A DNA stretch of 64,000 bases from Chloroflexota bacterium (GTDB lineage Bacteria > Chloroflexota > Dormibacteria > Dormibacterales > Dormibacteraceae): positions 1-64,000 of the forward strand of contig VBEG01000025.1 in the NCBI GenBank assembly GCA_005882115.1. Reading direction: 5' to 3'. The translations under genes were made by a program, and so were the position numbers. The notes under the pieces are model-generated. The model ran no database searches. It saw only the letters and a program-made list of their open reading frames with translations, and was not told where the DNA came from. Positions 1 to 64,000 of the stretch are shown piece by piece; position 1 is the first letter of the stretch, and the number at the start of each line of letters is the position of its first letter.

Positions 1-25
1 TCGGCCGGGTCGAACCGGGGTCCAG

Positions 26-63
26 CGGACATATGTTCGGGAGGTTAGACGAACATTCGTTTG
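26..63. promoter_or_regulatory. Two LexA/SOS-like boxes: CGGACATATGTTCG (26-39) and CGAACATTCGTTTG (50-63)
   Basis: First box is one mismatch from CGAACATATGTTCG; second fits CGAAC-N4-GTTYG. Confidence 0.5.
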
Positions 64-108
64 GAGTCAATAGACTAGCCACCGGACAAAGCCCAGGCCG
101 AGCCGTAC

Positions 109-441
109 GTGCCTGGATCGGAGGCCGACTTGGAACGCCTCTCCCGCGAAGCGTATCGCCGGATCTTCGGCACCCTGATCACTCTTGTGCGCGACCGTGC
201 GACCGCCGAGGACTGCGCGCAGGAGACCTTCGAGCGGGCCTATCGCAGTTGGGCCTCCTGGAGGCCTGACGCACCTGTCGAGGCCGCGGCACCCAACGGC
301 AACGGCAATGCCAACGGCCACGACAAGGACAAGAGTCACGCGACGCCGAAAGGCGAGAGCGTCGCGCCGCCGAGGTTGGAGCCCGCGCCGGTCGATCAGG
401 CCGACACGCGCCAGCCGGTGAACTTCTCGCCGCGGTCGTAG
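109..441 (+). CDS. Sigma-70 region 2-like fragment with low-complexity tail
   Basis: YRRIFGTLITLVRDRATAEDCAQETFERAYRSWASWRPD resembles the start of ECF region 2; no region 4 in the ORF. Confidence 0.55.
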   Translation: MPGSEADLERLSREAYRRIFGTLITLVRDRATAEDCAQETFERAYRSWASWRPDAPVEAAAPNGNGNANGHDKDKSHATPKGESVAPPRLEPAPVDQADTRQPVNFSPRS

Positions 442-468
442 CGGAAGTCCCTTAGACCCCTTCCTCTT

Positions 469-506
469 GGGGCCGGGCCGCAAGGTTCGGCCCCTTATCT
501 TTTTAT
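469..506 (+). terminator. Rho-independent terminator-like hairpin
   Basis: GGGGCCG ... CGGCCCC followed by TTATCTTTTTAT, just after the stop at 441. Confidence 0.6.
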
Positions 507-1889
507 GTGCTGCCCATCCGCGGCGTCTATCACCTTGACGCCGAGCGCCGCGAGCTCTTCACGCAGCCGATCCGACCTCGCAAAGTCCTTCGCGGCCCGT
601 GCCTTCTTCCTGGCCTCCAGGAGCTCCGCAGCGCCGTCGGGCAGCCGCCCCTCCTCCGTCGTCGGGCGATCTAGGTCAAGGCCGAGGACTGCGTCCCACC
701 GCTTGAGGAGGGTTGCCTTCACGGGCGCCGGCAGCGACGACCGCATGAGCTCCGCGACGAGCGCCATCGCCGCCGGCATGTCGAGGTCGTTGCCGATCCC
801 TGATCGGAACCGTGACTCCCACTCCTCGCTGGGTGCGCTCACGTCGGGAGCTGACTGGCTCGACCATGCGGCAACTCGCTCTCTCAGCTGTCGGAGCGCA
901 CGGTCGGCGCCCGCAAGCCTCTCCGTGCTGAAGTTGAGGGGCGCCCGGTACTTGGCCTGCAGAGCCAGATAACGAAACGCGAGCGGGTCGAACCCCTGAT
1001 CTTCCAGCTCCGTGATGCGGAAGAAGTTGCCGGCCGACTTGGCCATACGCGCGCCCGAGAGCATGAGCAACCCACCGTGCATCCACAGTCCGACTACGCG
1101 GTGGCCCGTCACAGCCTCGGACTGCGCGATCTCTGCCTCGTGGTGGGGAAAGACGTTGTCGGCGCCTCCGGTGTGGACGTCGAAACGTTCGCCGAGCAAT
1201 GACAGCGACATGGCGGAGCACTCGATGTGCCAGCCTGGAAATCCTTCGCCCCACGGACTCGGCCAGAGCTGCTGCCGGTGCTCGCCGGCCGCCTTCCAGA
1301 GCGTGAAGTCACCGGGATGCTTCTTGCGGGGATCAGGGTCGCCGCGCACGCCGGTGAGCAGGTTGTCTGTCGTGTTGCGCGACAGCCGGCCATAAGCGGG
1401 AAACGTCGCGATGTCGTAATAAACCGTGCCGCCGATCTCGTATGCATGGCCCTGAACGATCAGCTTCTCGATCAGCTCGATCATCTGCGGGATGTACTGC
1501 GTGGCGCGCGGATATTCGACCGCCGGTTGGATATTCACCTTTCGGATATCGGCCATGAACGCGTTGGTGTAGTAGGCGGAGATCTCTTCGGTCGACTTGT
1601 TCTCCAGCCGGGCGGAGACCAGCATCTTGTCCTCGCCTCGGTCGAACGTGTCATCGGTGAGGTGGCCGACATCTGTGATGTTCATGACCTGATGGGTTGG
1701 AAAGCCGAGGTAGGTCAGGCTGCGGCAAAGGAGGTCCGGCAGCATGAACGTCCGCAGGTTGCCGACGTGCACGTAGCGGTACACGGTTGGACCGCAGGAG
1801 TAGATCCGCACCACGCCGTCGTGGATCGGCCTGAGCTCTTGCCTCGAGCGAGTGAAGGTGTCGTACAGCCGGACCGGGGGCCGACTCAT
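495..1889 (-). CDS. cysS: Cysteinyl-tRNA synthetase
   Basis: YSCGPTVYRYVHVGNLRTF, GWHIECSAMS, HHEAEIAQSEA motifs. Confidence 0.96.
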   Translation of the reverse strand: MSRPPVRLYDTFTRSRQELRPIHDGVVRIYSCGPTVYRYVHVGNLRTFMLPDLLCRSLTYLGFPTHQVMNITDVGHLTDDTFDRGEDKMLVSARLENKSTEEISAYYTNAFMADIRKVNIQPAVEYPRATQYIPQMIELIEKLIVQGHAYEIGGTVYYDIATFPAYGRLSRNTTDNLLTGVRGDPDPRKKHPGDFTLWKAAGEHRQQLWPSPWGEGFPGWHIECSAMSLSLLGERFDVHTGGADNVFPHHEAEIAQSEAVTGHRVVGLWMHGGLLMLSGARMAKSAGNFFRITELEDQGFDPLAFRYLALQAKYRAPLNFSTERLAGADRALRQLRERVAAWSSQSAPDVSAPSEEWESRFRSGIGNDLDMPAAMALVAELMRSSLPAPVKATLLKRWDAVLGLDLDRPTTEEGRLPDGAAELLEARKKARAAKDFARSDRLREELAALGVKVIDAADGQHIKR

Positions 1890-1911
1890 TCGAATCTATC
1901 CTCTCAATTAC

Positions 1912-2904
1912 ATGAAGGCGATCCGCCTCAACGGCAAGGCAGCGACAGAGGCCGACATTAAAGGACGCGTACTCGTCCACGACCTCGGGCCTGAGCTTCG
2001 CAAGGGCAGCATCCTCCGAGCGGGGGACCTACCGCGTGTTCAGCAGACCGGCGAGATCCATGTCATCGAGCTGGAGCCTGGTGATGTTCATGAGGATGAG
2101 GCCGCCGCCCGGCTGGCCGCAGCACTGACAGTCCCCGGACTCGAAGCCAAGCCACCGGTGCAGAGCCAGTCCCGCCTCATCGCCCGGCGCCGTGGCCTGG
2201 TGCGCGTTCGCGGGGAGGTGGTCGACGCGATCAACGGGCTCGGATACATGTCTGTGTTCACCCTGATGGACGGTCAGGCCGTCGCCGAGGGCGAAGAGGT
2301 GATCGGCTGCAAGGTCACGCCGGTGGCGGTTCCGGGGGCTTTGATCGAGCAGGCCGAGCGGCTGTGCCGGGAAAAAGGACCGGTTGTCGAGCTGCTGCCG
2401 TTCCTTCCGCTGAAAACCTTTGTCGTGGCCACCGAGCGGCTGAAGCCCAGAGCCCGCGACCTGTTTCGCGCCGCCGTGACGGCCAAGCTCGGCTGGTACG
2501 GCGCCGAGCTGCTCGCCGTGCGTGAGGTAGCTCGGACGGGCGACGCCGTGGCGGCCGCATATCAGGAAGCGATCGACAGCGGCGCCGATCTCGTCCTCTT
2601 CGCGGGCGCGTCCGCGATCGATCCGCTCGATCCGGCCTACGCGGAGCTGACGCACGCGGGAGGAGACCTTCTCCAGCTCGGCGCGCCGATGCACCCTGGC
2701 AGCATGCTCTGGCTCGGACGCTTACGCCAGGCCGCGGTGGTGGGTGTCGCGTCGTGTGCCGGGTTCGGGCGCAACAGCTCTCTCGACCTCCTCCTGCCTT
2801 TCGTGTTCGCCTACGGTCGGGCCGACGCAGGCGATCTCCTGCGCCTTGGTCACGGGGGTCTGATCGAGGCCGGCGCGGGAAGGCGGTTCCCGCCTTACTC
2901 CTGA
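1912..2904 (+). CDS. Molybdopterin-binding domain protein (MoeA/Mog-like)
   Basis: Sequence pattern of molybdopterin-binding proteins (SGADLVLFAGASAIDPLDP, MHPGSMLWLG); ATG at 1912 preferred. Confidence 0.7.
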   Translation: MKAIRLNGKAATEADIKGRVLVHDLGPELRKGSILRAGDLPRVQQTGEIHVIELEPGDVHEDEAAARLAAALTVPGLEAKPPVQSQSRLIARRRGLVRVRGEVVDAINGLGYMSVFTLMDGQAVAEGEEVIGCKVTPVAVPGALIEQAERLCREKGPVVELLPFLPLKTFVVATERLKPRARDLFRAAVTAKLGWYGAELLAVREVARTGDAVAAAYQEAIDSGADLVLFAGASAIDPLDPAYAELTHAGGDLLQLGAPMHPGSMLWLGRLRQAAVVGVASCAGFGRNSSLDLLLPFVFAYGRADAGDLLRLGHGGLIEAGAGRRFPPYS

Positions 2905-3257
2905 ACCGGGCTACCCCCCTGACGAATGGCCGGCATCGTCAGCTCTGGCCAATCCCGCCCTGACATCGCCTCGAGGTAGCCCTCGACAGAGCGGACGAGA
3001 GGTTCGAGGACCACTCCGCGGTGGCGTGGGAGATACGGCTTCAGGTAATCCGCTCCGCTGCGCCACTTGTTGACGGCGCCCCGCCGGTTGTGGCGCGTGT
3101 AGTGCAGACAGCCGGCAGCCACCTGGATCAGGCCCTTGTAGAAACCACTGTCCGGACCCTTACGGTCGTGCGTCCATTCGCGCTCCCAGGCTTCGTGCGC
3201 GTCCCAGTAGCGGCCGCTGTTAAAAAGCTCGACGCCCTCCCCGAGCATGTCGCTCAC
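2895..3257 (-). CDS. DUF309 domain protein
   Basis: GVELFNSGRYWDAHEAWEREW...FYKGLIQVAAGCLHYTRHNRRGA. Confidence 0.85.
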   Translation of the reverse strand: MSDMLGEGVELFNSGRYWDAHEAWEREWTHDRKGPDSGFYKGLIQVAAGCLHYTRHNRRGAVNKWRSGADYLKPYLPRHRGVVLEPLVRSVEGYLEAMSGRDWPELTMPAIRQGGSPVQE

Positions 3258-3272
3258 GGCAATAATCGCTTC

Positions 3273-4661
3273 GTGGACGAGGCTCGCACCGAGTATTCAC
3301 GCGTCAATCTCTCGAGCGATCCCATCTACCGATACCTTCGCATCACGAAGGGCGGGCCCGGCGGGGTTGCCGGCCGGGCTGCCGAGCAGGACCTCGTCGA
3401 CGCGGCGTGGCTGCAGCGCCTGCGCCGGATCCACCAGCTCCAGAGTGCGTGGTGGGTCTTCGCGACTGCTGAGCATTCACGGTTTCAGCACGCGCTGGGC
3501 GCGATGCATCTCGCCGGCGAGTGGGCGCGTCATCTCTACCCGTCGCTGAAGGTGTCCTGCGGGGACGTGCCCTCGCCACAGCTCGTCGAAGAGACAATGC
3601 GAATCGCCGGTCTGCTGCATGATGTCGGACACGGACCGTTCGGCCACTTCTTCGACGAGAACTATCTCGACACGTGGGGCATCGACCACGAGGTCGTCGG
3701 AAGAGCTCTGATCACGGGGCCACTCGCAGGCACCATCGGCGAGCTGGGCGCATCGCCATCCGCCGATTTCGCATCGGGGGAACGGATCGATCCGCGCTGG
3801 GTCGCCTACCTCATCTCCTCGACCGAGCTGCCAGGCTTTGAGCCGCCGCCCTGGCTGGTTGTGCTGCGTCCCGCGCTGGTCGGCCCCTTCTCGGCCGACA
3901 ACATGGACTACGTCCCTCGCGATTCCTATATATGTGGTGTGTCGGCCGGTCCGGTCGACGTGCAGCGGATCATCCACTACTCGTTCATCTCGGAGCGCGG
4001 CCTGACCCTGCACGCGCACGGGGCCGAGGCGCTTTACATGTTCCTCAACTCGCGCCTGTACCTCTACCACCAGGTCTACTTTCACCGGACGGTGCGGCGG
4101 ATCGACCTCCAGCTCCGCGAGGTGTTCCGTCCGACCATCCAGCTCCTGCTCGGCGGCAACCCGCTGGAGCATCTCGACCGCTTCCTGGCGCTGACCGAAT
4201 GGTCGCTCCTATCCGACGTCGATCGCTGGGCGCGAGATGCGCAAGACGCGCAACGCCGGGAGCTCGGCGACGCATGGGCCGCGGTCGTGGCGCGAAAGCT
4301 CAAGTGGAAGCTGATCTACCAGGGCCACACCGACGCCCGAGACATCCCCAGCGGCGCCTTGAGCGTCACTCGCGACCAGTTCGCGAGCCGGCTGCGCGAG
4401 CGACTGCCGACGAATCTGAGGGACATCGCCTTCGAGGTCGACGTCGCGGCCCAGGAGTCGCGCGCCTTCAACCCGATGACGGAAACCGCCGACATCCTTT
4501 TCTACGAACCGCTCGAAGACACCTACCGGCAGAGCCGCGTTCTCGATCTGTTCAAACGGCTGCCGGTGCGGATGGCGCTGTTCCGGATCTTCGCCCACGA
4601 CGAGTCGCATCGGCACGACCTGATCAAGGCCGCGAACGAAGTCCTGGGTCTAGCCACCTAG
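3273..4661 (+). CDS. HD-domain phosphohydrolase (dNTPase/SAMHD1-like)
   Basis: RFQHALGAMHLAGEW, GLLHDVGHGPFGHFFDE; GTG 3273 chosen because the 5' extension overlaps DUF309 antisense. Confidence 0.85.
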   Translation: MDEARTEYSRVNLSSDPIYRYLRITKGGPGGVAGRAAEQDLVDAAWLQRLRRIHQLQSAWWVFATAEHSRFQHALGAMHLAGEWARHLYPSLKVSCGDVPSPQLVEETMRIAGLLHDVGHGPFGHFFDENYLDTWGIDHEVVGRALITGPLAGTIGELGASPSADFASGERIDPRWVAYLISSTELPGFEPPPWLVVLRPALVGPFSADNMDYVPRDSYICGVSAGPVDVQRIIHYSFISERGLTLHAHGAEALYMFLNSRLYLYHQVYFHRTVRRIDLQLREVFRPTIQLLLGGNPLEHLDRFLALTEWSLLSDVDRWARDAQDAQRRELGDAWAAVVARKLKWKLIYQGHTDARDIPSGALSVTRDQFASRLRERLPTNLRDIAFEVDVAAQESRAFNPMTETADILFYEPLEDTYRQSRVLDLFKRLPVRMALFRIFAHDESHRHDLIKAANEVLGLAT

Positions 4662-4677
4662 GCCCGGGGGTCGAAGC

Positions 4678-4926
4678 CTAAAAGTCGTCGTCTCCGCCGC
4701 CGAAGTCGTCGCCGCCACCAAGGTCGTCATCGCCACCGCCGAAGTCGTCGCCGCCTCCAAAATCCTCGTCGGCCTCGCCCGAGCTGACAGTGGCGAAGGT
4801 CGACACAAGCCGGCGCAGCGCTTGCTTGCCGCAGTGAGGGCAGCCTGGGTCGGGCGAAGAAAAACGTGCCAGCAGGACCGACGACCGCTTGCCGCACTCG
4901 TCGCACCGGTACTCGTAAATCGGCAC
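4678..4926 (-). CDS. FmdB-family zinc ribbon protein with Gly/Asp repeat tail
   Basis: VPIYEYRCDECGKRSSVLLARFSSPDPGCPHCGK, then FGGGDD-type repeats; GTG start at 4926. Confidence 0.85.
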   Translation of the reverse strand: MPIYEYRCDECGKRSSVLLARFSSPDPGCPHCGKQALRRLVSTFATVSSGEADEDFGGGDDFGGGDDDLGGGDDFGGGDDDF

Positions 4927-4953
4927 GAATACGATTATCGGCGTGAAGCCGAT

Positions 4954-5886
4954 ATGGCGCTGGCGCACCACGCCGGCGTGATCTCGATCCAGCGCCTGCG
5001 CGCGGCTGCCGAACGGGCAGCGCCGCACGTGCTGAGGTCGCCGATGGTTCCTATCGAGGGCGCGCTGCTCAAGCTCGAGTGCCTGCAGCCGACCGGCAGC
5101 TTCAAGGTGCGAGGCTTCTTTGCCGCGGCGCTCGCCCTGCCACCCGAACGACTGCGTCGCGGGCTGCTCACCGTCAGCGCGGGCAACGCCGCCCAGGCAT
5201 GCGCCTACGCGGCGATGAAGTTGGGGGTCTCCTGCCGAGTCGTCATGTTCGACACCGCGCCGGAGACGAAGGTCGCGGGGGTGAAGCGATGGGGCGCCAC
5301 GCCGATCCCGATGCCACGGGATCAGCTGTTCAGCTGGATCGCCAACCAGGGTTGGAACGACGACCCGGAGTCCTTCATCCATCCGTTCGCCGACGACGAG
5401 GTGATGGCCGGGCATGGTGGCATCGGGCTGGAGCTGCTCGATGACGTGCCGGATCTCGAGCGCGTGGTCGTCCCAGTCGGTGGTGGGGGCCTCGTCACGG
5501 GCATTGCGTCCGCGATCAAGGGGATGCGGCCGGAGGTCGAGATCGTCGGCGTGCAGTCCGACGGATACGCGCTGTGGGATCGCGCCTTCGCCGCCGGAGG
5601 CTCTGTTTCGATCCAGCCCGCGACCATCGCCGACGGCACGACCGCACCGTTCGATCAGCGCATGTACGACCTGCTTGGGGAGTGCGTTGATCGCTGGCTC
5701 CTCGTGCCGGAGCCTCGGCTCAAGGCGGCCGTGCCGCAGCTCGCGTCAGCGGCCAAGGTGGTCGCCGAGGGTGCGGGCGCGCTGGCCTACGCGGCGCTCG
5801 AACAGCTGACGCCTGGTCCGACCACCGTCGCGATCGTTAGCGGAGGCAACATCGACACGACGCTTCTGGCAAGCCTTATCAGCTGA
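4954..5886 (+). CDS. PLP-dependent threonine/serine dehydratase-like protein
   Basis: LECLQPTGSFKVRG, VPVGGGGLVTGIA, VSGGNID; ATG 4954. Confidence 0.9.
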   Translation: MALAHHAGVISIQRLRAAAERAAPHVLRSPMVPIEGALLKLECLQPTGSFKVRGFFAAALALPPERLRRGLLTVSAGNAAQACAYAAMKLGVSCRVVMFDTAPETKVAGVKRWGATPIPMPRDQLFSWIANQGWNDDPESFIHPFADDEVMAGHGGIGLELLDDVPDLERVVVPVGGGGLVTGIASAIKGMRPEVEIVGVQSDGYALWDRAFAAGGSVSIQPATIADGTTAPFDQRMYDLLGECVDRWLLVPEPRLKAAVPQLASAAKVVAEGAGALAYAALEQLTPGPTTVAIVSGGNIDTTLLASLIS

Positions 5887-6559
5887 CCCGGGTCATCGCC
5901 CACGGCCCGCGTTTGATCGCGGCGACGAGCATCCAGACGAACAACGCAGCGCCCGGAATCCACAGGATCAGGCTCGTCACGTACAAACCCGTCGGCAAGC
6001 TGAAACCGACCGCCGCATCGTACGCACGGCTGTCAACGATGTTGATCAGGTTCAGCGGAGCTGTAATCGAACCAAGCCCGAGAAGCACCAGCACTACGTA
6101 GAAGGCCCACCGCCATCGCTTGAGAGCGCCCACGATGAACAGGGCGCAGATCGCGACCCCCACGAGCGTGGAGACCCAAAGCACCCCATTCATGAACGTG
6201 GTCATGGCCTGTATGAACTCTGGCGGCGGCGGTGTCACGTTGGGATTCAGCTGCTCCTGACGCCGAAAGCTCTGGGTCATGATCGTCGACATCATTCCGC
6301 CCATCCAGAACGGAAGGGTCATGGTGTACACCGCGGAGATCGCGTACCAACCGGCCACCGCGTACTGCATCGGGAGCGTCCATGAGGTTGGTTGGCGAGC
6401 CGCGGGCCGAGCCTGGTACGGGACAGGCGCGAACGGCTGGCTTGCGACCGGCACCCATGCGGTTCCATTCCACCGGAATCGGCCGTCATGAGAAAGCGTG
6501 CTGACCCAGCTCTGACCGTCCCAGTAGTACATCCCGTCCGGGGACACGCGCGTGCTCAC
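5879..6559 (-). CDS. Membrane protein with N-terminal WDGQSW/WNGTAW repeats
   Basis: Short W-G-W repeats, then about four hydrophobic segments; GTGA overlap with upstream stop. Confidence 0.7.
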   Translation of the reverse strand: MSTRVSPDGMYYWDGQSWVSTLSHDGRFRWNGTAWVPVASQPFAPVPYQARPAARQPTSWTLPMQYAVAGWYAISAVYTMTLPFWMGGMMSTIMTQSFRRQEQLNPNVTPPPPEFIQAMTTFMNGVLWVSTLVGVAICALFIVGALKRWRWAFYVVLVLLGLGSITAPLNLINIVDSRAYDAAVGFSLPTGLYVTSLILWIPGAALFVWMLVAAIKRGPWAMTRVS

Positions 6560-7587
6560 GCGTTCAGCACTTCCTCGCATATCTTCAGCGCGGACTGGAC
6601 GTCCTCCGCGTCGATGCCGTAGTGCGTGACGAAGCGGATGCTGCGAAGCCCCGTCGAGTCGCTGAGCAGTCCCCGTTTCGTGCACTCATCGACAAACGCG
6701 CCGGCGGGCATCTTCTCGAGGTCGAAGTAGACGAGGTTCGTCTGGACGCGATTGAGGTCGCACCGCACACCCGGAAGCTCGGCGAGCCCTTCGGCAAGGG
6801 TGCGCGCGTTTGCATGGTCGTCGGCAAGGCGGTCGACCATTTTCTCGAGCGCGATGAGACCGGCGGCCGCGAGCACGCCGACCTGCCGCATTCCTCCCCC
6901 CAGCCGCTTGCGCCACCGGCGCGCCTCCTCCACGTCCTCGGCGGACCCGCAGAAGATGCTGCCGACCGGGCACGCGAGCCCTTTGGAGAGACAGAAGGTC
7001 ACGGTGTCGGCGCAGTCCGCGATGTCCGAAGCATCAACTCCTAGAGCCACCGCCGCGTTGAATATGCGCGCGCCGTCCAGGTGGACGCGCAATCCCTGCT
7101 CGTGGGCCGCGTCGCTGGCCGCGCGCAGGGCGTCGAGCGGCCAGACGATGCCGCCATGCCGGTTGTGCGTGTTCTCGAACGTGATCGCGGCGGTGATCGG
7201 CTGGTGTGGGTCGTCACGGGGCCGGACCGCCCCCACGACCTGCTCCGGCGACATCACGCCCGCCTCCGTCGCCACAGGCCGGATCTGCACGCCGCAAACG
7301 GCCGCTGCGCCTGCGGTCTCGTAGTAGAAGGCGTGCGAATCGGCGTCCGCGATGAGCTCCTGTCCGCTCTGGGTGCTGACGGCGATCCCGATCAGGTTGC
7401 CCATGGTTCCGCTGGGTACGAAGGTAGCCGCCTCCTTGCCCATCCGCCCTGCGGCCACCTCCATCAGGCGGTTGGTCGTCGGGTCGTCGCCGAAGACATC
7501 GTCGCCAAGCGGTGCAGTGACCATCGCCTGGCGCATCTCCGGGCTTGGCATGGCGACCGTGTCGGAACGGAAGTCGATCCCGGGCAC
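6556..7587 (-). CDS. ltaE: Low-specificity L-threonine aldolase
   Basis: DFRSDTVAMPSPEMRQAM, VHLDGARIFNAAVALG, FCLSKGLACPVGS, RRWRKRLGGGMRQVG. Confidence 0.93.
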   Translation of the reverse strand: MPGIDFRSDTVAMPSPEMRQAMVTAPLGDDVFGDDPTTNRLMEVAAGRMGKEAATFVPSGTMGNLIGIAVSTQSGQELIADADSHAFYYETAGAAAVCGVQIRPVATEAGVMSPEQVVGAVRPRDDPHQPITAAITFENTHNRHGGIVWPLDALRAASDAAHEQGLRVHLDGARIFNAAVALGVDASDIADCADTVTFCLSKGLACPVGSIFCGSAEDVEEARRWRKRLGGGMRQVGVLAAAGLIALEKMVDRLADDHANARTLAEGLAELPGVRCDLNRVQTNLVYFDLEKMPAGAFVDECTKRGLLSDSTGLRSIRFVTHYGIDAEDVQSALKICEEVLNA

Positions 7588-7607
7588 CCGATTAATCTAA
7601 CCGCCGA

Positions 7608-9149
7608 GTGTTCGCGGAAATGATCCTGGCGGGTGGGCGGATCCGCACGCTGGGTCGGACCGGCCTGAACCCCCACAGCCATCTCGCGATCGCCGGCGGC
7701 AAGGTCTTCGCGTGCGGCGGGCCCGAGGTGATGAAGCTGCGCGGGCCGCGAACGAAGGTCGTCGAGCTCAAAGGATCCGCCGTGCTGCCCGGGTTCAATG
7801 ACGCGCACGCTCACGTCGTCTACTACGGGCTGACGCGGTTTGCCGCCGACCTCGGCGGCGCCCGGGGGGTCGATGACATTCTCGACCGCCTCCGTGATCA
7901 TGGCCGGAGCCTGAAGCCTGGCGAGTGGCAGCAGGGCATGGGCTACCGCACCGACGAGCTGACTGAGCGGCGGCAACCTCACCGCACCGAGCTCGACCGC
8001 GTCACCGGGGACCGGCCCGCCTTCATCGACGAACGCGGCGGCCACTCGCGCATCGCCAACTCCGCAGCGCTTGCGGCGGCAGGGATCACGCCGGAGACGC
8101 CGAATCCGCCCGGTGGCCGGATCGGCCGTGACCTCAACCGGATTCCGAATGGCCTCCTGCTCGAATCGGCGATGCGCCTTGTCGCCGACGTCCAGCCGCT
8201 GCCCGGCTTCGCACGCCGGATCGAAGGCGTGCTGAAAGCCCAGGACCTGTTGGTGTCGCGAGGGATCACCTCAGTCGGAGCGGCCGTCAACCGCGGGTTT
8301 GCCGATGACCTCCGCGCCTACGAACAACTAGCTCGCGACGGAAAGCTGCGGATCCGCGTCAACGAGTTCCTGTCCTGGGAGCTGCTGGAGGCGACCTCGC
8401 AGCTCGGTGTGCAAAGCGGGTTCGGTGGTTCGCTGGTTAGGGCGGGGCCGATCAAGGTCTTTGTCGACGGCGGCGCCGAGCGGGTCGCGATGCGCTCAGG
8501 CGGCGGCGTATGGCGCACGACGCCGGGGGAGTTGCGCGACATCGTCGCGCGCGCCACGGCCGTGGGCCTTCAGGTCGCGGCTCACGCCATCGGCGACGCC
8601 GCCATAGAGGCGATGTGCGATGCCGTCGAAGGCGCACATGGGCAGCACATGCGACATCGTGTCGAGCACTGCACCATCTGCCCACCAGACCTTCAGGCGC
8701 GGCTGGGGCAGCTCGGGATGGTCGCGATCATGCAGCCCATGGCCGCGCGCTTCGGCCGCGTCGCATCGACGATTTTCTTTCCGGTCCGTGACCGCTCGCA
8801 CCTTGCGCCTCATCGCGGATTGCTGCGCGCCAAGGTTCCAGTGGCATTCAGCTCGGATCTGCCAGTCTCGCCGGATCCGAACCCGTGGCCAGGAATCCGC
8901 GTCGCGGTCGACGACCAGGTCAACGGGATCAGCCTTCTGGCTGCCCTGCGCGCCTACATCTCAGGAGGCGCGTACGCAACCTTCGAGGAGAACGTCAAGG
9001 GCACGCTCGAGCCGGGCATGCTGGCCGACCTGCAGGTCTACAGTGGCGACCCCCTCGACGAGGCGGCCGAGGTCAAGTGGGATGAGCTCCGCCCAAGAGC
9101 CGTCGTCCTGGGCGGAGAGGTTGTCTCGGGTTCCCTCATGTCTCGCTGA
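7608..9149 (+). CDS. YtcJ-like metal-dependent amidohydrolase
   Basis: AVLPGFNDAHAH, HAIGDAAIEAMCDAVE, HRVEHCTIC, SSDLPVSPDPNPW. Confidence 0.9.
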   Translation: MFAEMILAGGRIRTLGRTGLNPHSHLAIAGGKVFACGGPEVMKLRGPRTKVVELKGSAVLPGFNDAHAHVVYYGLTRFAADLGGARGVDDILDRLRDHGRSLKPGEWQQGMGYRTDELTERRQPHRTELDRVTGDRPAFIDERGGHSRIANSAALAAAGITPETPNPPGGRIGRDLNRIPNGLLLESAMRLVADVQPLPGFARRIEGVLKAQDLLVSRGITSVGAAVNRGFADDLRAYEQLARDGKLRIRVNEFLSWELLEATSQLGVQSGFGGSLVRAGPIKVFVDGGAERVAMRSGGGVWRTTPGELRDIVARATAVGLQVAAHAIGDAAIEAMCDAVEGAHGQHMRHRVEHCTICPPDLQARLGQLGMVAIMQPMAARFGRVASTIFFPVRDRSHLAPHRGLLRAKVPVAFSSDLPVSPDPNPWPGIRVAVDDQVNGISLLAALRAYISGGAYATFEENVKGTLEPGMLADLQVYSGDPLDEAAEVKWDELRPRAVVLGGEVVSGSLMSR

Positions 9150-9732
9150 ACTCGTCCATCTCGACGGCGCCGCCAGCATCCGGCGCCATGGTCTCCGGCA
9201 TCGCCGGCATGCTCTCGGCCGCGGGCGCTCGCCTCGCTGCGGCTCGGCGCCGGGGCGCGGCCGCCCGCCGATCAGTGGTCGTCGTGGAAGCTGCGGCGCG
9301 TCGCCTGGAGGTGGCGCCTTCCGCAGCCTTGCGCCGGGCGGTTCCCCGGGCCTTCTTGACATTTGTCGCGGCGCGGCGGGTCCTGGTCGCTGCACGCGTG
9401 GTTGTGCTTGCCGCGCGACGCCGCGTCGACGCCGCCCGGGTACCGGTCCCGCGCGCGACCTGGCGCGCTTGTTTGGTCAGTCCGTCGATGCGCTTCAAGA
9501 CACTGTTGACGTCGGCCCGCGTGCTCGCCTTCTTGGCCTGCGCCTGCAGCTGCTTGATCGCGGCCCGCGCGGTCTTGTCCGCGTCTTTGATCCTCCGCTC
9601 GACCTGACGGCGGAGGTCAGGCGGAACACGCTTTTCCGCTTCGCGCAGCGCTCGCCGGCCCGCGCTCACCGCGCGCCCGACAATGCCGGATCGCCTGGTT
9701 CCGCGCTTCCTTTTTGCCATCGGCACCTCCAT
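9136..9732 (-). CDS. Ala/Arg-rich histone H1-like or PhaF-like basic protein
   Basis: Coiled-coil-like N-terminal half, then RRRAAS/TTTRAA basic repeats; beside PhaR-like gene. Confidence 0.65.
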   Translation of the reverse strand: MEVPMAKRKRGTRRSGIVGRAVSAGRRALREAEKRVPPDLRRQVERRIKDADKTARAAIKQLQAQAKKASTRADVNSVLKRIDGLTKQARQVARGTGTRAASTRRRAASTTTRAATRTRRAATNVKKARGTARRKAAEGATSRRRAAASTTTTDRRAAAPRRRAAARRAPAAESMPAMPETMAPDAGGAVEMDEFSET

Positions 9733-9753
9733 GAACCAAGCCGCGCGGAGCGA

Positions 9754-9770
9754 TTAACGCACCGCGTTAA
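9754..9770. promoter_or_regulatory. Perfect inverted repeat TTAACGC-ACC-GCGTTAA in divergent promoter
   Basis: 7-bp perfect arms, 3-nt spacer, between starts at 9732(-) and 9783(+). Confidence 0.65.
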
Positions 9771-9782
9771 AATGGGCCCCAA

Positions 9783-10295
9783 GTGACATCAGCCCCCGAA
9801 CGACACCTTATCAAGAAGTACGCCAACCGCAAGCTCTACGACACTCGCACGAGCCGTTACATCACGCTCGATCAAATCGCGCAGCTCGTGCGCAACGGCC
9901 ACGAAATCAAAGTGGTCGACCGCGGCAACGGCGGCGACCTCACGCAGGTCACCCTTTCTCAGATCGTGCTGTCGGAGGAAAAACGCGGACCTTCGGGGAT
10001 CGTCGATGCAGGCGGGGAGATGCTCCACGATCGCGGCCAGGCCCTGCTGGACTATGTGAGGAAGACGCTCAACGTGCCCGCCGATTTACGGACCGAGGTC
10101 GGACGCCGGCGTGAAGGCCTGGAGACGATGGCCGACGACGCGATCGAGCGCGCGCTACGACGCTTGCGTATCCCGACGCGCCGGGACATCGACCGCATCA
10201 ACGATCGCCTCGATCGGCTTTCGACGCAGCTGAAAAAGGCAGGACTCTCTAACGGTTCTGTGCCGCGACCGCGTAGACGAAAGGCTTCTCGCTGA
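9783..10295 (+). CDS. PhaR-like polyhydroxyalkanoate regulator with C-terminal phasin/PhaE-like motif
   Basis: HLIKKYANRKLYDTRTSRYITLDQIAQLVRNG (PHB/PHA accumulation regulator domain); RIPTRRDIDRINDRLDRLSTQL C-terminus. Confidence 0.88.
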   Translation: MTSAPERHLIKKYANRKLYDTRTSRYITLDQIAQLVRNGHEIKVVDRGNGGDLTQVTLSQIVLSEEKRGPSGIVDAGGEMLHDRGQALLDYVRKTLNVPADLRTEVGRRREGLETMADDAIERALRRLRIPTRRDIDRINDRLDRLSTQLKKAGLSNGSVPRPRRRKASR

Positions 10296-10950
10296 TCACG
10301 GAGCGGATCACGACGTCGGCGTCCACGCGGTAGGAGGCCGACCGCACCCGCCGATCGGCACGCAACTGCTGCGACATCAGGTCGGCGATGTCGGCGAGCC
10401 GTTCGGCATCGCCGATCACGGAGATCTTCCACGGCGGGACTACGACCACTCCATCAACCGCGACGCCGTCGCTGGTTTCGGCGATCGGCACTCCGGTGAC
10501 GACGCGGCGGTCGTTGACCTCGATCGCCTCGGCGCCGCCCGCGGCCAGGTTGTTCAGCGCATCCTGCAGGTCGAGCGCCGTGAGCCCACTCGCATCGATC
10601 ACCATCACGATCCCGGGCCCATGGACGCGGATTAGGCCTTCCAGGGCGCGCAGCCGGATGGCTTCATCGGTGAGGACTTGATCGGCGGCTCCGCCGCCGC
10701 CCGACTGCAGCGTCGCCCGTCGCTGCGTCAGATCAGCTTTCTCGGCGCTGAGCGAATCGTTGGCGCGATGCAGGTCGTCGATCAAGAACGCGAGCGACGT
10801 CGCGTCGACACCCACCAGGCTTCGCTCGACCTCGGCCTCGCTACGGATCTGGACCGTCGCCACCAAAGCGACCAGCAACGCGATCAGCCAAACGCCCACC
10901 GCTCGAGTGCGGCTGGGCGCAGTGCGCGTGGTCTTAGGTCGGGTGGACAT
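10249..10950 (-). CDS. DUF881 family protein (tandem copy 2)
   Basis: RVHGPGIVMVIDASG, GAEAIEVNDRRV, N-terminal TM. Confidence 0.85.
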   Translation of the reverse strand: MSTRPKTTRTAPSRTRAVGVWLIALLVALVATVQIRSEAEVERSLVGVDATSLAFLIDDLHRANDSLSAEKADLTQRRATLQSGGGGAADQVLTDEAIRLRALEGLIRVHGPGIVMVIDASGLTALDLQDALNNLAAGGAEAIEVNDRRVVTGVPIAETSDGVAVDGVVVVPPWKISVIGDAERLADIADLMSQQLRADRRVRSASYRVDADVVIRSVISEKPFVYAVAAQNR

Positions 10951-11665
10951 TGGGGATCTGGAGGCTTGAGTCGTAGGCGGGCAGGGAGATGTCCAGGCTC
11001 CCGGTGAAGCTCAGCCGGAGCTGAAACTGGACCTCGCGGGCCCGGATGTCGGGTAAGGAAGATTGGTCGCTGAGGGCATCCGACATCCGGTTTCGATCTC
11101 CGACGCCAACGACCATGATCGGCGACGAGAGCGGCGGTCCCTGGTCGATCACGATCTGTCCTTCCGAGCCGGAAAACGCGGTCAGGGGTGTCAGCCTGCG
11201 ACCGTTGACGGCGATCCCCTCAGCGCCCTGGACATAGAGCAGATTGACGACGTCCTGCACGTCCTGGAAGTTCACAAGGTAACCCGTGCCGCCGCCGGAC
11301 CCGGGCCCGGCGATGCCGTTGCGCAGAACGACCACGATCCCGGGACCGTGCATCGCGACCAGGCCGGCGTGCGCGCGGAGGTCGGCGACCTGGTTGTTCA
11401 GCGACTGCGTCGTCGCCGAACGTGCCGCTGCCTCGGACTCGAGTGCGTCGATCTCGGCGCGCAGCTGGGCGATCTGGCTCCGGTAGCCGGCGTTGGTCGA
11501 TTCGAGCTCCTGCACGCTGCGCAAGAGCGCCTGGTAGCGAGCGACCTGGTTGGACGGTGTGAGAAGCTGCGCCCGGATCTGGTCGGCGAGCACAAAGCCG
11601 GTGGCCAGCGCGACAAGCGCCACGAGCGCGATGCTGGCGAGGCCGTGGGGTGACATCGGTGCCAA
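10934..11665 (-). CDS. DUF881 family protein (tandem copy 1)
   Basis: N-terminal TM, coiled coil, MHGPGIVVVLRNG, GAEGIAVNGRRL. Confidence 0.88.
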   Translation of the reverse strand: MAPMSPHGLASIALVALVALATGFVLADQIRAQLLTPSNQVARYQALLRSVQELESTNAGYRSQIAQLRAEIDALESEAAARSATTQSLNNQVADLRAHAGLVAMHGPGIVVVLRNGIAGPGSGGGTGYLVNFQDVQDVVNLLYVQGAEGIAVNGRRLTPLTAFSGSEGQIVIDQGPPLSSPIMVVGVGDRNRMSDALSDQSSLPDIRAREVQFQLRLSFTGSLDISLPAYDSSLQIPNVHPT

Positions 11666-11732
11666 TTCTCTGCTCGAGATGCATCCATGCGCGCCTTCGG
11701 GCCACCCGAGAGTTACTATCGAAAGCCGTTAC

Positions 11733-12989
11733 ATGGCGGTCGAAACCCGCGCTTCCGCCTTCCAGACCGCCCAGCGTCGCTTCGACGCCGCAGCGGATGT
11801 CATCGGCCTATCCGACGACGCGCGGCGAAGCCTGCGCGAGGTCAAGCGGGAGCTGACGGTGCATTTTCCCGTCCGCATGGACGACGGCTCGGTCCACGTC
11901 TTCACCGGCTGGCGCGTGCAGCACAACATCAGCCGCGGCCCTGCGAAGGGCGGGATCAGGTACCACCCCGACGTGGACCTCGACCTTGTCAAGGCCCTGG
12001 CGATGCTCATGACGTGGAAGTGCGCGGCGGTTGGCATCCCCTATGGCGGGTCGAAAGGCGCCGTCGCGGTCGATCCGCACAAGCTGAGCCAGAACGAGCT
12101 CGAGCACCTCACCCGCCGCTACGCGACCGAGATCGCGATCCTGATCGGACCCGAAAAGGACATCCCCGCCCCTGACATGGGAACCAGCCCCCAGATCATG
12201 GCGTGGATCATGGACACCATCTCGATGCATCAGGGCCACTCGGTGACCGCCTCCGTGACGGGCAAGCCTGTCGACGTCGGAGGTTCAGAGGGCCGCGTTG
12301 AGGCGCCGGGTCGCGGCGCGACGTATCTCACGCTGGAGGGGCTCAAGTACCTCCACATCGACGAAGAGACTCCGACTGTTGCTGTGCAGGGTTACGGCCA
12401 GGTCGGCCGCTCGACAACGCGGCTGCTCTCCGAGGCCGGGCTGAACGTGGTCGCGGTCAGCGATTCACGCGGTGGCGTCTACAACCCCAAGGGCCTCGAC
12501 CTTGCCGCGCTAGACGAGCACAGGCAGGTGCGCGGTGGCGTGAGCGGGTTCAAGAAGGCCGACACGGTGACCAATGCCGAGCTCCTCCAGCTGCCGGTCA
12601 CGGTGCTCGTCCCGGCCGCCGTGCAGGATCAGATCACCGAGGTAAACGCGGGAGGGATACGCGCGCGCCTGATCACAGAGGGCGCCAACGCCGCGGTCTC
12701 GCCTGAGGCCGACCCCATCCTTCACGAACGTGGGATCTTCCTCGTCCCCGACATCATCGCGAACGCAGGCGGCGTGATCGTTTCCTATTTCGAGTGGGTG
12801 CAGGACCTTCAGGCCTTCTTCTGGGAGGAAGAGGAGATCAACACCAAGCTGCACCACGTGATCACGCGCGCGTTCTACGAGATCCTCCACACGTCGGTGA
12901 ACAAGCGAGTCGATATGCGGGCGGCGGCGTACGCCCTCGCGGTGCAGAGAGTGGCCAACGCGACGACCGTCAGGGGTATCTATCCGTAA
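11733..12989 (+). CDS. gdhA: Glu/Leu/Phe/Val dehydrogenase (glutamate dehydrogenase)
   Basis: GGIRYHPDVDLDLVKALAMLMTWKCAAVGIPYGGSKGAV, VQGYGQVG; ATG 11733. Confidence 0.93.
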   Translation: MAVETRASAFQTAQRRFDAAADVIGLSDDARRSLREVKRELTVHFPVRMDDGSVHVFTGWRVQHNISRGPAKGGIRYHPDVDLDLVKALAMLMTWKCAAVGIPYGGSKGAVAVDPHKLSQNELEHLTRRYATEIAILIGPEKDIPAPDMGTSPQIMAWIMDTISMHQGHSVTASVTGKPVDVGGSEGRVEAPGRGATYLTLEGLKYLHIDEETPTVAVQGYGQVGRSTTRLLSEAGLNVVAVSDSRGGVYNPKGLDLAALDEHRQVRGGVSGFKKADTVTNAELLQLPVTVLVPAAVQDQITEVNAGGIRARLITEGANAAVSPEADPILHERGIFLVPDIIANAGGVIVSYFEWVQDLQAFFWEEEEINTKLHHVITRAFYEILHTSVNKRVDMRAAAYALAVQRVANATTVRGIYP

Positions 12990-13022
12990 AGTCGCGGGGA
13001 GATCACAGTCGCCCAGCGGAAC

Positions 13023-13160
13023 CCGGGCTTTCACTCCACTCCCTTAACGGCGCGGGGGATCCGGATCCCTTGCGAAAGTCCCATTTGGCACTCAGGTTGT
13101 CCGCAGTCGTAGCGGATTGTCCGGGGACGCCCGGGATAATCCGGGCTTCCGCTCCACTCC
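13023..13160. repeat. Short direct repeats flanking an intergenic segment: CCGGGCTTTCACTCCACTCC (13023-13042) and CCGGGCTTCCGCTCCACTCC (13141-13160)
   Basis: 18/20 identity, 118 bp apart. Confidence 0.6.
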
Positions 13161-13178
13161 ACTAGATTGAAGAAGTCG

Positions 13179-14261
13179 ATGACTCCCAAGCGCGTACTTG
13201 TCACGGGCGTGTCCAATCCGTTGGGCGCCGAGGTAGCGAGAAGGCTGTCGCCCCAGGTTCCGTACCTGTTCGGGTGCGACATCGCCGACCCAATAAGCGC
13301 GCTCGAGGGGATGGACTTCGTCCATGCGGACACGCGTCTTTCCGTCATCGGCAAGCTGATCAGGCAGCTGAAGATCGACACGCTCGTTCATCTCGCGGTG
13401 CTGATCGACTCTCCGCACGACTCGCGGTCGGTCCATGAGACCAACGTGATCGGGACCATGAATGTGCTGGTCGGGTGCGCGGCGCCATCCAGCGCGGTCC
13501 GCCGGCTGGTGGTCAAATCCAGCCAGGCTGTCTACGGCGCGGGCCCGAACGACCCGTCGTTCTTCTCCGAGGACATGGTGAATTTCGACAAGGTCGCCTC
13601 GGGCCTGACTCGCGACCTGCTCGAGATGGAACAGCTCGTCAGCGAGTACACCCTTCGCAACGAAAGCTGCGACCCGACGGTCCTCCGATTGGGGTTGCGC
13701 GTCAGCGAGGGCACCAGCCTCGCGCGCTATCTGTCACTGCCGATCGTGCCGACTTTCGCCGGCTTCGACCCCCGGCTGCAGCTGATGCATGAGGACGATG
13801 CGGTCGAGGCGATCGTCCGCGCGACCATGGGCCACCACCCGGGCGTCTTCAACGTGGCCGGCGACGGGGTGGTGCTCTTGAGTCAGGCGATCGGCGTGAT
13901 GGGTGGCAGCCCGGCTCCGATCCTGCCGCCGTATGGACGTTGGCTCGCCAGGCTCGCGCTGAGGATGTTCGCCGGCATCGACCTGCCCGCGCATCTCGCC
14001 GACATCATGGCGTTCGGCTCGGTGATGGACTGCTCACGTCTCGAGTCTTCGTTCGCCTGGAAGCCTTCCTACAGCTCTCGACAGGCGATGGACGCACTCG
14101 CCGTCGGCAAGCAGATCGAGCTCATCGAGGCGCCCTCGCCACCGCAGGAGTACGAGCTCCAGGTTTATCTCCAGCAGCGCAGGCGCCGCGAGCGCCACCT
14201 CAGCCCCTCCGGCGCTGCGCGCCACCTCCCCATAAATGGGGAGGAGTTCCAGAAGAATTGA
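13179..14261 (+). CDS. NAD-dependent epimerase/SDR family protein
   Basis: RVLVTGVSNPLGAEVARRL, HETNVIGTMNVL; C-terminus encoded by a palindromic repeat. Confidence 0.85.
   Translation: MTPKRVLVTGVSNPLGAEVARRLSPQVPYLFGCDIADPISALEGMDFVHADTRLSVIGKLIRQLKIDTLVHLAVLIDSPHDSRSVHETNVIGTMNVLVGCAAPSSAVRRLVVKSSQAVYGAGPNDPSFFSEDMVNFDKVASGLTRDLLEMEQLVSEYTLRNESCDPTVLRLGLRVSEGTSLARYLSLPIVPTFAGFDPRLQLMHEDDAVEAIVRATMGHHPGVFNVAGDGVVLLSQAIGVMGGSPAPILPPYGRWLARLALRMFAGIDLPAHLADIMAFGSVMDCSRLESSFAWKPSYSSRQAMDALAVGKQIELIEAPSPPQEYELQVYLQQRRRRERHLSPSGAARHLPINGEEFQKN
14203..14250. repeat. Dispersed palindromic repeat, copy 1 (CTCCCCATAAATGGGGAG core)
   Basis: Reverse complement aligns to 49389-49438: GGAACTCCTCCCCATT(T/C)ATGGGGAGGTGGCGC...CGGAGGGGC. 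Confidence 0.75.
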
Positions 14262-15295
14262 TCGCCGCAACTACGCCGCGGCAAAGGCGCCGCAACAGCC
14301 GCAAGGCGGAGATCGTGGCGCCGCCGCCGCAGGGCTTCCGGCTGCCGAAGCCGATCCGGCGGCTGCAGCGCCAGGCGCCGATCTACGCGCTCCAGACGCT
14401 CAGCGGACTTTCGACCCGCTTGCGCGACATCACGGGCCGTGAGGTCCTTGACATGAACCGGATCATGGAGGTGGTCCAGTTCGTCTATCAGCAGCGCGAG
14501 CTGGCGCGACGGGGTGCGAACTACGCGGTCGACGATTTTGGATTTGACGCGCAGTGGACGGAGTCCTTCATCACCGTCTTCAAGTCGCTGTATCGCGACT
14601 ACTGGCGGGTCGAGACCGTCGGCGTCGAGCATGTGCCCCCGACAGGCCGTGCGCTGCTGGTAGCCAACCACGCGGGCGTCCTCCCATGGGACGGAACGAT
14701 GATCAAGACCGCCGTCTACACGGAGCATTCCCATCCGCGGCACGTCCGCGCGTTGGTCGCGAGCCAGTTCATGGGCATGCCGGTGATGAGCTGGTTTCTA
14801 CGCCGGACGGGCCAGGCCGTCGGGCACCCCGACGACACGCGCCGGCTCCTGGAGCGGGACGAGCTTGTCCTCGTGTTTCCCGAGGGCACGCGCGGCACGG
14901 GCAAGAGCTTTCGCGACCGTTACCGGCTCCGCCGCTTCGGGCGCGGTGGCTTCGTCGCGACGGCGATCCGGGCACGCGCGCCGATCATCCCGGTCTCGGT
15001 CGTCGGTTCGGAGGAGATCTACCCGATGGTCGGCGACCTCCGGCCCGTGGCCCGGCTCCTGGGGCTGCCGTATTTCCCCGTGACGCCGTTCTGGCCCTGG
15101 CTCGGCCCGCTGGGGATGATTCCCCTGCCGAGCAAGTGGCGGATCCAGTTTCACGCGCCCATCGACGTGTCCGACCTTTCGTTCAAGGACGCGGACGACC
15201 AGCATCAGGTCATGGCCCTAGCGGATGAGGTGCGCGACACGATCCAGCGCGGGATCTACGACAACCTGAAGCTGCGAAGGGGCGTCTTTCTCTAG
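14258..15295 (+). CDS. Lysophospholipid acyltransferase (PlsC-like)
   Basis: LLVANHAGVLPWDG (NHxxxxD), FPEGTRGTGK, APIIPVSVVGSEE; TTG start overlapping upstream stop. Confidence 0.9.
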   Translation: MIAATTPRQRRRNSRKAEIVAPPPQGFRLPKPIRRLQRQAPIYALQTLSGLSTRLRDITGREVLDMNRIMEVVQFVYQQRELARRGANYAVDDFGFDAQWTESFITVFKSLYRDYWRVETVGVEHVPPTGRALLVANHAGVLPWDGTMIKTAVYTEHSHPRHVRALVASQFMGMPVMSWFLRRTGQAVGHPDDTRRLLERDELVLVFPEGTRGTGKSFRDRYRLRRFGRGGFVATAIRARAPIIPVSVVGSEEIYPMVGDLRPVARLLGLPYFPVTPFWPWLGPLGMIPLPSKWRIQFHAPIDVSDLSFKDADDQHQVMALADEVRDTIQRGIYDNLKLRRGVFL

Positions 15296-15346
15296 TTCTG
15301 CGACCGGCGGCCGATCGATCTTTGGCGGGCCGGCAAAGCTCCGCCG

Positions 15347-15769
15347 TCAGTCGACGACTGACCGCCGTACGGCCGGTTCGGGCTCCTCGACGATGTCCAG
15401 CGCCGTCGCCTGGCTGATCCAGTACTGCACGTCGCTCAGGCTGGGCGCGCCGGCAAGTCCGATGGCTTCGAGCAGCTTCGCGTGCAGCTCGCCCACGTCC
15501 TGCGCGCGGAGATCCTTCATCGTGACGATGCCGAGCCGGCGCATCAGTGGGATCCAGCGGTCCATCCCCGACACTTCGAGGACTGTGCACTGATGCACGA
15601 ACTCGAGCAAGCGATCTGTGCTGATGCCGGTTTTCTTGGCGAGGCGCTGACGGTCGATCTCGAGCGATCCGCGATGAAGAAGTTGGTTGGTGTGACGGAT
15701 GCCGACGGCGCGAAGACGCCCCACGTCGTCGCCGGAGATTCCATCGAGGTACTCGAGCGTGCGGTACAA
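15347..15769 (-). CDS. DUF4332-like helix-hairpin-helix protein
   Basis: TLEYLDGISGDDVGRLRAVGIRHTNQLL, MRRLGIVTMKDLRAQDVGELHAKL; start uncertain (TTG 15769). Confidence 0.65.
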   Translation of the reverse strand: MYRTLEYLDGISGDDVGRLRAVGIRHTNQLLHRGSLEIDRQRLAKKTGISTDRLLEFVHQCTVLEVSGMDRWIPLMRRLGIVTMKDLRAQDVGELHAKLLEAIGLAGAPSLSDVQYWISQATALDIVEEPEPAVRRSVVD

Positions 15770-15849
15770 CGATCCAAGGATAAGGCTCGGGTATAATTCG
15801 GCGAACCCGCCCCATTCAATGGAGTAAACACACCCTGAATCAGACCCGG

Positions 15850-17049
15850 ATGGAGACCCGAGACATGATTTCCCGGGAGGAGTCTGGCCTCGAGATCGGG
15901 ATCGGACGGCGGGCGCGTCGAGCCTACGGTTTTGATGAGATCGCGCTCGTCCCAGGTGGTGTGACACTCAACCCGGACGAGGTCGACATCTCTTTTGCGA
16001 TGGGCGAGAGCTTTGCGCTGGCGCTGCCCTTCTGGGGCTCCGCGATGGACGGCGTGGTCGACGTCGCGTTCGCCATCGCGATGGGCAAGCTGGGTGGCGT
16101 TGCGGTGCTGAACCTCGATGGCGTGCACACGCGCTACGAAGACTCGGCGCCGATCATCAAGAAGATCGCCGAAGCCGATAAAGCCACCGTGAACGCGGTC
16201 CTGAAGGACGCGTATCGCGAGCCGGTCAAGCCGAAGCTGATCAGCGAGCGCATCAAGGCGATCAAGGCCGCAGGCGTCCCATGCGCCGTTTCGACTGTCC
16301 CTGCCCGAGCTGAGGAGCGCGCCGAGGTCGTGCAGAAGGCCGGTTCCGATATGTACGTCGTCCAGGGCACGGTCCTCACCGCGCGCCACTCCTCTCGCTC
16401 CTACCACCAGCTTTCTTTCGAGGACCTCGTTCGCGCGTGTGAGATTCCTGTCGTGGTCGGGAACTGCGTGCAGTACGAGACAGCGCTCGAGCTGATGGAG
16501 ACCGGGATCGCGGGCATCCTGGTCGGGGTCGGACCTGGCGCGGCGTGCACCACGCGGGGCGTGCTCGGTGTCGGAGTGCCACAGATGACCGCGACCGCGG
16601 ACGTCGCGGCCGCTCGCGATGAGCACATGCGCCGCGGCGGCATGCGTGTCGCGGTGATCACCGATGGCGGGATGCGCATCGGTGCGGACGTGTGCAAGGC
16701 GTTTGCCGCCGGCGCCGACGCGGTGATGATCGGTACCCCCCTTGCGGGCGCCGAGGAGTCGGCGTCGCAAGGATTCAACTGGGGGATGGCGACGCCAGAC
16801 CCCAACCTGCCGCGCGGGACGCGGATCCACGTAGGGACCAAAGCGACCCTGCGCGAGATCCTCCTTGGTCCGGCGCGCGTGGACGACGGGACGCAGAACT
16901 TCGCCGGTGCGCTGCGCTCGGCGCTCGGCGTCTGCGGCGCGCACGACATCGCTGAGTTCCAGCACACCGAGCTGGTGATCGCGCCGTCCATCGTCTCGGA
17001 GGGCAAGGTCTTCCAGCAGGCCCAACACGTGGGGATGGGCAAGAGCTGA
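15850..17049 (+). CDS. guaB3: GuaB3 family IMP dehydrogenase-related protein
   Basis: [39 protein letters not shown]. Confidence 0.92.
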
Positions 17050-17075
17050 ACACGGCCGCCGCGGCCCGGGGTCAC

Positions 17076-17094
17076 CCCGCGGCTTCGCCGCGGG
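17076..17094. repeat. Hairpin CCCGCGGC-TTC-GCCGCGGG between guaB3 and guaA
   Basis: Perfect 8-bp stem, 3-nt loop. Confidence 0.6.
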
Positions 17095-17111
17095 AACCTC
17101 AGCAGGTAGGT

Positions 17112-18653
17112 GTGCGCGAGCAAACGATCCTCGTCCTCGACTACGGCTCGCAGTTCAGCCAGCTCATCGCACGCCGGGTGCGGGAGGCGAACGTTTACTG
17201 CGAGCTCGTCGCTGGTACCACCCCCTGGTCAGAGTTGAAGGAACGCCACCCGGCGGGCCTGATCCTGAGCGGAGGACCCTCGAGCGTCTACGACGCGGGC
17301 GCGCCGCAGGTCGACCCCGACGCGCTTCGGGCCGGCGTTCCGGTGCTGGGCATCTGCTACGGCATGCAGCTGGTTGCTCATCATCTCGGCGGAAAGGTAG
17401 ACCCCGGTCACGCCCGTGAGTACGGGCCCGCGCTTTTGTCCGTGCACGAAGCCAGCGGCATCTTCCGCGGCCTGGAGGGCGAGCTACCGGTGTGGATGAG
17501 TCACGGGGACCACGTGAGCGAGATGCCGCCAGGCTTCAAGCTCCTTGCGACCAGCGGCAACTCGCCCGTGGCTGCCTTTACCGACGGCAAGGGGATCTTC
17601 GGTATCCAGTTCCACCCGGAGGTCGTCCACACGCCGAGCGGTCGCGAGGTCCTTCGCAACTTCCTTTTCGACGTGTGCCATTGCGAGCCTTCGTGGACCG
17701 CCGGGTCGTTCATCGCCGAGGCCACCGCCAGCATCCGCGCCCAGGTGGGCGACGGCCGGGTCATCTGCGCGTTGTCGGGAGGGGTCGACTCGGCGGTCGC
17801 CGCGACCCTCGTGCATCGCGCGATCGGTGACCAACTGACCTGCGTGTTCGTCAACAACGGACTGCTTCGTAAGGAAGAGCCGGAACGAGTGCTCGACGTC
17901 ATGCACGGCAACCTCGACATGAACATCCGCTACGTCGACGCGACCGTGCGGTTCCTCCAGGCGCTGCGAGGCGTGATCGACCCTGAGCAGAAGCGGCGCA
18001 TCGTGGGCCGGGAGTTCATCTCGGTCTTCGAGGCTGAGGCGACCAGCCTCGGCCGGATCGACTTCTTGGCGCAAGGGACCCTCTACCCGGACGTCATCGA
18101 GTCGACCGCACCCGACGTCGCGGCCACCGCCTCGAAGATCAAGACGCACCACAACGTCGGCGGCCTGCCGCCCGGACTTCGCTTTCAGCTCATCGAGCCG
18201 CTGCGCTACCTCTTCAAGGACGAGGTGCGGGCCGTGGGGCTGGAGCTCGGCATGCCCGAGGAGATGGTGTACCGGCAGCCGTTCCCCGGGCCCGGGTTGT
18301 CGATCCGCTGTCTCGGCGAGGTCACCGCCGAGCGGCTGGAGATCCTCCGCAACGCGGACTGGGTGGTGATCGACGAGATCAAGCGCAACGGCCTCTACCG
18401 GCAGGTGTGGCAATCGTTCGCGGTGCTCACGCCGCTTGAGACCGTCGGTGTGATGGGCGACTACAGGACGTACGCGAACGTCGTCGCGGTGCGCGTCGTG
18501 ACTAGCGAGGACGCGATGACGGCAGACTGGGCTCGGGTCCCTTATGAGGTGCTGGCTCGCATCAGCAACCGGATCGTCAACGAGGTCGAGGGCGTGAACC
18601 GGGTCGTGTTCGACATCACGTCGAAACCGCCTGGGACCATCGAGTGGGAGTAG
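17112..18653 (+). CDS. guaA: GMP synthase (glutamine-hydrolysing)
   Basis: [39 protein letters not shown]-terminal KPPGTIEWE. Confidence 0.97.
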
Positions 18654-18671
18654 ACGATGCGCTCCGATCTC

Positions 18672-18732
18672 GGATAGTCCGGACTCACCGATGTTTGCGG
18701 TCGACCCTCATCCCCGATAGTCGGGACTATCC
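18672..18732. repeat. Inverted repeat GGATAGTCCGGACT ... AGTCGGGACTATCC between guaA and purD
   Basis: 14-bp arms with one mismatch; each arm also has internal symmetry. Confidence 0.6.
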
Positions 18733-18751
18733 GTGATTTGAAGACCGCGGC

Positions 18752-20023
18752 TTGAAAGTCCTGGTCGTGGGCTCCGGAGCGCGAGAGCATGCGCTTGTCT
18801 GGAAGTGCGTCCAATCGGAGCTCGTGGAGCGCGTGTACTGCGCGCCCGGCAACGGAGGCACCGGTGGCATGGCGCGCAACATTCCGATCGGCGCCGCGGA
18901 CGTCGTGAGGATTGTCGATTTCGCCAAGCGCGAACGGCTCGGCCTCATCGTGCTCGGTCCCGAGGCGGCTGTCGACGCCGGCGTCGGCGATGCCCTTCGC
19001 CATGCCGGCTTCAATGTGTTCGGGCCTGACCGCGGCGCGGGCCGCATCGAGTCCAGCAAGTCTTTTGCGAAGGCGTTGATGAAGCGCGCCGGCATCCCGA
19101 CCGCGGACTTCGAAGTCTTTACCCAGCCTGCGCCTGCGAAAGCCTGGGCCCGCGAGCGCGGCGGACGCGTCGCGGTCAAGGCAGACGGCCTGGCTCGTGG
19201 CAAAGGCGTGATCGTTTGCGCGGACATCGAGCAATCCGACGGCGCGATCGAAGCGATGCTGGTCCAGGAGCGCTTCGGGCGCAGCGGCAAGAAGATCGTG
19301 GTCGAAGAGCGGCTCGAAGGCCCTGAGCTTTCGCTTCTTGCCGTGACCGACGGCGCCGACGTCATCCCCCTCGCGCCGGCACGCGACTACAAACGAGCGC
19401 ACGAGGGCAACAAAGGCGCGAACACGGGCGGCATGGGTGCGTACTCGCCGCCGAAAGGTGTCGATGACGCGCTCGTCAAGGAGGTCGTCGACTGCGTTAT
19501 GCGTCCCGCTGTCCAGGAGCTCGCCGGCTCCGGCGATGAGTTTCGCGGTGTGCTCTACGCCGGCCTGATGCTCACCGAACAAGGTGTCCGCGCTCTCGAG
19601 TTCAACGCGCGTTTTGGCGATCCAGAAGCCCAGGTGGTCCTGCCCAGGCTGGAGAGCGACTTTGTGGCCATGGCTCTGGCGGCGGCCAAAGGCGGTCTTG
19701 CGGCGCATCCCGACCTGCGCTGGAGCCCACGCGCGTGCGTCGGCGTCGTTGTCGCGTCGGGCCACTATCCCGACGATGTCGCGATGACACTCGGTCACCG
19801 CATCGGCGGGCTGACGGAGATGCCACCCGGTGCCCTGATCTTCCACGCCGGCACGCGGTATGAGCCAGGGATCGGACTCGTCACCGATGGCGGCCGGGTC
19901 GTAACCTCCGTCGCATTGGGGGAGACTGTCGCGCAAGCCCGTGACGTCGCCCTCGCCGGGGCACGGCAGGTACGATTCGAAGGGGCTTTCTTCAGGTCGG
20001 ATATCGCTCAGGAGGCCGAGTAG
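18752..20023 (+). CDS. purD: Phosphoribosylamine-glycine ligase
   Basis: KVLVVGSGAREHALVWK, GVLYAGLMLTEQGVRALEFNARFGDPEAQVVLPRL. Confidence 0.96.
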   Translation: MKVLVVGSGAREHALVWKCVQSELVERVYCAPGNGGTGGMARNIPIGAADVVRIVDFAKRERLGLIVLGPEAAVDAGVGDALRHAGFNVFGPDRGAGRIESSKSFAKALMKRAGIPTADFEVFTQPAPAKAWARERGGRVAVKADGLARGKGVIVCADIEQSDGAIEAMLVQERFGRSGKKIVVEERLEGPELSLLAVTDGADVIPLAPARDYKRAHEGNKGANTGGMGAYSPPKGVDDALVKEVVDCVMRPAVQELAGSGDEFRGVLYAGLMLTEQGVRALEFNARFGDPEAQVVLPRLESDFVAMALAAAKGGLAAHPDLRWSPRACVGVVVASGHYPDDVAMTLGHRIGGLTEMPPGALIFHAGTRYEPGIGLVTDGGRVVTSVALGETVAQARDVALAGARQVRFEGAFFRSDIAQEAE

Positions 20024-20482
20024 TTGCAGCCAGTCGTCGGCGTCATCCTCGGCTCCAAGTCGGATCTTCCGCTCATGGAGTCCTGCGTCAAAGTTCTGGA
20101 CGATCTCGGTTTGACGCACGAGCTGAAGGTGTGCTCGGCCCATCGCAATCCTCGCGGCGTGATGGAGTGGGCCACCACCGCGCGTGCGCGGGGTCTCAAG
20201 GTCGTCATCGCTGCGGCCGGCGGAGCAGCCCACCTTCCGGGCGTGGTCGCGGCGTGGACCGACCTGCCGGTGATCGGCGTCCCGGTGCCGACGCAACACT
20301 TGCAGGGCGTCGACTCGCTCTACTCGATCGTGCAGATGCCGGCCGGTGTGCCGGTCGCCACGGTCGCGATCGGCGAGGCGGGCGCGAAGAACGCCGCCTG
20401 GCTGGCGGCGAGGATCATCGGGCTGCACGACGTTGACGTAGAGCAGCGCCACGGCGAGAAACGCGCCGCGCTAGCGACCTAG
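20024..20482 (+). CDS. purE: N5-carboxyaminoimidazole ribonucleotide mutase
   Basis: [35 protein letters not shown]. Confidence 0.95.
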
Positions 20483-22280
20483 TGGCGAAAAAGAAAGCCC
20501 GGGTCCGGCTCGTCGACACGACCTTTCGCGACGCGCAGCAGTCGCTGCTAGGCGGCTACCTGAGAACCGAGGAGATCCTTCCGATCGCGGCCAAGATGGA
20601 CTCCATCGGCTTTGCCGCGATGGAGGCGTTCGGGGGCGCCACATTTGAAACCCAGCTGCGCATCCATCAAGACCCGTGGGAGTACCTGCGCAACCTCAAC
20701 AAGGTGACGCCGAACACGCCCATCCAGGCGCTCATCCGCGGCCAGAATCTCGTCTCGAAGCGCAACTTCGCCGACGACGTGGTGGAGCTGTTCATCAAGC
20801 ACGCCGCGAAATGCGGTGTCGATGTCTTCCGCGTTTTCGATCCACTCAACGACCTGCGCAACATGGAGGCGTCGATCGCGGCCGCGCTGAAGGCGAAGAG
20901 GAAGGTGCAGGGCGCGCTCAGCTACGCGATCTCGCCCGCGCACAACCTCGAGCTGTGGGGTTCGCTTGCCAAAGGCCTCGTCAACATGGGCTGCCACGAA
21001 ATCGTCATCAAGGACACCTCAGGGCTGCTCAGCCCCCAGGCGACTTGGGAGCTCGTGACCACGCTCAAGCAGATGGTCAAAGTCCCGATCGACATTCATT
21101 CGCACTGCTCGAGCGGGATGGCGCCGATGGCGTACATGGCGGCGGTCGAAGCAGGAGCGGATGTGCTGGATGTCGCCATGTCGCCGCTGGCGTGGGGCGT
21201 CTCGCAACCCGCGGCGGAAAGCGTGGTCGCGGCTCTCGAAGGCGGCGAGTACGACACCGGGCTCGACCTCGACAAGATGTGGGAAGTTCAACACGAGGTC
21301 GAGGAGCTGAAGCTCCGGCACATCGAGCACCTGAGCCCTCTCGCGGACCGGGTCGACGCCAGCATCCTGCGCTACCACATGCCCGGTTTCATGCTCGAGG
21401 ACATCCACCACCAGCTCAACGGGCACAACGCGATGGGACGCGTGGCCGAGGTCCTCGACGAGGCGAACCGCGTGCGCAAGGACCTCGGCTATCCGCCGCT
21501 GGTCGCGCCGATCCGTCAGATGATCGCCACGCAGGCCGTCTACAACGTCATCGGCGGCGATCGCTACGCGACGGTGACCCAGGAGCTGAAGGACTACCTG
21601 CAGGGTCTTTACGGACGTCCGCCCGTGCCCGCGGACCACGAGCTCCGCCGCCTCGTCCTGGGCCGCGAGGAACCCATCACGATCCGCCCCGCCGACCTGC
21701 TCGAGCCGCAGGTCGAGGCGGCGCGGCAGCTGGTCAAGAAGGCCAACCACGAGCCGACCGACGACGCGGTCCTGATCGAGCTGATGTTCCCCGGCCTCGC
21801 GGCCGACTACATGCGCGGCCCCCAACCGCAAAGCAAGGATGGCGACAGACCCGGTCCGCCAACGGCGCCGGAGCCAGCGGATGCGGCTGCACCCTCGCCG
21901 GCACCCGAGCCCGTGGCGGCGCCCGTGGGCGGTCAGTCGGCGGAGTTCGACGTCGAGGTCGAGGGCGAGGTGTTCAAGGTCAGGGTGAGCGGCGCCGGGC
22001 TGTCCGTCGTCGCCTCCAACGCCACGCCCTCTCCAGCGGGAAACGCGGCCCCCGCGCCGCCGAAGATCACCGAAGGCACCGTCCTCGCCCCCATGCAGGG
22101 ACTCATCGTCAAGATCCCGGTCAAGTCCGGCGACGACGTGAAGCTCGGCGACGTGGTCGCCGTGCTCGAGGCGATGAAGATGCAGAACGACATCGTCACC
22201 ACCGTCGCCGGCAAGGTGAGCGCGGTCTACGTGAAGGAAGGCCAGGTGGTCACTCCGAACCAGCCTCTGCTCGCGATCGG

Positions 22281-22284
<4 letters not shown>
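20482..22284 (+). CDS. Pyruvate carboxylase subunit B / oxaloacetate decarboxylase alpha-type carboxyltransferase with biotinyl domain
   Basis: LVDTTFRDAQQSLLGGYLRTEE, IKDTSGLLSP, C-terminal VLEAMKMQND. Confidence 0.92.
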
Positions 22285-23735
<1,451 letters not shown>

Positions 23736-23812
23736 CCAGGCTCGGACATCCGAAGAGCGGCCGGCCATTTGCGGTCACCGGCACGACGACGCGAGGCACG
23801 TCAGGAAGCTTC

Positions 23813-24295
23813 GTGTTGCGGGACGACGTGATCTCATTCCCCGACGGCGCGGGGGCGACGTACACGGTCGTCGAGAATCCGGATTCGGCGTTCGTCGTTC
23901 CATATTTCGACAACGGCGATACCGTGCTCGTCCGCCAGTGGCGTCATGCGTGGGACATCTCGTCATGGGAGGTGCCCGCCGGGACGTTCGATGAGGGCGA
24001 GGACCCGGCGGAATGCGCGCGCCGGGAGCTCGCCGAGGAGACCGGTCTGGTCGCCACTCGCTACAGCTCGCTAGGTGTCGTACGCGGCGCGGCGTTTCTT
24101 ACCGGTCGGGCGCATCTTTTCCTGGCGGAGGGACTCACCGAATCGGCTCGTAATCCGGAGACCTACGAGCAGGACATGGAGGTGTTGCGGCTTCCCTTCA
24201 CCCACGCGCTGCAAGCCGCGCTCGAAGGACAGATCGTCCACTCGGGATCGGTGACCGCGCTATGCCGCGCGGCCCACGCACTGGAGCTCCCCTAA
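23813..24295 (+). CDS. NUDIX hydrolase
   Basis: Nudix box GTFDEGEDPAECARRELAEETGL. Confidence 0.92.
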   Translation: MLRDDVISFPDGAGATYTVVENPDSAFVVPYFDNGDTVLVRQWRHAWDISSWEVPAGTFDEGEDPAECARRELAEETGLVATRYSSLGVVRGAAFLTGRAHLFLAEGLTESARNPETYEQDMEVLRLPFTHALQAALEGQIVHSGSVTALCRAAHALELP

Positions 24296-26454
24296 GCCGC
24301 CGGGACAGCGCTCGGCGACGGCGAAGGCGTCGTGGTGTTCCTGTTGTTGCCGTGCTTCTTGGTCGACGGGCCCAACACGTCAAGGCCGTACTGCGCCGCG
24401 ATGTTCTGGCCGAGGACGTCGCGCACCGTCGTCAACACGACGATCCGGTACTGCGACCCTTCCTTGAGGTTCAGGCCGCTCAGAGTCACGGTTCGGTTGG
24501 CGTAGGAGACCGTCGCGTCAAGCTGCTTGCCCTTCGAATCGACAATCATCACACCGCCGTTGACCGTTCCGGGGTCGAGGTCGCTGTCGAACGTGACCTC
24601 AACCGTGTCCGGCTGGATGTTGACGCTGACGACTTCGGCACCCTTGCCGAGCTCGTGGTGCGCGCCGGCGGTCGCCTGGTCGATGACGAACTGCCTCGTC
24701 GTCGCCTCACGAACCAATGTCAGGTTTTCTTCCTGGTCGCTCACGTCGATCCTGCCGCGCGTGAGAACGAGGCGGACCACGAAACGGACCGTGTCCGGGT
24801 CGGTGCCCACGACCTCTTGGGTGAGGACGTAGGAGCGCGAAAGCTTGGGGTCGCCGTTGACGATGAGCGTCAGCGCGCCGCCTGCGTACGCCTTCTTGCC
24901 GTTGTCGTCGAGGAACGTGTTCGCCAGGTCCGATGCCCCGCTCACGCGCGCATCCATGAAGGACTTGACCACGGTGGCCGCCTCGTCGAGCGCGGTCGGC
25001 TGGGGAGGCAGCGCGGGCGCGGTGCCCAACCAGAGGCCGCCCCCGCGCAGGAAGCCAAACGAGGTGCCGTTCGGCGCCCAAAGCGGCGTGTGGTACGTGC
25101 CGCTCGCCAGCTTGGTGAGGTTCGTCGCGTCCGGGCGCACCTGGTAGAGGTTGGTATTGCCGCCGAGGAGGATCGCGTCCTGCGACGACCAGCTTGCGTC
25201 CCCAGGCGGCAGGGTCGCCTGCGTCGTGCCCCGCGTGTCCGCCACGATCAGATCGTCCGCGTTCGAATACATCAGCAGATGGCCGCTCGGCGCCCACCCG
25301 GCGAACGATGCGTTGGCCTGACCAAGCTGCGCGCTCTTGCCGCTGCCCAGGTCGAGCACGAAGAGCTTGCCGTCCTGGGTGTAGATGGCGTGCGAGCCGT
25401 CGGGCGCGATCGAGACCCACGCCGCTGCACCGACCGTTGGCAGCTGACCGAGCTGCTGAGTGGACTCGTCGGCGGCGTGCGTGTCGATTCCGTCCGCGGC
25501 GGCCCACAGCAGCTTGTCCTTGGCCCATCCGACGAGGCTTGGCGCCGGGTTGGGAGCGAGCTCCTGCGTCTGTCCTGAGGCAAAGGTCAGCACCTCGATC
25601 TTGTCGCTGCGGATGTAGGCGAGGCGGTCACCTGCCGGCGAGATCGCCAGCGAGGTCACGCCGTCGGCGGCGATCATCGTGACGCCGGCGCCGTTCGCCG
25701 GCACGACCTTGAGCGCGCCGGTTCCGTCGATGACATATAGAGTCGAAGAGTCGGCTGACCACTGGCCCTTCAGCGCGGTCGCTCCGGCCAGGACAGCGAG
25801 CTGCTTCTCGCCGAGCGCGTTCGAAGGCGTCGCGCGCGGAGTCGGCGCTGGCGCGGCCGGCGCGGGTGGCTGCGTGACGAACGTGATGGTCTGCGGTGCG
25901 GCCACCTTCTTGCCGCTGGCGGTCCTCGCCTCTGGCCCAATCGTCACCTGATACTGCGTGTTGGGTGCGAGGTTGCCGCTTGCGGGCTGCACCGCGAGCG
26001 TATTCGATGCCCATGAGAAGGTCACCGTCGTAGCGGGCGTGATCTGCACCGCGTGCTCGGTCGACGCGTGGTCCATCGGCTGGTTGAACGAGACCAGGAT
26101 GGGCTGCTGAAGAGCGACGCTGCGGTTGCCGTCCACGTTGCCGTGGATGACGACCGTATCGAGGCCGCCCGACGGCTGCAAGCCCTGCCAGACGACCAGT
26201 GACGCGATGAGCAGCACGCCGGCCGCGGCACCAGCCCACGCCAGGCCCGGAGGCGCGAACGCGCGGCGCCACCATGCACCGCGGCCTTCGGTCATCGACC
26301 ACGCCTCGTTCATCAGCTGCCGGCGCAGCCCCGTTCGGAAGGCCTCGTCGAGCGGCGGCTCGGGTGTCGAGGCCGACTTCAAAAGGGCGGCGACGTGCCG
26401 CAGCTCGTCGTCCTGCAGGACGTCGTCCAGCTCGGGGTCGTGGAACGCGTTCAT
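24292..26454 (-). CDS. Anti-sigma-like membrane protein with Ig-like and beta-propeller-like regions
   Basis: Cytoplasmic N-term, TM GLAWAGAAAGVLLIASLVVW, Ig-like FNQPMDHASTEHAVQITP, TolB/WD40-like repeats, C-terminal Ig-like; overlaps ECF sigma gene. Confidence 0.7.
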   Translation of the reverse strand: MNAFHDPELDDVLQDDELRHVAALLKSASTPEPPLDEAFRTGLRRQLMNEAWSMTEGRGAWWRRAFAPPGLAWAGAAAGVLLIASLVVWQGLQPSGGLDTVVIHGNVDGNRSVALQQPILVSFNQPMDHASTEHAVQITPATTVTFSWASNTLAVQPASGNLAPNTQYQVTIGPEARTASGKKVAAPQTITFVTQPPAPAAPAPTPRATPSNALGEKQLAVLAGATALKGQWSADSSTLYVIDGTGALKVVPANGAGVTMIAADGVTSLAISPAGDRLAYIRSDKIEVLTFASGQTQELAPNPAPSLVGWAKDKLLWAAADGIDTHAADESTQQLGQLPTVGAAAWVSIAPDGSHAIYTQDGKLFVLDLGSGKSAQLGQANASFAGWAPSGHLLMYSNADDLIVADTRGTTQATLPPGDASWSSQDAILLGGNTNLYQVRPDATNLTKLASGTYHTPLWAPNGTSFGFLRGGGLWLGTAPALPPQPTALDEAATVVKSFMDARVSGASDLANTFLDDNGKKAYAGGALTLIVNGDPKLSRSYVLTQEVVGTDPDTVRFVVRLVLTRGRIDVSDQEENLTLVREATTRQFVIDQATAGAHHELGKGAEVVSVNIQPDTVEVTFDSDLDPGTVNGGVMIVDSKGKQLDATVSYANRTVTLSGLNLKEGSQYRIVVLTTVRDVLGQNIAAQYGLDVLGPSTKKHGNNRNTTTPSPSPSAVPAA

Positions 26455-27008
26455 TCGACCGGCCTCAAGCTGGACGCCTCATCTCGCAGGCGAGTCACGC
26501 CACGGTGGATCAGGAGCTTGACGGCGCCCGCCGACTTGCCCATCGTCACCGCGATGTCCTCGATCTTCATGTCCTCCTGGAACTTGAGCACCAGCGCGGT
26601 TCGCTGCTGGTGGGGCAGCGACTCGACCAGCGCCCAGATCCGGCGCAGCTCGTCACGGTGCGCTGCCAGGTCGTCGAGCGCCGGCCCAGCGACCGACAGG
26701 TCGTGAAAGTCGTCCAGCGTCTGGGCCGGGCGCAAGGTCCGGTAGCGGTCGGCGATCGCGTTGACCGCGATCTGGTAAAGCCAGGCAGCAAACGGCCGCC
26801 CCGTGTCTTGATAACGGGGCATGGCCTTCAGAGCCTTCATGAAGACTTCCGAAGTGACGTCCTCGGCCGCGGTTTGTTCCCTCACTCTTGAATACACGAA
26901 CCTGTAAATCTGCTGAAAGTGCCGGTCGTAGAGCGCCCCAAACTGGCGTGGATCCCGTTTGGCACGCTCGACGAGGTCGCGCTCCTCGTCGCGGGACGGG
27001 TCGCTCAC
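26451..27008 (-). CDS. ECF-family RNA polymerase sigma factor
   Basis: ALYDRHFQQIYRFVYSRV...AAEDVTSEVFMKAL; region 4 LPHQQRTALVLKFQEDMKIEDIAVTMGKSAGAVKLLIHRG; GTG 27008 preferred. Confidence 0.92.
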   Translation of the reverse strand: MSDPSRDEERDLVERAKRDPRQFGALYDRHFQQIYRFVYSRVREQTAAEDVTSEVFMKALKAMPRYQDTGRPFAAWLYQIAVNAIADRYRTLRPAQTLDDFHDLSVAGPALDDLAAHRDELRRIWALVESLPHQQRTALVLKFQEDMKIEDIAVTMGKSAGAVKLLIHRGVTRLRDEASSLRPVE

Positions 27009-27232
27009 CGGCCGTTCCGCCTTTGTCGCTTCAAACGGGCAGCCATCGAACGAAGTTACGTAGGGAGGGCATGAGCCGCCCTCGATTATCAAGCCAGCCG
27101 CTTAAAGGCACCCGTCGGGACCCGATGGCCACCAAATCTTGGGCCTGAGGAAAGGCGGATAACAAGATCTTGACTAGCCGGTGGCCGATATAATTCCAGC
27201 GGACCCCAACCATTGACTGGGAATCGCCCTTC

Positions 27233-28540
27233 TTGATCGAGCGATACTCGCCGCCCGCCATGCGAGCGGTCTGGTCTGACCAGCACAAGTTCGAGCTCTG
27301 GTTGCGGATCGAGATCCTGGCGTGCGAGGGGTGGGCTTCGCTCGGCCGTATCCCGGAAACCGCCTTGCCGAAGATTCGCAAGGGCACTTTCGACGCGACG
27401 AAGATCGCGGAGGTCGAGTCACGCGTCGGCCACGACGTGATCGCGTTCCTCACCGTCCTCAACGAGTCGATCGGCCAGCCCGAGGCGCGTTACGTCCACC
27501 TCGGCATGACGAGCCAGGACCTGAACGACACCGCGATGGCCGTCCAGATGGTCGAGTCGGCTCAGCTCATCGACCACGAGCTCGCGAAGCTGCGCGAGGC
27601 CGCGGCCGACCTGGCGATCCGCCACCGCCGGACGTTGATGGCCGGCCGGACACACGGCATCGTCGCCGAGCCGATCACTTTTGGGTTCAAGGTCGCGGGT
27701 TGGGTGGCGGAGCTCGACCGGTCGATCGAGCGGCTCAAGAACGCGGCAGACGAGGCAGCGGTCGGGCGCGTCAGCGGCGCGGTAGGAACGCACGCAACCA
27801 TCGATCCGAAAGTCGAGGAGCATGTCTGCGGGCAGCTTGGGCTGAAGGTGGACGTCGTGTCGACGCAGGTCGTCGCGCGCGACCGTCATTCGGGCTTCAT
27901 GTCCGCACTCGCCATCACCGCCGGGACGCTGGAGCGCATCGCGACCGAGATCAGACACCTGCAGCGCAGCGAGATCAGCGAGGCCTTCGAGCCTTTTGGC
28001 AAAGAGCAGAAGGGAAGCTCCGCCATGCCGCACAAGCGAAACCCCGTGTTGACTGAGCGCGTGTGCGGCCTGGCGCGAGTCGTCCGTGGCAACCTGGTGA
28101 CGGCGCTCGAGAACACGGCGTTGTGGCACGAGCGCGACATCAGCCACTCGTCGGCGGAGCGGATCATCTTTCCCGACGCGTGCGCGACGGTTGACTACAT
28201 GACCATCGAGATGAACAAGGTCCTGCGCGGGCTCGAGGTGCGGCCCGAGCGCATGCTCGCGAACCTGCAGTTCGCCGGCGGGGTCGTCTTTTCGCAAAGG
28301 GTCCTGCTGGCCCTCGTCGAGAGCGGAATGTCGCGCGAGGACGCATACCTCGTCGTGCAGAAAGCTGCGATGGAAGCCATGGACGGCACCGGTCCTGGTT
28401 TCCGTGCCTTGCTGGAGAAGAATGACGAGGTCATGAAGCGCATTGGCTCGCGGATGGCTAAGGTCTTCGACGCCTGGTCGGGCCTCGAGCACACCGACCT
28501 CGCGTTCGAGCGCCTGGGTCTGGGAGTATCCGCCACATGA
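27233..28540 (+). CDS. purB: Adenylosuccinate lyase
   Basis: MTSQDLNDTAMA, GRTHGIVAEPITFGFK, GSSAMPHKRNPV. Confidence 0.96.
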   Translation: MIERYSPPAMRAVWSDQHKFELWLRIEILACEGWASLGRIPETALPKIRKGTFDATKIAEVESRVGHDVIAFLTVLNESIGQPEARYVHLGMTSQDLNDTAMAVQMVESAQLIDHELAKLREAAADLAIRHRRTLMAGRTHGIVAEPITFGFKVAGWVAELDRSIERLKNAADEAAVGRVSGAVGTHATIDPKVEEHVCGQLGLKVDVVSTQVVARDRHSGFMSALAITAGTLERIATEIRHLQRSEISEAFEPFGKEQKGSSAMPHKRNPVLTERVCGLARVVRGNLVTALENTALWHERDISHSSAERIIFPDACATVDYMTIEMNKVLRGLEVRPERMLANLQFAGGVVFSQRVLLALVESGMSREDAYLVVQKAAMEAMDGTGPGFRALLEKNDEVMKRIGSRMAKVFDAWSGLEHTDLAFERLGLGVSAT

Positions 28541-29457
28541 TCGCCGGACCCCCGTTGACGGACACCGAGCTGCCTCTCAAGCTCTTCGCCCGTGGCAAGG
28601 TTCGCGACACTTACGAGCTCAGCAAGGACGAGCTGTTGATGGTCGCCACCGACCGAATCTCGGCGTTTGACCATGTGCTGCCGAACGGCATTCCCGACCG
28701 CGGCAAGGTCCTTACCCAGCTGTCCATATTCTGGTTCTCGCAGACCGACACCTTCCAGCCCAACCACCTGATCTCGGGGATGGTCCCCGACCTGCCCGCC
28801 GTGCTGAAGAACTTTCGAGAGGAGCTCGCGGGCCGGTTCATGGTCGTGCGCAAGGCCAAGCGCATCGATTTCGAGTGCGTGGTCCGCGGCTACCTCGCCG
28901 GCAGTGCGTGGAAGGAGTACGAAGAATCGCAAACCCTGGCCGGCGAGAAGATGCCGCCGGGTTTGCGACAGAGCGAAAAGCTCGCCTATCCCATCTTTTC
29001 GCCCGCGACCAAGGCCGAGACGGGCCATGACGAGAACGTCACGCTCGAGCACATGCAGAAGGAGCTCGGCGAGGAGCTCGCCAATAAGCTTCGCGACGCC
29101 AGCCTCGAGCTCTATAAGTACGCGTCCGAGTTTTCCGCGCGTCGCGGTCTGATCCTGGCCGATACGAAATTCGAGTTCGGCCAGATCGGAGACCAGGTCA
29201 TCCTCATCGACGAGGTACTCACCCCTGACAGCTCCCGCTACTGGGATACGGCGACATACCAGGTCGGCACCTCGCCCGATTCCTATGACAAGCAGTTCGT
29301 GCGCGACTGGCTGAGCCGTTCGGGCTGGGATAAGGAGTCCGACCCGCCAAAGCTTCCAGAGGACGTCGTCGCGCAGACCCGCCTGCGCTACCTCACCGCC
29401 TACCAGCGCCTCGTGGGCAAGCCCCTCTTCCCGCGCAAGCCGAGGAACGAAACCTGA
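28537..29457 (+). CDS. purC: SAICAR synthetase
   Basis: FARGKVRDTYEL, ATDRISAFDHVLPNGIPDRGKVL, LADTKFEFG. Confidence 0.96.
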   Translation: MIAGPPLTDTELPLKLFARGKVRDTYELSKDELLMVATDRISAFDHVLPNGIPDRGKVLTQLSIFWFSQTDTFQPNHLISGMVPDLPAVLKNFREELAGRFMVVRKAKRIDFECVVRGYLAGSAWKEYEESQTLAGEKMPPGLRQSEKLAYPIFSPATKAETGHDENVTLEHMQKELGEELANKLRDASLELYKYASEFSARRGLILADTKFEFGQIGDQVILIDEVLTPDSSRYWDTATYQVGTSPDSYDKQFVRDWLSRSGWDKESDPPKLPEDVVAQTRLRYLTAYQRLVGKPLFPRKPRNET

Positions 29458-29515
29458 TCTCGCGATCCCGGCCGGAGGCCCTCGACGGATCTTCGGCGCC
29501 CATGCGGCCCACTGC

Positions 29516-29536
29516 CCCCATGCCTTTGGCATGGGG
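29516..29536. repeat. Hairpin CCCCATGCC-TTT-GGCATGGGG
   Basis: Perfect 9-bp stem between purC and purS. Confidence 0.65.
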
Positions 29537-29564
29537 ACGCCAGCAGGTTTCCGCTCCTCATCAC

Positions 29565-29587
29565 CCCCGCGCAACCACGGCGCGGGG
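29565..29587. repeat. Hairpin CCCCGCGC-AACCACG-GCGCGGGG
   Basis: Perfect 8-bp stem between purC and purS. Confidence 0.6.
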
Positions 29588-29677
29588 ACCCCGGAAGGTG
29601 TGCGCTCGCTCCGGTGCTCGGCCGCGCCTAGCATCTGGACCACCTGTGCACCGAATCTCTCGCCGAGGTCTCCTGCC

Positions 29678-29935
29678 ATGATCGCGCGCGTGATCGTTAC
29701 CCCCAAGCCTGTGGTCAACGACCCCCAGGGACTGACGGTCAAGCAAGGCCTCACGTCGCTTGGCTTTCGCGAGGTTTCCGACGTGAGGATCGGCAAGTAC
29801 ATCGAGGTCAACCTGGACACTTCAAGCGAGCACGAGGCGCGAGAGCGCGTCGAGGCGATGTGCCGGCAGCTGCTCGCGAACCACGTGATCGAAGACTTTC
29901 GCTTCGACATCGAGCCGGAGCACAAGCGCCGTTGA
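29678..29935 (+). CDS. purS: Phosphoribosylformylglycinamidine synthase, PurS subunit
   Basis: [28 protein letters not shown]; between purC and purQ. Confidence 0.93.
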
Positions 29936-29958
29936 AGTTCGTAGTCGTCGCCTTCGCA

Positions 29959-29985
29959 CCCCACGAAATCTGCGATTTCGTGGGG
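29959..29985. repeat. Hairpin CCCCACGAAATC-TGC-GATTTCGTGGGG
   Basis: Perfect 12-bp stem, 3-nt loop, purS-purQ spacer. Confidence 0.75.
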
Positions 29986-30017
29986 ACCCCGCGACGACGC
30001 TCTGGGTGGAGAGCGCT

Positions 30018-30722
30018 GTGAAATTTGGAGTCGTCGTCTTCCCCGGCACGTGGTCGGACCGCGATTGCGGATGGGTGATCGACCAGGTACTGGGTCAGGA
30101 GCTGACCTATCTGTGGCACAAGGATGCCGACCTCAAGGGCTGCGACTGCATCATCCTGCCCGGCGGCTTTGCGTATGGCGACTACCTGCGCACCGGCGCG
30201 ATCGCGAGATTTGCGCCTGTGATGGAGAAGGTCGGCGAGTTCGCCGACAGGGGTGGCCTGGTCTGGGGAATCTGCAACGGCTTCCAGGTCCTGTGTGAAG
30301 CCGGCCTGCTGCCCGGGGCTTTGATCCGCAACGCGTCGCTCGAGTTTCGTTGCGAGTGGACCAACCTCGCCGTCGAACGCACAGACCTCGCCTTCACATC
30401 GCAATGCGAGGAGCGCGAGGTGTTGCGCGTCCCCATCGCTCACGGTGAGGGCAGCTACTTCGCGGATCCTGCGACACTTTCGCACCTGGAGCAGCGGGGT
30501 CAGGTGGTTTTCCGATACTGCGACGCCAACGGTCGAGTCGTCCCGAATGCAAACCCAAACGGGTCTCTGCACAACATCGCCGGCATCGTCAATGCGCGCG
30601 GCAACGTGCTCGGCATGATGCCGCACCCTGAGCGCTGCTCCGAAGCCGAGCTCGGGGGCACCGATGGGCTCAAGCTGTTTCGTTCGGTCGCGGAAAGCGC
30701 GATGAAGGTGCTGGTGTCTTGA
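30018..30722 (+). CDS. purQ: Phosphoribosylformylglycinamidine synthase, PurQ subunit
   Basis: [49 protein letters not shown] 30018. Confidence 0.95.
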
Positions 30723-32911
30723 GTATCAAGTCCGTGGACGAGCGCAGGCTCAGGGAGGTTGCGCTCACCCCGGATGAGTACCGGGCGATCCTCGAGCAGC
30801 TGAAGCGAGCCCCCAACGAGGTGGAGCTGGGCATGCTCGGCGTCCTCTGGTCAGAGCATTGCTCGTACAAGAGCTCCAAGGCGCTGCTGCGCCGTCTGCC
30901 GTCGTCCGGACCGGGTGTGGTCCAGGGCCCCGGCGAGAACGCCGGAGCGGTCGAGATCGGCGACGGCTGGGCCGCGGTCTTCAAGGTCGAGTCGCACAAC
31001 CACCCCTCCGCGATAGAGCCCTACCAGGGGGCGGCCACCGGCGTCGGCGGCATCATCCGCGACGTGATCGCGATGGGCGCGCGCCCGATCGCGCTCCTGA
31101 ACTCGCTGCGTTTCGGCCCGATGCCCGCCTCCAGCCGCCACTTCGAAGGAGTGGTCGCCGGTATCGGCGGTTACGGCAACTGCATTGGAATTCCAACTGT
31201 CGGCGGCGAGGTCTACTTCGAGGAGTGCTACGCGAACAACCCGTTGGTGAACGCGATGTGCGTCGGCCTGGTGCGCACGGACCAGCTCATGCGCGCTCGC
31301 GCCGAGGGTACGGGCAACAGCCTTGTTCTGGTCGGTGCCGACACTGGTCGCGACGGCATCCACGGCGCGTCGTTCGCCTCGCTCGAGCTCGACGAGCGCA
31401 GCTCTGAACGCAGGCCGGCGGTGCAGGTGGGCAATCCGTTTCTCGAGAAATGCCTCCTCGAGGCGTGCATGGATCTGTCGCACACCGACGCCGTGATCGC
31501 GATCCAGGACCTGGGCGCGGCCGGGCTGACATCCGCCGTGGCGGAATGCGCGGGCCGCGTCGACGGGGCCGGCGCCCGTATCGACGTCGCGCGAGTGCCG
31601 CGGCGTGAACGAGGCATGACGCCCTATGACGTGATGCTGTCGGAATCGCAGGAACGGATGCTCGTGGTCGTGCAACGCGGCCGCGAGCGTGAGGTCGAGA
31701 GCATCTTCGAAGCGTGGGACCTTACCTCCGCCGCGATCGGCGAGGTCACGGGTGACGGGCTGCTCACAGTGTTCGACGGTCGCGACGAGGTTGCGCGTCT
31801 GCCGGTCAAGCTCCTGACCGACGGCGCGCCGATGCGGCGCCTCGTCGGCTTCGCGCCCGAGCCGCCGTACGGGCTCGACGTCGACGCCCTGCCCCCGCCG
31901 GCCGATCCAGGCGCTTCGCTGCTGCGCCTGCTGGCCAGCCCCAACCTGACCAGCCGCCGCGGCTTGTTTCGGCGCTACGACCACATGGTCGGTGACTCGA
32001 CCGTGATCGCACCCGGCGGCGACGCCGCGATGCTGCGCGTCAAGGGGACTCGTCTGGGACTTGCGATGACCACCGACTGCAACGCGCGCTATTGCCACCT
32101 CGACCCTCACCTCGGCGCTCAGCTGGCCGTCGCGGAGGCGGCGCGCAACATCGTGGCCACGGGCGCGCGCCCTCTTGCGGTGACCGACTGTCTGAACTTC
32201 GCCAATCCCGACCGGCCCGAGGTGTATTGGGAGCTCGAGGAGGCGGTCGCGGGCCTCGCGCATGCGTGCCGGTTGCTGGATCTGCCTGTCGTCAGCGGCA
32301 ACGTCAGCCTCTACAACGACAGCAACGGCGAGTCCGCGATCTACCCCACGCCTGTGATCGGGATGGTCGGCGTGATCGACGACTACGAGAAACGCCTGGG
32401 GGCGGGGCTTCGCGTGGAGGGCGACTTCGTGCTCATGATCGGCTCGACCCACAACGACCTCGGCGGGAGCGAATACCTGAAGGTCGAGCACGGGCACGTC
32501 GCCGGCCGGCCTCCCGCCCTCGACCTGACGCGAGAGAAGGCTGTGCACAGGTTGATCCTCGCTGCCGCGCAGAGCGGCTACCTGCACTCGGCGCATGACT
32601 GCGCCGAGGGCGGCATGCTCGTCGGCCTGGCGGAGTGCTGCTTGCTGGGCGGCATCGGCGTCCGTTGCCCGGCGGTGAGACCCGAGCCGCCGCTGCGCCT
32701 GGACGCCGCGTTCTTTGCGGAATCGCCGAGCCGCTTCATCGTCAGCGCCGCGTCCCGCGCGATGCCGGAGATGCAATCCCTCGCGCGACGCCACAATGTC
32801 GAGCTGTCGCTGCTAGGCCTGGCCGGCGGAGACTCGATCGAATTCGAAGGCCAGCTCAAGGTTTCGCTCGCCGAGCTGCGCGCTGCCTGGGAATCGATGG
32901 TGGCCGTCTAG
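30719..32911 (+). CDS. purL: Phosphoribosylformylglycinamidine synthase, PurL subunit
   Basis: [53 protein letters not shown] start. Confidence 0.96.
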
Positions 32912-32913
32912 CG

Positions 32914-34611
32914 ATGTGTGGAGTTTTTGGGATCTGCGCCACGCAAGGCGTCGACGTCGCCAACCTCACCTACTTCGGGCTGTTCTCGCTGCAGCATCGC
33001 GGCCAGGAGTCGGCCGGCATCGCGGTGTCCGACGGTTCGTCGATCCGCGTGCAGCGCGACATGGGCCTGGTCGCGCAGGTTTTCTCCCCTGCGCAGATCA
33101 AGGACCTGGGCGAGGGGTCGATCCTCGCGCTTGGCCACACGCGCTACTCGACGACTGGATCGAGCCGGGCCGAGAACGCGCACCCACTTCCGTTTCATCA
33201 CCCCAGCCTCGGACCGGGCGCCATCGCGCACAACGGCAACCTGCTGAACGCCCAATCGCTGCGCACGCAGCTGGAAGACCAGGGGGTCGTCTTCGAGACA
33301 GCTCTCGATACCGAGGTGATGGCGCGGCTCATCGAGAACACGCACGGCCGGACCTGGGAAGAGGTCATCCGCAGGACTTTCGCGCGCGTCGTTGGGGCCT
33401 ACTCGTGCGGCATCATCACGCCTCGCCAGCTCATCGCGCTCCGCGACCCGTTTGGGTTCCGGCCGCTGTGCATCGGCTACATTCCGCTGGCAGGACAGCC
33501 CGCGCACGTGATCGCGTCCGAGACCTGCGCGCTGGACACCGTGCACGCGAACTTCGTGCGCGAGGTGCAACCCGGCGAGATGGTGATCATGGACGAGCAC
33601 GGGGTGCACAGCGTCAGCTTCCAGGCATCCAACAAGCACGCGATGTGCGTCTTCGAGTTCATCTACTTCGCACGGCCCGACTCCATCCTCAAGAACTGCG
33701 AGCTGGAGGACGCGCGCATTCGGATGGGCCACGAGCTGGCTCAGGAAGCGCCAGTCGACGCCGATATGGTGGTCGCGTTTCCCGACTCGGGCACTCCGGC
33801 GGCGATTGGCTACGCGGAAGCGGCCGGCATTCCCTTCCGCGAGGCCTTGATGAAGAGCCGCTACATCAACCGGACATTCATCCAGCCGGACCAGTCGCTC
33901 CGCGAGGCCGGCGTGATGCTCAAGCTCAACGCTCTACCGCGCTCGATCAGAGGAAAGAGGCTGATCGCGGTCGACGACTCGATCGTCCGCGGCACCACCT
34001 CCCGCCGCATCATCGAGCGGCTTCGCGCTGCCGGGGCGAGCGAGATTCACATGCGTATCTCCAGCCCCCCAATGCGATATCCGTGCTTCATGGGGGTTGA
34101 CATCGGCTCCACCAAGGAGCTCATCGCGGCCGGCCGCTCGGTCGACGAGGTGCGTCGCCAGATCGGCGCCGACTCGCTTCACTATCTTTCGATCCCGGGC
34201 TTGATCCGGGCGATCGGGCGAGGGACCGCGCAGGAGTTCTGCCGCGCCTGCTTCGACGGCTCGTACCCGGTGCCCGTCCCGCAGCGGCGAGGGGTTGTCG
34301 TACGCCGCGGCCGGCGTCGACATCGAGGCCTACGAGCGCGTGCTGGAGCGGGTCAAGCCGCTGATCGCGGCCACGCAGGGCAAGGAGGTCGCTGTCGGCG
34401 TCGGGCCGTTCGCGGGCCTCTACGCCCTGCCCGGCGGTGGACACCTCGCGGCCAGCACCGACGGCGTCGGCACCAAGATCAAGGTGGCGATCGCCACCGG
34501 CAACCACCGCGTCATCGGCTCCGACATCGTGAACCACTGCGTCAACGACATCGCGACAGCCCGCGCGCGACCCCTTTTCTTTCTCGACTACTTCGCCACA
34601 GGAAAACTTGA
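32914..34611 (+). CDS. purF: Amidophosphoribosyltransferase; ORF runs about 106 codons into purM
   Basis: MCGVFGICATQG, LQHRGQESAGIAV, VDDSIVRGTTSRRI; no in-frame stop until 34611. Confidence 0.9.
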   Translation: MCGVFGICATQGVDVANLTYFGLFSLQHRGQESAGIAVSDGSSIRVQRDMGLVAQVFSPAQIKDLGEGSILALGHTRYSTTGSSRAENAHPLPFHHPSLGPGAIAHNGNLLNAQSLRTQLEDQGVVFETALDTEVMARLIENTHGRTWEEVIRRTFARVVGAYSCGIITPRQLIALRDPFGFRPLCIGYIPLAGQPAHVIASETCALDTVHANFVREVQPGEMVIMDEHGVHSVSFQASNKHAMCVFEFIYFARPDSILKNCELEDARIRMGHELAQEAPVDADMVVAFPDSGTPAAIGYAEAAGIPFREALMKSRYINRTFIQPDQSLREAGVMLKLNALPRSIRGKRLIAVDDSIVRGTTSRRIIERLRAAGASEIHMRISSPPMRYPCFMGVDIGSTKELIAAGRSVDEVRRQIGADSLHYLSIPGLIRAIGRGTAQEFCRACFDGSYPVPVPQRRGVVVRRGRRRHRGLRARAGAGQAADRGHAGQGGRCRRRAVRGPLRPARRWTPRGQHRRRRHQDQGGDRHRQPPRHRLRHREPLRQRHRDSPRATPFLSRLLRHRKT

Positions 34612-35233
34612 GCCTGACGTTTTCGCGCAGCTGATCGAAGGCATGACATCGGCCTGTGGCGAGGCGGGATGCGCCTTGCTCGGCGGCGAGACCGCGGAGA
34701 TGCCCGGCGTCTACGCGCTGGGCGACTACGACCTGGCGGGCTTCATCGTCGGCATGGTCGAGGCCGGTTCACGTCGCGAGCCGATCAAGGCTGGCGACCT
34801 ACTCGTCGGGCTGCCCTCGACCGGCTTGCATACGAATGGTTACTCGCTCGCGCGCAAGGTGTTCGCCAACGTGCCTCTGAGCGGTGTGCTCGCGGACGAG
34901 CTGATGGCGCCGCATGTTTCTTATCTGGGCGACCTGGCCGGCATCCGCTGGAAGGGCGCCGCGCACATCACAGGTGGTGGGATCCTGGGCAACCTACCGC
35001 GCTGCCTGCCCGACGGAATCGCCGCGCGCCTGGACCGTGCGGCGTGGACGGTCCCGCCGATCTTCGACCTCATCCGGGAACGGGGTCGCGTCGCCGACGA
35101 TGAGATGTACGCGACGTTCAACATGGGGCTGGGCATGATCCTGGTCGTCGCCCGCGAGGCTGTTCCACCGGGAGCGTTGGTAGTCGGCCAGGTCGTCCGC
35201 CAGACCGGCCCCGAGCGGGTGATGATCAGCTGA
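34295..35233 (+). CDS. purM: Phosphoribosylformylglycinamidine cyclo-ligase
   Basis: AGVDIEAYERVLERVKPL, STDGVGTKIKVA, HITGGGILGNLPR; TTG start. Confidence 0.94.
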   Translation: MSYAAAGVDIEAYERVLERVKPLIAATQGKEVAVGVGPFAGLYALPGGGHLAASTDGVGTKIKVAIATGNHRVIGSDIVNHCVNDIATARARPLFFLDYFATGKLEPDVFAQLIEGMTSACGEAGCALLGGETAEMPGVYALGDYDLAGFIVGMVEAGSRREPIKAGDLLVGLPSTGLHTNGYSLARKVFANVPLSGVLADELMAPHVSYLGDLAGIRWKGAAHITGGGILGNLPRCLPDGIAARLDRAAWTVPPIFDLIRERGRVADDEMYATFNMGLGMILVVAREAVPPGALVVGQVVRQTGPERVMIS

Positions 35234-35802
35234 AGATCGGAGTCTGCGTCTCGGGTCAGGGAACCAACCTACGCAATCTCGTCGAGCACGGGATCAACGT
35301 CGTCGCCGTCGCCACGAACCGACCGTCGTGCGGAGGCGCCGCCTACGCGCGTGAGCAACGCATTCCACTGGGTGAGCTGTCGCAGAAGGCCTTTGAGTCA
35401 GCGGAGGCTCGGGACATGGCGATGCGCGATTTCTTCCGTGACCATCGCGTCGAGATGGTGGTCGACGCGGGCTACGACCGCATCCACACGAGGCCTTTTC
35501 TCGACGCCTTTGCAAACCGGCTCATCAACGTGCACCCGTCGCTGCTGCCGCAGTTCGCCGGAGGCATGGACGCCATCGAGCGCGCCTTGGCGAGCGGCGC
35601 GCGGGAAACTGGGGCGACCGTGCACCTGGTGACCGCAGACGTTGACGCCGGGCCCATCCTGCTTCAGCAGGCGGTCCCGATCCGTGTCGGCGACACGGTG
35701 CAGACTCTGCGCGAGAGGGTGCGCGAAGCGGAACACCGAATCCTGCCGCAGGCTGTGCGGCTCATGGAGGCACGGCTTGCCAACCGCTCTTCTGTCCGTT
35801 AG
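35230..35802 (+). CDS. purN: Phosphoribosylglycinamide formyltransferase, apparent CTG start
   Basis: KIGVCVSGQGTNLRNL ... INVHPSLLPQFAGG; conserved N-terminus lies upstream of the first ATG (35416). Confidence 0.9.
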   Translation: MKIGVCVSGQGTNLRNLVEHGINVVAVATNRPSCGGAAYAREQRIPLGELSQKAFESAEARDMAMRDFFRDHRVEMVVDAGYDRIHTRPFLDAFANRLINVHPSLLPQFAGGMDAIERALASGARETGATVHLVTADVDAGPILLQQAVPIRVGDTVQTLRERVREAEHRILPQAVRLMEARLANRSSVR

Positions 35803-37303
35803 CGACAAGACGGGTCTCGCCGCATTCGCGCGCGGACTCCAGCGGCTCGGCTACGAGCTGTTCGCGACCGGGAGCACGCTCAAGGTGATTGAGGACGCGG
35901 CGCTCGATGCCCGTCCCGTGAGCGAGCTGACCGGTTTCCCCGAGATGATGGACGGCCGGATCAAGACGCTTCACCCTGGGGTCCACGCAGGCATCCTGGC
36001 CCGGCGCGACAAGCCCGAGCATCTCGCCGCGCTCGCCGAGCACGGTCTGCGCCAGATCGACCTCGTGTGCTGCAACCTGTACCCGTTCGTCGACACGGTG
36101 CATAAGCCCGACGCCACATTCGAAGAAGCGATCGAGCAGATCGATATCGGCGGCCCCACGATGATCCGCGCGGCGGCGAAAAACCACGAGTCGGTCGTGG
36201 TCATCGTCCGGCCTCAGCGCTACTCGGAGATCCTCGGCGCGCTGCATGAAGCGACCCTTGACCTCGAAGCGCGCCGGCGCCTGGCGGCGGAGGCATTCGC
36301 CCATACCTCGGCCTACGACGCGTGGATCGCGGCCTACTTGAGGCGCGGCGAGCGCAACGGATTCCCACCCGAGATCTCGATTGCCGGCTCGCTCGCCGAA
36401 CCTCTCAAGTACGGCGAGAACGAGCACCAGAAAGCGGCCTTCTACCGGCTTGGCCCTGACGCGGCCGGCATCGGGGGCGCGCGACAGGTGCAAGGCGGCC
36501 CTCCCGGATTCAACAATCTCCAGGACGCCTCCGCCGCGTTCCAGCTGGTGATGGACTATGCAAGGCCGGCGGCCGCGATCATCAAGCACATGAACCCGTG
36601 CGGCCTTGCCGTGGCGGACGAAATCTCGATCGCCTATCGCATGGCGTACGAGTGCGACAGGGTCGCGGCCTTCGGAGGCGTCGTCGCGGTCAACCGTCCG
36701 CTCGATCGGGCCACGGCGGAACAGATCGTGCAGATCGTGACCCACATGGTCGTGGCGCCGGACATCCTCGACGAGACGCACGACGTCCTTGCGCGTCGCA
36801 AGAACATGATCGTCCTGGTTGCGCAGCCGGCGCGAAACGGACTGTTTGACCTCGATGTTCGGTCGGTGCCGGGCGGGCTGCTGGTCCAGGAATGGGACCG
36901 CGCGCGGTTTGATCGCGCGACGGCCAAGACCGTCACGCGGCGCGCGCCGACCGAGGCGGAGTGGGAACAGCTCGGCCTGGCATGGACAGCGGTCAAGCAC
37001 GTCAAGTCCAATGCGATCGTGTTGTTCAAGGAAGGTTCAGCGGTCGGCGTGGGAGCGGGTCAGATGTCGCGCGTCGAAGCGGTTGAGCTCGCGGTGCAGC
37101 GGGCCGGCGACAGATCGCGCGGCTCGGTGATGGCCTCGGATGCTTTCTTTCCGTTTGCCGACGGGCTGGAGGCCGGCATCCGCGCCGGCGTGACTGCCGC
37201 CATCCAGCCAGGCGGTTCGGTCAAGGATGCGGAGGTGATAGCCGCCGCGGATGACGCGGGCATCGCGATGGTCATGACCGGCCAACGCCATTTCAAGCAC
37301 TGA
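35777..37303 (+). CDS. purH: Bifunctional AICAR formyltransferase/IMP cyclohydrolase
   Basis: ALLSVSDKTGLAAFARGL, MDGRIKTLHPGVHAGIL, KYGENEHQKAAFY, KHVKSNAIVL; TTG start. Confidence 0.96.
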   Translation: MPTALLSVSDKTGLAAFARGLQRLGYELFATGSTLKVIEDAALDARPVSELTGFPEMMDGRIKTLHPGVHAGILARRDKPEHLAALAEHGLRQIDLVCCNLYPFVDTVHKPDATFEEAIEQIDIGGPTMIRAAAKNHESVVVIVRPQRYSEILGALHEATLDLEARRRLAAEAFAHTSAYDAWIAAYLRRGERNGFPPEISIAGSLAEPLKYGENEHQKAAFYRLGPDAAGIGGARQVQGGPPGFNNLQDASAAFQLVMDYARPAAAIIKHMNPCGLAVADEISIAYRMAYECDRVAAFGGVVAVNRPLDRATAEQIVQIVTHMVVAPDILDETHDVLARRKNMIVLVAQPARNGLFDLDVRSVPGGLLVQEWDRARFDRATAKTVTRRAPTEAEWEQLGLAWTAVKHVKSNAIVLFKEGSAVGVGAGQMSRVEAVELAVQRAGDRSRGSVMASDAFFPFADGLEAGIRAGVTAAIQPGGSVKDAEVIAAADDAGIAMVMTGQRHFKH

Positions 37304-37315
37304 GGCGCGACGCTC

Positions 37316-38062
37316 TTGACTAGGCGTTTCGGCGAAGAAGGGCGCGAGCTTTCTTACGGCAGCTATCTCAAGGTGCCGGAGCTGCTGCAGCTCCAGCAGG
37401 GACTGAGCGAGGAGCACGACGAGCTGCTCTTCATCGTCGCCCACCAGGTTTACGAGCTCTGGTTCAAGGTCGTCTTGTTCGAGCTCGAGGCCGCGCGCGG
37501 CCGGATCGACGCCGACGACATCTTCTTCGCCCGCCACCACCTTCATCGCGTCCATGTGATCGAGGGGCTGCTTGTGGAGCAGATCGAAGTCCTCGAGACG
37601 ATGTCGCCGCAGGACTTTCTCGCGTTTCGCTCCAAGCTCGCGCCGGCGAGCGGATTTCAATCTGTGCAGTTTCGCGAGATCGAATTTCTCTCGGGGCTCA
37701 AAGACCCGAAGTACCTCGCCCGCCTCGAGGGCACGGCGGAAGAGATGAGCCGGCTCCGTAAGCGCCTCGAGGAGCCCACGGTGGACGACGCGTTTCGCGG
37801 GCTCGTGAAACGCCGCGGCTCACCGGCGTTGACCGACATCTTCCGCGACCGCGAGCGATACGGCGACCTCTTCGACCTCTGCGAAGGGTTGCTGAACCAC
37901 GACGAGACGTTTGCCCACTGGCGCGCGCGCCACGTGCTCATGGTCGAGCGACAGATCGGAAGCAAGACCGGGACGGGTGGCAGCACGGGTGCCCAGTACC
38001 TGCGCAGCACGCTCGGCAAACGGTTCTACCCCGAGCTCTGGGAGGTCCGCTCGCAGCTTTGA
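37316..38062 (+). CDS. Tryptophan 2,3-dioxygenase family protein
   Basis: SYGSYLKVPELLQLQ, HDELLFIVAHQVYELWFK, GTGGSTGAQYLRSTLGKRFYPELW. Confidence 0.93.
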   Translation: MTRRFGEEGRELSYGSYLKVPELLQLQQGLSEEHDELLFIVAHQVYELWFKVVLFELEAARGRIDADDIFFARHHLHRVHVIEGLLVEQIEVLETMSPQDFLAFRSKLAPASGFQSVQFREIEFLSGLKDPKYLARLEGTAEEMSRLRKRLEEPTVDDAFRGLVKRRGSPALTDIFRDRERYGDLFDLCEGLLNHDETFAHWRARHVLMVERQIGSKTGTGGSTGAQYLRSTLGKRFYPELWEVRSQL

Positions 38063-38238
38063 GTGGCGACTTCCCGGGCGAGCGGCCGGAGCATCACATG
38101 AAGAAGGTCCGCGTCGAGGCGCCGAAGGTCACGTGCGGCTCCTGCAGGAAGTTCGATGGCATCGCCTGGTGCCGGCACTGGAACTTCCACACCACGGCCG
38201 AATCGCCGCCTTGCCGCTTCTACCTGAAGGCGCGATGA
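38059..38238 (+). CDS. Small Cys-rich putative metal-binding protein
   Basis: VTCGSCRKFDGIAWCRHWNFHTTAESPPCRFYLKAR; absent from ORF track; TTGA/ATGA overlaps with both neighbours. Confidence 0.65.
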   Translation: MSGDFPGERPEHHMKKVRVEAPKVTCGSCRKFDGIAWCRHWNFHTTAESPPCRFYLKAR

Positions 38239-39293
38239 CGCCGGTTGAAGCGCGGGCCAGCTTTCCCGTCCTCGGGCGGTGCGCGTACCTGAACGCGGGG
38301 TCGGTTGGACCGTTGTCGAGGCGCACGTTCGAGGCGATGCAGTCCGCCGAGAAGGCCGCGCTGGAGCAGGGCCGAGGCGGGATGTCGGTCTGGGAGGGGG
38401 CGGCGGCCAAGGAGACTGCGCTTCGCGAGCGGATCGCGGCCCTGCTCCACGTCCCGTTGGAAACGATCGTCTTGACGACCTCGACCACCGAGGGCTGCAA
38501 CCTTGTGGTCACCGCCCTGCGCCTGACCCTGGACGACGAGGTCGTGACCACCGACGGCGAGCATCCCGGTCTGCTCATGCCTCTGCTCGCGTCAGGTGCC
38601 ACGGTCAGGAAGGCCGGCGTCATGCAGCGGCCGGCCTGCGACGCGCTGGCGGCGATCCTCTCGGAGGTCACGCCGCGCACTCGGCTGATCGCCCTCTCGC
38701 ACGTGCTGTGGCTCGACGGCCATGTCCTTCCCCTCGCGGAGATCAAACGGGCCACGGGCCTGCCACTGCTCGTGGATGGAGCGCAATCGGTAGGTGCGAT
38801 ACCGGTCGAGGCTTCGGTCGCCGACTGGTACACGGTGTCGGGCCAGAAGTGGCTGTGCGGGCCAGAGACCACCGGCGCCCTCTACGTCGGCGGGCTGGAG
38901 CGACTGCGGCCGCAGATCCAGAGCTCCGCCGCGTCGGCGCGGACCGACGCCGGGCGGCTCGCCCTGGTCCATCTCGCGCCGGCGATGGTGGCGGGCCTGC
39001 TGGCGGCTGTCGAAGACCTTCCTGACTGGGGAATCGAGCGCGCCGCGAGCCTGGTCGCGCGCTGCCGAGAGTCGTTGCTGGCGGCCGGAGTCGAGGTTCG
39101 GACCGAGGCCGGGCAGGGCACGCTGATCTCATTCCGTGTTCCCGGCGACCCAGCGGCGGCGGTCAAGGCCGCTGAGAAAAGACAGATCGTGATCCGCAGT
39201 CTGCCGGACGGTTGGCTTCGGGCATCCATCGGATGGTGGAACGACGAGGCGGACATCGCCCGCCTCGTCGGGTTCGCGCGGGAGGCCCGTTAG
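38235..39293 (+). CDS. Class V aminotransferase-fold PLP enzyme
   Basis: LNAGSVGPLSRRTFEAM, VDGAQSVGAIPV, SGQKWLCGPETTGALYV. Confidence 0.88.
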   Translation: MTPVEARASFPVLGRCAYLNAGSVGPLSRRTFEAMQSAEKAALEQGRGGMSVWEGAAAKETALRERIAALLHVPLETIVLTTSTTEGCNLVVTALRLTLDDEVVTTDGEHPGLLMPLLASGATVRKAGVMQRPACDALAAILSEVTPRTRLIALSHVLWLDGHVLPLAEIKRATGLPLLVDGAQSVGAIPVEASVADWYTVSGQKWLCGPETTGALYVGGLERLRPQIQSSAASARTDAGRLALVHLAPAMVAGLLAAVEDLPDWGIERAASLVARCRESLLAAGVEVRTEAGQGTLISFRVPGDPAAAVKAAEKRQIVIRSLPDGWLRASIGWWNDEADIARLVGFAREAR

Positions 39294-40744
39294 GCCGCCT
39301 CGACCTCCGCCGCATCCACCTGCTGGACGGCGCGTGCGCTCCGCCAGGCGGCCGCCGGCCGAAGCACCGTGGTGACGACAAGCAGGCCGAGCGCAACGCT
39401 GCCCGCCGCGAGCAGGAACCCAAGGTCGTAGCCGGAGGTCAGGGCGGCCTGCAGCGGCTCGCCCTGAGCAACGAGAGAGGTCGCGTGGTCGGTCACGACG
39501 GCGCCGAACGCCGCCAGGCCGAGAGCGCCACCGACCTGCATCGCGACGTTGCTGAAGCCCGAGGCCAACCCCGCGTCGGAGGTCGCCACCTCGGACATCG
39601 AGATCGTCAGCAGGGGCAGGAACGACAGCCCCGCGCCGGTTCCCAGCAGAGCGTAGGCGATGAACATCCAGGGCAGGTAGCTCGAGGTCTGCCCGAGTGT
39701 GGAAAGCACAAGGAGGGCGCCGATGATTGTCGCCAACCCAACCATGAGCAGATTTCGCGGACCCACGCGGGCCATCAGCCTGGCCGAGATGCCGGCCGAC
39801 ATGACGCCGATCGCCAGCGTCGTCGGAAGGAATGCCAGCCCTGTGGCGATCGCGCTGAAACCGCGGATGTGCTGCAGATAGAGGACTCCGACGAAGAAGT
39901 TGGTGAACATCCCGGCCACGAGCAGGCCGCGCGCGGCGCTCGCGCCCGTCAGCGATCGAATTCGGAAGACGCGCAACGGCATGATCGGGTTCGCCAGCCG
40001 CGACTCGAGGAGAACGAACGCAGCCACCAGTGCGGCCGCTGCGCCAGTCGTGACCAGCGTGTGCGCCGAGGTCCAACCGAAATCGGCGGCTGTCACGATG
40101 CCGTAGACGCCCACCATCAGGGCCGCCGTGATGAGGATCGCGCCCGCGATGTCGACCCCCTGGTCGAGCCCGAGCCCGTCGTTCTCCTTGATCAGCCACG
40201 CGCCGAGGGCGAGGGTCGCGATCCCGATCGGCAGGTTGATGAAGAAGATCCAGTGCCAGCTCACCCACTGGGTGAGCGCACCACCGGCAAGCAGGCCGAG
40301 AGAGCCCCCGCCCGCGATGACGAACGTGAACACGCTCATGGCCTTCGCGCGCTCAGCGGGCTTCTGAAACTCGGTGACGATGATCGCGAGGATCACGCCA
40401 GCCGACAGGGAGCCGCCGAGGCCCTGGAGGAACCTGCCGGTGATCAACTGCGATGACTCCTGGGCGAAGCCGCTGCCAACCGAAGCGACCGTGAACAGGA
40501 AGACGCCGGCCATGAAGACCTTGCGCCGCCCGATGAGGTCGCCCACCCGGCCCGCGACCAGCAAAAAGCTGCCGTAGGCGATCGCGTAGGCGTTGACAAC
40601 CCAGGTCAGACTTGCCTCGCTGAAGCCGAGGTCGAGCTGGATGGAGGGCAGCGCCACGTTGACGATGGTCGCGTCGAGCATGATCATCAGCTGTCCAAGA
40701 CAAACCACCACCAGGGCCGCCCAACGTCGAAAATCCGAACTCAT
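39290..40744 (-). CDS. MFS drug transporter, DHA2/EmrB-QacA type
   Basis: LGQLMIMLDATIVNVALPSIQ, multiple TMs. Confidence 0.93.
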   Translation of the reverse strand: MSSDFRRWAALVVVCLGQLMIMLDATIVNVALPSIQLDLGFSEASLTWVVNAYAIAYGSFLLVAGRVGDLIGRRKVFMAGVFLFTVASVGSGFAQESSQLITGRFLQGLGGSLSAGVILAIIVTEFQKPAERAKAMSVFTFVIAGGGSLGLLAGGALTQWVSWHWIFFINLPIGIATLALGAWLIKENDGLGLDQGVDIAGAILITAALMVGVYGIVTAADFGWTSAHTLVTTGAAAALVAAFVLLESRLANPIMPLRVFRIRSLTGASAARGLLVAGMFTNFFVGVLYLQHIRGFSAIATGLAFLPTTLAIGVMSAGISARLMARVGPRNLLMVGLATIIGALLVLSTLGQTSSYLPWMFIAYALLGTGAGLSFLPLLTISMSEVATSDAGLASGFSNVAMQVGGALGLAAFGAVVTDHATSLVAQGEPLQAALTSGYDLGFLLAAGSVALGLLVVTTVLRPAAAWRSARAVQQVDAAEVEAA

Positions 40745-40776
40745 ATGCTCCTCCCGAACAAAACAACCGAAGCTAG

Positions 40777-40800
40777 GATGATCACTATAATAGGATCATC
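40777..40800. promoter_or_regulatory. Candidate MarR operator GATGATC-ACTATAATAG-GATCATC
   Basis: Perfect 7-bp arms; TATAAT in the spacer; between divergent MFS and MarR genes. Confidence 0.7.
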
Positions 40801-40849
40801 ATGCTCCTTATTGCATGGATTATCTCGGGAGTGGGAACATTAATACTCA

Positions 40850-41341
40850 GTGATAGAATTGATTGACGTGAACGACAGCGCCGGGCGCGCGCAGGGCGCA
40901 TCCCCGGACGAGCGGCGCTCGCATCGGGGGCTCGTCTCGCTTGTGACCCAGCTTTCCAAGGCGCTTCACCGCCGGTCGACGGACGAGCTCCTCGGCATGC
41001 GGCTCAAGCCCTACATGGCGCTCGGCTACATCCGGGACCACCCCGGGACGACACAGCAGGAGCTCGAAAACGGACTTTTCATGGACGCCAACACGGTCGT
41101 TCTGATCCTCAACGAGCTCGAGGCGGCGCAGTTCTCAGTCCGCCGCCGCGATCCGCAGGACCGCCGCCGCCACATCGTCGAGCTCACCGCCGCCGGACGC
41201 CGCGCCCTGGAACGCGCGGACAAGGCGAGAGAGAGCCTGGAGGATGAGATCCTCGCGCCGCTGTCGCCGGAGGAGCGCAAGACCCTCAGCAAGCTTGTCG
41301 AGCGGGTGCTAGACGGAATGCTTCAGGAGTCGAAGGTCTAA
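40850..41341 (+). CDS. MarR family transcriptional regulator
   Basis: GTTQQELENGLFMDANTVVLILNELEAAQFSVRRRDPQDRRRHIVELT; start uncertain. Confidence 0.92.
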   Translation: MIELIDVNDSAGRAQGASPDERRSHRGLVSLVTQLSKALHRRSTDELLGMRLKPYMALGYIRDHPGTTQQELENGLFMDANTVVLILNELEAAQFSVRRRDPQDRRRHIVELTAAGRRALERADKARESLEDEILAPLSPEERKTLSKLVERVLDGMLQESKV

Positions 41342-41345
41342 AGGT

Positions 41346-42509
41346 CTAGTTCAGCCGCTCCAGGATCATGGCCATTCCCTGGCCGCCGCCGACGCACATC
41401 GTCTCCAGGCCGAAGGTCTTGTCCTTCTCCTCCAGGCCATTCAGAAGCGTGCAGAGGATGCGCGCACCCGTCATGCCGAAGGGGTGGCCTAGGGCGATCG
41501 CCCCGCCGTGAGGGTTCAGCTTGTCGCTGAAGGGGTCGACCCCGATGCCGCGCGCCGAGGGGATGACCTGCGCCGCGAAGGCCTCGTTGATCTCGACGAT
41601 GTCGATGTCGTCGATGCTCATCCTGGCGCGCTTGAGCGCCTGCCTCGAGGCGTCGATCGGGCCGAGGCCCATGAACTCCGGTTCCAGCGCCGAAAGTCCG
41701 GTGGCAACCACGCGGGCGATGGGTTTGATGCCGAGCTCGTTGGCTCGGCGCTCCGACATGACGACGACCGCGGCGGCGCCGTCGTTCAGCGGGCACGCGT
41801 TGCCTGCCGTCACGGTGCCGTTCTCGCGGAACGCCGGCTGCAGGGTTGCCAGCACCTCCATCGTCGTCCCGGGACGCGGGCCGTCGTCCTTGGTGAACGT
41901 CTGGCCGTTGGGCAGCGGGACCGGAATGATCTCGAGATCGAAAAAGCCGTCGTCGCGCGCCTTGACGGCTGCGTTCTGGCTCTTGACCGCGAAGCGATCC
42001 TGCTCTTCGCGGCTGATCTTCTCCCGCTGGGCCACGTTCTCCGCGGTCTGGCCCATCGCGATGTAGATATCGGGATATTCCTCGGTGTTGCCGGGGACTA
42101 GCTTCGGGTTGTAGGTGTCGGGGGCGTCCGGGTAACCACTGCCGTATCGCGACACGCACTCGACACCGACCGAAAGAAACACATCGCCCTCGCCCGCCTC
42201 GATGGCGTGCGCAGCCATGCGAGTCGTCATCAGCGACGAGGAGCAGTACCGGTTGACGGTCACACCGGGCACGTCCAGGCGCGCCAGGATCGACACCACG
42301 CGGCCGATGTTGTGCCCCTGCTCGCCGCCGGGAAGGCCGCACCCACAGATCAAGTCTTCAATCTGAGTTGGGTCGAGCGCGGGAACCTTGTCGAGGACTT
42401 TGGTCACGACGTGCGCCGCGAGGTCGTCAGGTCTGAGGTCGACGAGTGAGCCTTTGCGCGCCCGGCCGATCGGCGACCGACCGTACGCGACGATCACCGC
42501 ATCTGTCAT
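41346..42509 (-). CDS. Acetyl-CoA C-acyltransferase (thiolase)
   Basis: VNRYCSSSLMTTRMAAHAIEAGEGD, EINEAFAAQVI, NPHGGAIALGHPFGMTGAR. Confidence 0.95.
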   Translation of the reverse strand: MTDAVIVAYGRSPIGRARKGSLVDLRPDDLAAHVVTKVLDKVPALDPTQIEDLICGCGLPGGEQGHNIGRVVSILARLDVPGVTVNRYCSSSLMTTRMAAHAIEAGEGDVFLSVGVECVSRYGSGYPDAPDTYNPKLVPGNTEEYPDIYIAMGQTAENVAQREKISREEQDRFAVKSQNAAVKARDDGFFDLEIIPVPLPNGQTFTKDDGPRPGTTMEVLATLQPAFRENGTVTAGNACPLNDGAAAVVVMSERRANELGIKPIARVVATGLSALEPEFMGLGPIDASRQALKRARMSIDDIDIVEINEAFAAQVIPSARGIGVDPFSDKLNPHGGAIALGHPFGMTGARILCTLLNGLEEKDKTFGLETMCVGGGQGMAMILERLN

Positions 42510-42536
42510 GGCACGGTTATACGCCGACCCGCACAG

Positions 42537-42842
42537 TCAGCTCGACTTGCGCAGGAAGGCGAAGGCACAGAAGGTCGTGTAGAGAACCGCGACCACTCCA
42601 AGCAGCAGAAGCGCATTCCCTTGCAGCGACCCCGTGGACGCGAGCACCAACCAGAGGGCCGGCAACCAGAGCGCGCCGGCAAGCTCGGGCCGACCGACAG
42701 CCCTGTAGCGCCGGCCCTCGAGGAGCAGCTCGCGAGGCAGACGCTCCTCGGGGTCGAGAGGGTGGAAGATCGAGTACATGCTCTGGCGCTCGAGGCTCCG
42801 CAGCTCCGTCAGCTCCATACGGCGTCGCATCCCTAACGACAA
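42537..42842 (-). CDS. Small membrane protein
   Basis: 101 aa with two hydrophobic segments; start uncertain. Confidence 0.5.
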   Translation of the reverse strand: MSLGMRRRMELTELRSLERQSMYSIFHPLDPEERLPRELLLEGRRYRAVGRPELAGALWLPALWLVLASTGSLQGNALLLLGVVAVLYTTFCAFAFLRKSS

Positions 42843-42863
42843 CAGTTTGGCACCGGCGCTTAC

Positions 42864-44000
42864 CTATGAGCGAACCAAAAGGGCCTCGCGGGTGAAGAGC
42901 CGCAGCGCCGCATAGAAGCAAAGCGCCCCGGTCAGGATCAGGCTCACCGAGGTAACCGCCAGCGCGGTCCACTCGATTGAGTTGTGCACGATGGCGTCCC
43001 GGAGCACGAGCACGGCGTTGAGGATGGGGATCAGGTAGTAGGCGACGCCGGGGTTGAAGTCCGGGATGAACAGGACGATCGAGGCGGGGAAGATCGTGAT
43101 GAAGTACAGCGGCGTCGCGTAAGCCTGGCCCTGGCGAAAGTTCCGAGCCAGCGTTCCCAGAGCGATCGTGACCGAGCTGAACGAGGCCGCGAGCAGGACG
43201 GCCAGCCAAAGCATCACCGTGGCGGCGAGCGGGCTGAGCGCGACGTGCTCGTTCTGCCCGCCTCCGTTTCCGAACGAGATCTGGCTCAGGGCGACGAGCA
43301 TCGAACCGATCGAAGCCACAGCGGCCAGCAGGCTGATCGTGCTCACGGCGAGGATCTTGCCGATCAGGAGCTGTCCACGAGGCGCCGGGGTCAGAAGCAG
43401 GCTCTCGAGCGTTTTTCGTTCGCGCTCGCCGGCCGAGCTGTCGAGTGCCGCGGACAATCCGCCGGTCAGGCTCATCGTGATCAGGATGTACGGCAGGAAG
43501 AAGCTGAGGAACGCATTGCTGGCGGCTTGGGTGGGTGAGCTGAGCGGATGGCTTCGTACCGGAAGCGGATCCAGGATCGATGGGTCCACGCCCTTTTCCT
43601 GGAGGGTCGCGGCGATCTTGGCGGCGTCGTAGCGGCCGAGAATGGTCTGCACGCGGATGTCGGCGATCTGCGCCGACTGGCGCGTCGGGTCGTAGTACTC
43701 GTCGATCCCTGAAGCGCTGAAGGCCAGGCCGATGTCCACCTGTCTCTTGGCCGCCGCGGCGGGATCGTCGACCCGTTCCAGCTTGAGTCCGGTGGCGGTG
43801 AAGAGCACCTCGAGTCCTGCCGGAATCTGTCCCGAGTAGCCGATGGTGTAGGTCTGAGTGGCGGTTTTGACGGAGACCTGGGAGATCACGAAAAGGATGG
43901 TCGGCGTGGCGATGACGGCGAGAGCGATCGCAGTCAACGTGCGTCGGTCGCGAAGGATCTCGCGAAGCTCTTTGCGGAAGACGATGAAGACATCTCTCAC
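42864..44000 (-). CDS. ABC-2 type transporter permease (NatB-like)
   Basis: FRKELREILRDRRTLTAIALAVI, SSAGERERKTLESLLLTP. Confidence 0.9.
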   Translation of the reverse strand: MRDVFIVFRKELREILRDRRTLTAIALAVIATPTILFVISQVSVKTATQTYTIGYSGQIPAGLEVLFTATGLKLERVDDPAAAAKRQVDIGLAFSASGIDEYYDPTRQSAQIADIRVQTILGRYDAAKIAATLQEKGVDPSILDPLPVRSHPLSSPTQAASNAFLSFFLPYILITMSLTGGLSAALDSSAGERERKTLESLLLTPAPRGQLLIGKILAVSTISLLAAVASIGSMLVALSQISFGNGGGQNEHVALSPLAATVMLWLAVLLAASFSSVTIALGTLARNFRQGQAYATPLYFITIFPASIVLFIPDFNPGVAYYLIPILNAVLVLRDAIVHNSIEWTALAVTSVSLILTGALCFYAALRLFTREALLVRS

Positions 44001-44725
44001 TTTGCGGTCTCGACCAGGGCGAGAAATGAATCCTCGAGGTCCTGGTAGCCGCGCCGGACATCGGCGGTTGCGCCATCGGCGACGACGCGGCCCTGGTGGA
44101 TGATCGTGACGCGGTCACACAGGCGCTCCGCGTCGTGCAGCACGTGTGTGGAGAAGATCACGCATTTGCCGCGTCCTTTGGACTCCACCATGAACTGGCG
44201 AATCTCGCGGGATGCAAGCACGTCGAGGTTGGAGGTCGGCTCGTCGAACATCAGCACCGGCGGGTCGTGGACGATAGCGCGGGCGATCGCGACCTTCTGC
44301 TTCTGCCCGGAAGAGAGGCTCTCCGCGCGCTGGCTTGCGAATGACGCCATGTCCAGCCGCTCGATGACCGCATCGACCCTGCGGTCCAGATCACCATCCA
44401 GCAGGCCGCTCAGCTCGGCGAAGTACGCGATGTTCTCGCGCGCCGAAAGTCGCGGGTAAACCCCGATCTCAGCCGTCACCACGCCGACGCGGCGGCGCAC
44501 CTCTTGCGGCGCCGTCCGGGTGTCAAAGCCGAGGACGCCGACCGATCCGGCGTCCGGCGCGAGCAAGGTGCAGATGATGCGCAGGGTCGTGGTCTTGCCG
44601 GCGCCGTTCGGGCCGAGCAGGCCGAAGATCTCTTCCGAGTGGGCTTCGAAGGAGATGCCGCGGAGCACCTTGTTCGAGCCGAGGGTCTTCTCCAGGCGGG
44701 CGACCTTGACCGCCGCTGCCATCAC
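43997..44725 (-). CDS. ABC transporter ATP-binding protein (NatA-like)
   Basis: LLGPNGAGKTTTLR, LSSGQKQKVAIARAIVHDPPVLMFDEPTSNLD. Confidence 0.95.
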   Translation of the reverse strand: MMAAAVKVARLEKTLGSNKVLRGISFEAHSEEIFGLLGPNGAGKTTTLRIICTLLAPDAGSVGVLGFDTRTAPQEVRRRVGVVTAEIGVYPRLSARENIAYFAELSGLLDGDLDRRVDAVIERLDMASFASQRAESLSSGQKQKVAIARAIVHDPPVLMFDEPTSNLDVLASREIRQFMVESKGRGKCVIFSTHVLHDAERLCDRVTIIHQGRVVADGATADVRRGYQDLEDSFLALVETAK

Positions 44726-45120
44726 TTCTTTTTGTTGGTGGCTCGCTTCGTGGGAGTTTTCGCCTTCGCTGGCGACGCGGCAGACTGGCGACCGGGCCTG
44801 GCCACTTTCTTGACCGAAGCTGTCTTTGGCCTGGCTGGCGCTTTCGCCGGAGCCTTGGCTTTGACCTGGGTCTTGGCCTTGGGCTGAGCTGCGGCCTGGA
44901 CGGGGACCTCGATCTCGGCCGGAGCCTCGACGACCTCCGGCGCGACCACGGCCACGCCGACCGAGCTCGACAGCGTCCGGTGACAGCTCTCGCAGGTGAT
45001 GATCGTGCGGACGAGGGTTCCGAGCTGGTGCTCCTCGCGCCGCAGGTTTCGGGTCCGGCCGCAGAAGTTGCAGTAGCCGGTCTCGACAGTGACGTTGACG
45101 TGCCCAGGACGTTTGTTCAT
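44722..45120 (-). CDS. Zinc-finger protein with Lys/Ala/Pro-rich tail
   Basis: CNFCGR...CESCHR motif, then PKAKTQVKAKAPAKAPARPK tail. Confidence 0.7.
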   Translation of the reverse strand: MNKRPGHVNVTVETGYCNFCGRTRNLRREEHQLGTLVRTIITCESCHRTLSSSVGVAVVAPEVVEAPAEIEVPVQAAAQPKAKTQVKAKAPAKAPARPKTASVKKVARPGRQSAASPAKAKTPTKRATNKKK

Positions 45121-45157
45121 GGAATGCGTAAGTTACGGTAAACTCTCGCGAGCTCGC

Positions 45158-45190
45158 CTTTAAGTCCGGGACAGAGAGCCCGGGAAGGAG
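45158..45190 (+). promoter_or_regulatory. PyrR-binding RNA leader upstream of pyrB
   Basis: CTTTAAGTCCGGGACAGAGAGCCCGGGAAGGAG: CAGAGAG loop with TCCGGG/CCCGGA stem adjoining the Shine-Dalgarno. Confidence 0.8.
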
Positions 45191-45198
45191 ATTTTTTC

Positions 45199-46125
45199 GT
45201 GGCCGTCACGTCCGGGCTGCAGCACGTAATCGAGAGTCAACAATTCTCTCGTTCCATCCTCGAAGACCTTTTCGCGCGGGCCGACGAGATCAAGCGCGAG
45301 CCCCACCACTTCATCGGGCGCCTTGCCGGACAGGTGATGGCGGCATTGTTTTACGAACCGTCGACCAGAACCCGTCTGTCGTTCGAGGCGGCGATGCTGC
45401 GCCTGGGGGGCGAGACGATGGGCACCGACAACGCTCGGGAATTCTCCTCCGCGGCCAAGGGCGAGACCCTTGAAGACACGATCCAGATCGTCGGCGGCTA
45501 CGCCGACGTCATCGTCTTGCGCCACAACGAAGAGGGAGCGGCCAAGCGCGCCGCCGCTGTAGCGTCGGTCCCGATCATCAACGCCGGCGACGGACCCGGC
45601 CAGCATCCGACGCAGGCGCTGCTCGATCTGTACACCGTGCGGAACGAGCTCGGCCGCATCGATGGGGTGCGCGTGGCGATGGTCGGCGACCTCGCCAACG
45701 GCCGTACGGTGCGCTCCCTGACCTACCTGCTGGGCAAGTTCAAGGACATCAAGGTCTGGTTCGTCGCGCCGCCGCAGGTCGCGATGCGCGAGGACCTGAA
45801 AGCTCACCTCGACGAGCACCACGTGCCATGGATCGAGACCGAGGATCTCAACGCGGTGCTTCCAGAGGCGGACGTCGTCTACATGACGCGAATCCAAAAG
45901 GAGCGCTTCACCGATCCCGAGGCATACAACGCGGTAAAGGGCGCGTACCGCATCGACAAGGACGCGATGGCGCTGATGCGCAAGTACGCCATCCTCATGC
46001 ACCCGCTGCCTCGCGTCGACGAGATATCGCCCGAAGTGGACGCCGACCCGCGATCGGCCTACTTCCGCCAGGCCCGCAACGGCCTGCATGTCCGGATGGC
46101 TCTCCTGGATCGGCTCCTCACATGA
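45199..46125 (+). CDS. pyrB: Aspartate carbamoyltransferase catalytic subunit
   Basis: FYEPSTRTRLSFEAAMLRLGG, HPTQALLDLYT, HPLPRVDEI. Confidence 0.96.
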   Translation: MAVTSGLQHVIESQQFSRSILEDLFARADEIKREPHHFIGRLAGQVMAALFYEPSTRTRLSFEAAMLRLGGETMGTDNAREFSSAAKGETLEDTIQIVGGYADVIVLRHNEEGAAKRAAAVASVPIINAGDGPGQHPTQALLDLYTVRNELGRIDGVRVAMVGDLANGRTVRSLTYLLGKFKDIKVWFVAPPQVAMREDLKAHLDEHHVPWIETEDLNAVLPEADVVYMTRIQKERFTDPEAYNAVKGAYRIDKDAMALMRKYAILMHPLPRVDEISPEVDADPRSAYFRQARNGLHVRMALLDRLLT

Positions 46126-46670
46126 GCGTCGCCCAGGGTCGCCTCAAGGCGACGGTGATGGACGCCGACCAGATCCGGCGATCGTTGTCGCGCATCGCCC
46201 ACGAGATCGTGGAGCGCAACCGCGGTGTCGAGGACGTCGTGCTCGTCGGTGTGGTGAGCAAGGGCGACGTCCTGGCCCAGCGCCTCGCCGCGACCCTGAC
46301 CATGCTCGAGGGCAGGGACGTCCCGTTCGGTCGACTCGACGTGACCAAGCATCGCGACGACCTGCACCTCAGGCCGCCTGATGGCCACCGCCCTTCCAGC
46401 GACATCCCTGAGATCGGCGGCAAGGTGGTGGTCCTCATCGACGATGTCATCCACCACGGCCGGACGGCTCGCGCGGCGATGGACGCCCTGATGGATTTCG
46501 GGAGGCCGCGCGCGATCCAGCTCGCCGTGCTCATCGACCGCGGCCACCGCGAGCTACCGATTCGGCCCGACTACGTGGGCAAGAACGTTCCCACCGCCGA
46601 CGCAGAGCGCATCGAGGTCCTGATCGCCGAGGAGGACGGCATCGACCAGGCGGTGATCGTTGCCGGATAG
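46122..46670 (+). CDS. pyrR: Pyrimidine operon regulator / uracil phosphoribosyltransferase
   Basis: [53 protein letters not shown]. Confidence 0.96.
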
Positions 46671-49600
46671 GAAATCGTTGGCTGTCCTGGTCCTTGAAGA
46701 CGGCCGCGCCTTCGTCGGCGCGTCGCTCGGCGCAGATGTCGTAGGCGAGGGCGAGCTGGTCTTCAACACCGCGATGACCGGCTACCAGGAGGTCCTCACC
46801 GATCCGTCCTACGCGGGCCAGATGGTGTGCATGACCTACCCGCTGCAGGGCAATTACGGAGTCCGCGATGCGGACGCGGAGTCGGGGCGACCCTGGGCGC
46901 GTGCGCTGGTCGTGCGGTGGGCTTGCCCGTCGCCCAGCCATCACTCGAGCGAGGCGTCGCTCGACGAGTACCTGCGCCGGTGGAACGTGCCCGGAATCAC
47001 TGACATCGACACCCGGGCGTTGACCCGACACATCCGAACCCACGGAACCCAGCGAGCGGTCCTCGTCCACGAGACCGCTGCGCCGTCCCCGGCGAGGCTG
47101 GCCGAGCTTGCCCACGCCGCCAAGCGCGTGACACCTCTGGCCGAGCAAGACCTGGTCGCGCAGACTTCGCGGACGAGCCGGGAAGAGTGGCTCGAGCCAA
47201 TGCCTCCCGAGCTGAGAGCTCGCAAGCGAAGCGACGGCGAGGGCTTGCTGGTCGCGGTGATCGACTATGGCGTGAAGGCCAACATCCTGCGGTCGCTGCG
47301 CGAGCGCGGATGCCGGGTGGTGGTGCTTCCGCATACGGCGACCTGGGCGGACGTGCGCTCGAGCGGCGCAGACGGGCTCGTGCTGTCGAACGGCCCCGGC
47401 GATCCCGCCGTCCTCGATGGGCCGGTGCACCTCGCGCGCGAAGCGCTGGGTGAGATCCCGATGTTCGGCATCTGCCTCGGTCACCAGATCATGGGCCGCG
47501 CCGCCGGAGCTACGACTTCGCGGCTGCCTTACGGCCACCACGGTGCGAACCACCCTGTCAAAGACCTCGACACGGGCCACGTCCACATCACGAGTCAGAA
47601 CCACGAGTTCCAGGTCGATGCCGCGTCGATCCCCGACGGCGATTTCTACGTCTCGCAACGCAACCTGAACGACGGCTCGGTCGAGGGCCTCGGCCACCGC
47701 ACGCTGCCCGCCTTCAGCGTCCAGTACCACCCCGAAGGTTGCCCAGGTCCGCAGGACAACCAGCACCTGTACGACCGCTTTGTCGACATGGTCCGCAGCC
47801 GGGCGCCCGTAGCCCGCGCCGTGGCTGGAATGGCCGAGCCGGCCCGACCGCGCAAGGTTTTGATCCTCGGTTCGGGGCCGATCGTGATCGGCCAGGCCGC
47901 CGAGTTCGACTACGCCGGCACGCAAGCGTGCAAGGCGCTTCGCGAAGAGGGCATCGAGACCGTGCTGGTCAACTCGAACCCCGCCACGATCATGACCGAC
48001 GAAGAAGTCGCCGACCGCGTGTACCTCGAGCCGCTGACGGTTGAGGCGGTAGAGCGGATCATCGAGCGCGAGCGACCCGACGCGCTGCTGCCGACTCTGG
48101 GTGGTCAGACGGGCCTCAACCTCGCGACCGACCTCGCGAATGCAGGCGTGCTCGACCGGCACGGGGTCCGGCTGCTCGGCGCGACGATCGACACAATCCG
48201 CAAGGCCGAAGACCGCCAGGCCTTCAAAGAGATGCTCGAGGCGATGGGCGAGCCGGTCCCGGTCTCGCGGGTGTGCGAATCGATCGAAGAGGTCAGGGAC
48301 TTTGCGGCGCTCAACGGCCTCCCGCTCGTCATCCGCCCGGCGTACACGCTCGGCGGGACCGGTGGAGGGTTCGTGACCACCGACACCGACCTCGAGCGTG
48401 TCGCCCTGCGTGGCCTCGCGGCGTCGCCAATCCACCAGGTCCTCATCGAGCGCTCCTTGTGGGGATGGAAGGAGATCGAGTACGAGGTGATGCGCGACGG
48501 GGCTGACACCTGCATCACCGTCTGCAACATGGAAAACCTCGACCCCATGGGCGTGCACACCGGCGATTCGATCGTGGTCGCGCCCGCGCAGACGCTTTCC
48601 GACCGCGACCACCAGATGCTGCGGTCATCCGCGATACGGATCATCCGCGCGCTCGGCATCGAGGGCGGGTGCAACGTGCAGTTCGCGCTCGACCCCAAGA
48701 GCTCGCAGTACTACGTGATCGAGGTCAACCCTCGTGTCAGCCGCTCGTCGGCGTTGGCTTCGAAGGCGACCGGCTACCCGATCGCCCGCGTGGCCGCGAA
48801 AGTCGCGGTGGGCAGGCGGCTCGAGGAGATCCGCAACGAGATCACCGGGCGCACGTTCGCCGCGTTCGAGCCCGCGCTGGACTACTGCGTGGTCAAGATC
48901 CCGAGGTGGCCGTTCGACAAGTTCCCCGCCGGCGATCGCCGGCTCGGCACTCAGATGGCGTCGACCGGCGAGGTGATGGCCGTCGAGCGGACTTTCGAAG
49001 CCGCGCTCACGAAGGCCATTCGCTCGCTCGAGCAGAGACCTCCGGCCGACTGGGACATCGGACCTGAGAGCATCGACCAGCCGAACGACAGGAGGCTGTT
49101 TGCGCTCCTCCACGCACTGCGCAACGGCGCCGACGTCGCGTCGCTGGCGGGGCGCAGCGGCATCGACCGCTGGTTCATCGATCGCATGGCCAGCCTCGTG
49201 CGGGTCGAGGTCGAAGGCGATGCGAGGGAGCTCCGCCGGGCGGGGTTTTCGGACGCCATGATCACGGCGCTGCGCGGTGAAACGGTCGAGCCCGCGCAGC
49301 CCACCTACAAGCTCGTCGACACGTGCGCCGGCGAGTTCGAGGCGGCGACTCCCTACTACTACTCATGCTGGGAGGAGGAAGACGAATCGGAACTCCTCCC
49401 CATTCATGGGGAGGTGGCGCCGAAGGGGACGGAGGGGCCCGACCTCCAGCGCACCGTCCTCGTCGTGGGTTCCGGGCCGATCCGGATCGGGCAGGGCATC
49501 GAGTTCGACTACTGCTCGGTGCACGCCGCGTGGGCGCTGCGCGAAGCTGGTGTGCGCGCGGTGATGGTCAACTCCAACCCCGAGACAGTGTCCACCGACT

Positions 49601-51039
49601 TCGACACATCGGACCGCCTGTACTTCGAGCCGCTCGACCTCGACGGTGCGCTCCATGTGGCTCGCGCGGAAGAGGCCAGCGGCGCGCTGGTCCAGTTCGG
49701 CGGCCAGACCGCGATCAACCTCGCGCAGCCTCTCGACGAGCACCAGGTCACCATCCTCGGCTCGAGCGTCGAGGCGATCGACCTCGCGGAAGACCGGCGC
49801 GCTTTCGCGCGATCGCTTGACGCGATTGGGGTGCCGCAACCTGTGGGCGGCACGACGACGACGATCGAAGAGGCCGAGGCGATCGCTGAGCGCGCCGGCT
49901 ACCCCGTGCTTGTGCGCCCGTCGTACGTGCTGGGCGGTCGCGCGATGGAGATCGTGCGCAACCGCGACGAGCTCCGCCGCTACATGGCCTGGGCGATCAG
50001 CGCCATGCCTCGTGGCCAGGTCCTCGTCGACAAGTACCTCCAGGGCATGGAGGTCGAGGTCGACGCGATCTCGGATGGCGAGACCGTCGTCATCCCGGGA
50101 GTGATGCAGCACGTCGAACGCGCGGGCGTGCATTCGGGCGACTCGTACGCCGTTTATCCGGCCCAGGGCCTGGAGCGCGCCGAGCTCGACCACATCGTCG
50201 ATTACACCGTGCGGATCGCCCGCCACCTGCGATTGCGTGGCCTGGTCAACGTCCAGTACGTCGTGCACCGCGGACACGTATACGTGCTCGAGGTCAACCC
50301 GCGCGCCTCACGGACCGTCCCTTTCCTGTCCAAGGTCACTGGCGTGCCGGTCGTCAAGCTCGCGACGCGCGTCATGCTCGGCGAGAAGCTTGCCGACCTG
50401 GGTTGGGCGACAGGACTCGTGGCATCGCGCGAGCTCATCGCGGTCAAGGCGCCGGTGTTCTCCATGAACAAGCTCGCGGCAGTGGATTCCTACCTGGGCC
50501 CCGAGATGAAGTCCACGGGGGAGGCGATCGGGATCGCGCGCAGCCTCAACGAAGCGCTGCGCAAAGCATTCGCCGCTTCTGGCATGCATGTGGAGCGAGG
50601 CAGCGCCGCTTTGCTCACGATCGCAGACGCGGACAAGCCGGAGCTCTTTCCGATCGTGTCGCGGCTGGTCGAGCTGGGATGCCGGCTCGTCGCGACGGAC
50701 GGCACGGCGAGGGCGCTGCGCGCGGCCGGGTTCTCGCCGCGCGTGGTAGCCAAGATCGGCGAAGAGGGCCCCACCGTCGTCGACGTGATCGTGCGCGGTG
50801 AGGTTCAGCTCGTGATCAACACGATGTCGAACATCTACGAGGATCGCGGCGATGGCGCCCCGGTGTTCAAAGACGGGTTTGAGATCCGCCGCGCTGCCGT
50901 CGAGCGCCGCATTCCCTGCCTGACCTCCCTCGACACGGCGACAGCGCTGCTCGAGTCGGTGGTCGCCGCGCCGGACGAAGTCGAAGTGCGGACCATCGGC
51001 GAATGGCGGGACCCAGGCTCTCTCTTCTCGCAGGGGTGA
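46660..51039 (+). CDS. carAB: Single-chain glutamine-dependent carbamoyl-phosphate synthase (CarA-CarB fusion)
   Basis: CarA motifs ([19 protein letters not shown]) and full CarB (two ATP-grasp halves, MGS-like C-term) in one 1459-aa ORF; TTG start at 46660 or 46678. Confidence 0.95.
49389..49438. repeat. Dispersed palindromic repeat, copy 2, inside the carAB ORF
   Basis: GGAACTCCTCCCCATTCATGGGGAGGTGGCGCCGAAGGGGACGGAGGGGC, translated in frame. Confidence 0.75.
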
Positions 51040-51058
51040 GGGTTTGGGGCGAGGGGCG

Positions 51059-51826
51059 TTGAGCGGCATGTTCCTCATTGACGCACCGTTAACCGCGCGT
51101 CGCGAAGTCGCGCGCGGCATGTTCGTCATCTCCATGCACGCGCCCGAGATCGCGACCGCCGTGCGAGCCGGTCAGTTTGTCAACCTCGGATGGTCGGGCG
51201 GCCCGCTCCTCCGGCGGCCGTTCTCGGTCTATCGCGTCGAGGGTGAGCACATCGAGATCGTCTTGAAAGCAGTCGGCGCCGGCACCGCGGAGCTGCTCAC
51301 GATGCAGCGCGGCGAGCGGCTCAGCTGCGTCGGCCCGCTCGGCCATGGCTATGACTTCGCTTCGAGGGCGCGAAGCGCCGTGCTCATCAGCGGGGGGCTG
51401 GGCGTGGCGCCGATGCCTCTCGCCGCGAGAGATGCAAGAGCGGCCGGGCTGCGCGTGGTGTGGGTCCACGGCGCCCGAAGGGCCGAGGAGCTGTGTCACG
51501 AAGCGGATGGCGACGAGGTGATCTGGGCCACGGACGACGGCTCGCTAGGGACGCGCGGCACCGCGGTGTCTGTCGCACCCGATGCAGAGGTTGTGCTTGC
51601 CTGCGGTCCTAACCGGATGCTGGGCGCGGTAGCGGAGCGCTGGCCAGACGCCCAGGTCGCGGTCGAGACCTACATGGGCTGTGGCACCGGTGTCTGCCTC
51701 GGGTGCGCGGTCCCGCTTCGTCGCGGCGGCTACGACCGGGCGTGCAAAGAAGGACCCGTCTACCGCGCCGCCGATGTCGACTGGACAGCTTTGCCTTCGC
51801 ACCTTTCTTATGCGGTGACGGTTTGA
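51059..51826 (+). CDS. pyrK: Dihydroorotate dehydrogenase electron transfer subunit
   Basis: LLRRPFSVYRVEG, ETYMGCGTGVCLGCAVPLRRGGYDRACKEGPVYRA. Confidence 0.92.
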   Translation: MSGMFLIDAPLTARREVARGMFVISMHAPEIATAVRAGQFVNLGWSGGPLLRRPFSVYRVEGEHIEIVLKAVGAGTAELLTMQRGERLSCVGPLGHGYDFASRARSAVLISGGLGVAPMPLAARDARAAGLRVVWVHGARRAEELCHEADGDEVIWATDDGSLGTRGTAVSVAPDAEVVLACGPNRMLGAVAERWPDAQVAVETYMGCGTGVCLGCAVPLRRGGYDRACKEGPVYRAADVDWTALPSHLSYAVTV

Positions 51827-52737
51827 CCATCGACATGTCGGTCGCGGTTGGCACGATGCAAATGCGCGGCCCCGTGCTGGCGGCGTCGGGCACGTTCGGC
51901 TACGGCACCGAGGTTCCGCTGCTCGAAAGACGCGCACTCGGCGGGATGGTTTCCAAGGGAATCTTCCTGCGGCCTCGCGAAGGCACCACGCCGCCACGCA
52001 TCGCGGAGACGCCCAGCGGGATGCTCAACGCGATCGGTTTGCAGGGGCCGGGCGCCGATGCGCTCGTCCGCGACTATGCGCCGCAATGGGCTGGGTGGGA
52101 CTTTCCGGTGCTCGTCAATATCAACGGCGAGTCGGCCTCCGAGTACGGCGAGCTCACGGCGCGACTCGACGGTGTTCCGGGCATCGCCGGCTTTGAGATC
52201 AACATCTCCTGTCCGAATGTCGAACAGGGTGGCCTTTACTTCGGCAACGACCCGCGCGCCGCTGCCGCGGTGACCGAGGCCGTGCGCAGACGAACCAAGC
52301 TTCCGCTCTGGGTCAAGCTCACGCCGATGGTGAGTGACATCGGCGTCATCGCTCGGGCCGTCGAGTCGGCCGGCGCCGACGCGCTGTGCGCCATCAACAC
52401 CTTCGTCGGCATGTCGATCGACCTCAACGCTTTCAAGCCACGACTCAGCTTTCGCACCGGCGGCCTGTCCGGGCCGGCGATCAGGCCGCTAGCCGTACAT
52501 CTCGCGCACCAGGCGGCGCGGGCGGTCCGGATTCCTGTGCTCGGGATCGGCGGCATCACGCGCGCGGAAGACGCGCTGGAGTTTCTTGTCGCGGGATGCA
52601 CGGCCGTCCAGGTCGGGACGGCCACGTTCGTCAACCCGAACGCGATCGCCGACGTCCATGACGGCATCGCGGCGTTTCTCGAAGGTCGCGGGTTCAAGTC
52701 CTTGGCCGACCTGCCGCGCTACCTTCCACGCGATTAG
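51823..52737 (+). CDS. pyrD: Dihydroorotate dehydrogenase catalytic subunit
   Basis: GPVLAASGTFGYGTE, INISCPNVEQGG, GIGGITRAEDALEFLVAGCTAVQVGTA. Confidence 0.94.
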   Translation: MTIDMSVAVGTMQMRGPVLAASGTFGYGTEVPLLERRALGGMVSKGIFLRPREGTTPPRIAETPSGMLNAIGLQGPGADALVRDYAPQWAGWDFPVLVNINGESASEYGELTARLDGVPGIAGFEINISCPNVEQGGLYFGNDPRAAAAVTEAVRRRTKLPLWVKLTPMVSDIGVIARAVESAGADALCAINTFVGMSIDLNAFKPRLSFRTGGLSGPAIRPLAVHLAHQAARAVRIPVLGIGGITRAEDALEFLVAGCTAVQVGTATFVNPNAIADVHDGIAAFLEGRGFKSLADLPRYLPRD

Positions 52738-52747
52738 GGAGGGATCG

Positions 52748-53434
52748 ATGTCAACGGAAATTCCGCCGCGTCCAATCGAGTCGGGAGCGCTGCAGATCCT
52801 GGCCACCGAGCACTGGAGCCTGCTAGCGACCCGCGCCCTGACGTACCAGGAGTCGCTGGGGCGCGTGAACATGTTTCTGACCATCCTCTCCGGCGCCGTG
52901 ATCGCCCTGGCTCTGGTCGCCCAGGCCGACCGTTTCGGTCCGGCCTTCTTCGCCATCGCGATCTTCATGCTCGCGGTCGTCTTTCTGGTGGGCGTGTTCA
53001 CGGTCGCCCGCCTCATGGCGCTGAACCGCGACGACTTCCGCTGGGTGCTCGGGATGAACCGCCTCCGCAACGCCTACCTCGACCTCCACCCCGAGCTCGA
53101 GCCGCATTTCACCACGAGTCCCTATGACGATCTTCCGGGAGCGCTCCAGACGCTCGGCGTCGAGACCTCCGGCGCGGACAGGCTCGGGTCCATGTTCCAC
53201 GGGTTACAGACCTTGCCGGGCATGCTGTCGTTGATCGTGGCTGCGGTGGGCGGCGCCATCGGCGGACTGATCGCCGCTGGCTTCGGTGCGCCGGCTGGGA
53301 TAGTCCTCCTGTCGGGCATCGCGGCGTTCGTGCTGGCGGCTGTCGGGATGGGATATTGGGGCAGTCGCTCCGTGCGGCGGCTCAGCCCGGGCCTCGCGGC
53401 TCGATTTCCCGGGCCCCGAAAACCGCCAACTTAG
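52748..53434 (+). CDS. Membrane protein, unknown function
   Basis: Two N-terminal and two C-terminal hydrophobic segments; ATG 52748. Confidence 0.7.
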   Translation: MSTEIPPRPIESGALQILATEHWSLLATRALTYQESLGRVNMFLTILSGAVIALALVAQADRFGPAFFAIAIFMLAVVFLVGVFTVARLMALNRDDFRWVLGMNRLRNAYLDLHPELEPHFTTSPYDDLPGALQTLGVETSGADRLGSMFHGLQTLPGMLSLIVAAVGGAIGGLIAAGFGAPAGIVLLSGIAAFVLAAVGMGYWGSRSVRRLSPGLAARFPGPRKPPT

Positions 53435-53463
53435 GGTCGTCGTCCAGTCAGAATCCAGTAGCC

Positions 53464-54237
53464 GTGCTGGAAGTCGACAACCTCGCCAAGCGATACGGCG
53501 ACGTGCTCGCGCTCGAGGACCTGACCGTCCGCGTCGAGGGGGGGAAGTGCCTCGTCCTCCTCGGTCGCAACGGCGCGGGTAAGACGACCGCGCTGCGCTG
53601 CATGGCCGGCGTGCTGCCGCCCACCGCTGGCACTGTCAAGGTCGACGGCATCGACGCCGCCGACGATCCTGCCGCCGTACGCGCGCGCGTTGGCCTGATG
53701 CCGGAGGTGCCCGGACTCTACGAGCGCATGTCCGCCCGCGACTATCTCGACTATTTCGGAGCGATCTACGACATCGAGCCGGGCCTGCGCAAGCGGAGGA
53801 TCTCCGAGCTCCTCGAACTCTTTGAGCTCGCGGATGCGGGCGACCGCTGGCTCGGCACCTTCTCGAAAGGCATGCGGCAGAAGGTCGCGCTCATTCGCGC
53901 GACGTTGCACCGTCCGCGCCTGGTGCTGGCCGACGAGCCGACATCGGCGCTCGACCCGGACAGCGCGCGCCGCGCGTGGGATTACCTCAACTATCTGAAG
54001 AGCGACGGCTGCGCGCTCGTGATCTGCACTCACAGCATGGAGGAGGCGGAGCACCTTGCAGGAGACATCGGAATCATGTCGGCCGGCCGCGCGCTCGCCG
54101 TTGGCAACATGGCCGCGCTGCGTCGCCGCTCAGGTTTGAAAAAGCGTAAGCAGGTGCGCGAGCTGCCGACGCTGCAGGACATCTACCTCGCGATTGTGGG
54201 CAACCACTATGCGTTGGCCGAAACTCGAACGGCGTAA
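53464..54237 (+). CDS. ABC transporter ATP-binding protein
   Basis: LLGRNGAGKTTALRCMAG, FSKGMRQKVALIRATLHRPRLVLADEPTSALD. Confidence 0.94.
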   Translation: MLEVDNLAKRYGDVLALEDLTVRVEGGKCLVLLGRNGAGKTTALRCMAGVLPPTAGTVKVDGIDAADDPAAVRARVGLMPEVPGLYERMSARDYLDYFGAIYDIEPGLRKRRISELLELFELADAGDRWLGTFSKGMRQKVALIRATLHRPRLVLADEPTSALDPDSARRAWDYLNYLKSDGCALVICTHSMEEAEHLAGDIGIMSAGRALAVGNMAALRRRSGLKKRKQVRELPTLQDIYLAIVGNHYALAETRTA

Positions 54238-55540
54238 GGCTGCCCTCGTCGCGGCCCGCGACCTGCGCGACGCGATAAGCGAGCTGCGCCTCATCGCCGC
54301 CATGGTCGCGTTGACGCTGGCGATTCCGATCGCCTCGGGGTCAGGCGTGCGCGCGCTCGCGACGTTCGGGGGTGGCACCTCTGTTGTCAACCGCCTGGCG
54401 CTCGTCGGCGCGTTCTTCGTCGTGTTCATCCCCGCCAGCTTCTCGCTGGTGCTCGCCCTCGAGTCATTCGTCGGTGAGCGCGAGCGCACCACGCTCGAGG
54501 TCCTGCTCTCCACGCCGCTGCGCGAGGCCGAGATCTACGCGGGCAAGGTGGCAGCGGTGCTCAGCGTTTCGCTCGCGCTGTGCTACGGCGGATTGATTGT
54601 CTACTGCTTGCTGACGTTTCCTGGCCTCGGCTACTTTCCGCTCGGCATCCTCCTGGCCCTGGCCTTGTCCACGTTCTGCCAGGTGGCGGCGATGGTGGCC
54701 GGGGCCGTGATCATCAGCCTCAACGCCCGGACCATGCGCGCCGCCAACGTGATGGCTTCTTTCATCATCCTGCCGATGTCAGTCGTCCTCCAGGTCGAGG
54801 CAGCCCTCATCCTGCTCGGCCGCGCGGAATTCCTGTGGGGTTTCGCGCTCTTGATGACGATCGTGGCGATCGTCCTCGTACGCATGGGCTTCAATGGGTT
54901 CTCGCGAGAAGCGCTGCTCGCGCGGGAGGTGGGTCTGAAGAATCCTTTTGGGCGGGCCCTCGATGCGGTGCGCGCGAGCTTCGCCATGCGTCCCACGTTC
55001 TTCCGTCTCGTCTGGATGCGGCGCATCCCGATGCTGATCGCCGCGGCCGGCTTTCCTGTGGGCGCTTGGATCGGCTACCTGGCCGGCTCGACCAACGTCA
55101 TCCCGGCGGTCGTGCTGCGGCCAGTGCTGTCAAGCCTGGTGCGGTCCACCGGGGACGGAGGAGGAGTTGAGCAGGCGCTGACGATCTTCGGACACAACCT
55201 GCTCGCCTTTGTCCTTGTCGCGCTGCTCGCGATCGTGACCGTTGGCGTGAGCGGCTTTCTGCTCACGTTTGCGCCAGGCTTCATTCTTGGTTTCGCCGCG
55301 GCCCTGTCGTCGTGGAGCATCGCGCTGACCGGAATCGTCCCCAACGGATTCGTCGAGATCCCCGCTGCGATCATCGCGGGCGGCCTGGCGATCCAGGTCG
55401 GCGCGGCGGCGATCCACATGGACGCGCGTGGCGGATGGAGTGCCCGGGTGCTCGCCGCGCTGGCCGACTACGTCCGCGCGCTGCGGTGGCTCGTGCCGGC
55501 GCTGGCCGTGGCGGCGGTGCTCGAAGTCTTCCTGGGCTGA
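54209..55540 (+). CDS. ABC-2-type permease region followed by a SpoIIM/DUF95-like C-terminal region
   Basis: SFVGERERTTLEVLLSTPL (ABC-2 permease); C-term IVPNGFVEIPAAIIAGGLAIQVG resembles SpoIIM. Confidence 0.75.
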   Translation: MRWPKLERRKAALVAARDLRDAISELRLIAAMVALTLAIPIASGSGVRALATFGGGTSVVNRLALVGAFFVVFIPASFSLVLALESFVGERERTTLEVLLSTPLREAEIYAGKVAAVLSVSLALCYGGLIVYCLLTFPGLGYFPLGILLALALSTFCQVAAMVAGAVIISLNARTMRAANVMASFIILPMSVVLQVEAALILLGRAEFLWGFALLMTIVAIVLVRMGFNGFSREALLAREVGLKNPFGRALDAVRASFAMRPTFFRLVWMRRIPMLIAAAGFPVGAWIGYLAGSTNVIPAVVLRPVLSSLVRSTGDGGGVEQALTIFGHNLLAFVLVALLAIVTVGVSGFLLTFAPGFILGFAAALSSWSIALTGIVPNGFVEIPAAIIAGGLAIQVGAAAIHMDARGGWSARVLAALADYVRALRWLVPALAVAAVLEVFLG

Positions 55541-56757
55541 CCGAAGACCTCAGGCCGCAGCAGGCGTACGAGCAGCACGACCGCGCCGGCGATCGACGCC
55601 CCGATCGCCATGGCCCAGGGCGCCCCGAGCAGCGTCGCGAGCGCGCCCGCCTGGGTCGCGCCGAGGGGACCCACGCCGATCAGAGCCTCCGCGTAGAGGG
55701 CCATCACGCGACCGCGCAGGTGGTCGGGAGTGATGGTCTGGATGCGGCTGTTGGCAGCCGCGACGAACGAGATCTGGCTGTACCCCGCCACGAACAGCGT
55801 GACCAGCGAGACGGCGAAGACGCGAGAGGCCGAGAACTCGAGCAGCGCGCCGACCCAGATGGCCGCCATCCACAACTGCCGGCGCGGATCAGCCGCGAGA
55901 TTGGGAAAGAACGCAAGCGTCAGAGCGCCGGCCAGCGAGCCGAGGCCCATTGAAGCGAGCAAGAATCCGAAGCCGTGCGCTCCCACATGAAGCACCTGGT
56001 CGGCGAACAATGGCATCAACGTCGTGCGGTTCATCGCGAAGAGCGAGAACACCGCGACGACGAGCAGCAGCATCCCGACCACAGGCTCCCGTCGCGCGTA
56101 GGCGGCGCCCTGCGCGATGCGTGTCAGCACCGGCTGCTCCTCGTGCCTCGGCGCGGTGGCCGGCAGGTTTCGCATCCACAGCAGCGCGCCGATCGCGGCC
56201 AGGTAGCTCACGGAGTTGAGCAGGAAGCAGATCGGGACGCCGACGACCGCAATGAGGATGCCGGCGATCGACGGTCCGATCACCGCCGAGGCGTTGAAGA
56301 CCGAGGAGTTGAGCGCGATCGCGTTCATGAGGTCTTGCTTGCCGACCATGTCGACCTGGAACGCCTGCCGCGTCGGGACGTCGAGGGCGTTGATCGTGCC
56401 CGTCGCCACCGCTGCCAGAACCACCATCCAGTACTGCGCGTGGCCGCTCGTCGTCAGCGCGAACAGAACAAACGGAGGCACCACGAAAGACGTCTGGGTC
56501 ACGAGAAGGACGGTTCGCTTGCGGTAGCGATCCGCGATCTCACCGGCAAAGGGGCTGAGGATGAGCACCGGAAGGAACTGCGCGGCGAGCACCAGCCCGA
56601 CCAGAAATCCGTTGTGGGTCAGCTCCAGCGCCAGCCAGGGCAGAGCGACCGTCTGCATCCACGTCCCGATCGTCGAGACGATCTGGCCGACCAGGAACAA
56701 CCGGTAGTTGCGATGCCGCAGCGCGCCCAACATGCGGCCGGGAACTACATCAGACAC
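55468..56757 (-). CDS. MFS transporter (EntS-like)
   Basis: LRHRNYRLFLVGQIVSTIGTWMQTVALPWLAL. Confidence 0.93.
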   Translation of the reverse strand: MSDVVPGRMLGALRHRNYRLFLVGQIVSTIGTWMQTVALPWLALELTHNGFLVGLVLAAQFLPVLILSPFAGEIADRYRKRTVLLVTQTSFVVPPFVLFALTTSGHAQYWMVVLAAVATGTINALDVPTRQAFQVDMVGKQDLMNAIALNSSVFNASAVIGPSIAGILIAVVGVPICFLLNSVSYLAAIGALLWMRNLPATAPRHEEQPVLTRIAQGAAYARREPVVGMLLLVVAVFSLFAMNRTTLMPLFADQVLHVGAHGFGFLLASMGLGSLAGALTLAFFPNLAADPRRQLWMAAIWVGALLEFSASRVFAVSLVTLFVAGYSQISFVAAANSRIQTITPDHLRGRVMALYAEALIGVGPLGATQAGALATLLGAPWAMAIGASIAGAVVLLVRLLRPEVFGQPRKTSSTAATASAGTSHRSART

Positions 56758-56776
56758 TTGATGCGATCATCGCAGT

Positions 56777-57238
56777 GTGGCCAAGCTGCACGAGGTGGTC
56801 GACATCGATGCGCCCGTCGAGCGCGTCTGGGCGGTGGTCGCAGAGGACGTGAGGAACGTGCCGAGATGGTCGTCCAACCTTGACAAGGTGGAGAAGCTCG
56901 ACGATGGACCGCCGGGAAAGGGGACGCGTTACCGCTACCACCTCGACCTGGGCGGCCACAAGGAAAAGCTCGAGGTGGAGCAGGACGTTTACAACAAGCC
57001 CAAGAAGTGTTCGGGCAGGTTCATCAAGGGCCCGCTCAACGGGACCTGGTCCTACACATACACGCAGCGCAAAGACGGATCGACTCGATTGGTCTATGAC
57101 ATGAACTACCAGCTCGGTGGCCTTCTTCGCTTCGCGACGGGCGTTCTCGGACCCCAATATGCAGCGGGGATTCGCAAGAACATGGAGGCGCTCAAGCGGT
57201 ATATCGAATCCGGGAAAGGGCCGGCCGTTAAGAAGTAA
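56777..57238 (+). CDS. SRPBCC/polyketide cyclase-like protein
   Basis: VVDIDAPVERVWAVVAEDVRNVPRWSSNLDKVEKL. Confidence 0.85.
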   Translation: MAKLHEVVDIDAPVERVWAVVAEDVRNVPRWSSNLDKVEKLDDGPPGKGTRYRYHLDLGGHKEKLEVEQDVYNKPKKCSGRFIKGPLNGTWSYTYTQRKDGSTRLVYDMNYQLGGLLRFATGVLGPQYAAGIRKNMEALKRYIESGKGPAVKK

Positions 57239-57611
57239 CCGCCTCGGCCTCGATCTCCACCTTCCAGCGCTCGTCGAGCAGCCCTTTCACCACAACCATG
57301 GTCGCCGCCGGCCGTGCCGCGCCCATCGCTTCGCCGTGTGCGCGACCGACCGCATCGCCGAACGATGCGTCGGTGACGAACATCCGCGTTCGCACTACGT
57401 GTTCGACCGAGGCTCCCACTTCGGTCAACGCGATGCCGATGATCTCGAAACACCTCTTGGCCTGGACATAGGGATCAGGGTCGACAGATCCGTCCGGCCA
57501 GACCGGCGCCGTGCCTGAGACCAGGACCCGATCCCCGACCCGCAGGGCGCGGCAGAAGCCGATCGTCTTCTCAAACGGCGAACCTGAGCTGACCCGTTGC
57601 CGGTCGTTCAG
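57228..57611 (-). CDS. RidA family protein, apparent CTG start
   Basis: SSGSPFEKTIGFCRALRVGDRVLVSGTAP...VVRTRMFVTD...RPAATMVVV; N-terminus lies upstream of the first TTG (57428). Confidence 0.88.
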   Translation of the reverse strand: MNDRQRVSSGSPFEKTIGFCRALRVGDRVLVSGTAPVWPDGSVDPDPYVQAKRCFEIIGIALTEVGASVEHVVRTRMFVTDASFGDAVGRAHGEAMGAARPAATMVVVKGLLDERWKVEIEAEAVTS

Positions 57612-58066
57612 GGTCTGCGAAACGGGAGCAGCTCCAGCTGCTCGAAGCGATCCTGGACCGCGGTGCGGAGCTCGCTGACGAGCGTCTTCAGGCGTTCCTG
57701 CGAACTGCTGTCGGTGATGTTCACGACGCGGATTCGTCGCAGCGTCGTCTGCAGCGCGTATAGCCCCGCAGGTTCGTTGCCTGCGATGCGCGCGGCTCCG
57801 TTGCGGATGTCCCGCGCCACGTCTTCATGGCCGTGTGCGCGCATCCAGTTGGCAAGTCGGGCCGCGGCGACGAGGACGCGCTGGGTCTTGGGGTTGAGGG
57901 TAGGCGCCACCACTTCGCGCGGCCGTCGCGGCTCGAACAGAGAAGGGATTCCGCTGAAACGAGGCACGGATTTGAGCCGCTGGACGAGCGAACGGGGCCC
58001 GATCATGACGAGTATCCCGGCGCCAACCAGGAGGACGACGACAAACCCTACGATCGCGTCCAGCAT
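57608..58066 (-). CDS. Membrane-anchored protein, unknown function
   Basis: 152 aa; N-terminal TM LDAIVGFVVVLLVGAGILVMIG. Confidence 0.65.
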   Translation of the reverse strand: MLDAIVGFVVVLLVGAGILVMIGPRSLVQRLKSVPRFSGIPSLFEPRRPREVVAPTLNPKTQRVLVAAARLANWMRAHGHEDVARDIRNGAARIAGNEPAGLYALQTTLRRIRVVNITDSSSQERLKTLVSELRTAVQDRFEQLELLPFRRP

Positions 58067-58127
58067 TTTTCCCTAGGTTACGCTTGGAAGGCATCGGTTT
58101 TGCAACCGTTTACCAGGGGGTTGAGGC

Positions 58128-58886
58128 TTGGCTCCCATCGCAGTCATCACCGGAGCTTCATCGGGGATCGGGGCCGCAACCGCGATCGCGCTCGGCCGCC
58201 ACGGCTACAAGGTCGTGATCGGCGCGCGGCGGATCGAACGGCTCCAGCGGGTCGCGGGCGAAGAGGGAGTTGCCCTGCGTCTCGACGTGACCGACGAGCA
58301 GAGCGTCAAGGAATTTGTCCGCGAAGTGGCCAAGCGCTTTGGCCACATCGACCTCCTGGTCAACAACGCCGGCGGCGCGTTCGGCTTGAACAGCGTGGCT
58401 CAGGCGGTCGACGACGAGTGGATCGGGATGTGGAAGACCAACGTGCTCGGCCTCATGTGGATGACCCGTGCCTGCCTGCCGTTGTTGCGCCAAGCCAGGC
58501 ACGGCCATATCGTCAACATCGGTTCCATCGCCGGCTTCGAGACATATAAAGGAGGCGCGGGCTACACGGCTGCCAAGCACGCCGTGCGAGCGATCACGAA
58601 GACCCTCCGGCTGGAGCTGAACGGCGAGCCGATTCGCGTCACGGAGATCGCGCCTGGGCTGGTCGAGACCGAGTTCAGCGTGGTGCGTTTTCACGGCGAC
58701 CGCAAAGCCGCCAAGGCGGTTTATGAAGGAATCAAGCCGCTGACCGCCGAAGACATCGCCGACTGCATCGTGTTCGCCGTCACGCGACCACCGCATGTCG
58801 ACATCGATGAGATCGTGGTCCGGCCGGTCGCGCAAGCCAACGTGACCACGGTCGCACGCAAAGTCACCAATACGCGCAAGCGCTAG
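58128..58886 (+). CDS. SDR family oxidoreductase
   Basis: VITGASSGIGAATAIAL, LVNNAGGAFG, YTAAKHAVRAITKTLRLEL; TTG start. Confidence 0.94.
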   Translation: MAPIAVITGASSGIGAATAIALGRHGYKVVIGARRIERLQRVAGEEGVALRLDVTDEQSVKEFVREVAKRFGHIDLLVNNAGGAFGLNSVAQAVDDEWIGMWKTNVLGLMWMTRACLPLLRQARHGHIVNIGSIAGFETYKGGAGYTAAKHAVRAITKTLRLELNGEPIRVTEIAPGLVETEFSVVRFHGDRKAAKAVYEGIKPLTAEDIADCIVFAVTRPPHVDIDEIVVRPVAQANVTTVARKVTNTRKR

Positions 58887-59019
58887 CCTGCCTCACACAG
58901 CCCTCTCCTCGCGGGGGTCAGCTCCCGTCCGCCGTTGCGCTCGAAAACGACCGCGTGCATCAGGCTGGTTGCTCCTCCTACTTGATCAAACCGGCCGCAC
59001 GGGCCTCCTCTTTCGTCAT

Positions 59020-59178
59020 TCAACAACCGGGCTCGCCGTAGTTGCCGCAGCAGCCGCGTCCACCGGCCTTCCTGCGGACATTGCTGACCATCAGGCGCAT
59101 GCGTTCGAAGGGCGAATAGGGTCCCGCCGCGAGATTGCGAACGAAGCTAGAGGGCGAAGGACGCAGCCGCCGGCTCAT
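59020..59178 (-). CDS. Small 52-aa protein ending in CCGNYGEPGC
   Basis: MSRRLRPSPSSFVRNLAAGPYSPFERMRLMVSNVRRKAGGRGCCGNYGEPGC; ATG in the repeat edge. Confidence 0.5.
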   Translation of the reverse strand: MSRRLRPSPSSFVRNLAAGPYSPFERMRLMVSNVRRKAGGRGCCGNYGEPGC

Positions 59179-59548
59179 TCGTAGGTCAATTGTTGCCTTT
59201 CGATTCAAGACGAGCATTGTCGGCAGGCCGGATTTACTCCGGCCGCCACCGGGTGGCGTCCACCAAACGCCTGCCAAACGCGGCCGGCCATCGCAGGGGA
59301 TGGCCCGCGGAAGGGGACAGAGTCCTCTTCCGCGATTTCATTCGTAGGTCAATTGTTGCCTTTCGATTCAAGACGAGCATTGTCGGCAGGCCGGATTTAC
59401 TCCGGCCGCCACCCGTCAAGACGAGCATTGTCGGCAGGCCGGATCTACTCCGGCCGCCACCGGGTGGCGTCCACCAAACGCCTGCCAATCGCGGCCGGCC
59501 ATCACAGGGGATGGCCCGCGGAAGGGGACGGAGTGATCTTCCGCGATT
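59175..59548. repeat. Nested tandem repeat: 163-bp unit (59175-59337) and second unit (59338-59548) with an extra 48-bp duplication
   Basis: Core AGGCCGGATTTACTCCGGCCGCCACC at 59225, 59388 and 59436 (one T>C). Confidence 0.92.
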
Positions 59549-59941
59549 TCATTCGTAATAGTTGTCTTTGTACTCGATCCAGCCTGGATTGGGACAGCCG
59601 CTGGAGGTGTGGGCGTGCGTGCAGTGCACGCCATAGCGCGGACCTGGGTCGATGTAGAGCTCGCCGTGGATCACGAGCCCATCACCTTTGTGAACCGGTA
59701 CGTACTGGGCGAGGCTCGTGTTGTGGTCGACCTCGAGCATCTCTCCTGTGGCCGCGCGGACCTCGAAGCGCTCGTGGTCACCGGATTGCACCGGATCGCT
59801 CAATGCCGTCGCGTCGAAAGTGACTTCGGCTCCACCGCGGTTGTTCTGGATCTCGCGATGTAGGCCCTGGTCGTCGGCAGTCTCCCGGCCGCCGCACGCG
59901 GCCAGCACGAGCGCCGCGAAAAGGCACGCCGCGAGCCTCAC
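59549..59941 (-). CDS. Lipoprotein with DUF3465-like domain
   Basis: Lipobox LVLAAC; GDHERFEVRAATGEMLEVDHNTSLAQYVPVHKGDGLVIHGE...GWIEYKDNYYE. Confidence 0.75.
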   Translation of the reverse strand: MRLAACLFAALVLAACGGRETADDQGLHREIQNNRGGAEVTFDATALSDPVQSGDHERFEVRAATGEMLEVDHNTSLAQYVPVHKGDGLVIHGELYIDPGPRYGVHCTHAHTSSGCPNPGWIEYKDNYYE

Positions 59942-60642
59942 TTCGACAGAGCTTGCTCGAGGGTGATCTTGCCTTCGTACAGCGCCTTGCCGAGAATCGC
60001 CGCTTGGGCGCCGGCCGCGGCGATGCGGCGGAGGTCGTCGACCGACGCCACGCCGCCCGAGTACTGCAGCTCGAGCTTTGTCATCTTGCGCACCCGTGCA
60101 AGCGTCTGCAGGTCAGGGCCGGACATGGTGCCGTCGCGGTCGATGCACGTAAGGATCACCCCCGCGAGTGGCAGGTCGGCCCACCGGCCTACCAGCGCTT
60201 TCAGCACGACGGGGTCGGTGTCGAGCCAGCCGCTCACAGCAGCCTTGTTGTCACGGACGTCGAGCGCCGCCAGGATCCGTCCGGGATGCCCGAACGCGCA
60301 CCGTTCAAAGAGATGCGGATCGCGGACCGCGGCGGTCGCCATCACCACCCATTGCGCACCGCCGTCCAGCAAGGCTGCCACGGACTCTTCGCTGCGCACG
60401 CCCCCCGCGACCTGCAGCTGGATGCCGGACCCCTGGAGCACGCGCGCAATCACCGCTCGGTTGCTGGCAGAGCCGCGAGCGGCGTCCAGGTCGACGACGT
60501 GCAAGCGCTTTGCTCCCGCGGCGGCGAATCGCTGCGCCACCTCCACGGGGTCGTCGGCGTAGATGGTCGGGCTGTCGTATTTGCCTTGGGTCAGGCGGAC
60601 GCAGCGCCCACCGAGGATGTCGATGGCCGGGATTACGTCCAC
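59938..60642 (-). CDS. hisA: Phosphoribosylformimino-5-aminoimidazole carboxamide ribotide isomerase
   Basis: VIPAIDILGGRCVRLTQGKY, LHVVDLDAARG, GGVRSEESVAALL. Confidence 0.94.
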   Translation of the reverse strand: MDVIPAIDILGGRCVRLTQGKYDSPTIYADDPVEVAQRFAAAGAKRLHVVDLDAARGSASNRAVIARVLQGSGIQLQVAGGVRSEESVAALLDGGAQWVVMATAAVRDPHLFERCAFGHPGRILAALDVRDNKAAVSGWLDTDPVVLKALVGRWADLPLAGVILTCIDRDGTMSGPDLQTLARVRKMTKLELQYSGGVASVDDLRRIAAAGAQAAILGKALYEGKITLEQALSK

Positions 60643-60655
60643 CCTGAAGTGTCGG

Positions 60656-61147
60656 TTAGCGGTAGTTCGTGAACTGGAGCGGGACCGGGATGTCCTCCGC
60701 GTCGCGCAGGGTCTTGATCACCTGCTGGAGCGTGTCCTTGTCCTTGCTAACGACGCGCAGCTGGTCGCCCTGGATCCGGACCTGCAGCTTGTTGGAAACG
60801 TTCTGGATCCGCTTGCGCAAGTCGCGCGCGAGCTCGTCGTTGATGCCCGCATTGAGTCGGACGTCGATCTGGCCGCGACCCTTGCCGACAGTCTTTGGAT
60901 CGCCCGCCTGGAAGAGCTTCGGCGAAAGCTGCCGGCGCGCGGCCTTCTCGCGCAGCACCTGGAGAGCGGCCCTGGCCCGGTCCTCGCTCGCCGACTCGAT
61001 CTGGATCACCTCGCCCTGATGGTCGTAGCTCGTCGCGGTGTCTTTGAAGTCGAAGCGGGTCGCGACTTCCCGCCGGGCCTGATCGACTGCGTTCGTCAGC
61101 TCTGCGGGATTGAACTCGGAAACGACGTCGAAGGAGTACTCAGCCAC
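60656..61147 (-). CDS. YajQ family nucleotide-binding protein
   Basis: YSFDVVSEFNPAELTNAVDQARREVATRFDFKDT. Confidence 0.93.
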   Translation of the reverse strand: MAEYSFDVVSEFNPAELTNAVDQARREVATRFDFKDTATSYDHQGEVIQIESASEDRARAALQVLREKAARRQLSPKLFQAGDPKTVGKGRGQIDVRLNAGINDELARDLRKRIQNVSNKLQVRIQGDQLRVVSKDKDTLQQVIKTLRDAEDIPVPLQFTNYR

Positions 61148-61529
61148 CGCTGTGCATGATCGCGTTGAACCCCGCTACGAACGCCGCGACAGCCAGGGCG
61201 ACGCCGACCAACGACGAGATCGCGAGCATGGCGCCTATGCCGGCCGTGGCTTCGTCCAGGGGTTCTGGGGGAGGCTTGTCGTAAGGGTCGGGTCCGTAGT
61301 CGAGGTCGTACACACCTTCCTCACGAGCCCGCGCGACCAGCTCGTCGAGTACCGGCTTGACGCCGGCCGGCAGGGCTTTGCCCTCCAGGTTGGCGACCGC
61401 CTCCTTGAGGTTGTCACGCGTTCGCCCCAGCTCGGCGACGACCATGTCCAGCGTCGCGGTGCTGGCGGGGGTCGGGTGCTCGCGCCGGAGGTCGGCGATG
61501 ATGCCGTACACGCTCACGTCGCGATTCAT
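61140..61529 (-). CDS. Hypothetical protein with C-terminal TM
   Basis: MNRDVSVYGIIADLRREHP... IGAMLAISSLVGVALAVAAFVAGF. Confidence 0.65.
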   Translation of the reverse strand: MNRDVSVYGIIADLRREHPTPASTATLDMVVAELGRTRDNLKEAVANLEGKALPAGVKPVLDELVARAREEGVYDLDYGPDPYDKPPPEPLDEATAGIGAMLAISSLVGVALAVAAFVAGFNAIMHSGG

Positions 61530-61537
61530 AACAGATT

Positions 61538-61595
61538 CTCTTCCCCGCACGCCGGGGAAGGTGACCCTTCGCGAAGCGAACGGCCAGATGGGGGC
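61538..61595. repeat. Two-hairpin palindromic element (possible copy 3 of dispersed family)
   Basis: CTTCCCCG..CGGGGAAG, then CTTCGCGAAG and GATGGGGGC. Confidence 0.55.
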
Positions 61596-61621
61596 TTTCG
61601 GAGGGCAATACACTTTATTCA

Positions 61622-62587
61622 ATGGGTGTGGAAACCAAAGCCAAGGCCGCGGTGAAGAAACCCGTGGTCCATCCGAACACGTGGGTCTTCTTCGAAGGCG
61701 AGTACGCGCGCTACAACGACGTCAGGCTCGGGCTGATGACTCACGCGCTCCACTACGGGACGGCCGTTTTCGAAGGCATCCGGGCCTACTGGAACGACAA
61801 GAAAAGCCAGCTTTTCCTGCTGGAGGCTGCGGCGCACTACGACCGCATGAAGCGCTCAGCCAACGTCATGCGCATGACCCTGCCCTACTCGACCGAGGAG
61901 CTCGTCAACTTCACGCTCGAGCTTTTGCGGCGCAACGAGTTCAGGTCGGACGTGTACGTCCGTCCGCTGCTGTACACGTCCAGTGAGGAGATCGGCGTCC
62001 GCCTGCATAACCTGGACCGCTCCTTCTTTATCTACGCGGTGCCCTTCGGCAAATATGTAGAGGTCGACGCGGGCATCCGCTGCATGGTCAGCACTTGGCG
62101 CCGCGTTCCGGACCAGTCGCTTCCCGCACGAGCCAAGATCACCGGCTCCTACGCGCAGGCCGCGCTCGCGAAGTCCGAAGCGGTGGAGGGCGGATTCGAC
62201 GAGGCCATCGTGCTGGCCATCGACGGACACGTTTCCGAAGGCTCGGCCGAAAACCTCTTCATGCTGAAGGACGGCGCGTTTGTAACACCGCCCGTGACCG
62301 ACGATATCCTCGAAGGCGTCACGCGCCAGCTCCTGATCAAGGTGATCAAAGACGAGCTGAACCTAGACGTGCTCGAGCGGAGCATCGACCGCACCGAGCT
62401 CTACACATGTGACGAGCTGCTGCTGTGCGGCACCGGAGCGCAGATCTCGCCGGTGATCGAGGTCGACCGGCGCCCGATCGGCGACGGCAAGGTCGGGGAA
62501 TTCACGCAGGAGCTCCAGAACATCTACTTCAGCGCCGTCCGCGGCGACACCCCCAAGTACAAGGACTGGACGATCCCGGTTTACTAA
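61622..62587 (+). CDS. ilvE: Branched-chain amino acid aminotransferase
   Basis: ALHYGTAVFEGIRAYW, ARAKITGSYAQAALAKSEA, SEGSAENLFMLKDG. Confidence 0.95.
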   Translation: MGVETKAKAAVKKPVVHPNTWVFFEGEYARYNDVRLGLMTHALHYGTAVFEGIRAYWNDKKSQLFLLEAAAHYDRMKRSANVMRMTLPYSTEELVNFTLELLRRNEFRSDVYVRPLLYTSSEEIGVRLHNLDRSFFIYAVPFGKYVEVDAGIRCMVSTWRRVPDQSLPARAKITGSYAQAALAKSEAVEGGFDEAIVLAIDGHVSEGSAENLFMLKDGAFVTPPVTDDILEGVTRQLLIKVIKDELNLDVLERSIDRTELYTCDELLLCGTGAQISPVIEVDRRPIGDGKVGEFTQELQNIYFSAVRGDTPKYKDWTIPVY

Positions 62588-62594
62588 GAAGACG

Positions 62595-62832
62595 GACGTG
62601 ATACCTAGGCCGGATTTACTCCGGCCGTCACCTGGGGTCCCCCTTGCAAACGCCACCAGACACAGCGTGCAATGGAGGGGGTTTTACGGGGGAGGCCTGC
62701 CTCCCCCGTGAAAGACGTGATACCTAGGCCGGATTTACTCCGGCCGTCACCTGGCGACCCCCTTGCAAACCCCACCAGACACAGCGTGCGATGGAAGGGG
62801 TTCCACGGGCGAGGCCTGTCTGCCCCGTGAAA
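62595..62832. repeat. Two tandem 119-bp repeats (62595-62713, 62714-62832)
   Basis: About 10 mismatches in 119 bp; each carries AGGCCGGATTTACTCCGGCCGTCACC. Confidence 0.92.
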
Positions 62833-63942
62833 GTAGTCGTCGCGCCGAACGCGTTCAAAGGCACTCTCACCGCGACGCAAGCCGCGGCCGCGATCGCGCG
62901 AGGCGTCCGTGAAGTCTTTCCGGACGCCGAGGTGATCGAGGTTCCCGTCGCGGACGGGGGCGATGGGACCGTCGAGGCGCTGGTCGACGCGAATCGCGGT
63001 GAGTATCGGTCGGCGACAGTCGATGGGCCGCTGGGCGATCCAGTCGAGGCTCGCTACGGCCTCATCAATTCTGGCCGCACCGCGGTCGTCGAGCTCGCGA
63101 CGTCCAGCGGGTTGGCTTTGCTCGCGCCCGAACGGCGTGATCCTCGGCGAGCTTCGACCTATGGATTCGGCGAGCTGCTCGAAGCGGCGCGTTCGTCAGG
63201 CGCATCAGAGATCATCGCAGGCATCGGCGGCTCGGCCACCAACGACGGAGGCGCCGGGATGGCACAGGCCGTCGGCTACCGCCTGCTCGACGATGCGGAT
63301 CAGGACCTGGCCCGAGGTGGCGCCGCGCTTGCTCGAGTCCAGCGCATCGCGGGCGGCTCTCGAATCCGCGATACCTCGATCAGGGTTGCCTGTGACGTTG
63401 ACAATCCGCTGCTTGGGCCAAAGGGTGCCAGCCACGTCTACGGTCCGCAGAAGGGCGCCGATGAACTGACGGTGGAGGAGCTCGATGCGGCGCTCGCGCA
63501 TCTCGCAGAAGTCGTCAGGCGCGACCTGCACCTCGATGTGGCGAATGAACCTGGCGCGGGAGCCGCCGGAGGCACCGGCTTTGGGATGGTCGCGTTCCTG
63601 GGCGCGGTTCTGGTCAAGGGCGCGCCACTTGTGGTCGAGGCGAGCGGGTTCGACCAGACGCTGAAGGGAGCCGACCTCGTGTTCACAGGCGAGGGGCGGG
63701 TCGACGAGCAGACCGCCTTCGGCAAAGCGCCCGGCGAGGTGGCCAAGCGCGCCAAGAGGGCTCGGGTGCCGGTGGTCCTCCTGGCGGGGAGCAAGGGCCC
63801 TGGTTGGGAGGCGTTGAGCAAGCAGGGGGTCACCTACATCGTGACCTTCACAGAGGAAGGAATAGACCTGCGGCAGGCCCTAAATGACCCAGAGGGGATG
63901 CTGGCGCGCGCCGCCGTAGTAGCCTGCCGCAGGCTAAGGTGA
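62827..63942 (+). CDS. Glycerate kinase
   Basis: VKVVVAPNAFKGTLTATQAA, VADGGDGTVEAL, GIGGSATNDGGAGMAQAVG. Confidence 0.93.
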   Translation: MKVVVAPNAFKGTLTATQAAAAIARGVREVFPDAEVIEVPVADGGDGTVEALVDANRGEYRSATVDGPLGDPVEARYGLINSGRTAVVELATSSGLALLAPERRDPRRASTYGFGELLEAARSSGASEIIAGIGGSATNDGGAGMAQAVGYRLLDDADQDLARGGAALARVQRIAGGSRIRDTSIRVACDVDNPLLGPKGASHVYGPQKGADELTVEELDAALAHLAEVVRRDLHLDVANEPGAGAAGGTGFGMVAFLGAVLVKGAPLVVEASGFDQTLKGADLVFTGEGRVDEQTAFGKAPGEVAKRAKRARVPVVLLAGSKGPGWEALSKQGVTYIVTFTEEGIDLRQALNDPEGMLARAAVVACRRLR

Positions 63943-64000
63943 AAGGTCCCGACCGTCCAGACCGCATCTCGGGGCTCACGACGCCGATATGTGCGTCAGG

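Follow-up and report, generated by a model that had tools for sequence, protein, structure and literature searches.

A nested tandem repeat separates a lipoprotein gene from a small open reading frame (ORF) in a 64,000-nucleotide stretch of a Chloroflexota genome, referred to here as the window, and the locus raises two questions: where the small ORF really ends, and how the boundary between two genes came to be repeated.

The small ORF and its in-frame UGA

The small ORF occupies 52 codons on the minus strand (59023-59178) and is followed by UGA at 59020-59022. The first-pass annotation had named a lack of conservation in relatives as a ground for refutation; the ORF is in fact conserved, with copies in 22 of the 41 genomes searched (the own genome counted). 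All 21 clade members read have UGA as the stop and never UAA or UAG; in every clade member checked, UGA directly follows CCG[NHQ]YG[DE]PGC. The frame continues beyond it in these 21 members as MT-x-x-EAR-x-AGL, with MTKEEARAAGLIK conserved in the family-level clade, and in the window it runs to a TAG at 58978-58980. Third codon positions take 53 of the 97 changes after the UGA, more than their share (p 1e-5), and the codons GAG GCC CGT GCG GCC are near-invariant at the DNA level (each in 19-20 of 20 sequences), although the window genes use CGT for only about 10% of their Arg residues; this invariance beside third-position variation indicates that both the peptide and the RNA are constrained. 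The first-pass annotation had also guessed that the Cys-containing tail was important, which was right in direction, but its anatomy was wrong: CCGNYGEPGC is not a C-terminus and is followed by the in-frame UGA and a further conserved stretch. It is very probable that this UGA (59020-59022, minus strand) codes for selenocysteine (Sec), in which case the small ORF would be the first 52 codons of a putative 66-residue selenoprotein, ...CCGNYGEPGC-Sec-MTKEEARAAGLIK (58981-59178, minus strand).

The published model of the bacterial selenocysteine insertion element (bSECIS) places the stem-loop 16-37 nt from the UGA and requires a G, with G or U frequently next to it, within the first two positions of the loop (PMC13188914); the hairpins found after the UGA in this family fit that model. 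The window carries the bSECIS-like hairpin GGCC-CGUGC-GGCC (58993-59005, minus strand), its loop beginning 18 nt past the UGA; it was recognised from the near-invariant codons together with the hairpins of the family. Of 68 UGA copies, 67 have a hairpin with 4 or more base pairs whose loop starts 17-23 nt after the UGA; in G017 the stem is only 3 bp. GU stands at loop positions 2-3 in 55 of the 68, mostly as CGUGC, CGUGA or GGUC, and most of the 13 copies without a GU loop have another G-containing loop. Under the same rule, GU loops follow only 3 of 299 ordinary UGA stops that close long ORFs in the same DNA (p 7e-49); further controls gave 11 of 244 ordinary UGA stops under a looser rule and 3.6% for shuffled sequences. 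In a set of 35 distinct hairpins, pairing is intact at 97% of stem positions, compared with a mean of 55% and a maximum of 66% after the 3' arms were swapped; the hairpin stems covary. The window hairpin alone is short (stem 4 bp) and not unusually stable (folding energy against shuffles, z -0.2), so the case rests on conservation.

A Chloroflexota family with UGA or Cys

An alignment of clade members matched 39 of 301 sampled Chloroflexota genomes, and a wider alignment matched 59 of 400, two of them marginally (G230 and G304). Among the 71 copies read from the phylum, the codon next to CCGxxGxPGC is UGA in 68 and TGC (Cys) in three (G052, G115 and G188), the Cys forms reading CCGNHGQPGCCATGSCSIGPEHPH once and CCGHPGEPGCCE twice. 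Members have about 50-90 residues with Sec near the C-terminus; several tails are His-rich, e.g., MRDASSGADDHHHGHGHNHTH, VVEHSSGSGEHSHTHFHSHRHKK and KPHDHKPHDHGK, one Cys-form member ends CATGSCSIGPEHPH, and several genomes have just 3-4 codons beyond the UGA, where genuine termination may occur. The predicted family can be described by the motif CCGxxGxPGC[U/C], a variable, often His-rich tail, and an occasional Cys in place of Sec. In G239 (L170), G401 (L149) and G334 (L150), two or three paralogues lie side by side in tandem, and those read each have UGA and a hairpin. The Cys form of G188 (L164; TGC GAG TGA) still has a downstream hairpin with a CGUGA loop, which may be the remnant of a bSECIS.

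These copies bear on two other readings of the UGA. If it were a true stop, the 13 downstream codons would form a separate, translationally coupled mini-ORF beginning at the ATG right after it; an ATG does always follow the UGA in the window's family (20 of 20), with a stop/start geometry typical of coupling. Outside the window's clade, however, most copies have no start codon right after the UGA (E, L, R and Q tails), yet the in-frame tail and the hairpin persist, and a separate coupled ORF is therefore disfavoured. In addition, Cys sits exactly at the UGA position in three homologues, and a separate ORF has no need of a GU-loop hairpin at fixed spacing; this reading is considered very improbable. 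UGA readthrough occurs in bacteria, and generic readthrough (Trp or near-cognate) would give a low-level extended form without Sec. However, where the UGA is replaced, Cys and not Trp or Arg stands in its place, the hairpin conforms to the bSECIS model, and Sec machinery is present, so that generic readthrough is regarded as extremely improbable.

As for that machinery, the own genome encodes SelA (518 bits, cut-off 268) adjoining SelB (346 bits, cut-off 242), and a tRNA-Sec (Rfam 72.5 bits, cut-off 47; ARAGORN anticodon TCA). SelB was found in 38 of 39 UGA-type genomes tested versus 48 of 64 phylum genomes without the family (p 0.002), which is modest evidence because the phylum as a whole often carries SelB (75% of controls). 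Two family genomes lack SelB: G115, which carries the Cys form, as expected, and G359 (L137), a 98% complete genome with UGA and hairpin in which SelB was not detected and which is an exception. For G359, either a contig is missing or the UGA has reverted to a true stop. In the selenocysteine reading, SelB guided by the bSECIS hairpin 18 nt downstream would insert Sec at the UGA. Taken as a bacterial selenoprotein, the small ORF shows an in-frame UGA with coding conservation on either side, and a bSECIS-like hairpin, Cys homologues and Sec machinery are likewise found; in all likelihood it belongs to a new selenoprotein family.

The repeat and its origin

Upstream of the small ORF lies a gene for a DUF3465-like lipoprotein of 130 aa (59549-59941, minus strand), an assignment that is barely supported (Pfam PF11948, 25.4 bits against a cut-off of 25). 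Its ORF ends TAT TAC GAA TGA, and orthologues occur in 34 of 41 relatives. In the window's family the small ORF is nearly always directly downstream of the lipoprotein gene; the link is seen only in the window's clade, and inspection of neighbourhoods outside that clade revealed no common neighbour gene. On the other side, relatives carry a quinone-oxidoreductase-like gene (MHAVVFERNGGPEVLE...) downstream of the selenoprotein gene, of which the window keeps about the first 12 codons (58880-58965, minus strand) before diverging, followed by an SDR gene on the opposite strand (58128-58886); the remnant suggests a local deletion or rearrangement.

On re-examination, the nested tandem repeat reported in the first-pass annotation was recovered on the minus strand, together with the lipoprotein end at 59549 and the coordinates of the 52-codon ORF. 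It consists of a proximal unit at 59338-59548 (211 bp = 163 + 48; covariance-model match 59411-59565) and a distal unit at 59175-59337 (163 bp; covariance-model match 59200-59354). Both units end in the shared edge CCTACGAATGA; the small ORF begins at the last ATG, its start codon being supplied by the final ATGA of the distal unit. The internal 48-bp tandem duplication (59368-59461, minus strand; TRF period 48, 97% match) holds the hairpin GGCCGGA-N5-TCCGGCC twice, the repeat as a whole holds three such hairpins, and the repeat copies at the locus are 96-100% identical. The gene boundary itself is duplicated, as had been claimed: the 9-bp junction TACGAATGA stands at the lipoprotein end (59549-59557, minus strand), where it is single in relatives without the insert, and again at the unit ends (59338-59346 and 59175-59183, minus strand).

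The same hairpin occurs twice more elsewhere in the window and at 13 sites in the genome, a metagenome-assembled genome (MAG) of 3.36 Mb in 147 contigs, compared with one site for a reversed-pattern control, which is beyond chance. The repeat belongs to a dispersed element of about 120-150 bp composed of a 5' hairpin, a middle part, a palindrome and a short tail. A covariance model built from 12 copies gave 17 matches in the own genome and 2-23 in each of 15 other genomes sampled from the genus, the copies frequently standing head to tail; relatives of the own genome are soil Chloroflexi/Ca. Dormiibacterota MAGs. The element is carried by 16 of 16 sampled genomes of the genus (own included) and was found by this model in none of nine sampled genomes of other genera; it is thus genus-specific, dispersed and hairpin-rich. 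A weak copy at 13031-13171 (plus strand; 32.8 bits, E 3e-6) is probably decayed. Two more tandem copies with a 119-bp period (62595-62833, minus strand) lie between the branched-chain aminotransferase (BCAT) and glycerate kinase genes, directly abutting the stop of the former and the GTG start of the latter, and in the window and some relatives the glycerate kinase start codon appears to come from the element's CCCCCGTG. The BCAT-glycerate kinase gap also holds the element in four relatives (G003, G004, G011 and G014) and an unrelated palindromic spacer in six (G001, G002, G007, G008, G013 and G016); a second, different palindrome, CCGGATAGTCCGGACTATCCG ... TCCGGACTAACC, fills this gap where the first element is absent (L203, L205, L206, L210, L212 and L213).

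In at least seven relatives without the insert (G002, G003, G007, G008, G009, G011 and G013), the lipoprotein stop overlaps the small-ORF start as GAATGA, and joining the window flanks in silico restores the same intact junction. From the empty sites and the rejoined flanks, an insertion with a target-site-like duplication, followed by tandem duplication, can be deduced, and it is highly probable that the repeat originated as an insertion at the gene junction. In terms of MITE-like features, TACGAATGA lies on both sides and there are at least seven empty sites, all at one locus; from this one locus we infer a 9-bp target-site duplication of TACGAATGA. The element would have landed at the GAATGA overlap of the lipoprotein and selenoprotein genes in the own species, duplicated TACGAATGA and then expanded in tandem; both reading frames would have survived, and two genes that overlap in relatives, where they are probably translationally coupled, would have become separated.

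Of the readings first offered for the repeat, that of an insertion element using gene ends is supported by the genus-wide element, the empty sites and the duplicated junction, while slippage or tandem duplication accounts for how many copies there are and leaves their origin unexplained. It is quite unlikely that the repeat is a product of misassembly, or that it arose at the junction by replication slippage alone with no insertion: the source is a MAG whose copy number comes from this assembly alone, and the internal 48-bp unit and the two 163-bp units look slippage-made, but every sampled member of the genus carries this element, which the own genome also has at other sites, a related insert occupies the lipoprotein/small-ORF site in G016, and G001 (L210) keeps the left insertion junction TACGAATGA-AATCGCCGAAG although it retains little else of the element and little of the small gene. 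The selenoprotein gene of G001 is missing up to GGTTTGATCAAGTAG, an apparent recent loss. The first-pass reading of a duplicated regulatory leader found no support. More broadly, the element could serve a neighbouring gene as an RNA leader with regulatory function or as a terminator, since its hairpins are strong and several copies lie flush against gene ends; however, an Rfam search of the window and the element copies returned nothing relevant, orientation to flanking genes differs between copies, and the same genes occur in relatives without the element, which makes such a role unlikely.

In form, the inserted element resembles ERIC/RU-1, other MITE-like intergenic repeats and REP/RAYT systems, being about 120-150 bp, non-coding, hairpin-rich, intergenic and dispersed; unlike them, it is genus-specific, frequently in head-to-tail tandem copies, and without a Y1 (RAYT) transposase in the genus. 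A REP/RAYT system is not supported, because a Y1 (TnpA-REP/RAYT) transposase as mobiliser was found in none of the 16 genus genomes. Inspection by eye revealed no clear terminal inverted repeat in the locus copy, and the partner search was limited to Y1. The repeat thus offers an example of a dispersed element landing exactly on an overlapping stop/start and sparing both genes.

Novelty and possible role of the putative selenoprotein

Profile searches of the small protein found no relative in Pfam, NCBIfam, PHROGs or PDB, a search of a plasmid collection with a Cys homologue gave no convincing match, and a text search of the open-access literature found no paper with the motif strings of the family. 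None of the 119 prokaryotic selenoprotein (sub)families of a May 2026 review (PMC13188914) matches the small protein, and none of the families of a 2025 deep-learning selenoprotein search (PMC12013277) fits it. The family is apparently undescribed so far, the genome scans having covered Chloroflexota and the literature search open-access papers. With selenoproteins of the E. coli formate dehydrogenase FdhF type it shares the in-frame UGA, a near-3' hairpin with GU in the apical loop, SelA/SelB/tRNA-Sec and Cys homologues; it differs from these in its small size, in the position of Sec after CCGxxGxPGC near the C-terminus, and in being unrelated to Pfam/NCBIfam families. Small Cys/Sec families in NCBIfam include SaoC (Cys-Cys-COOH, NF040734), the CC/Se motif (NF041239), KCU-star/DUF466 (NF033934) and TsoC (NF045708), which likewise have short Cys/Sec motifs, in some of them with Cys and Sec side by side (PMC13188914). 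The window protein and four diverse members match none of these families, nor any other NCBIfam/Pfam selenoprotein family, at E<=1. Eukaryotic thioredoxin reductase (TrxR) has a C-terminal Gly-Cys-Sec-Gly motif; the likeness is in working only, a vicinal Cys-Sec after Gly near the C-terminus, and unlike TrxR the small selenoprotein has no reductase domain and no homology to it.

Structure prediction with AlphaFold2 on 19 sequences gave a low-confidence model (pLDDT 65, pTM 0.37) with only three short helices. No signal peptide or lipobox was seen by inspection, so the small protein is probably cytosolic. The N-terminal helices of the low-confidence model would precede a Cys-Cys-Gly...Pro-Gly-Cys-Sec loop, and the active site would comprise the vicinal Cys-Sec pair and the upstream Cys-Cys pair; selenenylsulfide formation is possible between vicinal Cys and Sec, and the two pairs together could serve in electron transfer or in the binding of soft metals. 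A metal link is favoured by the His-rich tails. The protein is probably a small cytosolic redox or metal/thiol-handling protein, a role assigned with low confidence. More tentatively, at slightly below even chances, this phylum-wide family of about 50-90 residues may be a minimal stand-alone selenium redox/metal-transfer module, in which Cys-Sec is fed by Cys-Cys and often accompanied by a His-rich tail, and which would go back to an early Chloroflexota ancestor with repeated Sec/Cys exchange.

Standard gene calling ends the small protein at its most important residue, and a phylum-wide family has therefore probably been missed or recorded as truncated hypothetical proteins. New selenoprotein families point to chemistry that is worth a selenium cost to cells. 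The tiny size of this family, its fixed CCGxxGxPGCU core, and its presence in single-contig genomes that may come from cultured strains make it directly testable.
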